Part shown: positions 1 to 64,000 of the stretch, piece after piece
Position numbering within the stretch: the first letter of the stretch is position 1
Layout of the letters: every line of letters begins with the position of its first letter
Assembly (NCBI RefSeq): GCF_900607235.1
Contig: NZ_LR027862.1
Coordinates: forward strand, 1-64,000
Direction: 5' to 3'
DNA: 64,000 nt
From: Olivibacter jilunii
GTDB lineage: Bacteria; Bacteroidota; Bacteroidia; Sphingobacteriales; Sphingobacteriaceae
Made by a program: the position numbers and the translations under genes
Notes under the pieces: model-generated
What the model was told of the DNA's origin: nothing
What the model saw: the letters and a program-made list of their open reading frames with translations, nothing else
The model's database searches: none

Positions 1-75
1 TACTTCCTGCTTTTTTCTTTCACCTTCCCGGGCATCGCGCCCGTTCCGTCGTCCCCTCTCTCCCGATTGGGAGTG

Positions 76-106
76 CAAAGGTAACAGCTTTTTTCTTTTC
101 TCCAAA
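76..106 (-). promoter_or_regulatory. rRNA-type promoter, inner copy, firing left
   Basis: Read on the minus strand there is TTTG (103-106), a 19-base spacer and TACCTTTG (76-83), an exact match to the Bacteroidota primary sigma consensus. The start would be near 69, and transcription leaves the window on the left. It is one of a tandem pair with an identical -7 box and identical spacing, the usual arrangement upstream of an rRNA operon. The downstream gene is outside the window, so the rRNA assignment is inference. Confidence 0.75.
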
Positions 107-212
107 ATATTTTTTTAAAATATTTTTTCCTCCTTCCTGCCGTTCACCTCCGTACCTCAAAAAACAACCGCATCCCTTCGTTTGCGGAACGCCCGCCTTC
201 CGAACGGGATGG

Positions 213-243
213 CAAAGGTACGAATTTCCCCCGTTCCCCCAAA
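213..243 (-). promoter_or_regulatory. rRNA-type promoter, outer copy, firing left
   Basis: On the minus strand TTTG (240-243), a 19-base spacer and TACCTTTG (213-220) give a second perfect consensus promoter 137 bases upstream of the first. The start would be near 206. The GC-rich stretch between the two promoters does not encode a convincing protein. Confidence 0.75.
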
Positions 244-566
244 TGTTTCACGCCCCGGGCAACAGCTTTTTTTTACAACAAACTGGAAATCAAATCGTTT
301 TTTTTTACCTTTCTTCTACTTAAAGCCAACAGCAGAACATCCAAAAGATTTTTTACTCTTCAGCTACGCGCAGCGATCAGTCATTACATCCATTTTGTCT
401 GTTCGAAAAACAGAAACTAATCACCGGTTCAGTCAGCTTAATCAGTCAAAGTCGAGTTGTTTAAATACCGGCTTTTCCCTCTTCGGCAGAAGAAACGAAG
501 AAATTTAAAACTCCAACCCACACCTATTGTTCTATTATTGTCTGTTTTTATACAATTGAATATACA

Positions 567-1631
567 ATGCTTGATTATTTGCAACACCTTTCACAAGAAA
601 TGCCAGATTGGATTTGGAATTTAACCGTAATTCTGTTCTCGATATCCATTGGCATCATTTTGAAGTCTATACTTCTTCCCTTAGCTAAACAACAGTCAAA
701 AAAAGAACTATCGTATTCAATTTTCAGATCCATTATTCGTCATTTCAATAAAATTTTCACCATTTTCATTCCTCTTTTGACCTTTAGTTCCCTACTTCCA
801 TTAACTAAATTCAATGCTTCTAGCTACGTAGTTATTTCTAAAACAACAGAGATTCTAATAACGCTATGTTTTGCGATCATTATTATCCGAATGTTACGCG
901 TGTTCGAAGATTATCTTTACCACCGTTTTGATATAAGTAAAGAAAACAATCTTCGGGAGCGGAAAATTCGTACGCAAATTGTCTTTATTCGAAAATTGTT
1001 GATAACGCTCATTGTTGTCATTACGGTATCCATTATCTTACTAAGCTTTGAGAGCATGCGTAAAATAGGCGCAGGGCTACTAACCGGTGTAGGAATAGGA
1101 GGAATTATCGTCGGTTTTGCAGCTCAGAAGTCCCTCGGAAATCTGCTAGCCGGTTTTCAGATTGCTTTTACCCAACCCATACGCATGGACGACGTACTCA
1201 TCGTTGAAGGTGAGTGGGGGAAGGTCGAGGAAATCAATTTAACTTACGTAGTTTTGAACATCTGGGACAAGCGTCGTCTCGTGTTGCCAATCAATTACTT
1301 TATCGAGAAACCCTTTCAAAATTGGACTCGAACAACTGCCGAAATTTTAGGTACTGTATTTATCTATACTGATTTTCTGGTTCCAGTTGAAAATTTACGC
1401 CAGAAATTTGCCGAACTGCTGAAGGGTAACCGCCTGTGGGATGGCAAAGTGAATGTATTACAAGTAACCGATCTAAGAGAGCAAACAATGGAGATTCGAT
1501 GTTTAATGAGCTGTAGAAACTCAGGGGATGCATTCGATCTAAGATGTTATGTACGAGAAGAAATGGTAAAATATATCCGTACAAACTTCCCCGAAGCCTT
1601 CGCCAGAACAAGAATTACAATGATTGAATAA
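567..1631 (+). CDS. MscS-family small-conductance mechanosensitive channel
   Basis: Inner-membrane channel that opens under membrane tension and releases solutes on osmotic downshock. The 354-residue protein has hydrophobic helices at about residues 15-35, 60-80, 95-115 and 145-165. They are followed by the glycine/alanine-rich pore helix (around 175-200, with GVGIGGIIVGFAAQ and LGNLLAG) and the MscS beta domain (QPIRMDDVL, then GEWGKVEEI, then LPINYF). It is longer than E. coli MscS (286 aa) by an extra N-terminal helix. It stands alone: the next gene is convergent and ends about 20 bases away. Family certain, physiological role inferred. Confidence 0.9.
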   Translation: MLDYLQHLSQEMPDWIWNLTVILFSISIGIILKSILLPLAKQQSKKELSYSIFRSIIRHFNKIFTIFIPLLTFSSLLPLTKFNASSYVVISKTTEILITLCFAIIIIRMLRVFEDYLYHRFDISKENNLRERKIRTQIVFIRKLLITLIVVITVSIILLSFESMRKIGAGLLTGVGIGGIIVGFAAQKSLGNLLAGFQIAFTQPIRMDDVLIVEGEWGKVEEINLTYVVLNIWDKRRLVLPINYFIEKPFQNWTRTTAEILGTVFIYTDFLVPVENLRQKFAELLKGNRLWDGKVNVLQVTDLREQTMEIRCLMSCRNSGDAFDLRCYVREEMVKYIRTNFPEAFARTRITMIE

Positions 1632-1651
1632 TGGGGGATACTCCCCCAAAA

Positions 1652-2212
1652 CTATGCGTGCTGCCCTTCATGTTTGCCTTCTGCAAATTCTTCCACGATT
1701 TTACCATTAAAAGCCGGTAAATCTTTCGGGGTTCTGCTAGTGACCAAACCCTGATCGGTAACCACTTCGCTATCTTCCCACTGAGCGCCTGCATTGATTA
1801 AATCTTTTTTAATAGCAGCTACTGAAGTCATTCTCCTACCCTCTACCACTTCGGCATCGATTAATGTCTGCGGGCCATGGCAAATGGCAGCAACTGGTTT
1901 TCCCGCTACAAAAAAATCTTTAACGAACTGAACCGCGTCCGGATTAGTGCGTAACTTATCGGGATTGATAACGCCGCCAGGCAAAAGCAGTCCGTCATAA
2001 TCCGAAGCGGATACTTCTTTTAGATTTTTATCAACCGGATATGTTCCCGTCCATTCATCGCCTTCTTTTGCTCGCACCGTTCCTGCTTTTGGAGAGACAA
2101 TGTGAACAGTTGCTCCCGCCTTTACCAACGCTTCCTTCGGACTGGTCAATTCAACCTCCTCAAACCCATCTTCCGTTAAAATCGCAATTTTTCTTTCATT
2201 AAGTGTTCCCAT
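1652..2212 (-). CDS. DJ-1/PfpI family protein (YhbO-type)
   Basis: A 186-residue cytoplasmic protein of the DJ-1/PfpI superfamily. Members act as deglycases, chaperones or peptidases in stress protection. The nucleophile elbow AAICHGPQ puts the reactive cysteine at residue 111 next to His112. The conserved acidic motif DGFEEVEL lies near residue 15-22 and LLLPGG near 76-80. The length matches YhbO/PfpI proteins, and the start is the only ATG giving a complete first beta strand. The exact activity cannot be read from sequence. Confidence 0.9.
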   Translation of the reverse strand: MGTLNERKIAILTEDGFEEVELTSPKEALVKAGATVHIVSPKAGTVRAKEGDEWTGTYPVDKNLKEVSASDYDGLLLPGGVINPDKLRTNPDAVQFVKDFFVAGKPVAAICHGPQTLIDAEVVEGRRMTSVAAIKKDLINAGAQWEDSEVVTDQGLVTSRTPKDLPAFNGKIVEEFAEGKHEGQHA

Positions 2213-2381
2213 AATACATGTTTTTAATATAATAAATGTATATTAGGTTACGCTTATCCAAACTATTTTGTTTAAAAAACTTTAATTTTTAATCGCTTTT
2301 CAGCAAATGCAATACTTAAAGTCGATTGGAAAGTAGCAGCCAAACCATCACCATGTGACCGTGTAAACCATTTAATACTTA

Positions 2382-2870
2382 TCAAGCATTAAGCTGCACA
2401 AAATTGCGATGCAAAAAAGCTTCGCGATAGCCAAAGATCGTGCGCAATTTACTTTCTATAAACCTTCCTGCTACAAACCGGCCCACTGTCCCTAACGGAA
2501 GCTTATACACTACTTTATCATGAATCAGGGTACCTTTGTCCGTCTCTTTAAAGTGGTGTTCATGATGCCATAACGCATAAGGTCCGAATCGTTGTTCGTC
2601 TACAAAGTAAGTTTTTGCTAAAACATGCGTGATTTCAGTCACCCATTTCGTTCTCATTCCGGGCAGAACCGAAACCATATATGTGATGATCTGTCCTGCA
2701 TAAATCTCGTCGTACTCTCCATTGGTGATTTCAAAATTCATCGTTGTAGGGGTAAGCTTAGTTAAATTTTTCGGCGCAGAAAAAAAAGACCAAGCTTCGT
2801 CGATCGATAGAGGAAGAATCTGCTTATTTAGCAACGTGTATATACCTGATGTTTGCTTTATTTCGATCAT
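2382..2870 (-). CDS. SRPBCC (START-like) ligand-binding protein
   Basis: A 162-residue cytoplasmic protein with the SRPBCC/START-like pattern. The N-terminal strand begins around LNKQILPLSIDEAWSFF, with SAPKNLTKLTP following. The mid-protein beta strands are rich in aromatic and histidine residues (ALWHHEHHF), and there is a long C-terminal helix (FGYREAFLHRNF). Bacteroidota genomes hold many single-copy relatives of unknown ligand. No catalytic residue can be assigned. Transcribed divergently from the downstream L,D-transpeptidase. Confidence 0.75.
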   Translation of the reverse strand: MIEIKQTSGIYTLLNKQILPLSIDEAWSFFSAPKNLTKLTPTTMNFEITNGEYDEIYAGQIITYMVSVLPGMRTKWVTEITHVLAKTYFVDEQRFGPYALWHHEHHFKETDKGTLIHDKVVYKLPLGTVGRFVAGRFIESKLRTIFGYREAFLHRNFVQLNA

Positions 2871-2917
2871 GGTAATCAGAACCTCTCCTCCAACAATTTG
2901 GCCCCCTATTATGTTTG

Positions 2918-2947
2918 AAATATTTCTTTACTTTATAAGAAATATTT
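2918..2947. promoter_or_regulatory. Stem-loop in leader of L,D-transpeptidase gene
   Basis: An 11-bp perfect stem (AAATATTTCTT at 2918-2928 with AAGAAATATTT at 2937-2947) with an 8-base loop, followed by four T. No plus-strand gene ends upstream, so this is not an ordinary end-of-gene terminator. It sits about 85 bases before the transpeptidase start and could attenuate it. A -7-like TATGTTTG at 2910-2917 abuts it but has no good -33 box. Confidence 0.45.
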
Positions 2948-3032
2948 TTTTAGATATCTTCGATGAGATTTATGACTTTACAGGAGAAAACCGCATGATA
3001 GAAATCAGTTTTTAATCCTAAATAAGCAATAT

Positions 3033-4679
3033 ATGAACCTTCAAAAAACGCTACTCTACTTATTCATGTTATCCGCTTTGTGGTCTGGATGTAATCAAGG
3101 CACCGAGCAAAAGAAAAAAAATCCCATTGATTCATTGCATAAAAAAGCTTTAAAAGAGTGGAATAAAACCATACCGGGAAATTTCAGCGAGCAAACTGAA
3201 CTAAGTTTTGATAGCGCACGATTAGATACATTCTTTAATGCGTATAAAAATCTAGGTCCCTACCAAGAAAAGGTAAGGAAGTTTTACCGGAACAGGAACT
3301 ATCATTTCGCTTGGTTCGATGATAAAGGGCTCATTGAACAAGCAGGAAATTTAACTGACAGGATGCTTAATCTAAAAGACGAAGGGATTGATGGGGAACT
3401 TCCATATAGTAAACATTTGGATTCGTTGATAGACGCATACAGTCAGCATAAAGGAACTAAAATAACCAATGAGGAACTGGAATTCATGCTCACATCGCAG
3501 TACTTCCTCTTTGCCGATGTCGCTTGGCAGGGCATGGATGACGCCAATGTGAAAGCGAACGATTGGTTTGTTCCTAAGAAAAGAGTATCTTATTCCGACT
3601 ATTTGGATAGTCTCCTAAAACATCCTGTTAATGAAACAGGCGCCTCTATCGAGCCTGTATACCGGCAGTACGAACAACTACGAGGATACCTGAAGAAATA
3701 TAGGGAATTAGCGGCCAAACACAAATGGAATCCTGTTATCGCAGACAAGAAAAGTTACAAAATCGGAGATTCATCCACCGTCCTTAGACAGATAAAGACA
3801 CGATTATTTCTTTTAGGCGATTATCAAGGAGATACGCTCACCAATTTATACGATAGTACACTATTTTCCGGTGTGAGATCTTTTCAATCCCGACATGGAT
3901 TACGTCCTGATGGTGCAATTGGAAGCGGTACCATTAATGAGCTTAATGTACTTCCGGCAGCGCGCTTAAAGCAGATAGCCGTGAATATGGAGCGCAGTCG
4001 ATGGCTACCGGTAAGTCTAAAAACCGATTATTTGGCCGTCAATATTCCCGAATTCAAATTGCACGTCTATCATGCAGATAGTTTGCTCTGGAGCTGTAAC
4101 GTAGTGGTGGGCAAAGCCATGCATAAAACCGTTATCTTTCACGGTGACGTAAAATATGTTGTTTTCAGCCCCTACTGGAATGTGCCACCCAGTATCGTAA
4201 AGAACGAAATACTCCCCGGCATGCGGAGAGATCGTAACTATATTGCTAAACATAATATGGAAATCACAGGAAAAAGCGGTGGATTACCTAATGTCAGGCA
4301 AAAGCCCGGCCCCAAAAACTCGCTAGGTTTGGTAAAATTTCTATTCCCGAATAGTTATAATATTTATCTGCACGACAGTCCTGCAAAATCTTTGTACAAC
4401 GAGTCCAGCAGAGCCTTTAGCCATGGTTGCATCCGAGTAAGCGAGCCGGAGAAATTAGCCAATTTCCTTCTAAGAAGTGATTCAACCTGGAATAAGGAAT
4501 CCATCTATAAAGCCATGCATGCAGGAAAAGAAAAATACGTAACCTTAAAGAAAACGGTTCCGGTCTTTATTGCTTACTTTACTGCGTTCATTGATCGAGA
4601 GGGAAAGATTAACTTTAGAAAAGACATTTACGACCGGGACGACCGTTTAGCCAAAATGCTGCTTACTGAAAATAAATAA
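3033..4679 (+). CDS. L,D-transpeptidase, YcbB-like lipoprotein
   Basis: Peptidoglycan cross-linking enzyme that forms 3-3 links between stem peptides by a cysteine acyl-enzyme. The N-terminus is hydrophobic and ends SGC at about residue 20, so a lipid-anchored periplasmic protein is likely. A scaffold domain covers about 60-240. A peptidoglycan-binding domain lies around 245-305 (VLRQIKTRLFLLGDY, FQSRHGLRPDG). The YkuD catalytic domain follows, with the signature HD near residue 450 and SHGCIRV with nucleophile Cys466. The 548 aa match LdtD/YcbB. A hairpin separates it from the DinB gene. Confidence 0.92.
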   Translation: MNLQKTLLYLFMLSALWSGCNQGTEQKKKNPIDSLHKKALKEWNKTIPGNFSEQTELSFDSARLDTFFNAYKNLGPYQEKVRKFYRNRNYHFAWFDDKGLIEQAGNLTDRMLNLKDEGIDGELPYSKHLDSLIDAYSQHKGTKITNEELEFMLTSQYFLFADVAWQGMDDANVKANDWFVPKKRVSYSDYLDSLLKHPVNETGASIEPVYRQYEQLRGYLKKYRELAAKHKWNPVIADKKSYKIGDSSTVLRQIKTRLFLLGDYQGDTLTNLYDSTLFSGVRSFQSRHGLRPDGAIGSGTINELNVLPAARLKQIAVNMERSRWLPVSLKTDYLAVNIPEFKLHVYHADSLLWSCNVVVGKAMHKTVIFHGDVKYVVFSPYWNVPPSIVKNEILPGMRRDRNYIAKHNMEITGKSGGLPNVRQKPGPKNSLGLVKFLFPNSYNIYLHDSPAKSLYNESSRAFSHGCIRVSEPEKLANFLLRSDSTWNKESIYKAMHAGKEKYVTLKKTVPVFIAYFTAFIDREGKINFRKDIYDRDDRLAKMLLTENK

Positions 4680-4691
4680 CAAATGATTTAA

Positions 4692-4719
4692 GTATACTGA
4701 CATAGGGTTGTCAATATAC
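4692..4719 (+). terminator. Hairpin after L,D-transpeptidase gene
   Basis: GTATACTGACA (4692-4702) pairs with TGTCAATATAC (4709-4719), 10 of 11 bases, across a 6-base loop. There is no strong T-tract, so this may be a weak terminator or an mRNA end-stabilizing structure. Confidence 0.4.
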
Positions 4720-4750
4720 ATCCTTTCTTTGTTTCAAAAAACAGAATATT

Positions 4751-5248
4751 ATGGACTTGATAAAAGCATTAAAACATGAATTGATAGGTGAGGCGGAAAC
4801 CACTAGGAAGTTTCTGAAACTTATCCCCGAAGACAAATACGACTGGGCCCCGCACGAAAAAAGTATGAAAATGCAACATCTTGCGGTTCACATTGCTGAA
4901 TTACCGTCTTGGATTGCTTTGGCTGTCGACACCGACGAATTGGATTTCGCTGTCAGCGGATATAGTCCTAAATCCTGCGCTAACAATGAAGAATTACTAT
5001 CCATGTTTGAAGCATCCCTTCAACAAGGCAACGAGGCACTTAATAAGGTTCGTTTGGAGGATCTTGAAAAAAGATGGGTTTTACGTCAGGCAGAGAATAT
5101 ATTATGGGATGGTACTAAATATGGCATGATACGGCTTGCATTCAGTCAAACTTCCCATCATCGTGCACAGCTTGGAGTTTACTTAAGGCTACTGAATATT
5201 CCCATTCCGGGCAGCTACGGCCCTAGCGCAGACGAAGCAAAATTTTAA
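4751..5248 (+). CDS. DinB-family putative metal-dependent protein
   Basis: A 165-residue four-helix-bundle protein of the DinB/YfiT superfamily, whose members bind a divalent metal with three histidines. The expected histidines are visible: HLAVHIAELP at about 42-52 and SHHRAQLGVYLR at about 136-147. The C-terminal motif IPIPGSYGPSADE is typical of Bacteroidota members. Some relatives are thiol-dependent S-transferases; the substrate here is unknown. It is followed directly by a terminator. Confidence 0.85.
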   Translation: MDLIKALKHELIGEAETTRKFLKLIPEDKYDWAPHEKSMKMQHLAVHIAELPSWIALAVDTDELDFAVSGYSPKSCANNEELLSMFEASLQQGNEALNKVRLEDLEKRWVLRQAENILWDGTKYGMIRLAFSQTSHHRAQLGVYLRLLNIPIPGSYGPSADEAKF

Positions 5249-5256
5249 TTTTAAGT

Positions 5257-5293
5257 ATACTACCTCCCCGGCGGCACCTCGGAGGTAGTATTT
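5257..5293 (+). terminator. Terminator hairpin after DinB gene
   Basis: TACTACCTCC (5258-5267) pairs perfectly with GGAGGTAGTA (5281-5290) across a 13-base GC-rich loop, followed by a short TTT. Confidence 0.65.
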
Positions 5294-5367
5294 GCGCTCA
5301 AAGCACGATTCTCGTGTTATACAACCTTTATATAAAGTATTGTAGTGGAAGAAATTTGTCAATTATT

Positions 5368-5397
5368 TTTGCCACTACAAATCTTTAGCTATTTTTG
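5368..5397 (+). promoter_or_regulatory. Promoter for MFS efflux gene
   Basis: TTTG (5368-5371), an 18-base spacer and TATTTTTG (5390-5397) match the Bacteroidota consensus. The start would be near 5404, giving a leader of about 145 bases before the pump gene. That leader holds a 7-codon ORF beginning at the ATG just after 5403 and a hairpin GCGTTT/AAACGC at 5499-5522. Confidence 0.65.
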
Positions 5398-5548
5398 CAT
5401 CATTATGATAGCAACTCCCCTTCGATAAACAAACTTTGGTATGAGTTTGTACGGATAGGAACAAATGTTTTACCCTATCTATTCACTTATTACGTTTAGC
5501 GTTTACTAGAAAAGAGAAACGCATATCTGCTATAACTTACTATATTAA

Positions 5549-6757
5549 ATGAAATCTACATCTCGCGCAGCTTTTGCGTTTATTTTTATTACGGTGCTTA
5601 TTGACATCACCGGAATTGGCCTAATTTACCCTGTTTTACCGAAACTGATCTCCAACCTGATTCACGCCGACATAAGCATAGCAGCTGAATACGGCGGTTG
5701 GCTCACCTTTGCCTATGCGATGATGCAATTTATATGTGCTCCTATCATGGGCAACTTAAGTGATCGGTATGGCAGACGTCCTATCCTTCTTTTATCGCTC
5801 TTTGGATTCGGGATGGATTGTCTTTTGATGGCCTTCGCTCCTACTATCTGGTGGTTATTTTTAGGCCGCATTATAGCTGGCGCTATGGGCGCCAGCTATA
5901 CCGTCGCTTCTGCCTATATTGCCGATATCAGCAGTCCTGAAAAACGCGCACAAAACTTTGGTTTAATCAGTGCAGCTTTTGGTGTTGGCTTTATTATCGG
6001 ACCCGTTATAGGAGGACTACTAGGAAAATATGGTACACATGCCCCCTTTCTTGTAGCAGGGCTGCTTAGTTTTCTAAATTTATTGTACGGCTTCTTTGTT
6101 TTGCCTGAGTCTTTAAAAAAAGAAAATCAACGTCCATTCGATTGGTCTCGTGCTAACCCAATCGGTTCCTTCAAACATCTAAGTAAATTTCCCGCAGTTG
6201 CCGGACTCATACTTAGTTTGCTGCTAATCAACATTGCAGGCCACTCCATGGAAAGTATATGGTCGTTTTTTACGATCGAAAAATTCAAATGGAACGAACA
6301 GGAAATTGGTTATTCTCTTGGTTTTATGGGGGTGGCTTTTGCCGTTGTTCAAGCAGGTTTAACTCGTATTTTGTTACCTAAACTGGGAGAAAAACGTGCC
6401 ATAGTTATTGGCATAATGCTCTATACGATTAGCTTAACGTTATTTGCTTTTGCTAGCCAAAGTTGGATGATGTACGCCTTCCTTATCCCTTATGCCTTAG
6501 GCGCGATTGCCAATCCTGCGCTTCAAGGTTTCTTATCCAACCAGATACCGGATAATGAGCAAGGTGAATTACAAGGCGGCTTAACGAGTTTAATGAGTAT
6601 GGGCGCTATTATCGGACCACCGATTATGACCTTTTTATTCGCCAGATTTGCAGGCGCTAATGCACCGATATATTTTCCGGGAGCACCTTTTTCTTTCGCG
6701 GCCTTATTAATGTTCGCTAGCCTGCTACTCGTTTTCAAGAGTTTGAGGAAAGGGTAG
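5549..6757 (+). CDS. TetA-like major facilitator drug efflux transporter
   Basis: Twelve-TM proton-coupled exporter of the DHA1/TCR-Tet group, 402 aa. Motif A is present in the loop between helices 2 and 3 (GNLSDRYGRRPILL, about 67-80). The helix-4/5 segment has AGAMGASYTVASAYIAD and FGVGFIIGPVIGG, the antiporter motif C. Relatives are often annotated as tetracycline-resistance-like pumps, but chromosomal Bacteroidota members are mostly uncharacterized, so no substrate is claimed. Monocistronic, with its own promoter and terminator. Confidence 0.88.
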   Translation: MKSTSRAAFAFIFITVLIDITGIGLIYPVLPKLISNLIHADISIAAEYGGWLTFAYAMMQFICAPIMGNLSDRYGRRPILLLSLFGFGMDCLLMAFAPTIWWLFLGRIIAGAMGASYTVASAYIADISSPEKRAQNFGLISAAFGVGFIIGPVIGGLLGKYGTHAPFLVAGLLSFLNLLYGFFVLPESLKKENQRPFDWSRANPIGSFKHLSKFPAVAGLILSLLLINIAGHSMESIWSFFTIEKFKWNEQEIGYSLGFMGVAFAVVQAGLTRILLPKLGEKRAIVIGIMLYTISLTLFAFASQSWMMYAFLIPYALGAIANPALQGFLSNQIPDNEQGELQGGLTSLMSMGAIIGPPIMTFLFARFAGANAPIYFPGAPFSFAALLMFASLLLVFKSLRKG

Positions 6758-6763
6758 CTTAAC

Positions 6764-6799
6764 CCATCGATTCCCTAATTGTAATAATGGAATCGATGG
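6764..6799. terminator. Bidirectional terminator between MFS gene and era
   Basis: Perfect 11-bp stem, CCATCGATTCC (6764-6774) with GGAATCGATGG (6789-6799), 14-base loop, placed between two convergent genes. Confidence 0.65.
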
Positions 6800-6824
6800 T
6801 CTATTCAACGCAACTTGTCACCCT

Positions 6825-7703
6825 CTATTGCTCATAGCCAAAGCGCTTAAGGTAATTCTTCTTGCTTCGCCAGTCTGAAATTACCTTTACAAAAAGCTCT
6901 AAAAAAACCTTTTTCTGCAAGAACTCTTCAATGTCTTGTCGTGCATAGGTGCCCACTTTCTTGATCATACTCCCCCCCGTACCGATAATGATATTTTTTT
7001 GTGAATCACGCTCAACAATGATTTCTGCACTAATTCTGACCAATTGTTCCTCCTCCTTAAATGATGTGACAATTACCTCTGTACTATAAGGAATCTCCTT
7101 TTCATACAATTTAAAAATTTTTTCCCGAACCATTTCAGACACAAAAAAACGCTCCGATTTATCAGTGAGTTCGTCTTTTTCATAAAAAGGGGGGTGAACC
7201 GGTAAATGCTCCAGCACAAACTGGAAAACAGCCTGAATATTATGTCCTAAAAGAGCAGAAATGGCGAATATGGCGGTCGGATTTAGTGTCTCTTGCCAGT
7301 AGTTTATCTTCGCCTTTACATCGTCTTCATTTGATTTATCGATCTTATTTACTAAGACAACCACCGGCGAATCTGTTTTTTGTAGTTTTTCTATCACATC
7401 TGTTTCGTCATACTTTTCGTTAATATCAGTAACAAAAAGAATAATATCAGCATCCACTAACGATCCGTGAACAAAATTCATCATGGATTCTTGTAAACTG
7501 TAGGCAGGCTTGATAACACCGGGTGTATCTGAAAACACAATTTGGTAATCTTCCTCATTTACAATACCCAAAATACGATGCCTCGTTGTTTGTGCTTTAG
7601 GTGTAACAATGGACATCTTCTCGCCTACTAATGAGTTCATTAAGGTTGACTTACCAGCGTTTGGCTTCCCTACTATACTTACAAATCCAGCTTTGTGTGA
7701 CAT
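6825..7703 (-). CDS. era: GTPase Era
   Basis: Essential GTPase that binds the 3' end of 16S rRNA and assists 30S subunit maturation. G1 is GKPNAGKST (about 12-20), G3 is DTPG, G4 is NKID, and G5 lies near ISAL. The C-terminal KH domain carries the RNA-binding loop IIGTGGSMIKKVG (about 240-253). At 292 aa it is close to E. coli Era (301 aa). It converges on the MFS gene and lies back to back with the initiator tRNA promoter. Confidence 0.97.
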   Translation of the reverse strand: MSHKAGFVSIVGKPNAGKSTLMNSLVGEKMSIVTPKAQTTRHRILGIVNEEDYQIVFSDTPGVIKPAYSLQESMMNFVHGSLVDADIILFVTDINEKYDETDVIEKLQKTDSPVVVLVNKIDKSNEDDVKAKINYWQETLNPTAIFAISALLGHNIQAVFQFVLEHLPVHPPFYEKDELTDKSERFFVSEMVREKIFKLYEKEIPYSTEVIVTSFKEEEQLVRISAEIIVERDSQKNIIIGTGGSMIKKVGTYARQDIEEFLQKKVFLELFVKVISDWRSKKNYLKRFGYEQ

Positions 7704-7718
7704 TTTTTTTAAATTTTA

Positions 7719-7750
7719 TTTGCACAGCAAAGAAACAAAATATATCTTTG
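7719..7750 (+). promoter_or_regulatory. Promoter for initiator tRNA gene
   Basis: TTTG (7719-7722), a 20-base spacer and TATCTTTG (7743-7750) match the consensus. The start near 7757 leaves a 60-base leader before the tRNA. Confidence 0.7.
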
Positions 7751-7818
7751 CACTCCAATCAAACGAAAACAAATATTGTTTTTCAGCAGTAGGAAAGCAA
7801 TTTTAAAATAAAATATAC

Positions 7819-7891
<73 letters not shown>

Positions 7892-7895
7892 CTAC

Positions 7896-7925
7896 AGCCG
7901 ATCAAAATTTTGGTCGGCTTTTTTA
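7896..7925 (+). terminator. Terminator after initiator tRNA
   Basis: AGCCGATCAAAA pairs with TTTTGGTCGGCT with one internal mismatch and is followed by TTTTTATTTTT, a classic intrinsic terminator. Confidence 0.85.
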
Positions 7926-8065
7926 TTTTTGGCTTCCCTTATTCTCCGTTATTAAATCCCTACCTACATTCATCTTTTAAATTGCATAATAAAAGCAATT
8001 TACATAAGTTTGTGCTCCGCATACGTGTAAGTGTAACACGAGCAAGCTTTAGTTTCAAAAAGTAA

Positions 8066-10315
<2,250 letters not shown>

Positions 10316-10330
10316 GCTTTGCGATCAAAT

Positions 10331-10363
10331 AAAAAAGGAGGTGTAAAACATCTCCTTTTTTAT
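10331..10363 (+). terminator. Terminator after icd
   Basis: AAAAAAGGAGGTGT pairs with ACATCTCCTTTTTT around a short A-rich loop and ends in a T-run. Confidence 0.8.
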
Positions 10364-10403
10364 TTAGGGTTCTTTTCGTTTCTGCTATTTTTCAAAAATA
10401 CTG

Positions 10404-10432
10404 TTGATCCCCGCGATTTTTCCGTAACTTTA
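10404..10432 (+). promoter_or_regulatory. Promoter for universal stress protein gene
   Basis: TTG (10404-10406), an 18-base spacer and TAACTTTA (10425-10432), one mismatch from the -7 consensus. The start would be near 10439, which favours the second ATG (10455) of the gene as start. Confidence 0.5.
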
Positions 10433-10454
10433 TAGTATACCAATGCTATGTATT

Positions 10455-11297
10455 ATGAAGTCGATCATTATAGCAACGGATTTTTCAAAAGTAGCATATG
10501 CTGCAGCATGTTACGCTGCTCATCTAAGCGCAAGTCTCCTTGTTGACACCCTCATTATTTATCATTCATACGATAATGAATTGTATGTAACAACAGACAT
10601 TCCAATTCCTAACCGACAGCAACTTCAAACACAGCGTGAGAAATCATTAATTGCACTGGAGGAACTACGGGTAGCGCTCAAAAAAATTGCCCCAAAATCA
10701 ATCAGTATAAAATCGGAAGCAAATGACCAGACATTGGTTTCAGGCATTGAAACAATGATTGCGGAAAATCAAACAGAATTAATTGTGATTGGCACAACAG
10801 GCAAAAGTAATCTTGAACAAGTATTAATGGGGAGTAATGCCCTAACTGTAGCTAAAGAAATCAGCACGCCCGTACTACTCGTACCTGCCACACACACGTT
10901 CAGTCCGCCGAAACAGGCCGTTCTTGCTTGCGATTTGAAACACACGGAAGACACACTTCCCCTGGAACATATCCGTCATTTTGTTAGTACCTTCAGCTTA
11001 AAGCTTCATATCCTTAACATACAACCCACCGCATCTGAACCAATTGCCGACACTATACCTGAGCAATACAAGCTTCACGAGTTACTGGATGATTTGAATC
11101 CGACATATAACTATATTGATCACGAAGATACGGCCTCAGCGATTATTCACTTTGCAAATGAACATGATATAGATCTGGTTATTTCTGTAAGAAAAAGCTA
11201 CGGGTTCTTCAGGAATTTATTCCACAAAAGTATTACGAAAAAACTGGCTTTTAAAACTACCATACCACTCCTCTTGCTCGGCAAAAAAATAAAGTAA
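10455..11297 (+). CDS. Universal stress protein, two-domain
   Basis: Cytoplasmic UspA-family protein with two tandem domains. An ATG at 10443 is in frame, but the protein after the ATG at 10455 begins MKSIIIATDFS, the canonical Usp first strand, and the promoter start lies only about 4 bases before 10443. The first domain has the ATP-binding glycine motif VIGTTGKSNLEQVLMGSNA and ends TPVLLVP. The second domain is degenerate, with no clear G-rich loop. Such tandem Usps are common in Bacteroidota, and their specific stress is unknown. Confidence 0.85.
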   Translation: MKSIIIATDFSKVAYAAACYAAHLSASLLVDTLIIYHSYDNELYVTTDIPIPNRQQLQTQREKSLIALEELRVALKKIAPKSISIKSEANDQTLVSGIETMIAENQTELIVIGTTGKSNLEQVLMGSNALTVAKEISTPVLLVPATHTFSPPKQAVLACDLKHTEDTLPLEHIRHFVSTFSLKLHILNIQPTASEPIADTIPEQYKLHELLDDLNPTYNYIDHEDTASAIIHFANEHDIDLVISVRKSYGFFRNLFHKSITKKLAFKTTIPLLLLGKKIK

Positions 11298-11429
11298 GTT
11301 CAAAAAAGTCAAAGGCTAAATAAATGAGCTTCAAGCGAGAAAAAACGTTCCAAAACCGTGCGAAAAAAACTGCAAAAACTTGTGCTCTTTTATTCGCCAA
11401 TATTCGTATTTTAGCCACACGGATAGATT

Positions 11430-11690
11430 ATGGAAAGCAATCACACAGAAGATATATTAAATAATAAGGGTCAACTATTTAGAATTACCTACCAACACCT
11501 CGATTATTATTTTAGGGTAATTAAACCAACGAAAATCACCGCCTCAACTAATGAGATTGAAATTTTGCTGGATGAAAACACCTATGTTATCGAGCGGGAG
11601 GGCCGCACATGGGTATTCAAAGGAGCTGGCTTAGATAGTGACTTTGCGAATGCAATCGGCAGACTAATCTGCCTACGATACCGCCTTTAA
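11430..11690 (+). CDS. Small conserved hypothetical protein
   Basis: An 86-residue soluble protein without signal peptide or membrane segment. The sequence alternates short beta-like strands (LFRITYQHLDYYFRVI, EIEILLDE, RTWVFKGAG) and ends in a short helix. No family is recognized. It is free-standing between usp and der, with plausible codon use, so it is probably a real gene. Confidence 0.6.
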   Translation: MESNHTEDILNNKGQLFRITYQHLDYYFRVIKPTKITASTNEIEILLDENTYVIEREGRTWVFKGAGLDSDFANAIGRLICLRYRL

Positions 11691-11734
11691 GTTTATTAAG
11701 AGCTTATACTACTTACCTTGACACAATTAAAGGA

Positions 11735-11842
11735 CATAAGTAGCAAGACATAAGACAACAGGATATGTGATAGAATAATATAGTCGTCTTGCTACCCGAT
11801 ACCTATGTCCTGTTGCCTTGTACTTATGTCTTGCTACTTGAT
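11735..11842. repeat. Intergenic palindromic repeat (REP/MITE-like)
   Basis: AAGTAGCAAGACATAAG (11738-11754) is exactly inverted at 11823-11839. Nested inside, CAACAGGA (11756-11763) is inverted at 11808-11815. The 3' half repeats short TGTC(C/T)TG words. The whole could fold into one long hairpin between two plus-strand genes. A related word cluster is at 25370-25460. Confidence 0.7.
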
Positions 11843-11887
11843 CATACAATATATCCATCATAGCCTAACAATGTCAATCCTTATCCT

Positions 11888-11895
11888 TAACTTTG
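11888..11895 (+). promoter_or_regulatory. Probable -7 element for der
   Basis: TAACTTTG matches the -7 consensus exactly, but no TTG lies 17-23 bases upstream. The start would be near 11902, with a 65-base leader to der. Confidence 0.45.
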
Positions 11896-11966
11896 CGGCT
11901 TTATGAGACGTCTCTCGTCAAAATCGGAGAGATGGGAAACAACACTTAAGGGATAAAGGGAACAAA

Positions 11967-13268
11967 ATGTCTAATATCATTGCCATAGTCGGCCGACCAA
12001 ACGTTGGCAAGTCAACATTATATAATCGTTTAACAGAAAGTAGAAAAGCAATCGTGGATGACATGAGCGGGGTAACTCGCGATCGGCATTATGGTCAAGC
12101 TGAATGGGTGGGAAAAACTTTTACGGTCATTGATACAGGCGGATATGTGCATGGGTCCGAGGACATTTTCGAAGCTGCTATCCGAGAACAAGTGTTAATA
12201 GCCATTGAAGAAGCATCGGTCATTTTATTCATGGTTGATGTAACTGTCGGAATCACCGATTTGGATGACGATATAGCGCATCTATTACGTCGCTCAAATA
12301 AACCCGTTTTTGTCGTTGTCAATAAAGTTGACCACCATCAACTACATACGGATGCGTCCACTTTCTATGCTTTAGGACTAGGCGAAATCTACAATATTTC
12401 TTCCATGACCGGTTCAGGCACCGGCGAACTATTGGATGAAGTCGTAAAACACTTTGACGAAGTGCAGGAAGAGGAAGGCAGCCTACCCAAATATGCAATT
12501 GTTGGTCGGCCTAATGTCGGCAAATCATCCTTTATTAATGCCTTAATAGGCAAAGAACGCAATATCGTAACGCCTATTGCCGGGACAACACGAGATTCAA
12601 TACAAATTCACTACAATCAATTTGGCCACGAATTCATGTTAATAGACACCGCCGGACTGCGTCGAAAAACAAAAGTGAAGGAGAATATTGAGTTTTATTC
12701 GGTCATGCGTACCATTAAAGCATTAGAAGAAGCGGACGTTGTTATTCTTATGATCGATGCGACTGAAGGACTAGAATCACAAGATGTAAATATTTTCCAT
12801 TTAGCAGAAAAAAACAAAAAAGGTGTTGTGTTGCTCGTAAACAAATGGGATTTAGTAGACAAGGATCATAAAACCCTTAAAAGATTTGAAGAGGAGATCA
12901 GAAATAAAACGGCTCCATTCACGGATTATCCCATTGTCTTTACGTCTGTTATCGAAAAACAACGGATCTTTAAAGCAATAGAAGTAGCAACAAAGGTTTA
13001 CGAGAATAAGTATAAGAAAATCCCGACTTCGAAGCTGAACGATGTTATGCTTCCCATTATCGAGAATTATCCACCCCCAGCAACTAAAGGAAAGTACATC
13101 AAAATCAAATATGTTACGCAAATTACAGGACGATCACCTATGTTTGCTTTTTTCTGTAATCTCCCGCAATATATTAAAGATCCATATAAACGCTTTATCG
13201 AAAATAAATTACGTGAGCATTTCGATTTCACCGGCGTACCGATTCAGATATTTTTCCGACAAAAATAA
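11967..13268 (+). CDS. der: Ribosome-assembly GTPase Der (EngA)
   Basis: Essential double GTPase for 50S subunit assembly. The first G domain starts [14 protein letters not shown] (about 8-21), with DTGG and NKVD. The second starts [14 protein letters not shown] (about 178-191), with DTAG and NKWD. A C-terminal KH-like domain begins near residue 345 and ends in the conserved [15 protein letters not shown]. The 433-residue length is typical. The start is the ATG giving [12 protein letters not shown]. Confidence 0.98.
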
Positions 13269-13286
13269 GGCTATTCTATCGTTTTA

Positions 13287-13317
13287 TTGGTATGTAAGCA
13301 GATTATCATTATCTTTA
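13287..13317 (+). promoter_or_regulatory. Possible promoter for LacI-type regulator gene
   Basis: TTG (13287-13289), a 20-base spacer and TATCTTTA (13310-13317), one mismatch from the -7 consensus. The leader to the ATG at 13407 would be about 80 bases. Confidence 0.4.
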
Positions 13318-13406
13318 TCGGGCAGACCAATTGAGATTAAAACTGAGGCTATTTATCGGTAGCGTTGGTATTTTCCTCGAAAACCGAAAGCTTATTTTTT
13401 ATCAAC

Positions 13407-14420
13407 ATGTCTAATCTCGTAACAATAAAGGATATAGCTCGGGCACTGAATATATCTGTTTCAACCGTTTCGAGGGCACTACGAGATGCCCATGACGTAA
13501 GTTTGGAAACCAAAAGTAAGGTCGAAGCAATGGCAACCGCCCTACACTACAAACCGAACTTTAATGCCATGGGCTTAGCTAACGGAAAATCCCACAATAT
13601 CGGCATTGTGTTGCCATTTATAACTAATTACTATTTTTCTACAGTTATTACAGGCATACAGGAAGCCGCCTATAATAATGGGTATAATATCGTACTTTAT
13701 GTAACAAACGATTCGCCGGAGCGAGAACTGGCAATTATCAACAATCTTTCTATTGCGAATTTAGACGGCCTTTTAATTTCTACCTGTTGTAAAACCGGCG
13801 ATCACTTACAGCACCTTCTTCGTAATAAAATACCTATTGTATTCTTTGATAGAGTAATTGAAAAGGTAGAAACTTCCAAGGTGGTACAAGATGACTACAA
13901 TGGAGCTTTTCTTGCCACCAGTCATTTGGTTGAGCAAGGCTACACCAAAATAGCACATATCGCCGGCCCCAGAAATCTTCCATTAACGGAAAAGCGGCTA
14001 ACAGGCTACCTTGACGCCTTAAAAAAACATTGTCTACCCATTAGAGAAGAGTGGATTATCGCTTCCGGTTTTTCACAAGAATGTGGTGAGTCAGACGCGA
14101 TGGAATTGCTACAGTTGGCAAAAAACATGAAACCGAATGCTATTTTCGCCGTAAACGACAGAAAGGCTGTCGGAGCAAGTATAACCCTGAAGAAGCAGGG
14201 TATAACAATTGGAAAAGAAATAGGGATCATCGGTTTCACCAATGATCCTATTTCCTGTTTAGTAAGTCCAAGTATCAGTACGGTCGCTGAACCCGCTTTT
14301 GATATCGGCTTCATAAGTTGTGAATTGCTTTTAAAACATATAACTAAAAAGCAAACTCCTTGTCAGGAGATTATACTACCTGCAGAATTAATCGTCAGAG
14401 AGTCGACACAAAGAGCTTAA
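13407..14420 (+). CDS. LacI-family transcriptional regulator of the amino-sugar PUL
   Basis: DNA-binding regulator with an N-terminal LacI helix-turn-helix (VTIKDIARALNISVSTVSRAL, then hinge-helix region HYKPNFNA). A periplasmic-binding-like effector domain follows (about 60-337: IGIVLPFITNYYFSTVI, FFDRVIE, HIAGPRNLPLTEKRLTGY, GIIGFTNDP). A TTG at 13365 would add 14 residues, but ATG 13407 gives the standard N-terminus MSNLVTIKDIA. It converges on nagB, the last gene of the minus-strand susC-to-nagB operon. A GAKAAC-GTTMTC dyad upstream of that operon is a plausible target. The effector is probably an amino sugar or its phosphate, by context only. Confidence 0.88.
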   Translation: MSNLVTIKDIARALNISVSTVSRALRDAHDVSLETKSKVEAMATALHYKPNFNAMGLANGKSHNIGIVLPFITNYYFSTVITGIQEAAYNNGYNIVLYVTNDSPERELAIINNLSIANLDGLLISTCCKTGDHLQHLLRNKIPIVFFDRVIEKVETSKVVQDDYNGAFLATSHLVEQGYTKIAHIAGPRNLPLTEKRLTGYLDALKKHCLPIREEWIIASGFSQECGESDAMELLQLAKNMKPNAIFAVNDRKAVGASITLKKQGITIGKEIGIIGFTNDPISCLVSPSISTVAEPAFDIGFISCELLLKHITKKQTPCQEIILPAELIVRESTQRA

Positions 14421-14434
14421 AGCGAAAATCCTAC

Positions 14435-15166
14435 TTATTTTAATAAACTTGCAGCTGCTTCGTCTAGATATAACGAACAGCTAGCATGTTTCTGTAGAAT
14501 ACTGGCAGGATAAGCATTGCTAACATTTTGTTCAACGCTATCTTTAACGGCTTGCGCTTTTCTGGCGTCCGGTACTGAGCAAATGATATGCTTTGACTTA
14601 CAGATTTGCCGCACCGACATGCTGATAGCCTTTGAGGGCACCTCATCAATCGAGTTAAACCAGCCCTCTCCTAATTGCTGCATCCGACATTGCTTGTCCA
14701 AGATAACTTCCAAATAAGGCTCTTCCGTATCAAAATTAGCTGGTGGGTCATTAAATGCCAAATGCCCGTTCTCCCCAATCCCTACCAAGGCCACGTCAAT
14801 CGGATGTTGACGAATCAAGTCGTTCAGTTCTTTTCGCACCTCGCCCGAATCCGACTCTCCGTCAATTAAATAAGCCGCTTTCAGCGACGGAACATGAGCA
14901 AGAAAGCGCTCCTTCAAGTACTTCCGAAAACTGGCGGGGTGACTGATCGGTAGATTAATGTATTCATCTAAATGAAACATTGTAACCTTTGACCAGTCCA
15001 CCTGCTCTTTTATCAACTGATTAATCGTTTCAAATTGACTGGTACCTGTTGCTAAAATTATATTAGCAAATCCCTTCTCATTAATCGCTTCATTAATTAA
15101 TTTGGCAGCTTCTTTCCCGGCAGCCTGCCCCAGTTCCTTTGGGTCTTTTAATATACGAATATCCAT
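14435..15166 (-). CDS. nagB: Glucosamine-6-phosphate deaminase
   Basis: Converts glucosamine-6-phosphate to fructose-6-phosphate and ammonia, the entry of amino sugars into glycolysis. The 243 residues show the NagB pattern: ATGTSQFETIN (phosphate loop, about 39-49), FHLDEYINLP with the catalytic acid near residue 69, and GIGENGHLAFNDPP (about 130-143). It is the last gene of the PUL operon, 45 bases after the GH109 gene. No NagA-type deacetylase or sugar kinase lies in the window, so upstream steps must be encoded elsewhere or be carried by the locus hydrolase. Confidence 0.93.
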   Translation of the reverse strand: MDIRILKDPKELGQAAGKEAAKLINEAINEKGFANIILATGTSQFETINQLIKEQVDWSKVTMFHLDEYINLPISHPASFRKYLKERFLAHVPSLKAAYLIDGESDSGEVRKELNDLIRQHPIDVALVGIGENGHLAFNDPPANFDTEEPYLEVILDKQCRMQQLGEGWFNSIDEVPSKAISMSVRQICKSKHIICSVPDARKAQAVKDSVEQNVSNAYPASILQKHASCSLYLDEAAASLLK

Positions 15167-15211
15167 AGTTTTTATTTTCTACATATGTTATGATTGTATC
15201 CATTACCAATA

Positions 15212-16660
15212 CTAAACCCTTGCGCCCGTTGTTGCTCCTTCCGCTAACGACATATCTAAGGGTTGATTTTCCTTCCACTTGCCGGAAGTAAAATCCGGTA
15301 TACGGATGGGTTTGCTTCCGTTTGCTACTGACCATTCGCTCAAAGGACCGATAACACTCCAGCTCGCTGCATCGTAAACATCCATATCTAGCGGTAAACC
15401 ATTTCGGAGGCAGTCGATCAAACGCCAATCCATCATAAAATCCATTCCTCCATGTCCACCGATTTTTTTCGCCAATTCGCCTATCTTTTTCACGATGGGA
15501 GGCGTGTACTTTTCTTCCAGCAACTTCATTTCCTCGTCTTCTAACCACCCTTCATGGCTTGTAGCAATCTTGCCGGGTAGTGGATATTTTTGTGCCGTCG
15601 CCTTTGTTCCACTCAATAGATGGATACGGGAGTACGGTCTTGGTGATGACACATCGTGTTGCAGCATAATGGTCCGTCCCTTCCCTGTCCGTATAGTACT
15701 CGTATTGATATTTCCCCTAAAAGGACTGTTGATGAATTCTTTGAAACTTGAATCCTCCTTAGCCTTCTCTTCGGCTAAAGGCTTCAAGAGAAAATCATTG
15801 GACGACATAGACACCATATAGTCCAAATAATCTCCGCGATTTATATCCATTGCCTGACAAACAGGACCTATACCATGTGTCGGATATAGATCACCGTTCC
15901 GTTTTGCATTCTCCCGTAAACGCCAGAGATTCCATCTAGCGTCTTTATCAAAAAAACTATCTAAAATATCGTGTATATACGCCCCTTCACCATGAATGAG
16001 TTCCCCGAAGAAACCTTGCCGAACCATATTGAGCGTTAACAATTCAAAGAAATCGTAACAACAGTTTTCAAGCATCATACAATGCTTCTTCGTTTTCTCC
16101 GATGTTTCTACCAGTCTCCAACAATCTTCAACGGTAGTTGCTGCAGGAATCTCGACCGCTACATGTTTTCCATGTTCCATTGCGTAAACTGCAACCGGTG
16201 TATGAAGAGCCCAGTGCGTACAAACATAAATCAGATCTATATCATCCCGATCGCACACATGCTTCCAAGCTTCGGCACCATCATGATACAAAGTGGCTTC
16301 ATGCCCGGGAAATTGAATACGATCCTTCGCTTTTTTTGCTTGCTCGGGACGTATGTCACATATCGCTTTAATCTCTACACCATCCAACCTACTAATACGT
16401 TCAACTGCCGCACCTCCTCGATTTCCCACACCTATGAATCCAATTCGTACAACATTCATCTTAGGCGCTGCATAGCCACACATATTGAATGTTTGGTGAT
16501 GATCTTTTTGACTCGCTTTTAGAATGTGCATCAATGCCCCATCTTCCTCCTTTGCTTTCGAACCATCTTTATCATTACATGCACTTAAACCTGTTCCACC
16601 CACTACGCCAAGGCCCGTTATCCCTGCATATTTTAAAAAATCTCTACGGTTACTTTTCAT
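15212..16660 (-). CDS. GH109-type alpha-N-acetylgalactosaminidase (Gfo/Idh/MocA)
   Basis: Exported NAD-dependent glycosidase of the Gfo/Idh/MocA fold. The N-terminus has a Tat motif NRRDFLK (residues 4-10) and a lipobox ending LSAC near residue 28. The Rossmann loop IGFIGVGNRGG is at about 73-83 and AICDIRPEQ follows. The GH109 stretch LENCCYDFFELLTLNMVRQG and GEGAYIHD matches characterized alpha-N-acetylgalactosaminidases, which use tightly bound NAD in a redox-assisted hydrolysis. The 482 aa fit the family. Activity on GalNAc is knowledge of the family; the natural substrate here is inferred. Confidence 0.85.
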   Translation of the reverse strand: MKSNRRDFLKYAGITGLGVVGGTGLSACNDKDGSKAKEEDGALMHILKASQKDHHQTFNMCGYAAPKMNVVRIGFIGVGNRGGAAVERISRLDGVEIKAICDIRPEQAKKAKDRIQFPGHEATLYHDGAEAWKHVCDRDDIDLIYVCTHWALHTPVAVYAMEHGKHVAVEIPAATTVEDCWRLVETSEKTKKHCMMLENCCYDFFELLTLNMVRQGFFGELIHGEGAYIHDILDSFFDKDARWNLWRLRENAKRNGDLYPTHGIGPVCQAMDINRGDYLDYMVSMSSNDFLLKPLAEEKAKEDSSFKEFINSPFRGNINTSTIRTGKGRTIMLQHDVSSPRPYSRIHLLSGTKATAQKYPLPGKIATSHEGWLEDEEMKLLEEKYTPPIVKKIGELAKKIGGHGGMDFMMDWRLIDCLRNGLPLDMDVYDAASWSVIGPLSEWSVANGSKPIRIPDFTSGKWKENQPLDMSLAEGATTGARV

Positions 16661-16679
16661 ATTATTTTAGTATTTAACA

Positions 16680-18680
16680 TTAGTTAATGATAAAATTGAT
16701 ATTATATTCCTGATCCCATCTTGCCTTCAAAACAGCTATTTCTTTCTCCAACTGCTGTTTTGTTTCAAGGTCAATCAACCTACCCGACATACTTCGAGCA
16801 CGAACAAATTGTATGGCCTCCGCTTTACTTAAACCGGCCATCGTCATGATATCTCCCCAGTAAAGGACACCTGGAAGATGAATAGACATATTATAATAAT
16901 CTACGCCCTCTCTACTATCAAAAATATAGCTATAAGGCGAGTCATAAAGCACTAAAGATTTCAAATTGTGCATCGTGGAGAAAAGTAGCGCCGCTACACT
17001 TGGTTCTTTAAAACAGACAAAGGTCAATGATCCAAATTGCTGATCGATTAGCCATCTATATACGACTTGTATATCCGAGAACCACTCGCCAAGCACGGTT
17101 CGTCCCAACCATAAAGCCGAGCGTGCCAATGTATGGAAAGGAGGCAGATGTTCGTCTAATTTTAACGCTGCAGGCGACCCTTGTTCACCTAAACCCCAAA
17201 GATCTACTAATAGTAACGTGCTCCCTTCCTCGAAGGCCTGCTCTAGTAGTTGAAGAGGAATTGCTTCTTTTCCCTCCCCATGAAAGAATACTTTACAAGA
17301 TGTGGTACGGCCCTTGGCCGGCTCATATAAAAGCAAAGGTATTTTCTGGTTATTGGTGCATTCCAAAACGACTTTTTGCCACAGCCCTTCTTTTCCTTTT
17401 TTTATAATCTGTCTAAGCTTTTTGTCCTCAATGTGTCCAAGTACATCCTCTAGTTCTTTAAGCTTATCCGGAATCGATGCCTCATCCAATAAACTTTTGC
17501 TGTGTAAGATCGATCCTCGTTCACGACAAAAATGTTCAGTAGTTTCCACAAATACCGGCCTCGCATGATGGTAGGTTATCAATACTTCCTGATCGATTTC
17601 TTTGCTAATCGCATCTTCCATTCTATGCACCTGTTTTCTACTATTTGTTAAATGAAGATCAAACCAATCGACAGCGGCTCGAAGCATTTCTACTGAATAG
17701 GTATGTTCTTGATCAAATAATTCATATGCCAACTTCTCTTTTGCTCCCAATTTAGCATATATCGCTTCTGCATATTTATAACAATGTAGCATCTGACTAT
17801 GATAAAAGGAGGGATTATCTTCTCTTAATGCGCTCAATACCTTAAGTGCCCTGGGTGCTATCAATCCTAACGCATGTGATTCTTCCAAAAAAGTCAAGCC
17901 ATTTGGCAATAGCTCACAAACACAATTACTATTCATCACATAAGATTCAAAGGTCCCCACACTTACTACGGGAACAACTGCTTTAATGCGTTCATCTAAA
18001 GCCGCTAACCACATGGCCTGGTTTCCTCCCCCACTTGCGCCGGTAACACCTATTCGCTGTGTATCTACCATGGGGAGCGAGCACAAAAAATCCAACGCTC
18101 TCACATTGTCGGTCAGTTGCATGCCCATTAAGGTTTCTCCTATATTAAATAGGGATGCACCTAAGTTGCCACCATGATATTCCTCTTGATGCGCCACGCT
18201 GCCCCGTTCGCCGGCCCCCCAAGCATCCATGGTCAATACAATATAACCGGCGTTTACTAAACCAAGTGCCACTTGACGAAATAGGCCAGCATTTCTTGCT
18301 CCGGCCCAATGTCCGTGGGCAACTAAAATTGCCGGTAACCGCCCTTCTATTTTTGGCAGATATAGATTCGCAGTAGCATAAACAGACGGTCTGGTCTGAA
18401 AGGCAATATTTTTGATATGAAAAGTTGACCGCTCAATTTTGGCCGTTTCTTTCACATCAAAGTCTAAGGTCTTGAAAAAACTTAGGTTAGCTTCTTTAAT
18501 GACCTTTTGCCTTAGAGCCGGCGCAATGTCCTTCCATTCTTTTCTTTTATTTGCAGACAAGCAATGGTTAGACGCGCGCGATGCCAAGTCCCGATAATGT
18601 TCCAGGATATAATCATTCGCTGCTTCCTTTTCTTCAAATACCGCGGGAACTTGCACTTGCTGACGCATTGATATTATCAC
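16680..18680 (-). CDS. Tandem alpha/beta-hydrolase, acetyl-xylan-esterase-like
   Basis: A 666-residue protein with no signal peptide, so probably cytoplasmic. The first domain (about 85-350) is an alpha/beta hydrolase of the dienelactone-hydrolase/AXE1 type: oxyanion segment LVAHGHWAG (119-127), MDAWGAGERG (151-160) and nucleophile elbow GVTGASGGGNQA with Ser216. A second, degenerate hydrolase-like half (about 430-640, KVFFHGEGKEAIP, LLVDLWGLGEQGS) lacks a clear G-x-S-x-G. It sits 18 bases after susD and 19 before GH109, so it is part of the PUL operon. Deacetylation of N- or O-acetyl sugars is a guess from context. Confidence 0.75.
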   Translation of the reverse strand: MIISMRQQVQVPAVFEEKEAANDYILEHYRDLASRASNHCLSANKRKEWKDIAPALRQKVIKEANLSFFKTLDFDVKETAKIERSTFHIKNIAFQTRPSVYATANLYLPKIEGRLPAILVAHGHWAGARNAGLFRQVALGLVNAGYIVLTMDAWGAGERGSVAHQEEYHGGNLGASLFNIGETLMGMQLTDNVRALDFLCSLPMVDTQRIGVTGASGGGNQAMWLAALDERIKAVVPVVSVGTFESYVMNSNCVCELLPNGLTFLEESHALGLIAPRALKVLSALREDNPSFYHSQMLHCYKYAEAIYAKLGAKEKLAYELFDQEHTYSVEMLRAAVDWFDLHLTNSRKQVHRMEDAISKEIDQEVLITYHHARPVFVETTEHFCRERGSILHSKSLLDEASIPDKLKELEDVLGHIEDKKLRQIIKKGKEGLWQKVVLECTNNQKIPLLLYEPAKGRTTSCKVFFHGEGKEAIPLQLLEQAFEEGSTLLLVDLWGLGEQGSPAALKLDEHLPPFHTLARSALWLGRTVLGEWFSDIQVVYRWLIDQQFGSLTFVCFKEPSVAALLFSTMHNLKSLVLYDSPYSYIFDSREGVDYYNMSIHLPGVLYWGDIMTMAGLSKAEAIQFVRARSMSGRLIDLETKQQLEKEIAVLKARWDQEYNINFIIN

Positions 18681-18698
18681 CTTTCGTTAATTTGATCA

Positions 18699-20258
18699 TT
18701 AATCCACATCCCACCATACACGGGTAGCGGCGTTATCAGGGCCTCCTAATAACTTCTTCCCTTCTGCTAAGGCTGCACCATTTGTGGAAGCCTCCACTGA
18801 CGAGTATGGCAGTCTTTTAATAAATGTCCCCACCGGCAAATCGGCGTTATCCGATTGTAAAAGCGGATACATCGTAGGGTAGCCCGTGCGCCTGAACTCT
18901 GCCCAAGCTTCTATCCCATCCGGAAACACGGCCAGCCATTTTTGTGTAGCAATCTGTGCTCGCTGCATAGCTTCGTTGTTGGCCCAGCGAACCGGTATTT
19001 CACTCACTGCTTGCGAATTTGCCTCATCACCCGGTGCCATAGGTCGAGCATCACTTTGTATGTAAGCATTGATTGTGGATGCATCATTAATACCCCATTG
19101 TTGCAGGCTTAATTCGATTCCTTTTTCATAATAACTTTGCGCCGTACCACCTCCCATATTCCATCCATTCAATACCCCCTCGGCTAATAAAAAATATGCT
19201 TCCGCGGCTGCCATTACCTCTTGCCTTGCACCTAATTGCGCAACCCATGCCGTATTATCCGTATTCCGTTGAACCCATTTCAGGCCTAAGTTTGAAGTCT
19301 GATTAGGCCTGTTTCCCGGCAGATTGATTGCCGTCGGTGAGGACCCATTACGAAGTCCTTTAAATTCTCCGGTGGCCACCGCTGCTTGAAAAAAAACAGG
19401 AAGCCGAGGATCCTGATAGCCCTTTAAGTATGACGCCATGGTAGAACTCATGCTAAATTCATTGTTTGCTGCATTAAAGGCCAAGCCATTGGCATCGTCT
19501 CCATTTAATGAGCGTTCGATGCTGGCGGTTTCACTATTGGCTACCATGACACCGCCGGCAACCGCAGCTTCCGCTTCTTGTTTTGCCCGGTCTGGAGCCA
19601 CTTTGGATATACGCATAGCCATTCGCAATCGCAATGTATTCGCAAATCGAATCCATTTGGCAACATCGCCACCATAGATCAAGTCCTGACTACCAAAGAT
19701 ATTCGTTGCTGTACCGTTCTTTAAATTGGTGACGGCAGAATCAAGTCGCTTAAATAGGTCATCATAGATTGCTTCTTGCGAATCATAGGGAATGCTACTA
19801 TCCGTACTACCGGCTTTAAAATAAGGAACAGGTCCATATTGATCGGTGTATCTATGAAAAACATAGGCTTTCATGATATTGGCTAAGGCATATTCCCCCG
19901 AACTCGGTTCTGTATTATCAAAGATTGCCTGAAGTTGAGGCATCGTAAGAACGTAGGTAATAATAGCAGGTCGGGAAAGCCAGCCATCATTCATGGCATA
20001 TCGATCGGTAGTGAAACTGGTCGTTGTGAGCGCATAGTACTGCGCGTACAAGTCCGGCATTAGGATCGATATCGTCTGATAGTAAGGGCGATGTATGGTT
20101 GCTGCCGATTGTGCTCTCGAAAACATAAAAGGAAGCTCACGTGCACCGGCTTCGGTCAGTTTGGAAGGATTGGTATTAATTTCGTCGAAGTCGCCGGTAC
20201 ACCCTGCTATTGCCAGTAACCAAATGGATGCGACTATATAGATAGCTCTTATTTTCAT
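18699..20258 (-). CDS. susD: SusD/RagB-type outer-membrane glycan-binding lipoprotein
   Basis: Surface lipoprotein that caps its SusC partner and captures the substrate. The signal sequence ends LLAIAGC, giving Cys19 as the lipid site. Family features are DFDEINTNPSKLTEAGARELP after the anchor, TDQYGPVPY, SIPYDSQEAIYDDLF, a TPR-like helical core, and the C-terminal AWAEFRRTGYPT with GGPDNAATRVWWD. The 519 residues match the SusD-like_2 type. It closely resembles the orphan SusD at 37469-39130, so the two pairs are paralogous. Confidence 0.92.
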   Translation of the reverse strand: MKIRAIYIVASIWLLAIAGCTGDFDEINTNPSKLTEAGARELPFMFSRAQSAATIHRPYYQTISILMPDLYAQYYALTTTSFTTDRYAMNDGWLSRPAIITYVLTMPQLQAIFDNTEPSSGEYALANIMKAYVFHRYTDQYGPVPYFKAGSTDSSIPYDSQEAIYDDLFKRLDSAVTNLKNGTATNIFGSQDLIYGGDVAKWIRFANTLRLRMAMRISKVAPDRAKQEAEAAVAGGVMVANSETASIERSLNGDDANGLAFNAANNEFSMSSTMASYLKGYQDPRLPVFFQAAVATGEFKGLRNGSSPTAINLPGNRPNQTSNLGLKWVQRNTDNTAWVAQLGARQEVMAAAEAYFLLAEGVLNGWNMGGGTAQSYYEKGIELSLQQWGINDASTINAYIQSDARPMAPGDEANSQAVSEIPVRWANNEAMQRAQIATQKWLAVFPDGIEAWAEFRRTGYPTMYPLLQSDNADLPVGTFIKRLPYSSVEASTNGAALAEGKKLLGGPDNAATRVWWDVD

Positions 20259-20291
20259 CGTATTATTTCTTTTAATTGCTGATGAGAACTC

Positions 20292-20332
20292 GAGTAAATA
20301 ATAATTGTACTGTATGTCAATATTATTTACTT
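20292..20332 (-). promoter_or_regulatory. Hairpin between susC and susD
   Basis: GTAAATAATA (20294-20303) pairs with TATTATTTAC (20321-20330), extended by TTG/CAA with one bulge. It lies in the 103-base gap between susC and susD, where such hairpins can lower downstream expression or stabilize the susC transcript. Confidence 0.5.
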
Positions 20333-20361
20333 CTCGGTTTCATAATTGCAGATTTTGATGA

Positions 20362-23300
20362 TTAGAAAGATAGATTTACATTAAACCCGAAGCTGCGTGT
20401 GGACGGTAATATCCCACTTTCAATACCCTGAAAGTTGCTAGTTCCTATGGCTACCTCGGGGTCAACCGGCAAGGTTCTTTTTCCAATACCCGGAATATCG
20501 AGCTTTGATTTCCCGCGATAAAAAAAGAACAAATTCCGAGCCGTCAATGAAAAACGAGCCGTTTTAATAGGAGATCGTTTCATATTCAACGTATAACCTA
20601 CAGAGAGTTCTCGAAGTCGGAAATTGGTAGCATCATAGGTGAAAAATTCACCGTAGGCATTTGTACCTCCCTGCGAAACCTGAGTCCAAAGTTGTTCAGC
20701 GGATATAGCGGTCGTATTCCGGCTTCCATCTGCATGAACACCTGCTAAAACTAGCCCGCCATCCCGGTAAGCGGTCGTATAATCACCTAAACCAAAATAG
20801 GCTAACATAGCATCTGTTCCCGAAACAACGGTACCACCAACACGACCGTCAACCATAAAGGAGAAATTAAATTGTTTGTAATCGAACTGGTTCAACCAGC
20901 TTAACGTGTAGTCGGGATTAAAATTTCCGATCTTCTGCAATTGCTCGACGACAGGAAGACCATTCGCATTGATTTGATACTGTCCATCCTCATTTCTTGC
21001 CCACTTATAGCCATAAATATCCCCATAGGCTCCCCCGGGCTTGATTAATAAGCTCCCAAAATTGGTTGAAGGGGAAATGCTCGCTTGCTCAATTCCTGGA
21101 AGTAAGGATAACACCTTATTTCGATTCAGCGCAAAATTCACGGTCGTATTCCAATTAAATCCTTCCTTTTTAACTGGATTACCCGTTAACATCAATTCCA
21201 TACCTTTATTCTGAATATCACCTACATTAACATACTGATTATTGTAGCCAGATGGTTGAGGAAGTCCGATAAAGATTAATTGGTTTACGGTATTCGTTTT
21301 ATAGACGGAAGCGTCCAAACCTAATCGCCCATCAAAAAATCGCCACTCAGTACCGATTTCCCATGCCTTTGTTTTTTCGGGTTTCAAGTTATCAATATAT
21401 TTAATCTGATCACGTGCTACGAAACCACTACCGGCGCCCGGACTATAAGAATAGGTCTGTTGAAGCAAGTAAGGATCCGCATCATTTCCCACTTGTGTAT
21501 AAGCTCCTCTCACCTTAGCATAACTCACCCATGATGGGAGCTGAACCATCTCAGAAAGCAGACCCGACAACCCAAAAGATGGATAAAAATAACTATGAGG
21601 TGCGGGCAGTGTGGACGACCAGTCGTTTCTTGCAGTGACATCCAGGTATAGTTGTTCCTTATAATTCAATTGCGCACTTCCGTAAACCGACTGGATTTCC
21701 TTCTTTGCCACGATGTTACTGAAAGCAGGTGTGCTCGCAAAATTTAAATCAAACATGTTCGGTATACGCAATCCATTCGCCAGAGCCTGCGTATTATAGC
21801 CGCTATTGTTCAAGACTGCTGCACCAATGTTATAGTTCACTCCAAAATCAGCTCCAATTTTATTCGTTCCCGATAAGAGGAAGTCTATATTGCGTTCCCA
21901 CCTATTCACATTGTTCTCCTGATACCTGCCGCCGGTAAGCGTTGGAATAGGAAGCGTTCCGGCATAAAAAGAACCTGTTATTTTATCATCGTACCGATCT
22001 AAACTAAAGCGCCCCTGGGCAAACAACCAATCGGTCAATTGATATTTAACGGATCCAACCAACATGATACGATTGCGTTCTTCATTTAAAGACATGCGAT
22101 AGATGTCCCAATAAGGATTTTGAAAAAAGGAACTGTTTGTCCAATATTTTGGTTGTGGTTGTAGTGTTTCCTCATTGATGGTTTCAAAATCCCTTAACTC
22201 TTCCGGAGATAGGTCCCGAGGCATAATGAGCGCCTCATTCGTTACACCATTGTCCCCTAATCGGGGTTTATTCTTTATTTTTTGATTGACATAGGTAAGT
22301 TTGATATCTGTCGTCAGCCCTGGAAGTATTTCATTGTTTAAGCGTAAATTCAGCGTATTTCTATCCAATCGATTTTTTGGAATAATACCGGTGATAATGT
22401 TATTGGTATAAGAAGCATAACCTTGCATCTTTCCGGTACCACCTGAAACGCTTATCGAATTATTCAGTGTCGTTCCGGTATCATAGAAATCACGAACATT
22501 ATTTGGATATGTTTGCGTAGGTGCACCCCAACTTCCGGCCGCATCCGCTCCGAACACACCACCGTTACCCCTACCGAAACTGTTCTGTAGATCCATTAAC
22601 AGCATAGGCTTATCTATTGCCACGCCTCCACTGTAATTAAGGCGTACAGCTCCCTCTTTACCTTTCTTAGTCGTGATCATGAGGGCGCCATTTGCAGCGC
22701 GGCTTCCGTAAAGTGCCGCCGCAGCCGGTCCTTTCAGCACAGTTACCGATTCTACATCTTCCGGATTGATACTTGCACCGCCATCACTTCCTGAATATCC
22801 GCTGCTTAAGCTCTTTTGCTGTGTAGCCACCGTGTTTGCCGATCCACCGCCCCCTTGTTCGGTGGTCATCGTATTATCGATGGGTACCCCATCTACCACA
22901 ATCAATGCGTTATTGTTCCCACTTATTGAACGGTTACCTCGTAAAACTACACGCACAGCACCACCCGGTCCTGTGGCCGCGGGCGTAACAACCGCACCGG
23001 CTACCTTACCGTTTAGGGCATTCATTACATTGCCGCCAGGATCTTTAACGTTTGTCAGATCATTGTTTTTCAATTCTTGGGTGGCATAGGTTAGTGATCG
23101 TGTTTGTCGTTCTATACCCAATGCGGTAACAACAACTTCGCTTAATTGAGCAGCATCTTCTACCAAGGTGATATTTAGCATTTGATCGGAACTAATAGGC
23201 ACTTCCTTAGACTGGTAACCAACGGAAGAAAAAACCAGTACATCACCCTCTTTTGCCGCTAAACTAAAATTTCCCTTGGTATCAGTAGAGGTACCGGTTT

Positions 23301-23475
23301 TCGCTCCTTTTACTTTTACACTTACACCGGGGATTGGTTGTCCGTCGCTTTGACTCTTAACGACGCCCCCTATGTTGCCGCGTTGCTGTGAACATACCAC
23401 AATAGGCATTAAAAACACCATCCATATTTGCAAAAATGTTCGCAGAAAGGCTTTAAAAGGCAAGATTCTTTTCAT
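20362..23475 (-). CDS. susC: SusC-type TonB-dependent receptor
   Basis: Outer-membrane importer forming the barrel of the SusCD complex, energized by TonB. A signal peptide of about 29 residues (ending VVCSQ) is followed by a carboxypeptidase-regulatory-like domain (about 33-115). Then come the conserved EVVVTALG segment, the plug (VIDGVPIDNT, VTVLKGPAAAALYGSRAANGALMITTKKG) and a 22-strand barrel ending RSFGFNVNLSF. 1037 aa is standard. It is the first gene of a five-gene minus-strand operon with an esterase, GH109 and nagB, so the cargo is probably a GalNAc/GlcNAc-containing glycan. Confidence 0.95.
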   Translation of the reverse strand: MKRILPFKAFLRTFLQIWMVFLMPIVVCSQQRGNIGGVVKSQSDGQPIPGVSVKVKGAKTGTSTDTKGNFSLAAKEGDVLVFSSVGYQSKEVPISSDQMLNITLVEDAAQLSEVVVTALGIERQTRSLTYATQELKNNDLTNVKDPGGNVMNALNGKVAGAVVTPAATGPGGAVRVVLRGNRSISGNNNALIVVDGVPIDNTMTTEQGGGGSANTVATQQKSLSSGYSGSDGGASINPEDVESVTVLKGPAAAALYGSRAANGALMITTKKGKEGAVRLNYSGGVAIDKPMLLMDLQNSFGRGNGGVFGADAAGSWGAPTQTYPNNVRDFYDTGTTLNNSISVSGGTGKMQGYASYTNNIITGIIPKNRLDRNTLNLRLNNEILPGLTTDIKLTYVNQKIKNKPRLGDNGVTNEALIMPRDLSPEELRDFETINEETLQPQPKYWTNSSFFQNPYWDIYRMSLNEERNRIMLVGSVKYQLTDWLFAQGRFSLDRYDDKITGSFYAGTLPIPTLTGGRYQENNVNRWERNIDFLLSGTNKIGADFGVNYNIGAAVLNNSGYNTQALANGLRIPNMFDLNFASTPAFSNIVAKKEIQSVYGSAQLNYKEQLYLDVTARNDWSSTLPAPHSYFYPSFGLSGLLSEMVQLPSWVSYAKVRGAYTQVGNDADPYLLQQTYSYSPGAGSGFVARDQIKYIDNLKPEKTKAWEIGTEWRFFDGRLGLDASVYKTNTVNQLIFIGLPQPSGYNNQYVNVGDIQNKGMELMLTGNPVKKEGFNWNTTVNFALNRNKVLSLLPGIEQASISPSTNFGSLLIKPGGAYGDIYGYKWARNEDGQYQINANGLPVVEQLQKIGNFNPDYTLSWLNQFDYKQFNFSFMVDGRVGGTVVSGTDAMLAYFGLGDYTTAYRDGGLVLAGVHADGSRNTTAISAEQLWTQVSQGGTNAYGEFFTYDATNFRLRELSVGYTLNMKRSPIKTARFSLTARNLFFFYRGKSKLDIPGIGKRTLPVDPEVAIGTSNFQGIESGILPSTRSFGFNVNLSF

Positions 23476-23502
23476 AATTTCTCACTTAGGGTTGGTAATA
23501 CG

Positions 23503-23518
23503 AAGGGATCTATCCCTT
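23503..23518. promoter_or_regulatory. Dyad in susC leader
   Basis: AAGGGAT-N2-ATCCCTT, 28 bases before the susC start on the minus strand. The loop is too tight for a stable 7-bp hairpin, so a protein-binding dyad is likelier than an RNA structure. Confidence 0.4.
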
Positions 23519-23527
23519 TGCATTATT

Positions 23528-23559
23528 CAAAAAAATGAGAAACCGCTCTGAATGGCAAA
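23528..23559 (-). promoter_or_regulatory. Probable promoter of the amino-sugar PUL operon
   Basis: On the minus strand TTTG (23556-23559), a 20-base spacer and TTTTTTTG (23528-23535), one mismatch from the -7 consensus. The leader to susC would be about 45 bases. Confidence 0.45.
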
Positions 23560-23578
23560 AATTTAGGAGGAAATCACC

Positions 23579-23590
23579 GAGAACGTTATC
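23579..23590. promoter_or_regulatory. Candidate LacI-family operator
   Basis: GAGAACGTTATC is a near-perfect palindrome (GAKAAC-GTTMTC, 10 of 12 symmetric) with the AACGTT centre common in LacI-family operators. It lies 104 bases upstream of susC and about 20 bases upstream of the -33 box. Binding by the PUL's LacI regulator is inference. Confidence 0.4.
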
Positions 23591-23600
23591 GAAAAACAAA

Positions 23601-25220
23601 TCAGCGTTTCAACGCTTCTATGGTTCGTGCGAGCATATGGTCTGACCCGTTTTTTATCTTAAAATAGGCTTCACTCCCGAAGAAAAACCTCGCTATCAGC
23701 GCTTTCATATCGAGTTCTATGAGTTTACGAGCGACCTCAACTTCCCTTTTATTAAACTCGATTTCATTACGTCTTGCCAACTCCACGAAATTACTATATG
23801 TGTCCTTTGGTAAACTATAGTGAGTTAAAAAATGATCAATCGAAAAGTCCGCGGGAGTTGAAACCAGCCGGCTATAAACGTAATCATTTATCAGGTTAGT
23901 CTTCAGCACTTTTTTATAGAAGCTATTGGCACCCAGCGTATCGATCGGCACGTAAATATCCGGCATAATGCCCCCACCACCATAAATAGGGCGACCCGAA
24001 CTCGTATGATAAAGCATTCCTTTCAATAAGGATGTATCAAGTGGACTAGTGTTTTCATTCTGGGTCAGTTCTCCGGAAATGTACCTCCGATTGATTTCGT
24101 TAAAATACTTTTCCAACCCGTCTTTATAGGATTTTTGGATACTCCTACCAGATGGGGTATAATATCTCGCAATCGTTAAATTAATGGCTGAACCATCGTC
24201 AAAATCAAATTGATCTTGAACAAGCCCTTTTCCGAAAGAACGTCTACCAACAACGATACCTCGATCTAAGTCTTGTACAGCTCCTGCCACAATTTCACTG
24301 GCCGATGCGGAACGTTCATCGATTAAAATGGCAAGCTCACCTTCTTCAAAAACACCATCCCCTTTTGAATAATATTCAGTTCGGGGTTCGTGAGCTCCTT
24401 GCGTATAAACCAACAACTTCTTTTCTTTAAAAAATTCGCTTGCCAAAGCCGTTGCTGCACGCAAATAGCCCCCGCCATTTTCCCTTAAATCGATAATGAG
24501 CTTATCCACACCGTATTGCTTCATTCGATTTATATGTTTTCTAAAGTCACTGGCCGTTTGCGCACCAAAACGCTTAATTTTGATATAAGCAATAGCCGTG
24601 TCAATGATATAAGCTGCATCAATGCTACTTACGATGATCTTGTCGCGGATTACTTTAATCGGTTCTGTTAAATCGACCCCCTTTCGATTGATCCAGAGAT
24701 TAACCGTACTGCCTCTTTTTCCCCGAACTCTTGCCGCAACCTCCTGTTCTTTCATATTTACACCGGAAATAGGTTTATCATCCACACCTATTAGCTTGTC
24801 GCCTATTTCCACACCAGCCTTCTCTGCAGGACCATTAGGCGTCAATGCCGTAATCATAAGTGTATCGCGAAGGCGATAGTATTCTAAGCCTATACCATCA
24901 AAACTGCCATTCAGTTCTTCTCCCATCGCCTTTGCAAGGCTAGGCGGCATATAGGTTGAATGTGGGTCCAGATGAGATAAAACTTGCTTAATCGCAAAAT
25001 CCTGAAGAGTATCGATGCCCACTACGTCTACATACCGGTCATTTACAACTTGGATCAATCGTTGTAGCTTGCCACTTTTATCAACCAAAACGGAGGGTAG
25101 AATTCCGGAAGAATTTTTTGACTCCTCATCCACAAAACTTTGCCCCAACAATAAACCTACGAAAAGCACCCCGGCATAAGTGGCAGCGGTTAGTAAGTTT
25201 TTTCTAGTTTCGGGACTCAT
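23601..25220 (-). CDS. ctpA: C-terminal processing peptidase, S41 family
   Basis: Periplasmic serine protease (CtpA/Prc group) that trims or degrades envelope proteins from their C-termini. One N-terminal membrane anchor (about 11-27) is followed by a PDZ domain (about 105-180, with NGSFDGIGLEY and GDKLIGVDDKPI). The S41 core has the catalytic Ser306 in SASASEI and Lys331 in RSFGKGLVQ, spaced 25 residues as in Prc. The 539 aa fit Bacteroidota members. Cellular substrates are unknown. It lies upstream of the PUL but is probably housekeeping. Confidence 0.93.
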   Translation of the reverse strand: MSPETRKNLLTAATYAGVLFVGLLLGQSFVDEESKNSSGILPSVLVDKSGKLQRLIQVVNDRYVDVVGIDTLQDFAIKQVLSHLDPHSTYMPPSLAKAMGEELNGSFDGIGLEYYRLRDTLMITALTPNGPAEKAGVEIGDKLIGVDDKPISGVNMKEQEVAARVRGKRGSTVNLWINRKGVDLTEPIKVIRDKIIVSSIDAAYIIDTAIAYIKIKRFGAQTASDFRKHINRMKQYGVDKLIIDLRENGGGYLRAATALASEFFKEKKLLVYTQGAHEPRTEYYSKGDGVFEEGELAILIDERSASASEIVAGAVQDLDRGIVVGRRSFGKGLVQDQFDFDDGSAINLTIARYYTPSGRSIQKSYKDGLEKYFNEINRRYISGELTQNENTSPLDTSLLKGMLYHTSSGRPIYGGGGIMPDIYVPIDTLGANSFYKKVLKTNLINDYVYSRLVSTPADFSIDHFLTHYSLPKDTYSNFVELARRNEIEFNKREVEVARKLIELDMKALIARFFFGSEAYFKIKNGSDHMLARTIEALKR

Positions 25221-25657
25221 AGTGTTTTAGTGCTGCTAAGTTAACTATAATAAAGAAAATTCTAACAGAAAGGGAGGATTTTACAGGGATTTCGCTTTAG
25301 CATTTTTTTGTTTTAATAGCATAAATATGTGAGCTTATAGCACAAGTGAATATAGGTATCAGGTATCAAGACTTAAGTTTCAAGACTCTATTATTCTATC
25401 ACCTATATCTATTGTCCTATGTCCTGCTACTTACCTGCCTGCCGGCAGGCAGGCGTCTTAGGTCCTTATCAAGACAACACTTCAGCTCGCAGCGTCTTAT
25501 TGTATATCAAAGCAATTTTATCTAATTTTGTGTAGAATATTTGCATTATTGGACTGTCTTTTAACAAGCCTGTTAAACTACTCCGTTAACATACACCAGT
25601 CAATAAAATATTTATTACAGAAGAAAAGTTCTTTATTGGCAAAACACTGAACAAACA
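25221..25657. repeat. Intergenic region with palindromic repeat
   Basis: No gene is visible. The region carries tracts such as CTATGTCCTGCTACTT (about 25417-25432), related to the repeat at 11735-11842. They are followed by a perfect 20-base palindrome CCTGCCTGCCGGCAGGCAGG at 25434-25453, of a type often dispersed in Bacteroidota intergenic DNA. The right end holds the promoter of the next gene. Confidence 0.65.
25500..25530 (+). promoter_or_regulatory. Promoter for hypothetical gene at 25658
   Basis: TTG (25500-25502), a 20-base spacer and TAATTTTG (25523-25530). Start near 25537, leader about 120 bases. Confidence 0.6.
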
Positions 25658-26224
25658 ATGCACGAGATTGAACCCTTTTATCGTTGGCGAGACGACTACG
25701 TCGCATCAGAAGATGAACTTTCGCCCTTTTACGGTACCGAGTATAACGAATTTGAATTCGATAAGCAGATTTATAATTTTCTATTACATCCCCAATGGGA
25801 TTACTTCGGTTCCAACACCTTGTATCTGAAGATACTTTTTGCTGATTATGATCATCAATATGCGATCATTGAAATGATTGGCGAATGGAATGATGCCATT
25901 AACAACGACATCATGTTACTTAAAAGAGAAGTTATCGAACTGATGATTGCGCAAGGAATTAACAAATTTATTCTCATAGGTGAAAACATATTGAATTTCC
26001 ACGCTTCGGATGATTGCTATTATGAAGAATGGTTTCAGGAAATAGAGGATGGCTGGATTGCAGGACTTAACTTCAGACACCACGTAATTGATGAATTCAA
26101 AAATTCAAACATCGATTATTTTATCAATTTTGGCGGCCACCTAGACGAAATGAGCTGGCGTAACCATAAACCAATTCAAGTCTTTCGTGCCGTAGAAGAG
26201 CAATTAACGAAACGGCTCTACTAA
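25658..26224 (+). CDS. Conserved hypothetical protein, acidic
   Basis: A 188-residue soluble, acidic protein rich in aromatic residues (FYRWRDDYVASEDELSPFYG; WDYFGSNTLYLKILFADYDHQ; HASDDCYYEEWFQE). No signal peptide, membrane segment or known motif is seen. The alternating strand/helix pattern (YAIIEMIGEW, ELMIAQGINKFILIGENIL, YFINFGGHLDEMSW) suggests an alpha/beta fold. I recognize no function. Own promoter, single gene. Confidence 0.75.
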   Translation: MHEIEPFYRWRDDYVASEDELSPFYGTEYNEFEFDKQIYNFLLHPQWDYFGSNTLYLKILFADYDHQYAIIEMIGEWNDAINNDIMLLKREVIELMIAQGINKFILIGENILNFHASDDCYYEEWFQEIEDGWIAGLNFRHHVIDEFKNSNIDYFINFGGHLDEMSWRNHKPIQVFRAVEEQLTKRLY

Positions 26225-26324
26225 CTCTTTCAAATCCGGGTTTAGCCAAAAATTGACACTGCTTTTCATATAATACATCTCCTCTCTATCGTCTTCCCCG
26301 CTTGTAAGCGCTCTTTTCTCCGGA

Positions 26325-26356
26325 TTTGCAAATGCAAGACATTTTCGTTAAGTTTG
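26325..26356 (+). promoter_or_regulatory. Promoter for DUF4833 gene
   Basis: TTTG (26325-26328), a 20-base spacer and TAAGTTTG (26349-26356), an exact consensus. Start near 26363, leader about 60 bases. Confidence 0.7.
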
Positions 26357-26421
26357 GTACAAAGCTTGCTCCTAAATCCAAAAAGATAATAAATTAAAGC
26401 ATCATATTAAACCAATGGCCT

Positions 26422-26988
26422 ATGAAGACTTTTGTTTTATTATTGGTTGCATCCTCTCTTTATGGCAATCATGTATGTGCACAGGATTCCAGCAACAATT
26501 CCAGCAAACAAGTAGACAAGACGAAGTTGCCGGTTCCGAATGAAAAGGAGCAATTATTTTATCTACAACGCGATCCCAACAAGAACACGGTCGTTTATAC
26601 GCTGAACAAAAAAGATGGTAAAATTGACGAAGATGAGCCCGTTAGCGCCTATTGGATCTTATATGAAGAAGATGGCGAGCGGAAAGATCTATCCTATATT
26701 CAACGAAAATTTGCCTATGGAATTGACCACAAAAAGGTAAGCGATAATGAATACGAAATCCGCTTAACTTCATGTAAAAGCATCCCCTTCCGTTTGGCTT
26801 ATTGCCCTTTAAGCAAACAATATGAAGCCTTTACTTCCATTAACAATAAGCCGGCTATCGTTGAACGTATATTTGTGCGGATCAATGGTGGCTCGCTCTT
26901 TAAACCAAACGTTGATTATATTGAATTAATCTGCAAAGACAGCCAATCCGGTCAGAAACTTAAACATATGATCCCTATGGATGAATAG
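26422..26988 (+). CDS. DUF4833 family secreted protein
   Basis: A 188-residue exported protein. The signal peptide (MKTFVLLLVASSLYGNHVCAQ) is cut near residue 21. The mature domain is of the DUF4833 type: FYLQRDPNKNTVVYTLN, then PVSAYWILYEEDGERKDLSYIQRKFAYGI, and IVERIFVRINGG near the C-terminus. It probably acts in the periplasm or at the outer membrane; function unknown. It ends about 90 bases before the SAM riboswitch promoter. Family assignment is from memory of the pattern. Confidence 0.75.
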   Translation: MKTFVLLLVASSLYGNHVCAQDSSNNSSKQVDKTKLPVPNEKEQLFYLQRDPNKNTVVYTLNKKDGKIDEDEPVSAYWILYEEDGERKDLSYIQRKFAYGIDHKKVSDNEYEIRLTSCKSIPFRLAYCPLSKQYEAFTSINNKPAIVERIFVRINGGSLFKPNVDYIELICKDSQSGQKLKHMIPMDE

Positions 26989-27051
26989 ACGGCCAATAGA
27001 CCGGACAGCAGCATTTTAAAAAATTCGCCTAACCACATCATTCAAATAACA

Positions 27052-27083
27052 TTTGATAATCATCAAATTATTACCGACATTTG
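27052..27083 (+). promoter_or_regulatory. Promoter of the SAM-controlled met operon
   Basis: TTTG (27052-27055), a 20-base spacer and GACATTTG (27076-27083), one mismatch from the -7 consensus. The start falls at about 27088-27090, exactly the first base of the riboswitch P1 stem. Confidence 0.65.
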
Positions 27084-27087
27084 CAAT

Positions 27088-27188
27088 GCTTATTGAGAAA
27101 GACGGAGGGATTAGACCCTGCGAAGTCTTGGCAACCTGTGCTTACAAGGTGCTACATTCTACCTGATTCAATATCGGGAAAGATAAGC
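27088..27188 (+). ncRNA. SAM-I riboswitch (S box) upstream of metH
   Basis: The aptamer core is recognizable: GCTTAT (27088-27093) closes P1 with ATAAGC (27183-27188). Between them lie GACGGAGGGATTAGACCCTG, the CTTGGCAACC segment, and AAGGTGCTACATTCTACC. These are the conserved SAM-I joining regions and P3/P4 bases. SAM binding should shut the met genes off. Downstream, ATTGAGAAA (27092-27100) can instead pair with TTTCTCAAT (27209-27217), and a TATCTAT/ATAGATA hairpin (27242-27262) lies near the start codon. These are candidate expression-platform parts. Confidence 0.92.
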
Positions 27189-27289
27189 AAAAGTCATTTT
27201 CTAGGCTTTTTCTCAATGCAAGCATCATTTTAACGATAAAATATCTATTTGGGAGATAGATAACAACCTGTATATGGTTTAAGTGCCGT

Positions 27290-30200
27290 ATGAGTATTAG
27301 AGAAGAATTGAACAAACGCATTTTGATCATCGATGGTGCAATGGGCACGATGATTCAACCCTATGGACTCAGCGAAGCTGATTTCCGTGGCGAACGGTTT
27401 ATAAATCACCCCTGTGAAGTAAAAGGCAATAATGATTTACTGAACATAACCCAGCCGCTTATCATAAAAGAGATACATGAGGCTTACCTCGAAGCTGGCG
27501 CTGATATTATTGAGACGAACACTTTTAGCTCGCAGGTAATATCAATGGCAGATTACCAAATGGAATCTTTGGTGTATGAGTTGAACTTTGAGGGAGCTCG
27601 AATTGCCAGAGAGGCTGCCACGCAGTTTACACACAAAAATCCGGCGAAACCCCGCTTCGTAGCGGGTGCAATCGGTCCAACCAACAGAACCGCGTCCTTG
27701 TCGCCCGATGTTAACGATCCCGGTTATCGGGCAGTAACATTCGACGATCTAGTAAATGCTTATTATGAACAAGTACGTGGCTTGATTGATGGCGGTGCTG
27801 ATGTCCTGCTGATTGAAACAATCTTCGACACCCTGAATGCCAAGGCAGCCATTTTTGCTATCATCCAATATGAAAACGAATTAAAAGCGGCCGGTAAACG
27901 CAGTGAATCGATCGATATCATGATCTCCGGCACCATTACCGATGCCAGTGGCAGAACACTCTCCGGTCAAACCGTAGAGGCTTTCCTTAATTCTATTAAC
28001 CATGGAAATATCCTAAGTATAGGTCTCAACTGCGCCTTGGGAGCAAAAGAAATGCGTCCGCATATTGAAGAGCTTTCAGAAAAAGCGGGCTGTTATGTTT
28101 CCGCTTATCCCAATGCCGGATTACCAAATGAATTTGGCGGTTACGACGAACAACCGCACGAAACTGCGCACTTAATAGAAGATTTTATTGAAAGTGGCTT
28201 TGTCAATATCGTTGGTGGATGCTGTGGTACCACGCCAAAACATATTCGGTGTATTGCCGATAAAGCGGCGAAAGCAAAACCAAGAAAAGTACCGAAACCG
28301 GAGCCGTTTTTACGTTTAAGCGGCTTAGAACCCATTACCTATACCCCAGATAGCGTCTTTATGAATATTGGCGAGCGGACCAATGTAACTGGTTCGCCCA
28401 AATTTGCCAAACTCATTCTCAGCGGCGATTTTGAAGCGGCGTTATCAGTTGCCCGCCAACAGGTAGAAGGCGGAGCGCAAGTAATTGATGTCAATATGGA
28501 CGAGGGAATGTTGGATTCAGAAGCCGCTATGACCCGCTTCTTGAATCTCATTGCTTCCGAACCTGACATTGCCAAGCTTCCTATCATGGTCGACTCATCA
28601 AAATGGTCAGTCATTGAAGCAGGTTTGAAATGCTTACAAGGTAAAGGCATCGTCAATTCCATTTCTCTGAAAGAAGGGGAAGATTTGTTCAAGGAACGAG
28701 CTACGACCATTATGCACTACGGCGCCGCTGTTGTAGTTATGGCTTTTGATGAAGTTGGCCAAGCTGATTCGTACGAACGCCGCATCGAAATATGTAAGCG
28801 TTCTTACGATATACTTGTAAATGAGGTAGGCTTTCCTCCACAAGACATTATTTTTGATCCCAACATCTTAACCGTTGCTACCGGCTTAGAAGAGCACAAT
28901 AATTACGCGGTCGACTTTATAAACGCGACCCAATGGATCAAGCAAAATCTGCCGCTGGCGAAGGTGAGTGGCGGTGTAAGTAATATATCTTTCTCCTTTA
29001 GAGGCAATAATGTTGTTCGTGAAGCGATGCATGCAGCATTCTTATATCACGCCATCAAAGCCGGGTTAGATATGGGCATCGTTAATGCCGGCATGTTGGA
29101 AGTATACGAAGAAATCGATCCAACCCTACTAACTTATGTGGAGGATGTCTTACTCAATCGTCGGGAAGATGCTACCGAGCGCCTAGTCGAATTTGCAGAA
29201 ACCGTTAAAAGTAAAGATAAGGCAGAAGTAAAAAGTGCCGAGTGGCGCAGCGGCCCGGTTGAAGAGCGATTATCACATGCGTTGGTTAAAGGAATTATCG
29301 AATTTTTGGACGACGATGTGGAGGAAGCCCGTCTAAAGTACCCTCGTCCTTTGGAAGTCATCGAAGGTCCATTAATGGACGGAATGAATATCGTGGGCGA
29401 TCTTTTCGGAGCGGGAAAAATGTTTTTACCCCAGGTTGTGAAATCGGCTCGCGTCATGAAAAAAGCTGTTGCTTACTTACTGCCTTTCATTGAAGCAGAA
29501 AAAGCGAAGAACCCTTCGGCCGGCGACAGAAAAAATGCGGGCAAGATTCTGATGGCTACGGTAAAGGGGGATGTGCATGATATTGGAAAAAACATTGTCG
29601 GCGTGGTCCTAGCCTGCAACAACTTTGAAATAATCGACTTAGGCGTTATGGTACCTAGCCAAAAAATATTGGACGAAGCCCGAAAACACCAAGTTGATAT
29701 TATAGGTTTGAGTGGTCTTATCACACCCTCCCTTGATGAAATGGTGCATGTTGCCAAAGAAGCTGAACGAGAAGGTTTTAAAATTCCGATTATGATCGGA
29801 GGGGCAACCACATCCCGTATTCATGCAGCCGTAAAAATCGCTCCTAATTATTCGGGCACCATTGTGCATGTATTAGATGCTTCCCGTAGTGTTACCGTTG
29901 CCAGTAACTTACTCAACCCGGAAAGTAAAGAGAGTTATGCTGCCACTATTCGTGCCGAATACGATCAAGCCAGAGAGAATCACCTTCGAAAGAAATCGGA
30001 GAAAAAGCTAGTACCTATTGAAGAAGCGAGAGCAAAGAGATTTCAAATTAATTGGGAAAGCTACCAAGCTCCCAAACCCGCCTTTTTAGGCACTAAGGTG
30101 TTTGATGACTTTCCGCTTGACGATTTATTACCTTATATCGATTGGACTCCCTTCTTCCATACGTGGGAGCTACGCGGCAGCTATCCTCGTATTTTAACCG

Positions 30201-30982
30201 ATAAAACCGTCGGTACAGAAGCAAGCAAACTGTTTGATGATGCGAAAAAGTTATTACAAGAAATCGTCTCCAACAAATTGTTAACCGCTAAAGGTGTGAT
30301 TGGCTTTTGGCCGGCTAACGCTACTGGCGATGATATCGTTTTATATAAGGATGAAGAGCGAAAGGAAATACTAACACGGATCCATACCTTACGTCAGCAG
30401 GCGGAAAAAGCAAAAGACCAACCCTATTATGCCTTATCGGATTTTATTGCTCCGGTCGGCAGTCGCGTAAATGATTATTGGGGAGGCTTTGCCGTTACCA
30501 CCGGTATTGGCTGTGATGAACTTGTCGCCCAATATGAAAAGAATTATGACGATTATAACAGCATTATGGTAAAAGCCTTGGCTGATCGACTGGCTGAAGC
30601 TTTCGCCGAAAAGATGCACGAAATGGTGCGCAAAGAATACTGGGGTTATTCCAGCGATGAGCAACTTAGCAATGAAGAATTGATTAAGGAACAATATGCC
30701 GGAATCCGACCGGCACCGGGATACCCTGCCTGTCCGGAACATACAGAGAAAATTACGCTTTTCAATATTTTAGATGCCGAAGAGAACACCGGCATTTACC
30801 TAACCGAAAGTTTAGCCATGCATCCAACCGCTGCCGTTAGCGGTTTCTATTTCTCCCATCCTGAATCCAGGTACTTCGGTGTTGGGAAGTTAGGAAAAGA
30901 TCAAATAGAAGACTATGCCAAACGGAAGAATGAAACGGTAGAGGTCGTTGAAAGATGGTTGGGCCCGAATTTGGGATATTAG
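27290..30982 (+). CDS. metH: Cobalamin-dependent methionine synthase
   Basis: Transfers methyl from methyltetrahydrofolate to homocysteine through cobalamin. All modules are present in 1230 aa. The homocysteine domain is N-terminal, with zinc cysteines in GLNCALG and GGCCGT. The pterin-binding domain spans about 350-610 ([24 protein letters not shown]). The B12 cap and B12-binding domain carry [12 protein letters not shown], with the cobalt ligand His near residue 763. The C-terminal AdoMet-activation domain has [15 protein letters not shown]. Controlled by the SAM-I riboswitch and followed in the same direction by metF. Confidence 0.98.
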
Positions 30983-31004
30983 TTGCGGGTTGTTGGTGTT
31001 AGTT

Positions 31005-31560
31005 ATTGGTTATTGGTTGTTAGTTGTTAGTTATTGGTTGTTGGTTAACCTAACTAAAAGTTATTAGTGTAAAAAAGTTGCATAATGATTATTTTGAGCG
31101 ATACATAAATACAAATTAACCAAAATAAGAACATTAAAATGAAAAGTGGCAACAAACCTTATACTGAACTCGACGTATGGAAAGAGACCAGAGGACTAGT
31201 AAAAGAAATATATCTAGCAACAAAAAACTTTCCTAAAGAAGAACAATACGGAATAACAAACCAGATTCAACGAAGTGCTGTTTCAATTCCATCCAATATC
31301 GCTGAAGGATGTGGCAGAAACAGTCCAAAAGATAGCTTACAATTCTTTTATATTGCTAGAGGCTCACTTTACGAATTAGAAACACAATTAATATTATCTT
31401 TTGATTTAACATATTTATGCCAAGAACATCTTAATTTTTGCTTACATCTAGTCGAAAAATGCAAGAAATTACTTAACGGGTTCATAAGATATTATAGAGG
31501 CTTTCTGAAGCTAAATCGAAATTTAAACGATCAACAAATAACTAACAACGAATAACCAAT
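31005..31560. repeat. Inverted-repeat-bounded IVS-like element around S23 gene
   Basis: A 28-base arm at 31005-31032 pairs with 31533-31560 in 25 of 28 positions. Together the arms enclose the four-helix-bundle gene and bring metH and metF ends together. Degenerate GTTATTGGTT/GTTGTTAGTT words extend on the left (30983-31050). The layout mimics rRNA intervening sequences, where an S23 ORF lies inside a long stem. Confidence 0.6.
31139..31555 (+). CDS. S23/IVP-type four-helix-bundle protein
   Basis: A 138-residue protein of the 23S rRNA-intervening-sequence (S23, TIGR02436) family. The N-terminal LDVWKETRGLVKEIY is followed by FPKEEQYGITNQIQRSAVSIPSNIAEGCGRNSPKD and FYIARGSLYELETQL, the family's strongest signature. 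Homologues form a pentameric four-helix bundle with a basic surface; some assist diversity-generating retroelements (Avd), but no reverse transcriptase is here. It is inserted between metH and metF, and its last codons form one arm of an inverted repeat. Cellular role unknown. Confidence 0.88.
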   Translation: MKSGNKPYTELDVWKETRGLVKEIYLATKNFPKEEQYGITNQIQRSAVSIPSNIAEGCGRNSPKDSLQFFYIARGSLYELETQLILSFDLTYLCQEHLNFCLHLVEKCKKLLNGFIRYYRGFLKLNRNLNDQQITNNE

Positions 31561-31562
31561 TA

Positions 31563-32519
31563 ATGAAAATAACAGATCATATCTCAAACGCGAAAAACAA
31601 AACCCTCATCTCCTTCGAACTGCTCCCTCCCATCAAAGGGCAAAGTATTCAAGGCATCTTTAATACCATTGATCCCTTAATGGAGTTCAATCCCCCTTTT
31701 ATCGATGTTACTTATTTAAGAGAAGACTATATTTACAAGCAACATCCAAACGGTTTGCTGGAAAAGGTGGCATATCGCAAACGGCCAAGTACCGTTGCAA
31801 CCTGTGCAGCTATTATGAATAAATACAAGGTAGATGCCGTACCACATCTTATCTGTGGTGGATTTACAAAAGAAGAAACGGAAAATGCTTTAATTGATTT
31901 ACAATTTTTAGGTATTGATAACGTTCTTGTACTACGTGGCGATGCACGAAAAAGCGAAAGCTCCTTTGTACCAACTCCCGGAGGCCACGCCTATGCATCC
32001 GATCTGCTACAACACGTCGTTAACATGAATAATGGTCAATACTTGCATGACTATATGGACAATACTGAGAAGACCGATTTCTGCATTGGGGTGGCGGGAT
32101 ATCCGGAGAAGCATTTCGAAGCGCCGAACCTTGAAACTGATTTCCAATACCTGAAACAAAAAGTGGATCTAGGCGCCAATTTTATTGTGACCCAGATGTT
32201 CTTTGATGTCAATAAATATAAAGCCTTTGTTGATAAATGCCGTGCTAACGATATTAACATCCCCATTATTCCGGGATTAAAGCCCCTTACCACCAGTAAA
32301 CAGCTTACAAGCCTGCCGAAGGTTTTCCATTTGGATATACCTTTAGAGTTAAGCAAGGCCGTACAAGCCTGCAAAAGTGAAAAAGAGGTAAAAGATGTTG
32401 GCATTGAATGGATGATCCAGCAGTGTAAAGACCTTATAAAAATGGGAGCACCTGTATTGCATTTTTACACAATGGGTAACCCGGAACCGACCAAAAGAAT
32501 TATACAGGGGGTATTTTAA
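31563..32519 (+). CDS. metF: 5,10-methylenetetrahydrofolate reductase
   Basis: FAD enzyme producing methyltetrahydrofolate, the methyl donor for MetH. The 318-residue TIM barrel shows FELLPPIKG near the N-terminus (catalytic Glu), FIDVTYLRED, HLICGGFTKEE, NVLVLRGDAR, FCIGVAGYPEKHFEAPN, GANFIVTQMFFD and PIIPGLKPL, all MetF signatures. The start codon is 7 bases after the S23 gene stop and inside the right arm of the inverted repeat. Co-transcription with metH under the riboswitch is likely. Confidence 0.97.
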   Translation: MKITDHISNAKNKTLISFELLPPIKGQSIQGIFNTIDPLMEFNPPFIDVTYLREDYIYKQHPNGLLEKVAYRKRPSTVATCAAIMNKYKVDAVPHLICGGFTKEETENALIDLQFLGIDNVLVLRGDARKSESSFVPTPGGHAYASDLLQHVVNMNNGQYLHDYMDNTEKTDFCIGVAGYPEKHFEAPNLETDFQYLKQKVDLGANFIVTQMFFDVNKYKAFVDKCRANDINIPIIPGLKPLTTSKQLTSLPKVFHLDIPLELSKAVQACKSEKEVKDVGIEWMIQQCKDLIKMGAPVLHFYTMGNPEPTKRIIQGVF

Positions 32520-32523
32520 CCCC

Positions 32524-33051
32524 CTACTCTTTAACTCTTGTGTCCGTATAATAGGCAAGTATCCGGTATTCGCCATTGACTTTGCCAAATACAAAAGCAA
32601 AATAATTATCTCCTACTGTATCATATTCTCCGTATTGGCAGTACAGTTCCAGCAACGTACTACCAGGGTCAATTAATTCAGCAAGCTTTTTATAATAGTC
32701 GCCACTCGATTCAATATCAATTTGCTGCACTTGCTCCACTTGTCGCCGGGGAATTATTCGCTTTACATCTTCATTGAAGATAACCGATCGATAACGATCA
32801 AAATCCTCAGACTCTAATAAACCATCTCGCTTTTCTTCTTCACTTAGGTTATTCAGCTCGTCTACCCAATAAATCGTTTGTAAAGGAAAATGTACGATAT
32901 TTGTTATCGCTTCCACTCTATCCGTCTCTATATTTCGCTGAAGCCCCTTGTAAAAACTTCGAAATTCTTTATCGATTTTCTGGGCTTGGGCCGTCAAAGT
33001 CAACATACTTAAACAAGAAAGAAAAACAAAACGTAATAAATTCAATTTCAT
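32524..33051 (-). CDS. Secreted conserved hypothetical protein
   Basis: A 175-residue protein with a clear signal peptide (MKLNLLRFVFLSCLSMLTLT, cut after AQA). The mature part is charged: FRSFYKGLQRNIETDRVEAI, then VHFPLQTIYWVDELNNLSEEE, and YDTVGDNYFAFVFGKVNGEY. The pattern resembles small NTF2-like periplasmic proteins of Bacteroidota, but I do not assign a family. It converges on metF, with only 4 bases between the stops. Confidence 0.7.
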   Translation of the reverse strand: MKLNLLRFVFLSCLSMLTLTAQAQKIDKEFRSFYKGLQRNIETDRVEAITNIVHFPLQTIYWVDELNNLSEEEKRDGLLESEDFDRYRSVIFNEDVKRIIPRRQVEQVQQIDIESSGDYYKKLAELIDPGSTLLELYCQYGEYDTVGDNYFAFVFGKVNGEYRILAYYTDTRVKE

Positions 33052-33157
33052 CCTATTATTTATTTTAATATGCGTCCGGTTTACATCTCGATTTCATCTG
33101 TAAATAATTAATTCGTTCGAAGCTTCCACCTTGCTCAAGATCGGACCTACGTACTTC

Positions 33158-33187
33158 TTTGAAAGAAACAAAACTGCATTATATTTG
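33158..33187 (+). promoter_or_regulatory. Promoter for OsmC-family gene
   Basis: TTTG (33158-33161), an 18-base spacer and TATATTTG (33180-33187), a perfect consensus. Start near 33194. Confidence 0.75.
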
Positions 33188-33228
33188 TTGTTAATCAAAC
33201 TTTATAGAAAAATTAAGACAATTTTAAA

Positions 33229-33642
33229 ATGAAAAGAAGCGCAACGGCCGTTTGGCAAGGAACAGGAAAAGAAGGAAATGGCACACTAACCACACAAAGT
33301 AATGTACTTGAGGAAACTCCTTACTCCTATAAAACCCGTTTCGAAGATGCAAAAGGCACCAATCCGGAAGAACTCGTCGCGGCAGCTCATGCCGGATGTT
33401 TTACCATGAAACTTGCCTTTAACATTGATGCGGCAGGTTTTGAAGTAGAAAAGTTGGAAACTACCTGTAACATCGAATTAAAGGACGGAAGCGTTACGAG
33501 CTCTTTTCTAACGGTTCGGGCAAAAATCCCCGGTATTCCTAAAACGAAGTTAGATGAATTGGTAACCGATGCAGAAAAGAACTGTCCCATCTCTAAATTG
33601 TTAAATACAAATATTGCTGTAGACGCACATTTAGAAGAGTAA
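33229..33642 (+). CDS. OsmC-family peroxiredoxin
   Basis: A 137-residue thiol peroxidase that reduces organic hydroperoxides, probably in the cytoplasm. The two redox cysteines are Cys57 in AAHAGCFTMKL and Cys119 in EKNCPISK, and NPEELVAAAHAGC is the OsmC signature. The length is that of OsmC rather than Ohr. The start ATG lies 35 bases after the predicted transcription start. It ends in a 14-bp inverted repeat. Confidence 0.93.
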   Translation: MKRSATAVWQGTGKEGNGTLTTQSNVLEETPYSYKTRFEDAKGTNPEELVAAAHAGCFTMKLAFNIDAAGFEVEKLETTCNIELKDGSVTSSFLTVRAKIPGIPKTKLDELVTDAEKNCPISKLLNTNIAVDAHLEE

Positions 33643-33648
33643 ATAAAG

Positions 33649-33706
33649 GATAAATCCTTTACCCAATCATTTTTATTCTCAACCTGAGCGCCGTAAAGGA
33701 TTTATC
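33649..33706 (+). terminator. Stem-loop after OsmC gene
   Basis: GATAAATCCTTTAC (33649-33662) pairs perfectly with GTAAAGGATTTATC (33693-33706) across a 30-base loop. The T-rich sequence after it is modest, so termination is probable but not certain. Confidence 0.5.
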
Positions 33707-33749
33707 TTTGTAACATTTCTCGTTATTTTCTCAAAAAACGAGACCCGTA

Positions 33750-33780
33750 TTCGTACTTATTAAATTAAATCCTACCTTTG
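33750..33780 (+). promoter_or_regulatory. Promoter of structured leader before orphan susC
   Basis: TACCTTTG (33773-33780) with TTCG (33750-33753) 19 bases upstream. The start near 33787 opens on a hairpin (about 33786-33816) built on TAAAAGCTTTTA with TTG/CAA and GTATG/CATAC flanks. Confidence 0.6.
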
Positions 33781-33786
33781 AACGGT

Positions 33787-34400
33787 ATGCTTGCTAAAAG
33801 CTTTTAACAACATACTAAAACAAACACATTTTACTTTTCTGAGATTTCTTTCTGCGTGCACGGAACCGTTGATGCGAAAAGATTATGTATGGCGTTTTAT
33901 TATCACACATGGCTAACTATTTTTCAAAACTGAGATTCACCCAATTTAATCTCTATTTGTTGTCAGCAACCAACTGGCAATATACCCTTTTACCTGTTTC
34001 AACTTTTTACACGTTTGCACCTCATACGAATCCCCCTCCCGTTGAGGCGATAACCCTTCAAACCTAAGATTATGATAAACTGAACCTGCCAAATATAGCA
34101 CAGGCAGGAATGCAACGGTAAAGCGTGACGCTTTATCGAAAGAGCTTTTATATCATAAATGTAACACAGATGAAACCTGCATAAATTGCAATACTGAAGA
34201 CAGTAAATAACTGAATGTAGTGAGTTCATGAATGTCATTGAACCGCCGAAGGTAGCACGAACCGAGTGACATGAGCTCATGATACCATTGAACATAAACG
34301 TTCATGAATAACACCTTTGGATTAGACACGAAATGAACAAACAAATGCAAATGAATAATTTATGCAAGCTTCATTGCCATTAAAAAACAAATTCATTCCA
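33787..34400 (+). other. Long structured leader upstream of orphan susC
   Basis: About 610 bases separate the promoter from the likely susC start. In order it holds a start-proximal hairpin and a 60-codon open frame at 33885-34067 of doubtful status. Next is a three-way-junction-like fold, then copy 1 of the dispersed palindromic element. It is either a long regulatory 5' UTR or an independent small RNA. Confidence 0.5.
34070..34158 (+). ncRNA. Candidate structured RNA (three-stem junction)
   Basis: TTATGATA (34070-34077) pairs with TATCATAA (34151-34158). It encloses CCTGCC/GGCAGG (34085-34090 with 34103-34108) and a 9-bp hairpin capped by TGA (34117-34125 with 34129-34137). I match it to no known riboswitch class. 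Pairing is by eye only. Confidence 0.35.
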
Positions 34401-34408
34401 ATGAAAAT
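34168..34408. repeat. Dispersed palindromic element, copy 1
   Basis: The left end is AGATGAAACCTGCATAAATTG onwards (24 bases, 34168-34191). The right end (34362-34408) starts ATGCAAGCTTCATTGCCATT. Both ends recur at 55963-56060 (22/24 and a 26-base identity). Here the middle is about 170 bases and contains further hairpins, such as TGAG(T/C)TCATG around 34218-34290. The right end overlaps the annotated ATG of susC at 34362. Confidence 0.65.
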
Positions 34409-37400
34409 CAATAACCAAACGTTGTATTCATTGAAATCGCTGTTTTTTGCGATTTTGATGTTAACTATGCCCCATTTGAGTGCATTTGCACAAACACGAC
34501 AACTAACGGGTACAGTAACCGATGCACAGGATCAATCTCCTATTATCGCGGCTACTATTAAAGTGGTCGGAACCAATATCGCTACATCAACTGATGTCAA
34601 TGGCAAATTTCAGCTAAATGTACCCGAAAATGCCAGCTCTTTAAGTATCAGTTCTATTGGGTATGACGCCAGAACGATGCCGATCAATGCGCAGACCACT
34701 ACCTTAAATATTACGCTAACCGCTTCGGCACAAGAGCTTGAAGGTGTGGTAGTAACTGCACTTGGTATTAACCGGGCGCAAAAATCGCTGACCTATTCCA
34801 CCCAACAGGTCGGTGCCGAGGAATTAAATAAAGCAAAAAGCCCGAATCTCATTAATACGCTAAATGGTAAAGTGGCGGGTGTTAACATTGCTCCCAGCTC
34901 GTCCGGACCGGGAGGTTCGGCCAAAGTTGTACTCCGTGGGAACAAATCGGCCTCCGGAAACAATCAGGTATTATATGTGATAGACGGTGTGCCTATTAAT
35001 AACAATACAACCGGTGCACAACCAGGGAATGTGTTCGGAGGTGAACGTGATCCCGGTGATCCCATTTCTACAATTAATCCAGAGGATATTGAGAACATAT
35101 CAGTCCTGAAAGGTGCCTCAGCGGCCGCTTTATATGGCAGTCAGGCAGCAAATGGGGTTATTCTGATCACTACCAAATCCGGTAAATCCGGCAGAGCGGT
35201 CATTAACTTCTCTTCCAGCGCTTTAATAGATCGAGCAGCTTACACGCCTGAATTCCAGAACAGCTTCGGCCAGGGAATGGATGGGGTTTCCAATACCTCT
35301 TCCTTAAACAGCTGGGGTGCCGCAACTGACAGCAGGAAGTACGATAATGTGTCTGCGTTTCTGCGAACAGGAAGTAATCTAACAAACTCGCTGAGCCTGT
35401 CTGGCGGCAATGATAAAATGCAGACCTATTTTTCGTATGCCAATACACAGGCAAAGGGTATACAGCCCAACAACGACCTAAGTAGACATAACCTCAACTT
35501 TAAGGAAACGGCTAATTTTTTGGACGACAAACTACAGGTTTCGGCCGGTGCGAACTACATCTCCCAGAAGTTGGATAATGCACCGCAAACGGGCTTCTAT
35601 TTCAACCCGATGGTAGGATTGTACCTATTTCCACGGGGCATGGATATTGCCCCTTATAAGACCTTTGAGCAATTCAACGCACAGAAAAACCTGAATGATC
35701 AGAACTGGCCATTTCTTTCGGACAGCGAAACCACTCAACAGAACCCTTGGTGGATTGTTAACCGCAACCAGAACTATTCGAACAGAAACCGGTTATTACT
35801 GAATGCCAGCGCCAAATACAAAGTGGCTCCCTGGCTTTCTGTTCAGGCACGTGGAAGTCTTGATCGTACCAGTGAAGTATACGAAACAAAGATCTTTGCC
35901 GGCACACATAACATTTTAGCTCGCCCGGGTGGCGCCTATAATTATACAAATACAACAATTACGCAACAGTATGCCGATTTGATTGCCAACATGAACTTCC
36001 AGGTGGCGGATAAACTAAGCATTACCGGTGTAGTAGGTACAAGCATTACTGATTGGAAAACAGAAGGGTCAAATTACAACAGCGGCACGGCCGGTTTATC
36101 AACCGCTAATGTGTTTACCATGCAAAACTCCGAAACACCAAATATCAGCACCCTAGCCAGAAATAGAAGGCAATTGCAATCTATATTTGCCAGTGCGAAC
36201 CTGTCCTATGACAACTGGGTATTTTTGGATCTTACCGCGAGAAACGACTGGTCGAGTACATTGAGTTTCACGAATAACAGCTCCTTCTTCTACCCGTCTG
36301 TAGGTTTGGGACTTGCCCTGAATGAAAAACTCAACTTCCCGGATTTTATCAATCTCGCGAAAATCCGTGGTTCGTACGCCCAGGTCGGTAATGATCTTCC
36401 TCCATATACTACCTATCTGTTGAACACATTGAATCCATACGGTGTAATCGGAATGAACACCACTACCTTCCTGAAAGAGTTGAAACCGGAGATTACCAAC
36501 TCGTTGGAAATCGGTACGGAATGGAAATTCTTTGATAGCCGCTTGGGGGTAGACTTAACCTATTACAAGACGAACACAAAAAATCAATTCTTTAAAATTG
36601 CCGCCAGTCAGGCTTCATTCTATGACACCTACGCAATCAATGCAGGAAACATCCAGAATCAGGGTGTTGAAGCACTCATCAGTTTCGATGCCATTCGATC
36701 AGAAAATTTCAACTGGACAACGAGCCTGAATTATTCCTATAACAAAAACAAAATCATCGAACTTTCCGATAACATTCAGGAGTTTGCTTTAACGGGTGAA
36801 AGTAGAAATAACTTTGCTTCAAAATTTGAAGTTGGAGGCTCTTTTGGCGATATCTACGGGCAGGATTTCCAACGGGATGATCAGGGCAGAATTATGATCA
36901 GCGCGGACGGCATCCCCTTGAAAAATTCGGAATATACCAAGCTTGGTAACGCCAATCCGCTCTGGCAAATGGGGTGGAACAACAATTTAAGTTATAAGAA
37001 ATTTTCGCTTTCATTTTTAATTGACGGAAAGTTCAACTATGATGTCCTGTCCGTAACCCAATCCGTTATGGACGGTTATGGCGTATCAAAGGCGACCGGC
37101 GATGCGCGTTTAGCAGGCGGGGTATCCATCAACGGTGTAGATCCGCAAGGCAACGCAGTGAATATGATCGATCCGCAGGTTTGGTATACTTCAACCGGTG
37201 GTATCGGGCCTGTAACCAGCAATTATATCTATGATGGAACGGTAGTCCGTCTACGCGAACTTACACTCGGATATGACATCCCATTGAAAGAAGGATTTAT
37301 CAAGAACCTGAAAGTGTCAGCCGTTGGAAGAAACCTTATCTATTTCTACAAAAAGGCTCCTTTTGACCCCGAGGTAACGATGTCAACCGGCAATACATTG

Positions 37401-37469
37401 AGCGGTCTGGATATCTTCATGATGCCCGCTACACGCAGCTATGGTTTAACACTAAATGCAACTTTCTAA
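34401..37469 (+). CDS. susC: SusC-type TonB-dependent receptor (orphan pair)
   Basis: Outer-membrane importer. ATG 34362 is in frame but lies in the repeated element. ATG 34401 gives a clean signal peptide (MKINNQTLYSLKSLFFAILM, cut after AFAQ) and is preferred. After it come a regulatory-like domain (LTGTVTDAQDQSPIIAATIK), the EGVVVTALG segment, the plug (VIDGVPINNN, ISVLKGASAAALYGSQAANGVILITTK) and the barrel ending RSYGLTLNATF. It is paralogous to the SusC at 20362-23475. Its stop overlaps the susD start by one base. No enzyme or regulator follows, so the substrate is unknown. Confidence 0.94.
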   Translation: MKINNQTLYSLKSLFFAILMLTMPHLSAFAQTRQLTGTVTDAQDQSPIIAATIKVVGTNIATSTDVNGKFQLNVPENASSLSISSIGYDARTMPINAQTTTLNITLTASAQELEGVVVTALGINRAQKSLTYSTQQVGAEELNKAKSPNLINTLNGKVAGVNIAPSSSGPGGSAKVVLRGNKSASGNNQVLYVIDGVPINNNTTGAQPGNVFGGERDPGDPISTINPEDIENISVLKGASAAALYGSQAANGVILITTKSGKSGRAVINFSSSALIDRAAYTPEFQNSFGQGMDGVSNTSSLNSWGAATDSRKYDNVSAFLRTGSNLTNSLSLSGGNDKMQTYFSYANTQAKGIQPNNDLSRHNLNFKETANFLDDKLQVSAGANYISQKLDNAPQTGFYFNPMVGLYLFPRGMDIAPYKTFEQFNAQKNLNDQNWPFLSDSETTQQNPWWIVNRNQNYSNRNRLLLNASAKYKVAPWLSVQARGSLDRTSEVYETKIFAGTHNILARPGGAYNYTNTTITQQYADLIANMNFQVADKLSITGVVGTSITDWKTEGSNYNSGTAGLSTANVFTMQNSETPNISTLARNRRQLQSIFASANLSYDNWVFLDLTARNDWSSTLSFTNNSSFFYPSVGLGLALNEKLNFPDFINLAKIRGSYAQVGNDLPPYTTYLLNTLNPYGVIGMNTTTFLKELKPEITNSLEIGTEWKFFDSRLGVDLTYYKTNTKNQFFKIAASQASFYDTYAINAGNIQNQGVEALISFDAIRSENFNWTTSLNYSYNKNKIIELSDNIQEFALTGESRNNFASKFEVGGSFGDIYGQDFQRDDQGRIMISADGIPLKNSEYTKLGNANPLWQMGWNNNLSYKKFSLSFLIDGKFNYDVLSVTQSVMDGYGVSKATGDARLAGGVSINGVDPQGNAVNMIDPQVWYTSTGGIGPVTSNYIYDGTVVRLRELTLGYDIPLKEGFIKNLKVSAVGRNLIYFYKKAPFDPEVTMSTGNTLSGLDIFMMPATRSYGLTLNATF

Positions 37470-39130
37470 TGAATACGACAAAAATTTTGAATAAATATAT
37501 GGTCCTTTTTACAGCGTTGGCGATCGGATTTAGCAGCTGTACAAAAGATTTTGAGGATCTCAACACCAATAATACCGGCGTTTCGGATGAAGATCTGAAG
37601 CCGAATGGTCAGGATCTGGAAATTTTCTTCCGTCAGGCGCAAATGTCTATCTATAATTTTTCAGGTGGCGGCGATCCGAATTCGTACCAGGTGCAGCAGA
37701 ATCTGAATGCCGATGTTTACAGTGGCTATTTTATGTCACCCACACCTTTTAACAGCGGACAGAACAACCTCAATTATGCGATGGTCAACGGCTGGAACGG
37801 TGAACCTTTCAAAGTGCTTTATGTAAACGTTCTGAATTCGCTGAATAAGCTTAAAAACAACGGCCTTGCAGAAACATATCCGGCAGTATGGGCAGCCGCC
37901 CTGGTAGTAAAGGCAGAAGCAACCAGCCGTGTAACTGATATCTACGGCCCTATTCCATACAGCGGTGTAGGTATTACCGGCAGTATTCCCTATGATAGTC
38001 AGGAAGATATTTATAAACGTCTGTTTCTGGAACTCGATACGGCACGTAATTTATTATTAACCTTCAATAACGGTACCGACACAACACAGGTGCCTGCGAA
38101 TATCGGGGAGGCAGACCTGGTCTACCAAGGAGTTGATAACAAAACACGCTTCCAAAAATGGCTTCGTCTGGCCAACTCGCTCCGTTTACGTTTGGCGATG
38201 CGTATCGTAAAAGCAAACCCTCAGTTGGCGCAAACCGAAGCTGAAAAGGCACTGGATCCCGCCAATGGCGGTGTCATCGACAATAACGCCGATAATTTCC
38301 GCATAACGGTTCCATCGGATGCCAATTTTTCCAACCCACTTTACTTTATAGCTAAAAACTGGGGGGATACCCGAATCAATGCCTCCCTGGAATCTTATAT
38401 GGTGGGCTATAAAGATCCGCGCATAGCCAAATACATGGACAAGGCAACCGACAAGGTCATAACCGGTCAGTACAAAGGGATTCGGGCAGGTGCTGCGGGG
38501 CTAACGAAAGACGCCTATATCGGTTATTCTTCGCTCAACATAAACGATGGTACGCCTACCTTTAGCGCAAGTACCGCACCGATGTTGATGACCGCCGCTG
38601 AAGTATATTTCCTAAGAGCAGAAGCCGCTCTTCGGGGATGGGCCAATGCCGGTGGATCCGTACAGGCTCTTTATGAACAGGGCATCCAAAGCTCCTTTAG
38701 TCAATGGGGTGTACAAGGAGCCAACGCTTATATACAAAATAACACCAATACACCTATTGCCTATGTTGACCCTCGGAACAGCCGCAATAATGCCCCCGCA
38801 CCGACAACCATTACCGTACAATGGAACGAAGGCGCGACAGCAGAAGAAAAACTGGAGCGCATTATCACACAGAAATGGTTAGCTATCTTTCCTGAAGGTC
38901 AGGAAGCTTGGAGTGAATTTAGACGGACCGGCTATCCGAGGATTTTCCCGGTGGTTGTTAATAACAGTGGAGGCCTGATCGATACTGAAGTACAGATTAG
39001 GAGGCTACCTTTCCCTCAGAACGAATACAATACAAATGCTGCTGAGGTTCAAAAAGCCATCCAACTTTTAGGAGGCCCCGACAATGGCGGGACCCGTCTT
39101 TGGTGGGATAAAGAAGGAACCAATTTTTAA
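37469..39130 (+). CDS. susD: SusD/RagB-type lipoprotein (orphan pair)
   Basis: Surface lipoprotein partner of the preceding SusC, with start codon overlapping its stop (TAATG). The signal peptide ends GFSSC with the lipid cysteine near residue 24, followed by TKDFEDLNTNNTGVSDEDL. The core has TDIYGPIPYSG and SIPYDSQEDIYKRLF, and the end AWSEFRRTGYPR and GGPDNGGTRLWWD. 553 aa, same subfamily as the SusD at 18699-20258. A very strong terminator follows, so the operon is just these two genes. Confidence 0.93.
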   Translation: MNTTKILNKYMVLFTALAIGFSSCTKDFEDLNTNNTGVSDEDLKPNGQDLEIFFRQAQMSIYNFSGGGDPNSYQVQQNLNADVYSGYFMSPTPFNSGQNNLNYAMVNGWNGEPFKVLYVNVLNSLNKLKNNGLAETYPAVWAAALVVKAEATSRVTDIYGPIPYSGVGITGSIPYDSQEDIYKRLFLELDTARNLLLTFNNGTDTTQVPANIGEADLVYQGVDNKTRFQKWLRLANSLRLRLAMRIVKANPQLAQTEAEKALDPANGGVIDNNADNFRITVPSDANFSNPLYFIAKNWGDTRINASLESYMVGYKDPRIAKYMDKATDKVITGQYKGIRAGAAGLTKDAYIGYSSLNINDGTPTFSASTAPMLMTAAEVYFLRAEAALRGWANAGGSVQALYEQGIQSSFSQWGVQGANAYIQNNTNTPIAYVDPRNSRNNAPAPTTITVQWNEGATAEEKLERIITQKWLAIFPEGQEAWSEFRRTGYPRIFPVVVNNSGGLIDTEVQIRRLPFPQNEYNTNAAEVQKAIQLLGGPDNGGTRLWWDKEGTNF

Positions 39131-39136
39131 TACTCG

Positions 39137-39187
39137 ATTCAATCGATACAAAGGGAAATGTAACGTTTCCCTTTGTATCGATTGAAT
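39137..39187. terminator. Perfect 22-bp bidirectional terminator
   Basis: Bases 39137-39158 pair without mismatch with 39166-39187 around a 7-base loop, between convergent susD and the rhodanese-thioredoxin gene. Confidence 0.85.
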
Positions 39188-39190
39188 TAT

Positions 39191-39925
39191 TTATATAGAT
39201 TTCAATAAATTTCTCAATTGCTCTTCTTGCTGAAAGCCTTGCGCTTCCTTTACTAACTTTCCTTGCTTATAAAGATGAAAAACCGGTATTCCCTCCACCT
39301 TCATCGCACGGGTCAAAGCCTTGGCTTGATCAATATTTAACCGATAAATGAACACCTTTCCTTCATACTCCTTAGCTAATTTTTTCAAAGTCGGTTCCAT
39401 CTCCTTGCAAGGGATACACCAATCTGCATAAAAATCAATCAGAACAACTTTGTTTTCATGCAAAATCTTGTCAAAATCTGTCTTGGTGAATAAGTCTTTT
39501 TTCACTGGCTTCTCTCCAGGTGTTACAGGCAAATTTTCATTTTTCCAGGCCATAATACCACCTTTTAAATCGTATATTTCCTTAAATCCAAGCTCTTTTA
39601 ATGTTGCCGTTGCCTTTGCACTTCTACTTCCTCCCAGGCAGTATACAAATACAGGCTTTGTCCGATCCAAACGACTAAGCTCTTTGTCGAAATCATTATC
39701 CTTAATATCAATGTTAAGCGCATGCTCAAGATGTCCATCCGCAAACTCATCAGCAGTCCGCACGTCGATCAACTGAACAGTCTCAGAGGAGTTATCTTTT
39801 AGTTTTTGTTGATACTGTTTGGCCGTCAAAGGTCCTTCTTCCTGCGTGGCCATTGCACACCCTTGTAGATACAAAGCGTACAAACAACAGGTCAACATAT
39901 ACCTAAATTTTATACGTAATCCCAT
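39191..39925 (-). CDS. Rhodanese-thioredoxin fusion lipoprotein
   Basis: Periplasm-facing two-domain thiol protein. The frame is open to 40066, but a consensus -7 box lies at 39948-39955 and the ATG at 39925 gives a good lipoprotein signal (LTCCLYALYLQGC, lipid Cys23), so 39925 is chosen (244 aa). The rhodanese domain (about 33-130) keeps the active-site Cys96 in VYCLGGSRS. The thioredoxin domain has DFYADWCIPC with Cys170 and Cys173. It could handle persulfide or disulfide exchange. A paralogue at 48661 in the sulfatase operon has lost the rhodanese cysteine. Confidence 0.9.
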   Translation of the reverse strand: MGLRIKFRYMLTCCLYALYLQGCAMATQEEGPLTAKQYQQKLKDNSSETVQLIDVRTADEFADGHLEHALNIDIKDNDFDKELSRLDRTKPVFVYCLGGSRSAKATATLKELGFKEIYDLKGGIMAWKNENLPVTPGEKPVKKDLFTKTDFDKILHENKVVLIDFYADWCIPCKEMEPTLKKLAKEYEGKVFIYRLNIDQAKALTRAMKVEGIPVFHLYKQGKLVKEAQGFQQEEQLRNLLKSI

Positions 39926-39947
39926 AACACTTTCTAAATTAATATTA

Positions 39948-39955
39948 CAAAAGTA
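39948..39955 (-). promoter_or_regulatory. -7 element of rhodanese-thioredoxin gene
   Basis: TACTTTTG on the minus strand matches TAnnTTTG exactly. The start would be about 39941, which leaves a 16-base leader to ATG 39925 and excludes the longer frame. The -33 box is weak. Confidence 0.5.
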
Positions 39956-40222
39956 ACAGATCCGATTTTTAAATACTAAATAAAATTCGCCACGGTGATA
40001 ATGAGGCGGCCTGTACAAGTCTAACGCCCATTGCTTACCGCTGCCATTTCGAAATTTATATTCCATGCATCTATCTTTATAAAATGAACCCCCATGTTTA
40101 AAATTTCATGTTCATCACACAGTGGAATGTAAATTTATTCACGTAATTTACAATATCCGGTTGTGTTTAAACCACAAAGGGTTCATAAATAAAACAAACA
40201 CGAACGAACTAATTATTTACAG

Positions 40223-41662
40223 ATGACAAAGGATTCTTACGATGCGATTGTGGTGGGTTCCGGCCCCAATGGGTTGGCAGCAGCCATCACCATGCAGAAA
40301 GCCGGATTGGAAGTTTTACTGATAGAAGCGAAGGAAACAATAGGAGGCGGCCTACGATCCGCACAATTTATGGATTCAGGAAATATATATGATATATGTT
40401 CTGCTATACACCCGATGGCACTTCAATCTCCCTTTTTCAAGAGATTACCCCTTGAACAGCATGGGTTAACTTACATAAATCCGCCGATTATGGCGGCTCA
40501 TCCCCTAGACGGGGGGAAGGCTGTAGGGCTTTTTTCTTCACTAGAGCAAACATCCGGTCAGTTCAATACAGATAAAAACGCCTACATTCATTTATTTAAA
40601 CCCTTAACAAAGTTATGGCCCACACTGATCAGCGACTTATTAGCCCCTTTTCATATACCTTCGAATCCTTTCCCGCTCATACGTTTTGGCAAGAACGCAC
40701 TTCTATCGGCAACGCAACTCGCAAAACGCTTTCAAACCGAAGAACTGAAAGCTCTATGGGCAGGTATGGCGGCTCACTCCATGTTGCCCTTAGATTATAT
40801 GACTACATCGGCGGTGGCATTGGTGCTATCTATCGCCGGTCATACCGGAGGTTGGCCTATTCCCCGAGGCGGATCGCAGCAAATAGCCAATGCCTTGGCT
40901 TCTTATTTTAAGTCGATTGGCGGGGACATTGAAACAAGTTTTTATGTAGACTCGCTTAAAAAGCTTCCTACGGCCCGAGCATTTCTTTTTGATCTAGGGC
41001 CAAAGCAATTGATACAAATTGCAGGGGATCGATTCCATGCCTCCTATCGGAGACAACTTGGCAGATATCGCTATGGGATGGGTGTTTTTAAAATTGATTG
41101 GTTGCTTGACGGTCCTATACCCTTTCAGTCAGAGCAATGCAGAAAAGCCGGCACTGTACATCTCGGTAATAGTCTACAGGAAATTGCCCATGCAGAACGA
41201 CAAGTCTGGGAAGGGAAACATCCGGAGAGACCTTTTGTACTGCTTGCCCAACAGAGTTTGTTCGATACCACCCGCGTAATGGGGAATCATCAAATTGCCT
41301 GGGCCTATTGCCATGTCCCAAACGGTTCAACTGTTGATATGACCATGGCTATTGAACAACAAGTAGAACGATATGCTCCGGGATTTAAAGATCAAATAAT
41401 TGCCAAGCAATGCATGAATACACATGCCTATGAAATCTACAATCCAAACTATATAGGTGGCGACATCAATGGAGGCGTAATGGATCTTAAACAATTATAT
41501 ACCAGACCCGCTTTGAGGTGGTCGCCCTACGGCACGCCTGCGAAAGACATTTATATTTGTTCTTCTTCAACGCCTCCCGGTGGAGGTGTGCATGGGATGT
41601 GTGGATACCATGCCGCAAAACAAGCATTAAAAAAGCGTTTCGGAATTGAAGTAGATTTTTAG
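40223..41662 (+). CDS. Phytoene-desaturase-like FAD oxidoreductase
   Basis: A 479-residue flavoprotein of the COG1233 phytoene dehydrogenase-related group. The N-terminal dinucleotide loop is IVVGSGPNGLAAAITMQKAGLEVLLIE, ending in the FAD ribose-binding Glu. GGGLRSAQF follows, and the C-terminal FAD motif is CSSSTPPGGGVHGMCGYHAA. No carotenoid gene neighbours are present, and the closest pattern is the PYROXD2-like group, so a role in carotenoid synthesis is not claimed. Cytoplasmic. It lies just upstream of the sulfatase island but probably has its own transcript. Confidence 0.82.
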   Translation: MTKDSYDAIVVGSGPNGLAAAITMQKAGLEVLLIEAKETIGGGLRSAQFMDSGNIYDICSAIHPMALQSPFFKRLPLEQHGLTYINPPIMAAHPLDGGKAVGLFSSLEQTSGQFNTDKNAYIHLFKPLTKLWPTLISDLLAPFHIPSNPFPLIRFGKNALLSATQLAKRFQTEELKALWAGMAAHSMLPLDYMTTSAVALVLSIAGHTGGWPIPRGGSQQIANALASYFKSIGGDIETSFYVDSLKKLPTARAFLFDLGPKQLIQIAGDRFHASYRRQLGRYRYGMGVFKIDWLLDGPIPFQSEQCRKAGTVHLGNSLQEIAHAERQVWEGKHPERPFVLLAQQSLFDTTRVMGNHQIAWAYCHVPNGSTVDMTMAIEQQVERYAPGFKDQIIAKQCMNTHAYEIYNPNYIGGDINGGVMDLKQLYTRPALRWSPYGTPAKDIYICSSSTPPGGGVHGMCGYHAAKQALKKRFGIEVDF

Positions 41663-41750
41663 CATTACATAAGCGATCTTAGGCCAAATAGGTAAAATTT
41701 ATAGCCTAAATAGGAAGTTTTTATTCCTAACGATGCATGTTCCATGCCTG

Positions 41751-41758
41751 TATATTTG
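41751..41758 (+). promoter_or_regulatory. -7 element of the sulfatase operon
   Basis: TATATTTG matches the -7 consensus but lacks a TTG 17-23 bases upstream, as expected for an activator-dependent promoter. The start would be near 41765. Confidence 0.45.
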
Positions 41759-41773
41759 TGTTGAGTTTAATGT

Positions 41774-41788
41774 CTACTAAATAAGTAG
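41774..41788. promoter_or_regulatory. Candidate operator in sulfatase operon leader
   Basis: CTACT-N5-AGTAG dyad about 10 bases downstream of the predicted start and upstream of the Cys-rich leader ORF. The position suits a repressor; the regulator is not in the window. Confidence 0.35.
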
Positions 41789-41819
41789 TCTATTTATTAA
41801 AATCAGCAAAAACATACAA

Positions 41820-41942
41820 ATGAATACAATTGAACAAAGAACGCCCTTAAAGAAGGAAGAGGTCATTAAAAAACGCCTAAATAGTCCCGCCTTTACGATC
41901 CATTCTATGCAATCAGCCATGTGCTATTCCTGTTGTTGCTAA
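41820..41942 (+). CDS. Cys-rich leader peptide (candidate cysteine attenuator)
   Basis: A 40-codon ORF read directly from the sequence. It begins MNTIEQRTPLKKEEVIKKRL and ends with Met-Cys-Tyr-Ser-Cys-Cys-Cys before TAA. Three consecutive Cys codons (41931-41939) abut the stop. They lie in a small hairpin, GTTGT (41932-41936) with ACAAC (41942-41946). The peptide precedes susC by 106 bases in a locus full of sulfur genes. By analogy with amino-acid leader peptides, ribosome stalling at Cys codons could control the operon. Expression and mechanism are inference. Confidence 0.55.
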   Translation: MNTIEQRTPLKKEEVIKKRLNSPAFTIHSMQSAMCYSCCC

Positions 41943-42003
41943 CAACCCATCTCCGCAAATTATTCCATTTTCTAACGATTTCATCTTTTGCTTTTCCTAA
42001 TCA

Positions 42004-42022
42004 CTTCGTGTCGATTACGAAG
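42004..42022 (+). promoter_or_regulatory. Hairpin between leader ORF and susC
   Basis: CTTCGT (42004-42009) pairs with ACGAAG (42017-42022) around a 7-base loop, 27 bases before the susC start. No T-run follows, so if functional it would act on translation or by pairing with upstream leader sequence. Confidence 0.35.
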
Positions 42023-42048
42023 CTGTATGCAACTAACAATAATATACA

Positions 42049-45000
42049 ATGATTAATCATTTTGCTAAACTATATAGGCTTGTTTTTCCGTTCCACAAAA
42101 ATTTATGGCAACTATTTTTGTCAACTCTTCTTTTATTTTTAAGCGGAAATCTATGTGCACAGGTTACAAAGCCTTTGATCAATTCCACACTCGATGGAAA
42201 AGTGTTTGATAGTAACTCGAAAGAGCCACTCCCGGGCGCCACTGTCTCGATTGAAGGAACCACCCATAAAGCTAGTACGGATGGCGATGGGAAATTCAAT
42301 TTTATCACCGGACAAAAGTTCCCCTATACACTTATCATTAACTATATTGGTTATAAAGTTAAGAAAGTTATTGCAACGGGAAGTCCAATAGCCATTGGAC
42401 TAGAGCCCGATTTCAACCAATTGGAAGACGTGGTAGTGGTAGGTTATGGTACACAAAAACGTGGTGACCTGACGGGATCGGTTGCTTCTGTTCCGGCAGA
42501 GCTAAAGAGCCAACCTGTCGCTTCTCCGGAGCGCCTATTACAGGGATCTGTACCGGGCGTGGTTGTTACGCAAACCTCTGGTCAGCCAGGCGGCGGAGTG
42601 AGTGTGCAGATAAGGGGGAATAACTCCATTACGGCCGGCAGTGATCCCTTATATGTTATAGACGGCTTTCCGCTTAATAACGACTATTCACTAAACGACG
42701 CCGGCGTCACTACGGGTTCCAAAATAAACCCTTTATCTACCATTAACACCTCTGACATTGAGTCTATTGATGTATTGAAAGATGCTTCGGCAACTGCGAT
42801 TTACGGATCGAGGGGCGCTAACGGCGTGGTGATTATCACTACTAAAAGTGGAAGTCGGAATAAATCTTCTATAAATTATGATGGGTACTATGGCTTCCAG
42901 GAGGTGATAAAAACCATCCCTTTATTGAACGCCGGGGAATGGTGGCAGTTGCGAAAGGATGCGGCCGTTAACTCAGGTAAATCAGCTTCGCTTCCAGCGG
43001 TGTCGGGCTATTCATTAGATACGAGTGGCGTGGGGACCGACTGGCAGGCGGCCGCTTTTCGGGAAGCACCTATTCAAAACCACAATTTGTCTATTTTAGC
43101 AGGGAGCGAAAAAACCCGGTTAGCTATCTCAGGCAACTATTTTGATCAAGATGGGATTCTACAAAACACCGGATTTAGAAGAATATCCGGACGAATAAAT
43201 GTTGCCCACGACTACAATGAAAAATTAAAGTTTACAAGCAATATTTCAGCAAGCCAGTCGAAAGCCGATGTTGCCCCAACAGCAGTTGTCGCTAATTTAT
43301 TATTGACCCCGCCGTCTCTTCCCATCTATCAGGACGACGGTTCGTATGTAATTTATAGTCCTTTCGAATCAAGTTTACAGAACCCTATCAACTCCCTATA
43401 CAATCAGTTAAATGAAACAAAAACCAATCGCTTGCTGGGGAATATCGCGGGTGAATATGAAATCATTACAGGATTAAAAGCGAAAGTGCTGATAGGTGTC
43501 GACATTGTCGATAATAAACAGAATCGTTATTTACCAAAAACCACCGCCGAAGGTTTGGATTTAGGGGGCTTGGCACAAGTCGGCTCTGTTTTTACCTCCA
43601 ACTGGTTAAACGAAAACACGTTAAGTTACGACAAGGTGATCGGTGAAAAGAACAGGATCAATGCCGTGGTAGGGTTTACCGCACAGCAATCGAACAGTGA
43701 AGGCACCGTTGCGGAAGCAGCTGGATTTGCGACCGATGCCTTTAGCTTTAACAATTTAGGGACGGGCGTAACCAATAGAACACCGAGCTCGATTGCCAAT
43801 GAATGGTCGCTTGCCTCCTATCTGGCAAGAGTGAACTATGCTTATGACAGTCGATATCTATTCACCCTAACGTTTAGGGCTGATGGATCCTCTAAGTTTG
43901 GGGCTGGGAATAAATGGGGATATTTCCCTTCAGCGGCGTTTGGTTGGAATGTGAGTAATGAAGCATTCTTTAAGAATGTAAAACAGATAAGCCAGCTTAA
44001 AATTCGCTTAAGCGCGGGTACAACAGGCAACCAAAATATCCCGTCCTATCAGTCGCTATCGCGATTGAGCTACTTTAGATATAATTTCTCCAATACAACC
44101 GTACACGGTTTCGCACCTATAACGGTCCCAAACCCGGATTTGGGCTGGGAGAAGACCTTTCAATTTGACGGTGGAATTGACGTAGGTTTTTTTAACAATC
44201 GGATCAGTTTAGTTGCAGATTACTATTATAAAAAAACGACCGATCTGCTCCTAAGCCGTACCGTGCCCGGGACGTCAGGCTTAGCCGAGTTCGGAGGCGG
44301 ACAAGCGTCCACCATCTATCAGAACATCGGAGCGGTGTCTAATCAAGGAATAGAGGTATATGTCAACTCGAATAATTTGATCGGAGATTTTACCTGGAAA
44401 TCTATCTTGGTTTTCGCTAAAAATACAAACAAGATTCTTGACTTGGGAGAGGGCGTCGATCAAATTATTCCGGTAATCTCACAACCCTCCATTGCTAAGG
44501 TAGGCTATCCATTGGGCTCTTTTATCGTTTACCAAACCGATGGCATCATTCAAGAAGGCGACACGCCCCTAACACCGCAACAAAACAAAAATCCAGGTGG
44601 ACAAAAATATAAGGATATCGACGGTGATGGTCAAATTACACAGGCAGGGGATCGAGTTGTGATCTCCAATCAACCTGGATTTACGGCCGGATTTACCAAT
44701 AACTTTTCTTATAAAGGTTTCGATTTATCCGTTTTCTTTCAGAGTTCTGTAGGCGGGAAAATTTACAATGCCAATCGGGCTAATTTGGAACTAGGTACCG
44801 GTTATGTAAATGCGTCCAAAGTGCTGCTAAACCGCTGGACGCCTAACCACACCGATACGGATGTAAAGGCTGCTTTTCAAGACCCGGCAATTACCATTTC
44901 CGACCGCTTTATTGAAAGCGCAACTTACCTCCGTTTGAAAAATCTATCATTTGGATATACCATACCCAAACGAGTTTTTGGGAATTCGGGCTTCGATTCA

Positions 45001-45165
45001 CTTCGCATCTATGTATCAGCACAAAATTTATGGACGTGGACCGACTATACGGGCTTTGATCCGGAGGTGAGCTTAAACGAACAATCTTTAATTAATAAGG
45101 GAATTGACCAAGGTGTTTACCCTAATAGTCGATCTTTTCAACTTGGACTCTCATTGACATTATAA
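42049..45165 (+). CDS. susC: SusC-type TonB-dependent receptor of sulfatase operon
   Basis: Outer-membrane TonB-dependent importer, 1038 aa. The signal peptide of about 38 residues ends GNLCAQ. A regulatory-like domain follows (LDGKVFDSNSKEPLPGATVS), then EDVVVVGYGTQKRGDLTGSV, the plug (VIDGFPLNND, IDVLKDASATAIYGSRGANGVVIITTKSG) and the barrel ending SFQLGLSLTL. It belongs to the common VVVGYGTQK subgroup and differs from the two other SusCs here. With susD, sulfatase and thiol proteins behind it, the cargo is probably a sulfated compound. Confidence 0.95.
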   Translation: MINHFAKLYRLVFPFHKNLWQLFLSTLLLFLSGNLCAQVTKPLINSTLDGKVFDSNSKEPLPGATVSIEGTTHKASTDGDGKFNFITGQKFPYTLIINYIGYKVKKVIATGSPIAIGLEPDFNQLEDVVVVGYGTQKRGDLTGSVASVPAELKSQPVASPERLLQGSVPGVVVTQTSGQPGGGVSVQIRGNNSITAGSDPLYVIDGFPLNNDYSLNDAGVTTGSKINPLSTINTSDIESIDVLKDASATAIYGSRGANGVVIITTKSGSRNKSSINYDGYYGFQEVIKTIPLLNAGEWWQLRKDAAVNSGKSASLPAVSGYSLDTSGVGTDWQAAAFREAPIQNHNLSILAGSEKTRLAISGNYFDQDGILQNTGFRRISGRINVAHDYNEKLKFTSNISASQSKADVAPTAVVANLLLTPPSLPIYQDDGSYVIYSPFESSLQNPINSLYNQLNETKTNRLLGNIAGEYEIITGLKAKVLIGVDIVDNKQNRYLPKTTAEGLDLGGLAQVGSVFTSNWLNENTLSYDKVIGEKNRINAVVGFTAQQSNSEGTVAEAAGFATDAFSFNNLGTGVTNRTPSSIANEWSLASYLARVNYAYDSRYLFTLTFRADGSSKFGAGNKWGYFPSAAFGWNVSNEAFFKNVKQISQLKIRLSAGTTGNQNIPSYQSLSRLSYFRYNFSNTTVHGFAPITVPNPDLGWEKTFQFDGGIDVGFFNNRISLVADYYYKKTTDLLLSRTVPGTSGLAEFGGGQASTIYQNIGAVSNQGIEVYVNSNNLIGDFTWKSILVFAKNTNKILDLGEGVDQIIPVISQPSIAKVGYPLGSFIVYQTDGIIQEGDTPLTPQQNKNPGGQKYKDIDGDGQITQAGDRVVISNQPGFTAGFTNNFSYKGFDLSVFFQSSVGGKIYNANRANLELGTGYVNASKVLLNRWTPNHTDTDVKAAFQDPAITISDRFIESATYLRLKNLSFGYTIPKRVFGNSGFDSLRIYVSAQNLWTWTDYTGFDPEVSLNEQSLINKGIDQGVYPNSRSFQLGLSLTL

Positions 45166-45179
45166 ATAACGCGTGAAAT

Positions 45180-46745
45180 ATGAAAATTCTTAGCTATATC
45201 TTAATACTCATTATCGGACTTAGTTTTTCTTCTTGCAAGAAATTTCTGGAAGAGGAGCCCGCCTCCGTTATATCGGAAGATCAGTTTTATAAGACACAGG
45301 ATGATGCACTCAATGCGGTAAACGCGGTATATTTTTTTCTTAACTCGGGCGGATCTTCTGTTCAAACACCTTACAACACCTTATTTAATACCGGGATGAA
45401 CATGGCCGGTGATGATGAGGATCCAGGCCCTGGAGCGACGAACCCGGATGTACGGTCACTTTCCGTTCTGGCCCACTCATCTACCAATCTCCGAATTTAT
45501 GAAATCTGGCAGCAGCATTATGCGGCTATTAAGCGTGCCAATGTGGCTTTAGCAAAAATCCCCAACATAGATTTCGACAGCAGTTTAAAAAACAGGTTAC
45601 TGGCCGAGACAAAATTCTTACGTGCCTTATACTACTTTAATCTCGTTCGCTTGTATGGCGACGTTCCATTAGTACTTAGTTATGAAACCTATATTGATGC
45701 CAACGATTATGCAATTGCGCGGACACCTAGCACAGCGGTCTACGCACAGATTGAAAAGGACCTAAAGGAAGCTGCGGAAGTATTGCCGGATCGCTATGCA
45801 GCGCCCGATATCGGCCGGGCAACGGCTGGCGCTGCGAAAGCTTTATTGGCAAAAGTTTATTTAACGGAAGCATCTTTACCATTGAAGCTGGAGGACAATT
45901 ATGCCAATGCCGTGCTAACAGCTGAAGAAGTGCTCTCTGCCCAAGATGGTGGTACCGGAAATTACGGATACGATCTTTTCGAAAACTATGCCGAGGTATT
46001 TCTTCCCGATTTTAAAAATGGGAAGGAACACATCTTTTCAGCCCAGTTTAAGTCAAATTCCCTTAATCAGGGTAATAATGAAAATCCACGTGCCATATTG
46101 AGCGGTGTTCCGGGATTGCGAGGGAACTATGCGCATATGGTACGTTATTATAAAGAAGGTAGCGATAATTTTTTCAGTATCTATAAATTGTATAAACCAT
46201 CCGATAAACGCCGATCTGTCACTTTTGTTACCAGTTTCATCAGTCCGACGAACGGACGTCAATATGCGCTTCCGCTTAACAACCCCGCCGTACCGGGAGA
46301 TTCGACGCCGTTTTTTCATAAATGGTGGGATCCCAATTCCACGGCTGTCCCAAGTGAATCAGCCGCCAATGTACCTATTATTCGGTATGCGGAACTTTTA
46401 TTGATTCATGCCGAAGCAGAAAATGAGCAGAATGGCCCTACCCTTAAAGCGTATCAGTCGATCAATCGCGTGCGAAGGAGAGCGGGACTACCCGATTTGA
46501 CACCTGGCCTCACCAAGGATCAATTTCGCGATTCGGTTTACCTTGATCGAAGGCTGGAGTTAGTATATGAATATCAACGTTGGTTTGATCTGATCAGAGA
46601 GAAAGATGCTTCGGGCAACAGTGTTTTTGTAAAAAGTCTACATAAGGTGGGTAAGACTAACGCTGCAGAGAAACATCAATTATACCCTATTCCGCAATCA
46701 GAAATCGACAACAATCATTTGCTAACACAAAACCCCGGTTTTTAA
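45180..46745 (+). CDS. susD: SusD/RagB lipoprotein of sulfatase operon
   Basis: Surface substrate-binding lipoprotein, 521 aa. The signal peptide ends LSFSSC (lipid Cys near 19), followed by KKFLEEEPASVISEDQFYKT, the canonical RagB/SusD start. AETKFLRALYYFNLVRLYGDVPL, a TPR-like stretch, and the C-terminal RRLELVYEYQRWFDLIREKD with QLYPIPQSEID confirm the family. It starts 14 bases after susC and is followed by the sulfatase. Confidence 0.95.
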   Translation: MKILSYILILIIGLSFSSCKKFLEEEPASVISEDQFYKTQDDALNAVNAVYFFLNSGGSSVQTPYNTLFNTGMNMAGDDEDPGPGATNPDVRSLSVLAHSSTNLRIYEIWQQHYAAIKRANVALAKIPNIDFDSSLKNRLLAETKFLRALYYFNLVRLYGDVPLVLSYETYIDANDYAIARTPSTAVYAQIEKDLKEAAEVLPDRYAAPDIGRATAGAAKALLAKVYLTEASLPLKLEDNYANAVLTAEEVLSAQDGGTGNYGYDLFENYAEVFLPDFKNGKEHIFSAQFKSNSLNQGNNENPRAILSGVPGLRGNYAHMVRYYKEGSDNFFSIYKLYKPSDKRRSVTFVTSFISPTNGRQYALPLNNPAVPGDSTPFFHKWWDPNSTAVPSESAANVPIIRYAELLLIHAEAENEQNGPTLKAYQSINRVRRRAGLPDLTPGLTKDQFRDSVYLDRRLELVYEYQRWFDLIREKDASGNSVFVKSLHKVGKTNAAEKHQLYPIPQSEIDNNHLLTQNPGF

Positions 46746-46794
46746 AAACATTGTATATGCAAGATAAAATGACTCCCAATAATCAATTATTATT

Positions 46795-48627
46795 ATGAAG
46801 AAAATAATCAATACTTCTCTCTTTTTGCTAGGTACGCTCTCGGCAGTACAGGGGCAAAATATCACGCAACAGCAAGAACCTTTTAAAGGTGTTGTTGGTA
46901 CCAATTATGCGAATTCAAAGGAATCTTGGGTAGACCCCATAAAAGCCCCCTCGAACGCGCCAAATGTCATCTGGATTTTATTGGATGATGTTGGATTTGG
47001 AGCAAGCAGTACGTTCGGTGGTTTAATTAATACCCCAACTTTTGACAGTTTAGCGAACAATGGTTTGCGCTATACCAATTTCCATACCGCAGCCATCTGT
47101 GCGCCCACGCGAGCGGCTCTTCTAACAGGCCGTAATCACCATCGTGTACATGAGGGTGGTTTCTCCCACCGTTGGTCAGCATTTGGCTTTCCGGGCTGGG
47201 ATGGCCGAATACCTGCTGACAAAGGTACCATCGCCGAAATATTAAGAGAACAGGGTTACAGCACTTTCGCCGTGGGGAAGTACGGATTGACACCTGATCA
47301 GGACGCAACGGATGCAGGCCCTTTTGACCGATGGCCTTCCGGTAAGGGTTTCGAACATTTTTTTGGTTTTCTTGGGTCGGCAACAGACCAATATGAACCG
47401 GATTTAGTAGAAGACAATGCACACGTCACGCCCAATGGCAAGCATTTGAGCGAGCAAATAACCGATAAAGCGATCAGCTTTATTGACCGACAAAAAAGTG
47501 CAGCGCCTGACAAACCCTTCTTTTTGTATTATGCCCCGGGAGCTACGCATTCACCGCATCAAGTGGAACCTAAATGGCGGGATTTATATAAAGGAAAATT
47601 TGATAAGGGCTGGGATCATTACCGAGAACAAGTATTTAAAAGGCAAAAGGAATTGGGTATCATACCGGCTAATGCCAGCTTGCCTGCACGAAATCCCAAT
47701 ATCAAAGCCTGGGACAAATTATCGGCTGACGAGAAAAAGGTATATGCTCGCTTTTTTGAAGTCTATGCAGGCTATTTAACTTATACCGATTATGAAGTAA
47801 GTCGTTTAGTGAATCACCTAAAAGAGATCAATCAGTTGGATAATACGTTAATTTTTGTCATTCTCGGAGATAACGGAGCCAGTAAAGAAGGAACTTTATA
47901 CGGTACCATCAAGCGCTCGCCGACAGCTGCCCTGCAACAGGATCTGAGCGAAGAGGAGGCGCTCAAGGTCAATCTGGCAAATTTCGATCTGATCGGCACT
48001 CCTCAAGCCACCAATGGAAACTATCCTTTAGGGTGGGCTCAAGCTGCCAATACACCATTTAAATATTGGAAGCAAGATGCGCACGCAGAGGGCGGAACAC
48101 GAAATCCGTTAATTGTTTTTTATCCGAAATCGATTCAGGATAAAGGAGGGATTCGGAATCAATACGGCCATGTGAACGATTTATTACCCACCACGCTGGA
48201 ATTTCTCAATATTAAAGCGCCTGCGTATATCCGTGGTATTAAACAGGATACCATTCAAGGAACGTCTTTGTTGTATTCTTTTGCTGAAAAGAACGCTCCA
48301 TCACGTCACTCCGTCCAATACTATTACATTTTCGGTTCACGGGCTATCTATAAAGACGGTTGGAAGGCAAGCTTGGCCTTTAAGATTGCCGATGGTAAAG
48401 GGGGGAAAAGTCGCAATGTGAGCTTTGAAGACCCCAACCATATCGACTGGCAGCTATTTAACCTTCATGAAGACTTCAATGAACAACATGATTTGGCTAA
48501 GAAAAATCCCGCTAAACTCGAGGAGCTGAAAGCGTTATTCGAGGAGGAAGCAAAGAAAAACAATATATACCCCTATATAACCTGGGATGATGTTACTGAT
48601 AGGCGAAATACATTGTCAAAACAATAA
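46795..48627 (+). CDS. Formylglycine-dependent arylsulfatase
   Basis: Exported type I sulfatase, 610 aa, that hydrolyses sulfate esters. The signal peptide ends VQGQ near residue 21. The metal-binding aspartates are Asp64-Asp65 in WILLDDVGFGAS. The modification motif CAPTRAALLTGR has Cys102, which must be converted to formylglycine; the cysteine form means an FGE or anSME is needed, and an FGE lies at 52115. Further signatures are GKYGLTP, FFGFLGSATDQY, FVILGDNGAS and NTPFKYWKQDAHAEGGTRNPLIV. Overall layout resembles AtsA-like arylsulfatases. The true substrate is unknown. Confidence 0.95.
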   Translation: MKKIINTSLFLLGTLSAVQGQNITQQQEPFKGVVGTNYANSKESWVDPIKAPSNAPNVIWILLDDVGFGASSTFGGLINTPTFDSLANNGLRYTNFHTAAICAPTRAALLTGRNHHRVHEGGFSHRWSAFGFPGWDGRIPADKGTIAEILREQGYSTFAVGKYGLTPDQDATDAGPFDRWPSGKGFEHFFGFLGSATDQYEPDLVEDNAHVTPNGKHLSEQITDKAISFIDRQKSAAPDKPFFLYYAPGATHSPHQVEPKWRDLYKGKFDKGWDHYREQVFKRQKELGIIPANASLPARNPNIKAWDKLSADEKKVYARFFEVYAGYLTYTDYEVSRLVNHLKEINQLDNTLIFVILGDNGASKEGTLYGTIKRSPTAALQQDLSEEEALKVNLANFDLIGTPQATNGNYPLGWAQAANTPFKYWKQDAHAEGGTRNPLIVFYPKSIQDKGGIRNQYGHVNDLLPTTLEFLNIKAPAYIRGIKQDTIQGTSLLYSFAEKNAPSRHSVQYYYIFGSRAIYKDGWKASLAFKIADGKGGKSRNVSFEDPNHIDWQLFNLHEDFNEQHDLAKKNPAKLEELKALFEEEAKKNNIYPYITWDDVTDRRNTLSKQ

Positions 48628-48660
48628 TAACTCGGTGTCAAATAAATCAGATATAGAAAG

Positions 48661-49365
48661 ATGAAACAATTAATCTTAGGCGTGCTATTACTGTTCACGC
48701 TAGAGGCAGTAATGGCACAAGAAAAAACAACTAACCTATTGCCTTTCGAGACATTTGAAAAAAAGCTATTGGCTGCCGGACCTGATCCCCAAATTTTGGA
48801 CGCTCGTTCTGAAGAAGAGTTTATACAAAATCACGTAAAGGGAGCGCTGAATGTATCCGATGAAAAGCAGTTTAAATCAATAGTATCGAAATTAAGAAAG
48901 GAGGCGCCCGTATTTATTTACTCTATTGGCAACGGGCGAAGTGCTAAGTTGGCTGCGGTTTTGCGCGCACTGCATTTTAAGGAGGTGTATGAATTTCCGG
49001 GAGGACTTAGTAAATGGATAGCACAGGGGAAACCCGTTGAATCGACAGTGGGAGATGGTTTGTCATTGGCAGGATTTAACGAGCAAATTACATCAGAAAA
49101 GTTGGTATTAGTTGATGTCGGATCTCGTTATTGTGGCGGATGTAAAAAACTGAAACCGATCGTGGAGAAGTTAGCGGAAGAAAATAAGGATAAACTTAAA
49201 TTGGTTAATATCGAAGCCTACGATAATAAGCAGCTAACGAAAGCGCTAGCTGTGGACGCATTACCGACACTCATCTTATACAAGGGAAAAGAGGTGGTTT
49301 GGAAAAAACATGGACTGAGTTCGGAAGAAGAAATTCTTACCGAGTTGAATAAACATAAAATTTAA
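48661..49365 (+). CDS. Rhodanese-like/thioredoxin fusion, rhodanese Cys lost
   Basis: Exported 234-residue protein (signal peptide ending VMAQ at 20). The rhodanese-like domain (about 25-125) has the loop FIYSIGNGRSAK with Ser88 where the catalytic cysteine should be, so sulfurtransferase activity is probably lost. The thioredoxin domain has SRYCGGCKKLKP, with Cys158 and Cys161, a CGGC motif instead of CGPC, and the cis-proline loop ALPTLILY. Compare the intact paralogue at 39191-39925. It sits between the sulfatase and two micropeptides, suggesting a redox or chaperone role in the same pathway. Confidence 0.9.
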   Translation: MKQLILGVLLLFTLEAVMAQEKTTNLLPFETFEKKLLAAGPDPQILDARSEEEFIQNHVKGALNVSDEKQFKSIVSKLRKEAPVFIYSIGNGRSAKLAAVLRALHFKEVYEFPGGLSKWIAQGKPVESTVGDGLSLAGFNEQITSEKLVLVDVGSRYCGGCKKLKPIVEKLAEENKDKLKLVNIEAYDNKQLTKALAVDALPTLILYKGKEVVWKKHGLSSEEEILTELNKHKI

Positions 49366-49369
49366 TGAC

Positions 49370-49489
49370 ATGACTTTTCAAGATATTGTTTTGTTGGCAA
49401 AAAAAATACTGGTAGGCCTTGTAGTAACAGCCATTCCCGTGTTGATTATCTTTTTTACGATTAGCTTTTTACAAAAACTTATTGCATAG
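49370..49489 (+). CDS. Single-TM micropeptide A
   Basis: A 39-residue ORF read from the sequence. A short N-terminus (MTFQDIVLLAKK) is followed by one membrane helix (ILVGLVVTAIPVLIIFFTIS) and a short tail. The start is 4 bases after the upstream stop and in the operon direction. No family recognized. It shares a helix pattern with the next ORF (TAIPVLIIFF against CALPILLMFL), which suggests duplication or a paired subunit. Confidence 0.6.
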   Translation: MTFQDIVLLAKKILVGLVVTAIPVLIIFFTISFLQKLIA

Positions 49490-49500
49490 GAGGTATTGAA

Positions 49501-49632
49501 ATGAAATTGGAAAAAGAAGTTAAAGATCGGATTGTAAGAAATGTCCTGCTTAGTATATTTATTTGCGCACTACCCATTTTGCTCATGTTTCTTTATTTCT
49601 ATTTGACCGGTGAAAAACCTTGGGTTAAGTAG
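49501..49632 (+). CDS. Single-TM micropeptide B
   Basis: A 43-residue ORF with a charged N-terminus (MKLEKEVKDRIVRN), one membrane helix (about 15-37) and a short tail ending GEKPWVK. It has a textbook Shine-Dalgarno (TAGGAGG, 49487-49493) 8 bases before the ATG, rare in this window and good evidence of translation. It is coupled to micropeptide A. Function unknown; perhaps a small subunit for the neighbouring membrane hydroxylase. Confidence 0.65.
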   Translation: MKLEKEVKDRIVRNVLLSIFICALPILLMFLYFYLTGEKPWVK

Positions 49633-49677
49633 ATGCGTGTAGAACTATTATCCATTATCCCTTAATGACACATTATT

Positions 49678-50634
49678 ATGATACAATTTATTGAAGCCAT
49701 ATTTGAAAATTTAAACACATGGGGGCTTGCGGTGCTGACGCTGATTGTCGGTATTGCTGAGTTTTCGTTAGGCCTTTACGGAAAGGAATGGAATCGAAAT
49801 GAAAAAATACTTGACCTTGCCTGCTATGCTTTGCCTAGATTGGTGACAAGGCCGTTAGTGGCTTATTTTGGGTTGAAACTTGTTCCCTTCGTTTTACCGC
49901 ACGCAAAGGATGCATTTGAGTGGGTTCCCTTTTTCTGGGGCTTTGTGATTATCTGTATTTATGACGATTTGACGCAATATTGGTATCATCGGCTTCATCA
50001 TGAAATCCCCTGGCTTTGGCGATTTCATCGAACACACCATTCGGCTTCGTATATGGGAATGGCCATGGCATCCAGACAAAATATTATTTATACGATCTTT
50101 TTCTCGCAAACTTACTTAACAGTTATTTTAGTGTATTTAGGTTTAGGTTACCCTGCTTTGTTTGCAAAGGGAATAAAGTCATTGATTACTAAAATGGCAC
50201 ATTCGAGTATTAAATGGGATAAACCTTTTTATGAAAAAAAATGGCTTCATCCACTTGCATGGATACTTGAAAGAACGATTTCCACACCGGCAACCCATCA
50301 TGCTCACCATGCAGATACAACCGATGATGGGATAGGATATTACAAAGGAAATTTCGGTAATATGTTTTTCCTTTGGGATGTTATTTTTGGGACGGCGTTA
50401 ATAACCCGGCAATACCCGAAATCTTATGGTATTTCTCATTATGAAGGTGATGAGTGGTACGCACAGCTCCTTTGGCCCCTATTAAAATCCAGCGTGCCCG
50501 GAAGCGAATTGGCTGCACATGGCCCGATGGTACGCGAAGACATCCAACCAAATGAGGTGGAAGTAAATAACACAAAGGAAGAAGTAACCGCACCCTTGGA
50601 AACCGACGGAATTCAACCGAGGTTCACCGCTTAA
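49678..50634 (+). CDS. Sterol desaturase/fatty acid hydroxylase family protein
   Basis: A 318-residue membrane di-iron enzyme. Several TM helices (about 15-35, 60-80, 90-105, 145-165) surround the histidine clusters YHRLHHE, FHRTHHS and ATHHAHHAD that bind two irons. Family members hydroxylate or desaturate lipids using oxygen. The C-terminal tail (about 270-318) is hydrophilic. It is last in the sulfatase transcript, ahead of a strong terminator. Its substrate and reason for being in a sulfur operon are unknown. Confidence 0.88.
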   Translation: MIQFIEAIFENLNTWGLAVLTLIVGIAEFSLGLYGKEWNRNEKILDLACYALPRLVTRPLVAYFGLKLVPFVLPHAKDAFEWVPFFWGFVIICIYDDLTQYWYHRLHHEIPWLWRFHRTHHSASYMGMAMASRQNIIYTIFFSQTYLTVILVYLGLGYPALFAKGIKSLITKMAHSSIKWDKPFYEKKWLHPLAWILERTISTPATHHAHHADTTDDGIGYYKGNFGNMFFLWDVIFGTALITRQYPKSYGISHYEGDEWYAQLLWPLLKSSVPGSELAAHGPMVREDIQPNEVEVNNTKEEVTAPLETDGIQPRFTA

Positions 50635-50641
50635 GCTGGTA

Positions 50642-50676
50642 ATGAGAAAGGATTTTTTAAAAAAATCCTTTCTCAT
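50642..50676 (+). terminator. Strong terminator after hydroxylase gene
   Basis: Sixteen-base-pair perfect stem (50642-50657 with 50661-50676) around a 3-base loop, A/T-rich at the tip. Confidence 0.8.
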
Positions 50677-50691
50677 GTTAACATATTATGA

Positions 50692-50718
50692 TAGATTTGA
50701 TTCCATACTAATCAAATC
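50692..50718 (+). promoter_or_regulatory. -7 box and overlapping dyad before yeiH-type gene
   Basis: TAGATTTG (50692-50699) fits the -7 consensus. A perfect dyad GATTTGAT (50694-50701) / ATCAAATC (50711-50718) overlaps it and the predicted start near 50706, the classic place for a repressor site. Confidence 0.45.
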
Positions 50719-50732
50719 AGATACTAAAAAAT

Positions 50733-52049
50733 ATGAGTGAAGGAATAACATCGGCCGAAACCGTTCTTCAGGAACAAGATTTATCGCCGGAATTACAAAA
50801 TCTACCGAAGCGGAATTTTCTTACAGAGGATTGGACCGTCGTGATATTGGGTTTCATCATTATCGGCCTTGCTATTTTAGGTTTTCACGTGGAAGCACCC
50901 AAGTACAAATGGTCAGCTATTGAGAGCTTGTCTTCCGTGTTTGAAGCTGCGAACCTCCTCAAGCTATTCAAGCAGCTTATTTTTACTTTTGCGCTGCTGA
51001 TTCTGGGGGGGCTGTTAACAGGTAGAAGAATAAAGCCATATTTGCTCGGTTTTCCCGTTGTATTTTTCTTAACGGCACTCGCCTTGCTATTAGCAGGCAA
51101 TAAAACGATGGAAGATCTGGGATTGGAAGCCGTTATTTTCAGTCTGCTTGTAGGCCTATTGGTAGGCAATACGGTTAAACTGCCTGTTTGGCTTAAAGAA
51201 GCCTTATCGGCCGAACTTTTGGTGAAAATAGGCTTGGTATTGCTCGGAACAAATGTGATCTTTTCCGATATCCTCAAAGCGGGTTCACTAGGCCTCATCC
51301 AATCCTTAGTTGTTGTATTGTCAGTGTGGTATTTTTCTTTTTGGCTATGTAAGAAGTTTAAGATAGATGAAGAATTGGGTTTAATGTTATCCAGTGCCGT
51401 ATCCATTTGCGGGGTTTCTGCCGCCATCGCTACATCAGGCGCTATACAAGGCGACTCCAAGAAATTATCATATGTTGTCTCTATGGTGTTAATTACGGCT
51501 ATTCCCATGATGATTATCATGCCTTACATCGCGAATTATTTTGGTTTCTCGGAAGAAGTAACAGGAGCTTGGTTAGGCGGAAGTATCGATACCTCGGGAG
51601 CGGTGGTAGCCTCCGGTTCCCTGGTAGGCGAAACGGCGCTAAAAATAAGCACGATCGTTAAATTTTCTCAAAACGTCTTATTGGGAGTAGCTGCACTTGC
51701 TATTTCTGTTTATTGGACCTATACCAATCATCCTGCAGGAAAGGAAGCCGCCAACAAACCGAGTTTAGGTGTCATTTGGGAACGTTTCCCCAAATTTGTT
51801 TTAGGCTTTATCGCCGCGTCTTTATTATTTTCATTTTTCTTGCAACCCGATACGGTGGCGTCGGTAAAAGGGGATATAAAAAGTATACAAGGCTTATGGT
51901 TTGCCCTTGCGTTTACAAGTATCGGTTTAGAAACAAACTTTAAGGATTTAATCAGAGAGAATAGCAAGCGCCCATTTTGGGTTTTTCTAATCGCTCAGTT
52001 ATTTAATATCATCCTTACCTTAGTACTGGCAATGCTTCTTTTCGGATAG
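50733..52049 (+). CDS. YeiH-family putative sulfate/sulfite transporter
   Basis: A 438-residue inner-membrane protein of the YeiH (UPF0324) family with about 10-11 TM helices. Conserved segments are FSLLVGLLVGNTV, VKIGLVLLGTNVIF, SICGVSAAIATSGAI, GAWLGGSIDTSGAVVASG and the C-terminal AFTSIGLETNF. Family members are annotated as putative sulfate exporters and are linked with sulfite stress. The N-terminal 50 residues before the first helix are an extension. It has its own likely promoter and operator behind the terminator. Direction and ion are not proven. Confidence 0.9.
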   Translation: MSEGITSAETVLQEQDLSPELQNLPKRNFLTEDWTVVILGFIIIGLAILGFHVEAPKYKWSAIESLSSVFEAANLLKLFKQLIFTFALLILGGLLTGRRIKPYLLGFPVVFFLTALALLLAGNKTMEDLGLEAVIFSLLVGLLVGNTVKLPVWLKEALSAELLVKIGLVLLGTNVIFSDILKAGSLGLIQSLVVVLSVWYFSFWLCKKFKIDEELGLMLSSAVSICGVSAAIATSGAIQGDSKKLSYVVSMVLITAIPMMIIMPYIANYFGFSEEVTGAWLGGSIDTSGAVVASGSLVGETALKISTIVKFSQNVLLGVAALAISVYWTYTNHPAGKEAANKPSLGVIWERFPKFVLGFIAASLLFSFFLQPDTVASVKGDIKSIQGLWFALAFTSIGLETNFKDLIRENSKRPFWVFLIAQLFNIILTLVLAMLLFG

Positions 52050-52114
52050 ATGAATAGGAGAAGGAATGAAATTTACGACAGGTTAAAGAAGGAGCAAACA
52101 GTGCAAGCGATATT

Positions 52115-53209
52115 ATGCAATCTATGAACAACTATAGCAATCGATGGATTCAGGCTTTGGTAGGCGGAGCAATGATATTATCAGCCTGTAATTCAACTGC
52201 GGATAAATCAGCCAATCAAAAAGACTCCGTAGCAATGTGTGTTTCAGAAGGAATTCCTTCACGAGCTGCAGCCGTAAAAAAGACACAAGAAAACCTGTTA
52301 CAAGGAGCTGATGATGCGAAGATGGTTTTTATTAAAGGAGGCTTTTTTCAAATGGGTTCAAGCGAGTTTGCTGATACCCAGCCGATTCATGAGGTGAAGG
52401 TCCATGATTTTTGGATGGATGAGCACGAGGTAACCAATGCGCAATTCGCTAAGTTTGTAGAGGCTACCGGTTACATCACCGTAGCGGAAAGGGCTCTGGA
52501 CCCGGCCGACTTCCCCGGAGTTTCGAGGGATTTACTCGTTCCGGGATCGGCGGTATTCACGCCCCCCAAAGAGCCGGTAAATCTAAATAACCATCTACAA
52601 TGGTGGAAGTATGTGCCCGGAGCTTCTTGGCGACAGCCTAAAGGGCCTGGGAGTAACATTAATGGAAAGGAAAACGAACCCGTTGTTCAAGTAAGCTATG
52701 AAGATGCAGAGGCATTCGCCAAATGGGCCGGAAAGCGCCTGCCCACCGAAGCGGAATGGGAATATGCTGCGCGTGCCGGACAAGTGGGAAAAAAGTATTA
52801 TTGGGGGGATGAATTAAAACCGCAAGGTAAATGGGTTGCCAATACCTATCAGGGAAATTTTCCGGTGAGTAATGCCGCAGAAGATGGCTTTGCGGAGCTT
52901 GCTCCCGTAAAATCCTTTCCAGCAAACGCATATGGTTTATATGACATGGAAGGAAATGTTTGGGAATGGTGTGCTGATTTCTATCGTCCCGATGCTTATG
53001 AGCATGCGGAGAAGGATAATCCCAAGGGCCCAAGTGATAGTTATGATCCGGCCGAACCGGGGCTGGTCAAGCGTGTCCAACGAGGCGGCTCATTTTTATG
53101 TAACGAGCAATATTGTGAACGTTACAAAGCAGGTAGCAGAGGAAAAGGAGAAGTGAGTAGTGCAAGCAATAACCTAGGCTTCAGGTGTGTACAGGATCAG
53201 GCACCTTAA
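52115..53209 (+). CDS. Formylglycine-generating enzyme, lipoprotein form
   Basis: Copper-dependent oxidase that converts the sulfatase CxPxR cysteine to formylglycine. The 364 aa carry the FGE-sulfatase fold: FIKGGFFQMGS, DFWMDEHEVTNAQFAKFV, RLPTEAEWEYAARAG, YGLYDMEGNVWEWCADFY, and RGGSFLCNEQYC with the two catalytic cysteines Cys329 and Cys334 at the true FGE spacing. The N-terminus is a lipoprotein signal ending LSAC, so it acts outside the cytoplasm, where it would meet the exported sulfatase. Start could also be ATG 52124. Confidence 0.92.
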   Translation: MQSMNNYSNRWIQALVGGAMILSACNSTADKSANQKDSVAMCVSEGIPSRAAAVKKTQENLLQGADDAKMVFIKGGFFQMGSSEFADTQPIHEVKVHDFWMDEHEVTNAQFAKFVEATGYITVAERALDPADFPGVSRDLLVPGSAVFTPPKEPVNLNNHLQWWKYVPGASWRQPKGPGSNINGKENEPVVQVSYEDAEAFAKWAGKRLPTEAEWEYAARAGQVGKKYYWGDELKPQGKWVANTYQGNFPVSNAAEDGFAELAPVKSFPANAYGLYDMEGNVWEWCADFYRPDAYEHAEKDNPKGPSDSYDPAEPGLVKRVQRGGSFLCNEQYCERYKAGSRGKGEVSSASNNLGFRCVQDQAP

Positions 53210-53242
53210 CAGCCCTATTGTACAGGAATGTACAATGAATAG

Positions 53243-53287
53243 AACATCGATGAAATATTTTATAAATAAAAACATTTCATCGATGTT
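53243..53287. terminator. Bidirectional terminator between FGE and recN
   Basis: AACATCGATGAAAT (53243-53256) pairs perfectly with ATTTCATCGATGTT (53274-53287) around a 17-base AT loop, overlapping the last codons of recN. A smaller TTGTAC/GTACAA hairpin lies just before it (about 53219-53236). Confidence 0.7.
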
Positions 53288-54932
53288 TCAGCAACTCACT
53301 GGCATGTTTCAAAGCCGCTTCGCCCGGATTGCTGCCACTTAACATTTGCGCAACCTCAACCACCCGTTCTTCGTCGCTTAGCTTCCGCATATTACTGCGT
53401 GTTACTTCTCCTGCTTCTGCTTTATAGACTTTGTAATGGGCATTTCCCTTCGATGCAATTTGCGGTAAATGGGTGATGGCAATAACCTGCATGTGTTTAG
53501 CCATTTCTTCCATAACATTTCCGACTTTAAGGGCAACTTCGCCCGAAATACCGGTATCAATTTCATCAAAAATGATGGTTGGAAGTGCCGAACTTTTAGC
53601 AATGAGCGATTTAATGGCCAGCATCAATCGCGACAATTCCCCACCTGAGGCAACTTTATTTAATGGCTGTGGCACCTGTCCCTTATTTGCTGTGAAAAGG
53701 AAACGTACCGTATCTGCTCCGGATAAACGCAATGTACTTGAATCCAGCTCAATAGACAAAACACTATTTGGCATACCTACTTCTGATAACACCTCAATCA
53801 CTGCTTTTTGTACCAATGGGATGGCCTTTTGTCGATTGGCCCTTAGTTCTTCGGCTAGCTTTTCACTAGCCTCACGGAGCGCATCGCTCTCTGCCTTAAG
53901 TTTTGCAATCTCCTCATCATTGGACGAGAGTTTAATAAGCTTGTTTTCCAAATCTTTCTGTATGGCTAAAAGCTCTGCAACACTGCTTACATGATGTTTC
54001 TGTTGTAATTGATAGAGTAAACTCAGGCGCTCGTTTACCTCGGTTAGACGTCCCTCATCAAAAAGAATGTGCTGCTCGGTCCGTTCTACTTCTTCCGCAA
54101 TGTCCTTAATTTCTATCAAAGCACTTTGCAAGCGTTCACTTAACTCATGGAGATTACTGACATAACGCTCCGCTTGCTGTATCTGCAGTCCTGCCTCCTT
54201 CAATGAATTAATAACAGGTTGCTCCTGCTCACTTAACAAAAAGTTGGCAGCCAATAAGGCGCGCTTAATTTCTTCCGCATGGCTCAGTTGATTCTGCTCC
54301 TGTTCCAAGGCCTCCTGTTCATCGCCATTCAATTTGGCAGCGGCCAATTCGTCATATAAAAACTGATGATAGTCGGCCTCGCTTTGCGCCTGCTTACTTT
54401 CCTCTATCAAGTCATGAAGAGCCTGTGTTACCTGTCTATATTTCCTAAAGGTTTCTTGATAGGTTTTTAAGAGCGATCCATTTTCACCAACACTATCAAG
54501 GGTCATAAGCTGAAAATCCTCTGTATTGATTTCCAAGGTAGCGTGCTGTGAGTGGATATCAATCAGCCGTTCGCCCAATGCTTTAAGGGTGCTAAGCGTA
54601 ACCGGGGTGTCATTTACAAAAGCCCTGGATTTCCCATCGGCACTTATTTCCCTACGGAGGATGGTTTCAGGCTCATAATCGAGATCCTCTTCCTGAAAAA
54701 AATCACCTAGATTATATTCTTCAATTTGAAAAAAACCTTCGATTACACATTTCTGCGCCTGATTATAGAAGTATTTGCTTTCGGCTCTTTGCCCGAGAAT
54801 GAGGGATAAGGCTCCTAATATAATGGATTTCCCTGCACCGGTTTCACCCGTCAATATATTGAGCCCTTTGGCGGGACTGATATCAAGTTCATCTATTAAA
54901 GCGTAGTTTTTTATTAATAAGCGCTTAAGCAT
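53277..54932 (-). CDS. recN: DNA repair protein RecN
   Basis: SMC-like ATPase for double-strand-break repair, 551 aa. The N-terminus is MLKRLLIKNYALIDELDISP with Walker A GETGAGKSI (about 30-38). A long coiled coil spans about 165-370. The C-terminal half has the signature VASGGELSRLMLAIK and Walker B PTIIFDEIDTGISG, then AITHLPQIASKG. Complete. Followed on the same strand by upstream neighbour DUF4835, 21 bases away, the usual Bacteroidota pairing. Confidence 0.97.
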   Translation of the reverse strand: MLKRLLIKNYALIDELDISPAKGLNILTGETGAGKSIILGALSLILGQRAESKYFYNQAQKCVIEGFFQIEEYNLGDFFQEEDLDYEPETILRREISADGKSRAFVNDTPVTLSTLKALGERLIDIHSQHATLEINTEDFQLMTLDSVGENGSLLKTYQETFRKYRQVTQALHDLIEESKQAQSEADYHQFLYDELAAAKLNGDEQEALEQEQNQLSHAEEIKRALLAANFLLSEQEQPVINSLKEAGLQIQQAERYVSNLHELSERLQSALIEIKDIAEEVERTEQHILFDEGRLTEVNERLSLLYQLQQKHHVSSVAELLAIQKDLENKLIKLSSNDEEIAKLKAESDALREASEKLAEELRANRQKAIPLVQKAVIEVLSEVGMPNSVLSIELDSSTLRLSGADTVRFLFTANKGQVPQPLNKVASGGELSRLMLAIKSLIAKSSALPTIIFDEIDTGISGEVALKVGNVMEEMAKHMQVIAITHLPQIASKGNAHYKVYKAEAGEVTRSNMRKLSDEERVVEVAQMLSGSNPGEAALKHASELLKHR

Positions 54933-54953
54933 CTGTATCGGATCGTGTTTTTT

Positions 54954-55856
54954 TTAAAGACTCTTTATTGTTTCGTACTTATTGCTATTTCCCGGGTCGG
55001 CCTCTGATAATATATTGATTGCCTTTATTTTCTCCGGTCCTGTTAATCCGCCGATTAAGTTTGCCAACTCATCGGATTTGGCAGTGAAAAAAGCTTGGTT
55101 GTACATGGCCCCCTGCGCCATCCGATCTACCTTCACTAGGAGCGGTAGCAAGTCGATCAACTTTCGTTTCGAAGCATTCTGATTATCTGCCATTTTATCC
55201 AATACATCTAAATGATAACGATAAGAAAAGCTACGTAGCGGTTCATAATTATTGTCGAGCATGTTATTTACCAACCAGAAACGGTTGTTCATGCTCTCGA
55301 TCGATTTCCAGCCTGCAAAATTGGCTGTCTGCGCATTGTTCAGTACGTTCTGCGCCAGTGTATAATAGGGTGTTCCACCTTTCTCACTAAACGAATCAGC
55401 GTCGAGCCCCACAATAAGGTAGGCGTAATAGGCTAACAACGAAGTGATATTGCTTAGATATTGCTGCGCGGAAAAATCCAAGGGCTCTCCTTCTGTATAG
55501 GTGAAATCGAAGTTCTTATCGGATAAAGTAAGAATAGGGCTGTTATAGGTGGTATTGTAGACCGGTCGCGTTGAAATAATCTGCGCCTCGGCTTTGTAGT
55601 TGCTGCTACCGTCCCACTCTTTCACTGTAATAACGAAGCTGCAGTCGATACGTTCTTCAGGCAGGATTTGCTGATTACTCCATTTCTTATTATTAAGGAA
55701 GTCCGTCATTGCTTGCTGCAATACATCGAAAGCACGCTTATTGGTTGCTTGAACCTGCGGCGACAAAATCTGCACCCGCGCATTTAAGTCTTGCGCCCAT
55801 GCCGGTGCCAGCGTCGCAATGCTGAATAGAAGAAAAGAAACGAAGGTTCTTGTCAT
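54954..55856 (-). CDS. DUF4835 family protein (PorD-like)
   Basis: Exported protein of about 300 aa. The frame opens at 55877, but MTRTFVSFLLFSIATLAPAW (ATG 55856) gives the cleaner signal peptide, cut after AWAQ. The mature protein shows the DUF4835 pattern: ARVQILSPQVQATNKRAFDVLQQAMTDFLNNKKW, YTEGEPLDFSAQQYLSNITSLLAYYAYLIVGLDADSFS and YHLDVLDKMADN. Some members are called PorD and are linked to the type IX secretion system. It precedes recN in the same direction, a conserved order in Bacteroidota. Function inferred. Confidence 0.85.
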   Translation of the reverse strand: MTRTFVSFLLFSIATLAPAWAQDLNARVQILSPQVQATNKRAFDVLQQAMTDFLNNKKWSNQQILPEERIDCSFVITVKEWDGSSNYKAEAQIISTRPVYNTTYNSPILTLSDKNFDFTYTEGEPLDFSAQQYLSNITSLLAYYAYLIVGLDADSFSEKGGTPYYTLAQNVLNNAQTANFAGWKSIESMNNRFWLVNNMLDNNYEPLRSFSYRYHLDVLDKMADNQNASKRKLIDLLPLLVKVDRMAQGAMYNQAFFTAKSDELANLIGGLTGPEKIKAINILSEADPGNSNKYETIKSL

Positions 55857-55962
55857 ATTATACATGATTAGCATCAAAGGTACGTAATAAGGTAAAATTA
55901 AAAATTAAAAATTAAAAAAGCTGACAGCAAAACTTCATCTTCCCTAAAGAGCGCTTCTCAAT

Positions 55963-56060
55963 AGATGAAACCTGCATGAGTTGCAACTCAAAAAAGATAA
56001 GAATAAATCTAAGCTCATGCAAGCTTCATTGCCATTAAAAAATAGATTATTCTAATGAAA
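55963..56060. repeat. Dispersed palindromic element, copy 2
   Basis: ATGAAACCTGCATGAG (55965-55980) pairs with CTCATGCAAGCTTCAT (56014-56029), 14 of 16, enclosing GAGTTGCAACTC and an A/T-rich loop. The tail ATTGCCATTAAAAAA and following AATGAAAA match copy 1 (34168-34408). It lies between the divergent DUF4835 gene and fabI. Confidence 0.65.
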
Positions 56061-56115
56061 AAAAGTGTAATTTTACCCCCTTATATAAATACAGTTTACA
56101 ATAAATCAAACCGAT

Positions 56116-56934
56116 ATGGCATACAACCTACTGAAAGGTAAAAGAGGTATTATATCCGGCGCGTTAAATTCCAGTTCTATTGCATGGAAGGTTGCCGAGA
56201 AAGCACATGAAGAAGGTGCTACATTTGTGTTAACTAACGCTCCTATCGCTATGCGTATGGGCGAACTCAATGAACTAGCTTCAAAAACAGGTGCGGAAAT
56301 TATTCCTGCGGACGCAACCAGTGTAGACGATTTAACCAATCTATTCACCAAATCCCAAGAGATTTTAGGCGGTAAAATCGATTTTGTGTTACACTCCATT
56401 GGTATGAGTGTAAACGTGCGTAAAAGCATTCCTTATACCGAAGCTAATTACGACTTCTTTCAAAAGGGCATGGACGTATCAGCTTTGTCATTGCATAAAA
56501 TGCTTCAAGTAGCGATGAAATTAGATGCCATTAATGAATGGGGAAGTGTAGTAGCCTTAACCTATGCAGCCGCTCAACGCACCTACTCCTTCTACAACGA
56601 TATGGCTGATATCAAAGCTGCCTTAGAATCCATTGCGAGAAGCTTCGGTTATCATTATGGTGTCGCCAAAAAGGTACGTGTTAATACCGTTTCACAGTCG
56701 CCTACCAAAACCACTGCCGGACAGGGTATCAAAGGCTTTGGCGATTTCTTTGATTTTGCCGATGCCATGTCACCACTAGGCAATGCCAGCGCAGAACAAT
56801 GTGCTGATTACTGTATTACCTTATTCTCAGACTTGACCCGCATGGTGACCATGCAGAACTTATACCACGATGGTGGATATTCTTCTACCGGTGTTACCAG
56901 CACCATTTTGGAGAAATTCGGTATTGAAGGGTAA
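56116..56934 (+). CDS. fabI: Enoyl-ACP reductase (NADH) FabI
   Basis: Last step of each fatty acid elongation cycle, 272 aa, short-chain dehydrogenase fold. The N-terminus GKRGIISGALNSSSIAWKVAEKAHEEGATFVLT is the FabI-type cofactor loop. VLHSIGMSVN follows. The catalytic Tyr-x6-Lys is in FYNDMADIKAAL, with the second FabI tyrosine in LTYAAAQR. VNTVSQSPTKTTAGQGI and VTMQNLYHDGGYSSTG complete the pattern. Standard length and own terminator. Confidence 0.96.
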   Translation: MAYNLLKGKRGIISGALNSSSIAWKVAEKAHEEGATFVLTNAPIAMRMGELNELASKTGAEIIPADATSVDDLTNLFTKSQEILGGKIDFVLHSIGMSVNVRKSIPYTEANYDFFQKGMDVSALSLHKMLQVAMKLDAINEWGSVVALTYAAAQRTYSFYNDMADIKAALESIARSFGYHYGVAKKVRVNTVSQSPTKTTAGQGIKGFGDFFDFADAMSPLGNASAEQCADYCITLFSDLTRMVTMQNLYHDGGYSSTGVTSTILEKFGIEG

Positions 56935-56959
56935 GTGTTCAATAATTATATTTTTCAGC

Positions 56960-56991
56960 AAAAAGCAACGGGGAATTTCCGTTGCTTTTTT
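56960..56991 (+). terminator. Terminator after fabI
   Basis: AAAAAGCAACGG pairs with CCGTTGCTTTTT around a 7-base loop, with a T-run. Confidence 0.85.
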
Positions 56992-57482
56992 GTTTAGATA
57001 TTGCCTTAGCGTTAACAGCAAGGACTCCGCTACGACGTACTCAGTCAGGAGGTTTTTGCCATCCCCCGATAACTAGGAGGAAGACATTCAAGATGAATAA
57101 AATATTTTGGTAAATGTATATAGGTTTATACTTTAAATTTTCAGTTTCGCCTGTAAATTATTATCTTGTCTTCGCGTTTAATACAATAACGCTCCTTTCA
57201 AATACCTATTAAAAACAGCAAATTTCTTTGAACTATAAAATGGCCAAGTAGCCATTTGCTAGGGACCTTCTTCGGGGTGAGTCCAGGGTGAGTCCACATT
57301 GAGTCCAGGGTGAGTCCACGTTTTAAGTTAAAAACCTGGACTCACCCTGGAAATGATATAGATTGCATGTTCAATAAAGGCGAAGAAGATATGAAGAAAG
57401 TATAGACTTGGTATGAGGAAAAGAAGAACCGGAATTAATAATTGAAACGGCCAAGTATTGGCTAAAAGCGAATATATAAATT
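56992..57482. repeat. Intergenic region with tandem GGTGAGTCC repeats and hairpin
   Basis: No gene is seen in this gap. CCAGGGTGAGTCCA occurs at 57283-57296 and again at 57305-57318 within an array of GGTGAGTCC words, and is perfectly inverted at 57337-57350 (14 bp). Small hairpins AAATGGC/GCCATTT (about 57237-57256) and GCCAA/TTGGC (about 57453-57465) flank it. Likely a dispersed intergenic repeat. Confidence 0.65.
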
Positions 57483-58391
57483 ATGGCGAAGATTAACAAA
57501 AACGGACGACTGAGCGGAAAAAAAGGACATGAAGTTTATCGGGATGTAAATGGCGAATCCATCGTACAAAGTATGCCGAGAGTGGTAAAGCAAACCACCA
57601 ATACCCGCATTGCTGCGCACGAATTTGGTATCAGCAGCAATGCAACCAAAATTATCCGACAGATAGGGAGTTTGCTTTTTGAGTATATGGATCCTTATGT
57701 TTCGGGCAGGTTAAATGCGGTTATGCAAAAATGCGTCAGTCAACTCCCGGAAGCCGCTGGCCACAAAAACCTAAACCAAATAGATCCTAGCCCCTTTATC
57801 GGTTTCCAATTCAATCCGGATGCTCCTTTTGAGAAAACCTTGCATGTTTTTCCCCGCTGTTCGATTCAGCCAGACGGTACCGTAGAGATCACTATCGATG
57901 CCATCACACCGAAACAAAATATTCCCTTCTTGCAACGCGATATCAATCCCGATCCCGGGGCTTTTCTCCGGGTCGCATTGGTAAGTATCGACTATGCGCA
58001 GGAAGCATATCAAATACTGGCACAGGAAGAAATTATGCTCGTTAAATCAAAAATGGAACAACCTCCGCTGCCCGCCACCTTTGATGTACAATGGAAATGC
58101 CTTAAAAAATTACCCAAAGAAGCCTTGGTATTTGTCTATTTTTCTTTGCATTATTATCAACTCGACTGGCTAGAACATCGAAAAATGATTGGCGAAAAAA
58201 CAATGAATCCCGCCGGTTTCTTACACGCTTTTTGCGTTAATGAGGAAATGTATATAAAAAATCAGGCAACGGCCATCGGCCCCGACCATAAACCACTAAG
58301 AGAAGCTGAATGGTTTTACACCATACTTTTAGAAAAGAAGACCGAAATCGATCGTATTAAAGCAAAAGCAGAAAAAAAGAGGAAGAAATGA
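57483..58391 (+). CDS. Conserved hypothetical protein (Bacteroidota-type)
   Basis: A 302-residue soluble protein without signal or membrane segment. The N-terminal 30 residues (GRLSGKKGHEVYRDVNGES, then VQSMPRVVKQ) resemble the gly-lys start seen in several Bacteroidota families such as DUF6266, but the rest does not. The middle has FIGFQFNPDAPFEKTLHVFPRC and a strand-rich stretch, and the C-terminus is a lysine-rich helix (EIDRIKAKAEKKRKK). Function unknown. It is preceded by tandem repeats and followed by a palindrome, so it may be accessory DNA. Confidence 0.7.
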   Translation: MAKINKNGRLSGKKGHEVYRDVNGESIVQSMPRVVKQTTNTRIAAHEFGISSNATKIIRQIGSLLFEYMDPYVSGRLNAVMQKCVSQLPEAAGHKNLNQIDPSPFIGFQFNPDAPFEKTLHVFPRCSIQPDGTVEITIDAITPKQNIPFLQRDINPDPGAFLRVALVSIDYAQEAYQILAQEEIMLVKSKMEQPPLPATFDVQWKCLKKLPKEALVFVYFSLHYYQLDWLEHRKMIGEKTMNPAGFLHAFCVNEEMYIKNQATAIGPDHKPLREAEWFYTILLEKKTEIDRIKAKAEKKRKK

Positions 58392-58407
58392 TTTGTGACA
58401 CAAATCA
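58389..58407. terminator. Palindrome overlapping stop of hypothetical gene
   Basis: TGATTTGTG (58389-58397) is exactly inverted as CACAAATCA (58399-58407) with one central base. It includes the stop codon. It may be a terminator stem or a binding dyad; no T-run follows. Confidence 0.4.
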
Positions 58408-58726
58408 GTGAGCTACTTGCTTTCAAAAAATTAACTACCAAGCGATCAACTGTGCCATAACAACCTCATTCTTATTCTAGACTTTACAAACTTTCTTACA
58501 GTGGTCTCTGAATAATAGAAAAACCGCGATAAAAAGCATGCAAAGAACAAGTACAAACAAATAATAGAGAATCTTCTTGAAGAAAACTGATAAGGAAATT
58601 AAAACGTAAAGAGTTCTATGAAAAATTCAACACTTCAATCTGGTTAAGGAAACAAATTGAATCTCTCACAAATTAGTATTTACGTCGGCACTCGAGAATA
58701 TAGAAGTGTCTTGAGTGCCAACAAAA
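58408..58726. other. Gap without recognizable gene
   Basis: AT-rich DNA between two convergent genes. I see no open frame with protein-like composition, no promoter on consensus and no clear repeat. Confidence 0.5.
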
Positions 58727-59149
58727 TTATTCTACATAATCAGCATCTGACAATGTCACTTTAAATACAACATCGTAGTTAGGAATAGGCACTTCGAAAT
58801 CTCCATTATTAATTGGGTCTTCGCCATAAATATTTATTTGACCTACACTATACCTAACAGAATAGGCAATTCCATTAAAAGTGGAAGGCAATATATCATA
58901 AGAAGTTTCGCCATCTTCACTAATTGCCACGCTGACGTTTCCCTGCTCGATGTAATATCGATCCAACTCCGCAATCGGTAAAGTTGTTTGTATATTAAGC
59001 CCATTTTCCGAGACGCCCCACTCGTCGGGCGTTATTGTATAAATGAACGTTCGCGGTAAAACAGCACGTTCGACAACTTCTGTCTTTTCACACCCACTCA
59101 TACCTACCAAACCTACTAAGGCAATCATTAAAAATAAATACTTCTTCAT
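58727..59149 (-). CDS. Small hypothetical lipoprotein
   Basis: A 140-residue lipoprotein. The signal peptide MKKYLFLMIALVGLVGMSGC puts the lipid cysteine at residue 20. The mature part (EKTEVVERAVLPRTFIYTIT, then QTTLPIAELDRYYIEQGNVSVAIS) looks beta-rich, like the small Ig-like or lipocalin-like envelope proteins of Bacteroidota. No family assigned. Confidence 0.7.
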   Translation of the reverse strand: MKKYLFLMIALVGLVGMSGCEKTEVVERAVLPRTFIYTITPDEWGVSENGLNIQTTLPIAELDRYYIEQGNVSVAISEDGETSYDILPSTFNGIAYSVRYSVGQINIYGEDPINNGDFEVPIPNYDVVFKVTLSDADYVE

Positions 59150-59157
59150 TCGCTATT

Positions 59158-59240
59158 TGTTTTTAGTTGTTCGTTATTGGTTATTCGTTGCCAGCCATTC
59201 GTTATTCGTTCTTGGTTGTTCGTTATTGGTGACGGCGTTC
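59158..59240. repeat. Degenerate GTTATTGGTT/GTTATTCGTT simple repeats
   Basis: The run of words such as GTTGTTCGTTATTGG and ATTCGTTATTCGTTC resembles the left arm of the S23-gene element (30983-31050), but there is no S23 gene here. Possibly a remnant arm. The rest of the gap to 59545 is featureless AT-rich DNA. Confidence 0.5.
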
Positions 59241-59545
59241 GTAAGGGCAATACTACTTAACTAGACTAGTTAATTGTTAACGGTTATCATTATTCGTACC
59301 AACATTATCACATTAACTAATTAGCTAATCCCCTATTCAACGTCTCAACCACTCAACGAGTATCTACTTCTTAGAGTGACAAAACATGAAAAGGTTTAAG
59401 CAAGAATCGCTCCATAATTTAATTTAGTGAATAGGGAGTAGTTAATATGGAGTATGGAGTAGCATTATCCTCTTTTTCAACGCATAGTGAATAACGTAAT
59501 TTCACCTCATTTTGTTATCCTTGTAGTAGAAATAACAAAGATGCC

Positions 59546-59793
59546 ATGACGAACATTCAAATAAAATACAATTTACTTGATGCCGCTTCACAAAAAGAGG
59601 TAAGCGACTTTGTTGATTTTCTATTAAACAAAAAGAAAAAAAAGTGGAGAATCTCTCTTCCTACAAAAAGAAAATATTAAAAGTTTCCGCTTGGGCAGAA
59701 GAAGATATTAAACGAATTGAGGAGGCTCAAAAGCATATTAACAACTGGGTCCACTCCCCTACTCAACTATTTTCCTATTCAACTATTGGCTAA
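59546..59793 (+). pseudogene. Frameshifted antitoxin-like small gene
   Basis: Frame 1 from ATG 59546 reads MTNIQIKYNLLDAASQKEVSDF and a helix, then stops after an A-rich run (about 59629-59643). The next frame continues sensibly with VENLSSYKKKILKVSAWAEE, then IKRIEEAQKHINNW. That is the usual tail of small Bacteroidota antitoxin-like proteins that pair with PIN-domain toxins. One base in the A-run seems gained or lost. No toxin gene follows, so it is probably a decayed module. Confidence 0.5.
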
Positions 59794-59838
59794 TTAAATC
59801 AACGGTTCGACTACTCAACGATTTAACAAATCCCCAAC

Positions 59839-59873
59839 AAAAAAAGCGTCACGCAAATGCGCGACGCTTTTTT
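59839..59873. terminator. Bidirectional terminator after clpC
   Basis: AAAAAAGCGTC pairs with GACGCTTTTTT, with an inner CGC/GCG, giving A- and T-tracts on both sides. It serves the clpC transcript from the right. Confidence 0.8.
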
Positions 59874-59911
59874 CTATATTAAGCTGATAGCCGATTGCTG
59901 AAAGCCCTTAG

Positions 59912-62488
59912 CTACTTACTATTGCTTCCGTCTTTCTCATCTTCATGCTCTTTCTCGATATCTGTAGGCTTAGCCGACTTCTTACTATCGCTCTTATGTG
60001 AGCCATTTACCACAATCTCTTCTTTTTCCTTATTGTAGTCAATTTCTAAAGTAGCGCCATCTGCTAAATCACCTTTCAGAATTTCTTCCGCAATTGGATC
60101 TTCCAAGTACTTCTGAATGGCACGTTTCAATGGACGAGCTCCGAAATTACTGTCAAAGCCCTTCTCCGCAATGAATTCTTTCGCACCTTCTGTTAAGTTC
60201 ACGGTATAGCCCAAACCTTGGATACGGGTGAACAATGCTTTCAACTCGATATCGATAATCTTGAAGATCTCTTCTTTACCAAGTGAATTGAACACAATCA
60301 CATCGTCAACGCGGTTTAAGAACTCCGGAGCAAAAGCGCGTTTTAAGGCATTCTCGATGACACTCCGAGAATGCGTCTCAGCCTGTGTAGCCTTCGCACT
60401 AGTAGTGAAACCTACGCCTTGACCAAAGTCTTTCAATTGACGGGCACCGATATTCGAAGTCATGATAACGATCGTATTTCTAAAATCCACTCTTCTACCC
60501 AAACTATCGGTTAACTGTCCTTCGTCCAATACCTGTAATAGCAAGTTGAACACATCCGGGTGAGCTTTTTCGATTTCATCTAATAGAACTACAGAATACG
60601 GTTTGCGACGTACCTTTTCAGTTAACTGACCGCCTTCTTCATAACCGACATATCCTGGAGGCGCTCCTACCAAACGTGATACAGCAAATTTTTCCATGTA
60701 TTCGCTCATATCGATCTGGATCAAAGAATCCTCGCTGTCGAACATAAAACGTGCTAACTCTTTCGCTAATTCCGTTTTACCGACACCTGTAGGCCCTAAG
60801 AAGATAAAGGAACCGATTGGTTTTTTCGGATCTTTCAAACCGGCACGGGTACGTTGAATCGCCTTCACAAGTTTCTTCACCGCATCGTCCTGCCCGATAA
60901 TCCTTCCTTTCATCGATTCGGCCATGTTTAGCAGCTTTTGGCTGTCGGTTTGTCCAACACGTTGAACCGGAATACCGGTCATCATCGACACCACTTGAGC
61001 AACATCATCTTCCGTAACGGTATAACGTTTGGTTTTCGTTTCTGCTTCCCAAGCTTGCTTTTCACGATCCAACTCTTCCAGTAATTTCTTCTCCGTATCA
61101 CGAAGCTTAGCAGCTTCCTCATACTTCTGACTACGAACTACTTTATTCTTCTCCACTTTGATATCTTCGATTTTCTCTTCAATATCAATGATGCTCTGAG
61201 GAACATGAATATTTGTTAGGTGAACACGTGACCCTGCTTCATCCAAGGCATCAATTGCCTTGTCCGGCAAGAATCGGTCAGTAATGTAGCGAGTAGTTAA
61301 ACTCACACAGGCTTCAATCGCCTCCGGTGTAAAAGTTACCGCGTGGTGCTCTTCATACTTATCCTTGATACGGTTAAGAATTTCAATCGTCTCCTCATGC
61401 GTTGCCGGTTCGATCATTACTTTTTGGAAACGACGGTCTAAGGCGCCATCCTTTTCAATATACTGGCGATATTCATCCAGCGTAGTAGCTCCGATACATT
61501 GAATTTCTCCACGTGCCAAAGCCGGTTTAAACATGTTCGAAGCATCCAGTGATCCGGAAGCTCCGCCGGCGCCCACGATGGTATGAATTTCATCGATAAA
61601 TAAAATCACATCAGGTGATTTTTCGAGTTCATTCATCACCGCCTTCATCCGCTCTTCAAATTGACCGCGGTATTTAGTACCTGCGACTAGGGAAGCCAAA
61701 TCTAAGGTAACTACTCTCTTGTTAAAGAGCACCCTAGAAACTTTCCGTTGTACAATGCGCAAGGCTAAGCCTTCGGCAATAGCCGATTTACCAACTCCCG
61801 GTTCACCAATTAAAATCGGGTTATTCTTTTTACGACGTGAAAGAATCTGAGATACGCGTTCAATCTCTTTTTCACGTCCAACGATTGGATCTAAACGTCC
61901 TTCTTCTGCAGCTTTGGTCAAGTCGCGACCAAAGTTATCCAGTACCGGGGTTTTCGATTTAATATCTGACACTTTTTTAGGTTGGCTGAAGCTATCTTCA
62001 TCGCGGAAATCATCATCTCCCGCAGCCGAACCGGCTGCTTGGTCGGTGATTTCCGTTTTGTTCTGCTCTACCTCAGCTTTGAAAATATCATAATTGATAT
62101 GGAATTGCTGAAGTATCTGAGAAGCAATATTATCTTCGTCTCTTAAGATAGAAAGTAATAGATGCTCGGTGCCAATAATTTCGCTCTTAAATATCTTAGC
62201 TTCTAGGTAAGTAATCTTGAGCACTTTTTCCGCCTGCTTCGTCAGTGGAATATTGCCAAGATTAGCCGAAGTGGATGACGTCCCTTTTACAGCCTCTTCG
62301 ATGGAGCGGCGTAAACGGGCAGTATCTACCCCCACATGCTTTAATATTTTGATTGCTAAACCATCTCCCTCGCGGATCAGGCCCAGCAAGAGATGCTCGG
62401 TGCCGATGTAGTCGTGTCCAAGTCGAAGCGCTTCTTCCCTGCTATAGGAGATAACGTCTTTTACGCGTGGCGAGAATTTTGCTTCCAT
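59912..62488 (-). CDS. clpC: Clp protease ATP-binding subunit ClpC
   Basis: AAA+ unfoldase feeding ClpP, 858 aa. Two N-terminal Clp repeats ([33 protein letters not shown] and [13 protein letters not shown]) lead to the first ATPase with Walker A GEPGVGKS (about 228-235) and [16 protein letters not shown]-type mid segment lies around 440-480 ([21 protein letters not shown]), diagnostic of ClpC. The second ATPase has GPTGVGKT and the [18 protein letters not shown] loop. A charged tail ends the protein. Complete. Confidence 0.96.
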
Positions 62489-62679
62489 GAATGTATTTAC
62501 CTTTCTTTTAATGCTCTAATGTATAAAATTATTAATTAAAACTTTGAGCGCTTTATGTAACTTTTATCAACAATTACGCCATTTCTCTCATATGCAATTC
62601 TTGTCAGTCTTTATGATACCTAAAGTTACGCGTTTATGACTAAATATCGCCATCTTTGCAGTAGAATTTTATCACGAAT

Positions 62680-64000
62680 ATGTCAGACGAGAAAGTAATA
62701 TTTTCGATGGCCGGTGTAAATAAGATTTACCCGCCTCAAAAACAGGTACTAAAAAATATCTATTTATCTTTTTTCTACGGTGCTAAAATTGGCGTAATTG
62801 GTTTAAATGGCTCCGGAAAATCTTCCCTCTTAAAAATCATAGCCGGTTTAGACAAATCTTACCAGGGTGAAGTTGTTTTTTCTCCGGGGTATTCGGTGGG
62901 TTATTTAGCGCAAGAACCTATTTTAGACCCCGCAAAAACAGTGAAAGAAGTAGTGGAAGAGGGAGTCGCTGAAACGAAGGCCATCTTAACGGAATACGAG
63001 GAAATTAATGAAAAATTCGGGTTGCCGGAGGTGTATGAAAACCCGGATGAGATGGAAAAATTAATGAATCGACAAGGTGAACTACAGGATAAAATCGACG
63101 CCACCGGTGCTTGGGAATTGGACAATAAGCTTGAACGGGCCATGGATGCCCTGCGCTGCCCCGACCCCGACGCATCCATTGCCAATTTGTCAGGAGGCGA
63201 GCGCAGAAGAGTGGCATTATGTCGGCTTCTACTTCAAGAGCCGGACGTGTTACTGTTAGACGAGCCAACGAACCACCTGGATGCCGAGTCGATCGACTGG
63301 CTGGAACAGCACCTACAACAATATAAAGGAACGGTGATTGCGGTAACACACGATCGCTATTTCTTGGATAATGTGGCCGGATGGATTTTGGAGCTAGATC
63401 GCGGGGAAGGTATTCCTTGGAAAGGCAATTACTCTTCCTGGTTAGATCAAAAGGCTAAACGTCTGGCACAGGAAGAAAAGACGGAAAGTAAACGCCAAAA
63501 AACACTCGAACGGGAGTTGGAATGGGTGCGGATGGCTCCGAAAGCGCGTCACGCTAAATCCAAGGCCCGTCTTTCCAATTACGAAAAGTTGGCTTCTGAA
63601 GAAACGAAGGAAAGGGAAGAAAAGTTGGAGCTCTTTATTCCTCCAGGCCCTCGTTTGGGAAATGTAGTGATTGAAGCGCAAAATGTAACCAAGGCTTACG
63701 GCGATAAAGTGCTGTTTGAAAACCTCACTTTTTCACTTCCTCCTGCGGGCATTGTTGGTATTATAGGACCAAATGGTGCAGGAAAAACTACATTGTTCCG
63801 ATTAATCACCGGACAAGAGCAACCGGACAGCGGCTCCTTCCGGGTAGGAGAAACCGTTGCATTGGGTTATGTGGATCAAATGCATGACGACTTAGATCCG
63901 AACAAAAACGTCTGGGAAAATATCACCGGAGGGCACGATAATATCGTCCTAGGGAATCGCACCGTTAATTCCCGGGCTTATGTTTCCAAATTCAACTTCA
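62680..64000 (+). CDS. ettA: Energy-dependent translational throttle EttA (partial, 3' cut)
   Basis: ABC-F ATPase that gates the ribosomal E site according to ATP/ADP. The frame opens at ATG 62680 and runs past the window end (440 codons seen of about 560). The first ABC domain has Walker A GLNGSGKSS, signature NLSGGERRRVALCRLLLQEP, and Walker B VLLLDEPTNHLDAES. The linker follows with the arm-like segment ERELEWVRMAPKARHAKSKARL. The second domain begins with Walker A GPNGAGKTT. The short linker and overall spacing fit EttA rather than other ABC-F members. A -7-like CATCTTTG is at 62651-62658. Confidence 0.93.
   Translation, partial: MSDEKVIFSMAGVNKIYPPQKQVLKNIYLSFFYGAKIGVIGLNGSGKSSLLKIIAGLDKSYQGEVVFSPGYSVGYLAQEPILDPAKTVKEVVEEGVAETKAILTEYEEINEKFGLPEVYENPDEMEKLMNRQGELQDKIDATGAWELDNKLERAMDALRCPDPDASIANLSGGERRRVALCRLLLQEPDVLLLDEPTNHLDAESIDWLEQHLQQYKGTVIAVTHDRYFLDNVAGWILELDRGEGIPWKGNYSSWLDQKAKRLAQEEKTESKRQKTLERELEWVRMAPKARHAKSKARLSNYEKLASEETKEREEKLELFIPPGPRLGNVVIEAQNVTKAYGDKVLFENLTFSLPPAGIVGIIGPNGAGKTTLFRLITGQEQPDSGSFRVGETVALGYVDQMHDDLDPNKNVWENITGGHDNIVLGNRTVNSRAYVSKFNF

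Follow-up and report, generated by a model that had tools for sequence, protein, structure and literature searches.

A putative cysteine-sensing leader peptide upstream of a SusCD–sulfatase operon in Olivibacter jilunii, with counterparts at other sulfur loci of Bacteroidota

The window, a stretch of 64,000 nucleotides of DNA from Olivibacter jilunii, a member of the Sphingobacteriaceae, harbours an operon that opens with a SusC/SusD pair and continues with a sulfatase and further genes (Table 1). Sulfur-metabolism genes, as assigned with Pfam and NCBIfam, are expected downstream of a Cys-responsive attenuator, and here they follow a short ORF whose translation is MNTIEQRTPLKKEEVIKKRLNSPAFTIHSMQSAMCYSCCC (40 aa). 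The end of this leader ORF is separated from the SusC start (42049) by 106 nt. The preliminary description placed four cysteines within the last six residues of a 40-codon ORF, three of them consecutive and immediately before TAA, and the sequence confirms this. The two leader proteins tested, among them that of the window, gave no Pfam or NCBIfam family. A direct search of 99 other genomes with the leader protein recovered one convincing relative (E 4.7e-4), the next match standing at 0.04.

Table 1. Positions in the window of the leader, its flanking elements and the downstream genes
Feature	Position	Strand	Remarks
TATATTTG, match to the −7 box (TAnnTTTG)	41751..41758	+	69 nt before leader ATG
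Palindrome TCTACTAAATAAGTAGT	41773..41789	.	Possible operator of a sulfur regulator, candidate
Leader ORF, 40 codons, ends MCYSCCC-TAA	41820..41942	+	ATG 41820, TAA 41940-41942
Cys-codon tract TGC TAT TCC TGT TGT TGC TAA	41922..41942	+	Candidate stalling site
Hairpin GTTGT-TGCTA-ACAAC, 5 bp	41932..41946	+	Exact repeat, arms 41932-41936 / 41942-41946; overlaps Cys codons and stop
Candidate sequestering stretch, 18 nt	42028..42045	+	Can pair with Cys tract; just before SusC ATG
SusC/RagA TonB-linked outer membrane protein	42049..45165	+	TIGR04056, E 7e-269
SusD-family lipoprotein	45180..46745	+	PF07980, E 1.7e-39
Sulfatase	46795..48627	+	PF00884, E 4.3e-59
Rhodanese-thioredoxin fusion	48661..49365	+	PF00581 and PF00085
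Fatty acid hydroxylase family protein	49678..50634	+	PF04116, E 7.8e-23
YeiH-type putative sulfate exporter	50733..52049	+	PF03601, E 1.2e-52; TIGR00698 below its cut-off
FGE-like sulfatase-modifying factor	52115..53209	+	PF03781, E 4e-81

The sequence TGYTGYTGYTRA occurs once in the window against 0.18 occurrences expected, and 50 times in the whole genome against 13 for a reversed-pattern control. When all 50 places were read, just two proved to terminate ORFs that possess a start codon and are at least 30 codons long; each of the two precedes sulfur genes: besides the window leader, there is a 49-codon ORF that ends HCSCMYMCCC and is located between a SAM riboswitch and metY. SusC signatures match at 142 places in this genome. 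Thirty of these were examined, and the window SusC is the only one with a Cys-tail ORF upstream (0 of the 29 others).

The −7 promoter box of Bacteroidota has the consensus TAnnTTTG. The match in the window stands farther from the leader ATG than in several homologues, where the distance is just 26–34 nt. Of 23 Sus loci with a leader, 18 have the box in the 170 nt ahead of the leader, compared with 3.4 in shuffles; none of the 23 has it in the interval from leader to susC, where 2.4 were expected. Judged from these predicted boxes, the transcript of the regulated genes would carry the short ORF in its 5' leader, as is characteristic of Cys-responsive attenuators. A palindrome of the form NCTAY-N4-8-RTAGN is found upstream of 20 of the 23 Sus leaders, against 1.0 in shuffles, and the count remains 20 with a constant spacer of 7. 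The palindrome was rejected as the mark of a genome-wide regulon: the strict form TCTAYWN5WRTAGA has 14 sites and its reversed control 12. Among the 14, one site lies before an arylsulfatase-like gene, one before a cystathionine beta-synthase/CysK-like gene and one before metN.

Conservation was surveyed by a SusD search of 251 genomes of the family, which gave matches in 48; 41 of the 52 non-self places were read. In a congener (G003, L003/L062) the orthologous SusC is preceded by a 40-codon ORF ending MCHSCCC. Residues 34–40 of the two leaders are identical at six of seven positions and residues 2–33 at nine of 32; in the DNA itself, 22 of 24 nt agree from codon 34 to the stop, against 51 of 96 in codons 2–33. 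A strict definition of the leader was applied to the related loci: an ATG-initiated ORF of 10–75 codons, no more than 700 nt before SusC, whose final seven residues include three or more Cys. Such an ORF is present at 22 of the 41 related SusC loci, against 0.26 in shuffles (largest 2), which ignore the kinship of the loci, and 0 on the reverse strand. When the same definition was applied to other residues, the next commonest was Leu, at seven of the 41. The expectation that the Cys codons would be kept while the rest of the ORF drifts, voiced when the leader was first noticed, is borne out by the congener comparison and by this recurrence; a conserved Cys-codon run near the stop of a drifting body is a further property of Cys-responsive attenuators. 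The tails are carried by unrelated bodies and include FFPSCCC, RNRCCC, MCMPCCCC, MCVSCCC, MRMCLSCCC, CCTCCC and MCHSCCCC.

The strict definition failed at 19 of the 41 loci, some of which display weaker tails (RMRMC at L107, FRMCMC at L110, RMRMCI at L120). Extra upstream sequence was fetched for 13 loci, with L281 and L282 left out of the examination. A Cys-tail ORF lies in the added stretch at four loci, one of which (L276) had entered the count above as the leader of L099. The other three, far upstream, head longer operons: one stands before FGE (L274), another before a fatty acid hydroxylase gene followed by a sulfatase gene (L278), and the third (L277) precedes a 133-codon frame that has no Pfam match. 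No Cys-tail ORF was present even in the extra upstream stretch at, for example, L089, L090, L092, L093, L095, L096 and L098.

The ORF might be thought to make a functional Cys-rich peptide that is expressed along with the sulfatase operon and either binds metals or thiols or is the precursor of a RiPP. The conserved CxxCCC end could indeed bind metal, but the bodies are unrelated and vary in length from 18 to 56 codons in 23 Sus leaders and from 33 to 64 in 13 Met leaders. The lack of a protein family in both leaders tested, the absence of RiPP-modifying families among the window genes tested and the start of the metY-locus ORF 8–12 nt after a riboswitch likewise make this explanation very improbable.

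The Cys codons behave as codons. Over 36 leaders both are employed (TGT 88, TGC 49), as are all three stops (TAA 27, TGA 6, TAG 3); other residues are interspersed in the tails (CCTCCC, MCLSCCC, MRMCCCYA) and the frame is open from an ATG. Accordingly, there is very little chance that the GUUGUUGC tract acts as a nucleic-acid signal, in RNA or DNA, instead of as codons, a proposal that would draw on TGTTGTTGC being the commonest tail (10 of 36 leaders) and lying within a small hairpin in the window and three congeners. This hairpin, GTTGT/ACAAC, had been put forward from the sequence of the window, where it is exact; it is not general, being confined to four of 23 leaders, all in this genus, and absent in the other 19. 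The distribution of AACAA within 12 nt after the stop is the same (window and three congeners; none of 19 other leaders). In the minimum-energy fold predicted for the window, the Cys tract pairs elsewhere, outside the hairpin.

A different question is whether the codons report on cysteine alone. Met is enriched near the tail: of the non-Cys residues, 61 of 416 are Met in the last 16 positions, compared with 12 of 635 in the rest of the leader (Fisher p 2.6e-15, an optimistic value because the leaders are related), and motifs such as MRMC and MCMC recur. A leader that senses sulfur amino acids generally, Cys together with Met, would account for these features; yet the run adjoining the stop is Cys, and the Met enrichment may stem from shared ancestry of the leaders, so that this broader specificity appears rather unlikely.

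An unbiased scan of 84,980 species genomes was performed with the pattern ATGTGYNNNWSNTGYTGYTGYTAA (M-C-x-[S/T/C/R/W]-C-C-C-stop). It yielded 84 stretches, of which 80 were listed as loci and read. For downstream proteins, fragments of 70 residues proved too short for Pfam in seven of eight cases and longer proteins were used. A recognised gene lies close downstream at 35 loci: metY at 18, SusC at six, PhyH at five, metX at two and CysH, OsmC, NhaC-type and AhpC/TSA at one each, the counts for families other than MetY and SusC serving as labels and not as an independent test because the queries were taken from the same loci. All but two of the 35 belong to Bacteroidota (33), the exceptions being Glaciecola (metX) and a Lachnospiraceae MAG (metY). 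The idea of a Cys-codon leader ORF ahead of a sulfur operon, already supported by the conservation test, fits this pattern. Several of the tails contain six consecutive Cys. At 38 of the remaining 45 loci the match overlaps a larger ORF and seems to be due to chance; four of the 80 contain a stop within the pattern.

A palindrome similar to that of the window precedes five of the six SusC leaders of the scan, four of the five PhyH leaders (the fifth has only 46 nt of upstream sequence available) and the AhpC-type leader; at metY it precedes one of 18 leaders in the scan and none of 13 in the family. The PhyH-type dioxygenase genes behind poly-Cys leaders (L150, L162, L169, L181, L201) occur in Flavobacterium and Mucilaginibacter, and their genomic context suggests a possible sulfur-scavenging role. 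At L203, a fluoride riboswitch (1544-1606, minus strand) is located between AhpC/TSA and chloride-channel-type genes, downstream of the poly-Cys leader. Eight of the nine matches in Pelagibacteraceae (L126, L136, L138, L147, L149, L165, L171, L200) fall inside a 274-codon ORF, and these ORFs share one downstream gene family, FtsY-like by eye; they are read as chance matches of one gene family.

Leaders at metY show a distinct organization. A metY gene scored above cut-off in 92 of 121 family genomes, and 30 of the 92 loci were read. The strict Cys-tail definition holds at 13 of the 30 (shuffles 0.18, reverse strand 0), and seven more have related tails by eye, for instance RRYMCMCQ and MRHMCC. 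All 20 family metY loci scanned for RNA families, out of the 30, contain a SAM riboswitch. The 12 strict metY leaders with a mapped aptamer have an in-frame ATG 8–12 nt past the aptamer end, which at L208 and L215 is the second ATG. At the pattern-scan loci an aptamer was located in 12 of the 15 scanned; the first ATG past it is at +8 or +9 in seven of the 12 and at +16, +20, +63 and +87 in four, and at L144 there are two ATGs, located at 0 and +111 relative to the aptamer. No SAM riboswitch (RF00162) was detected at the window leader or in the 12 SusC loci scanned. The genome of the window also contains the metY arrangement: at L078 (G000:C8, 1813-146, minus strand) the order is SAM riboswitch, poly-Cys leader, metY. 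From the aptamer to the second ATG of this leader is 10 nt, a spacing at which SAM could control whether the Cys leader is translated. The start of metX, recognised by eye, follows metY at L078. Elsewhere in the window, a SAM riboswitch (27087-27189) precedes metH (27290; Pfam), with TCTATTTGGGAGATAGA, another palindrome of the possible-operator type, between the two at 27244; a gene for MTHFR (metF) is found at 31563.

The RNA step that would couple the leader to susC was approached by structure prediction. A classical attenuator with an intrinsic terminator was considered and rejected, as no GC-rich hairpin with a U run was found between leader and susC; the sole terminator-like site in 41500-42300 lies upstream of the leader. 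Predicted pairing of the Cys tract with the 5'UTR exceeds that of shuffles in the window (z −2.3), and is not above shuffles overall (mean z −0.44 in 23 Sus and −0.17 in 13 Met leaders). Masking of the Cys tract by a ribosome raises the predicted accessibility of the SusC start region in the window from 0.32 to 0.66, compared with +0.14 for random masks. Over 23 Sus loci the mean change is +0.015, with values above +0.05 in three and below −0.05 in two; a gain is also clear in two metY loci (L209, L236), with little or none elsewhere. These models are suggestive of alternative RNA structures tied to ribosome position in the window, and not in general. Because pairing and masking have a predicted effect in the window and not across loci, we are confident of the sensor and put forward the RNA step only as an inference.

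Other repeated elements were encountered in the 5'UTRs and in the window. A hairpin around ATTGGCGTTG is situated 42–254 nt before SusC in 20 loci picked by the exact 10-mer (L089-L099, L102-L105, L107, L115, L119, L120, L123); the reverse-complement core AACGCCAATCA takes its place in eight (L109, L111, L112, L116-L118, L121, L122). In an alignment of 19 sequences, from which L107 was left out, two-sided changes occur at three of nine predicted pairs. Neither form has an Rfam match in the loci scanned, and both cores are absent at the four close congeners compared with the window (L084-L087). The ATTGGCGTTG-type 10-mer was rejected as a genome-wide repeat, its counts in six genomes being about those of the reversed control. 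This hairpin may be a second 5'UTR element, relevant at loci other than the window. Separately, an identical 21-bp TGCAAGCTTCATTGCCATTAA is present in the window at 34363-34383, at a SusC gene start, and at 56018-56038, before an enoyl-ACP reductase-like gene; it was found at eight places in four of 21 genomes searched, once with a changed base, and all four belong to this genus.

Taken together, the evidence argues for a leader peptide that monitors charged tRNA-Cys through its terminal Cys codons and acts on the SusCD–sulfatase operon, a reading to which we assign a probability of roughly 0.85. Most likely, the leader reports cysteine shortage to a sulfur-scavenging operon. Transcription would start upstream of the leader, at a promoter with an operator-like palindrome, and the leader and the SusCD–sulfatase genes would therefore share one mRNA. 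When cysteine is scarce, a ribosome translating the ORF would stall on the UGY run and sustain expression of the operon, most likely because it keeps the 5'UTR beyond it open; this could either free the SusC start region or shield the mRNA from Rho-type termination. With ample cysteine, the ribosome would reach the stop codon and expression would be damped. Ribosomes of Bacteroidota have been reported to ignore Shine-Dalgarno signals, according to the available text of PMC9976891.

Two designs appear among the loci: an operator-like palindrome with a leader (SusC, PhyH), and a SAM riboswitch with a leader (metY). In a broader scheme, to which we would give even odds, poly-Cys leaders would be the common sensor of a phylum-wide sulfur network in Bacteroidota. 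They would be joined either to a shared operator palindrome, in sulfatase SusCD, PhyH and AhpC-type operons, or to a SAM riboswitch whose 3' end is often 8–12 nt ahead of the leader AUG. In the second case SAM could control whether the Cys sensor is itself translated, which would make a nested two-signal switch. If true, a widespread cysteine sensor would preside not just over biosynthesis but also over sulfatases and uptake across the outer membrane, and the leader would mark which of the many SusCD systems of a genome serve sulfur supply, not carbon. The arrangement of riboswitch followed by leader offers a testable two-input design.

Poly-Cys attenuators are known from actinobacteria; no report of one in Bacteroidota was found in the literature searched, which covered few subscription papers. 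In Bacteroidota, leader-peptide attenuation has been suggested before amino-acid biosynthesis operons of Flavobacterium psychrophilum (PMC9723704), the section of that paper on 5' cis-regulatory RNAs naming no cysteine or sulfur leaders. Short ORFs in long 5'UTRs of Bacteroides thetaiotaomicron have likewise been compared to leader peptides, with no Cys run mentioned in the accessible part of the source (PMC7366714). As described in the available portion of PMC8632094, the uORFC-8-2 motif before cysS in Rhodobacterales is a tandem-Cys uORF for which ribosome-mediated attenuation has been proposed; it comprises a pair of Cys codons, as a rule at positions 14-15, together with an intrinsic terminator, whereas the leaders described here have a terminal run and no terminator was found. 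Similar in form are the actinobacterial cys operons, upstream of which runs of Cys codons near the stop were proposed in 2005 (PMC1262725). As far as the accessible text of that paper goes, the likeness extends to a short ORF, a Cys run adjoining the stop, a position before sulfur genes and the lack of a conserved terminator. In mycobacteria, poly-Cys ORFs are designated leaderless and cysteine-responsive attenuators in the title of Canestrari et al. 2020 (cited in PMC13236596); the promoter-like box 69 nt before the ATG of the Olivibacter ORF would speak against a leaderless start there, the shorter distances in several homologues notwithstanding. The leaders reported here further differ from the actinobacterial ones in belonging to another phylum, in preceding SusCD–sulfatase genes and metY, and in being accompanied by a palindrome or a SAM riboswitch.
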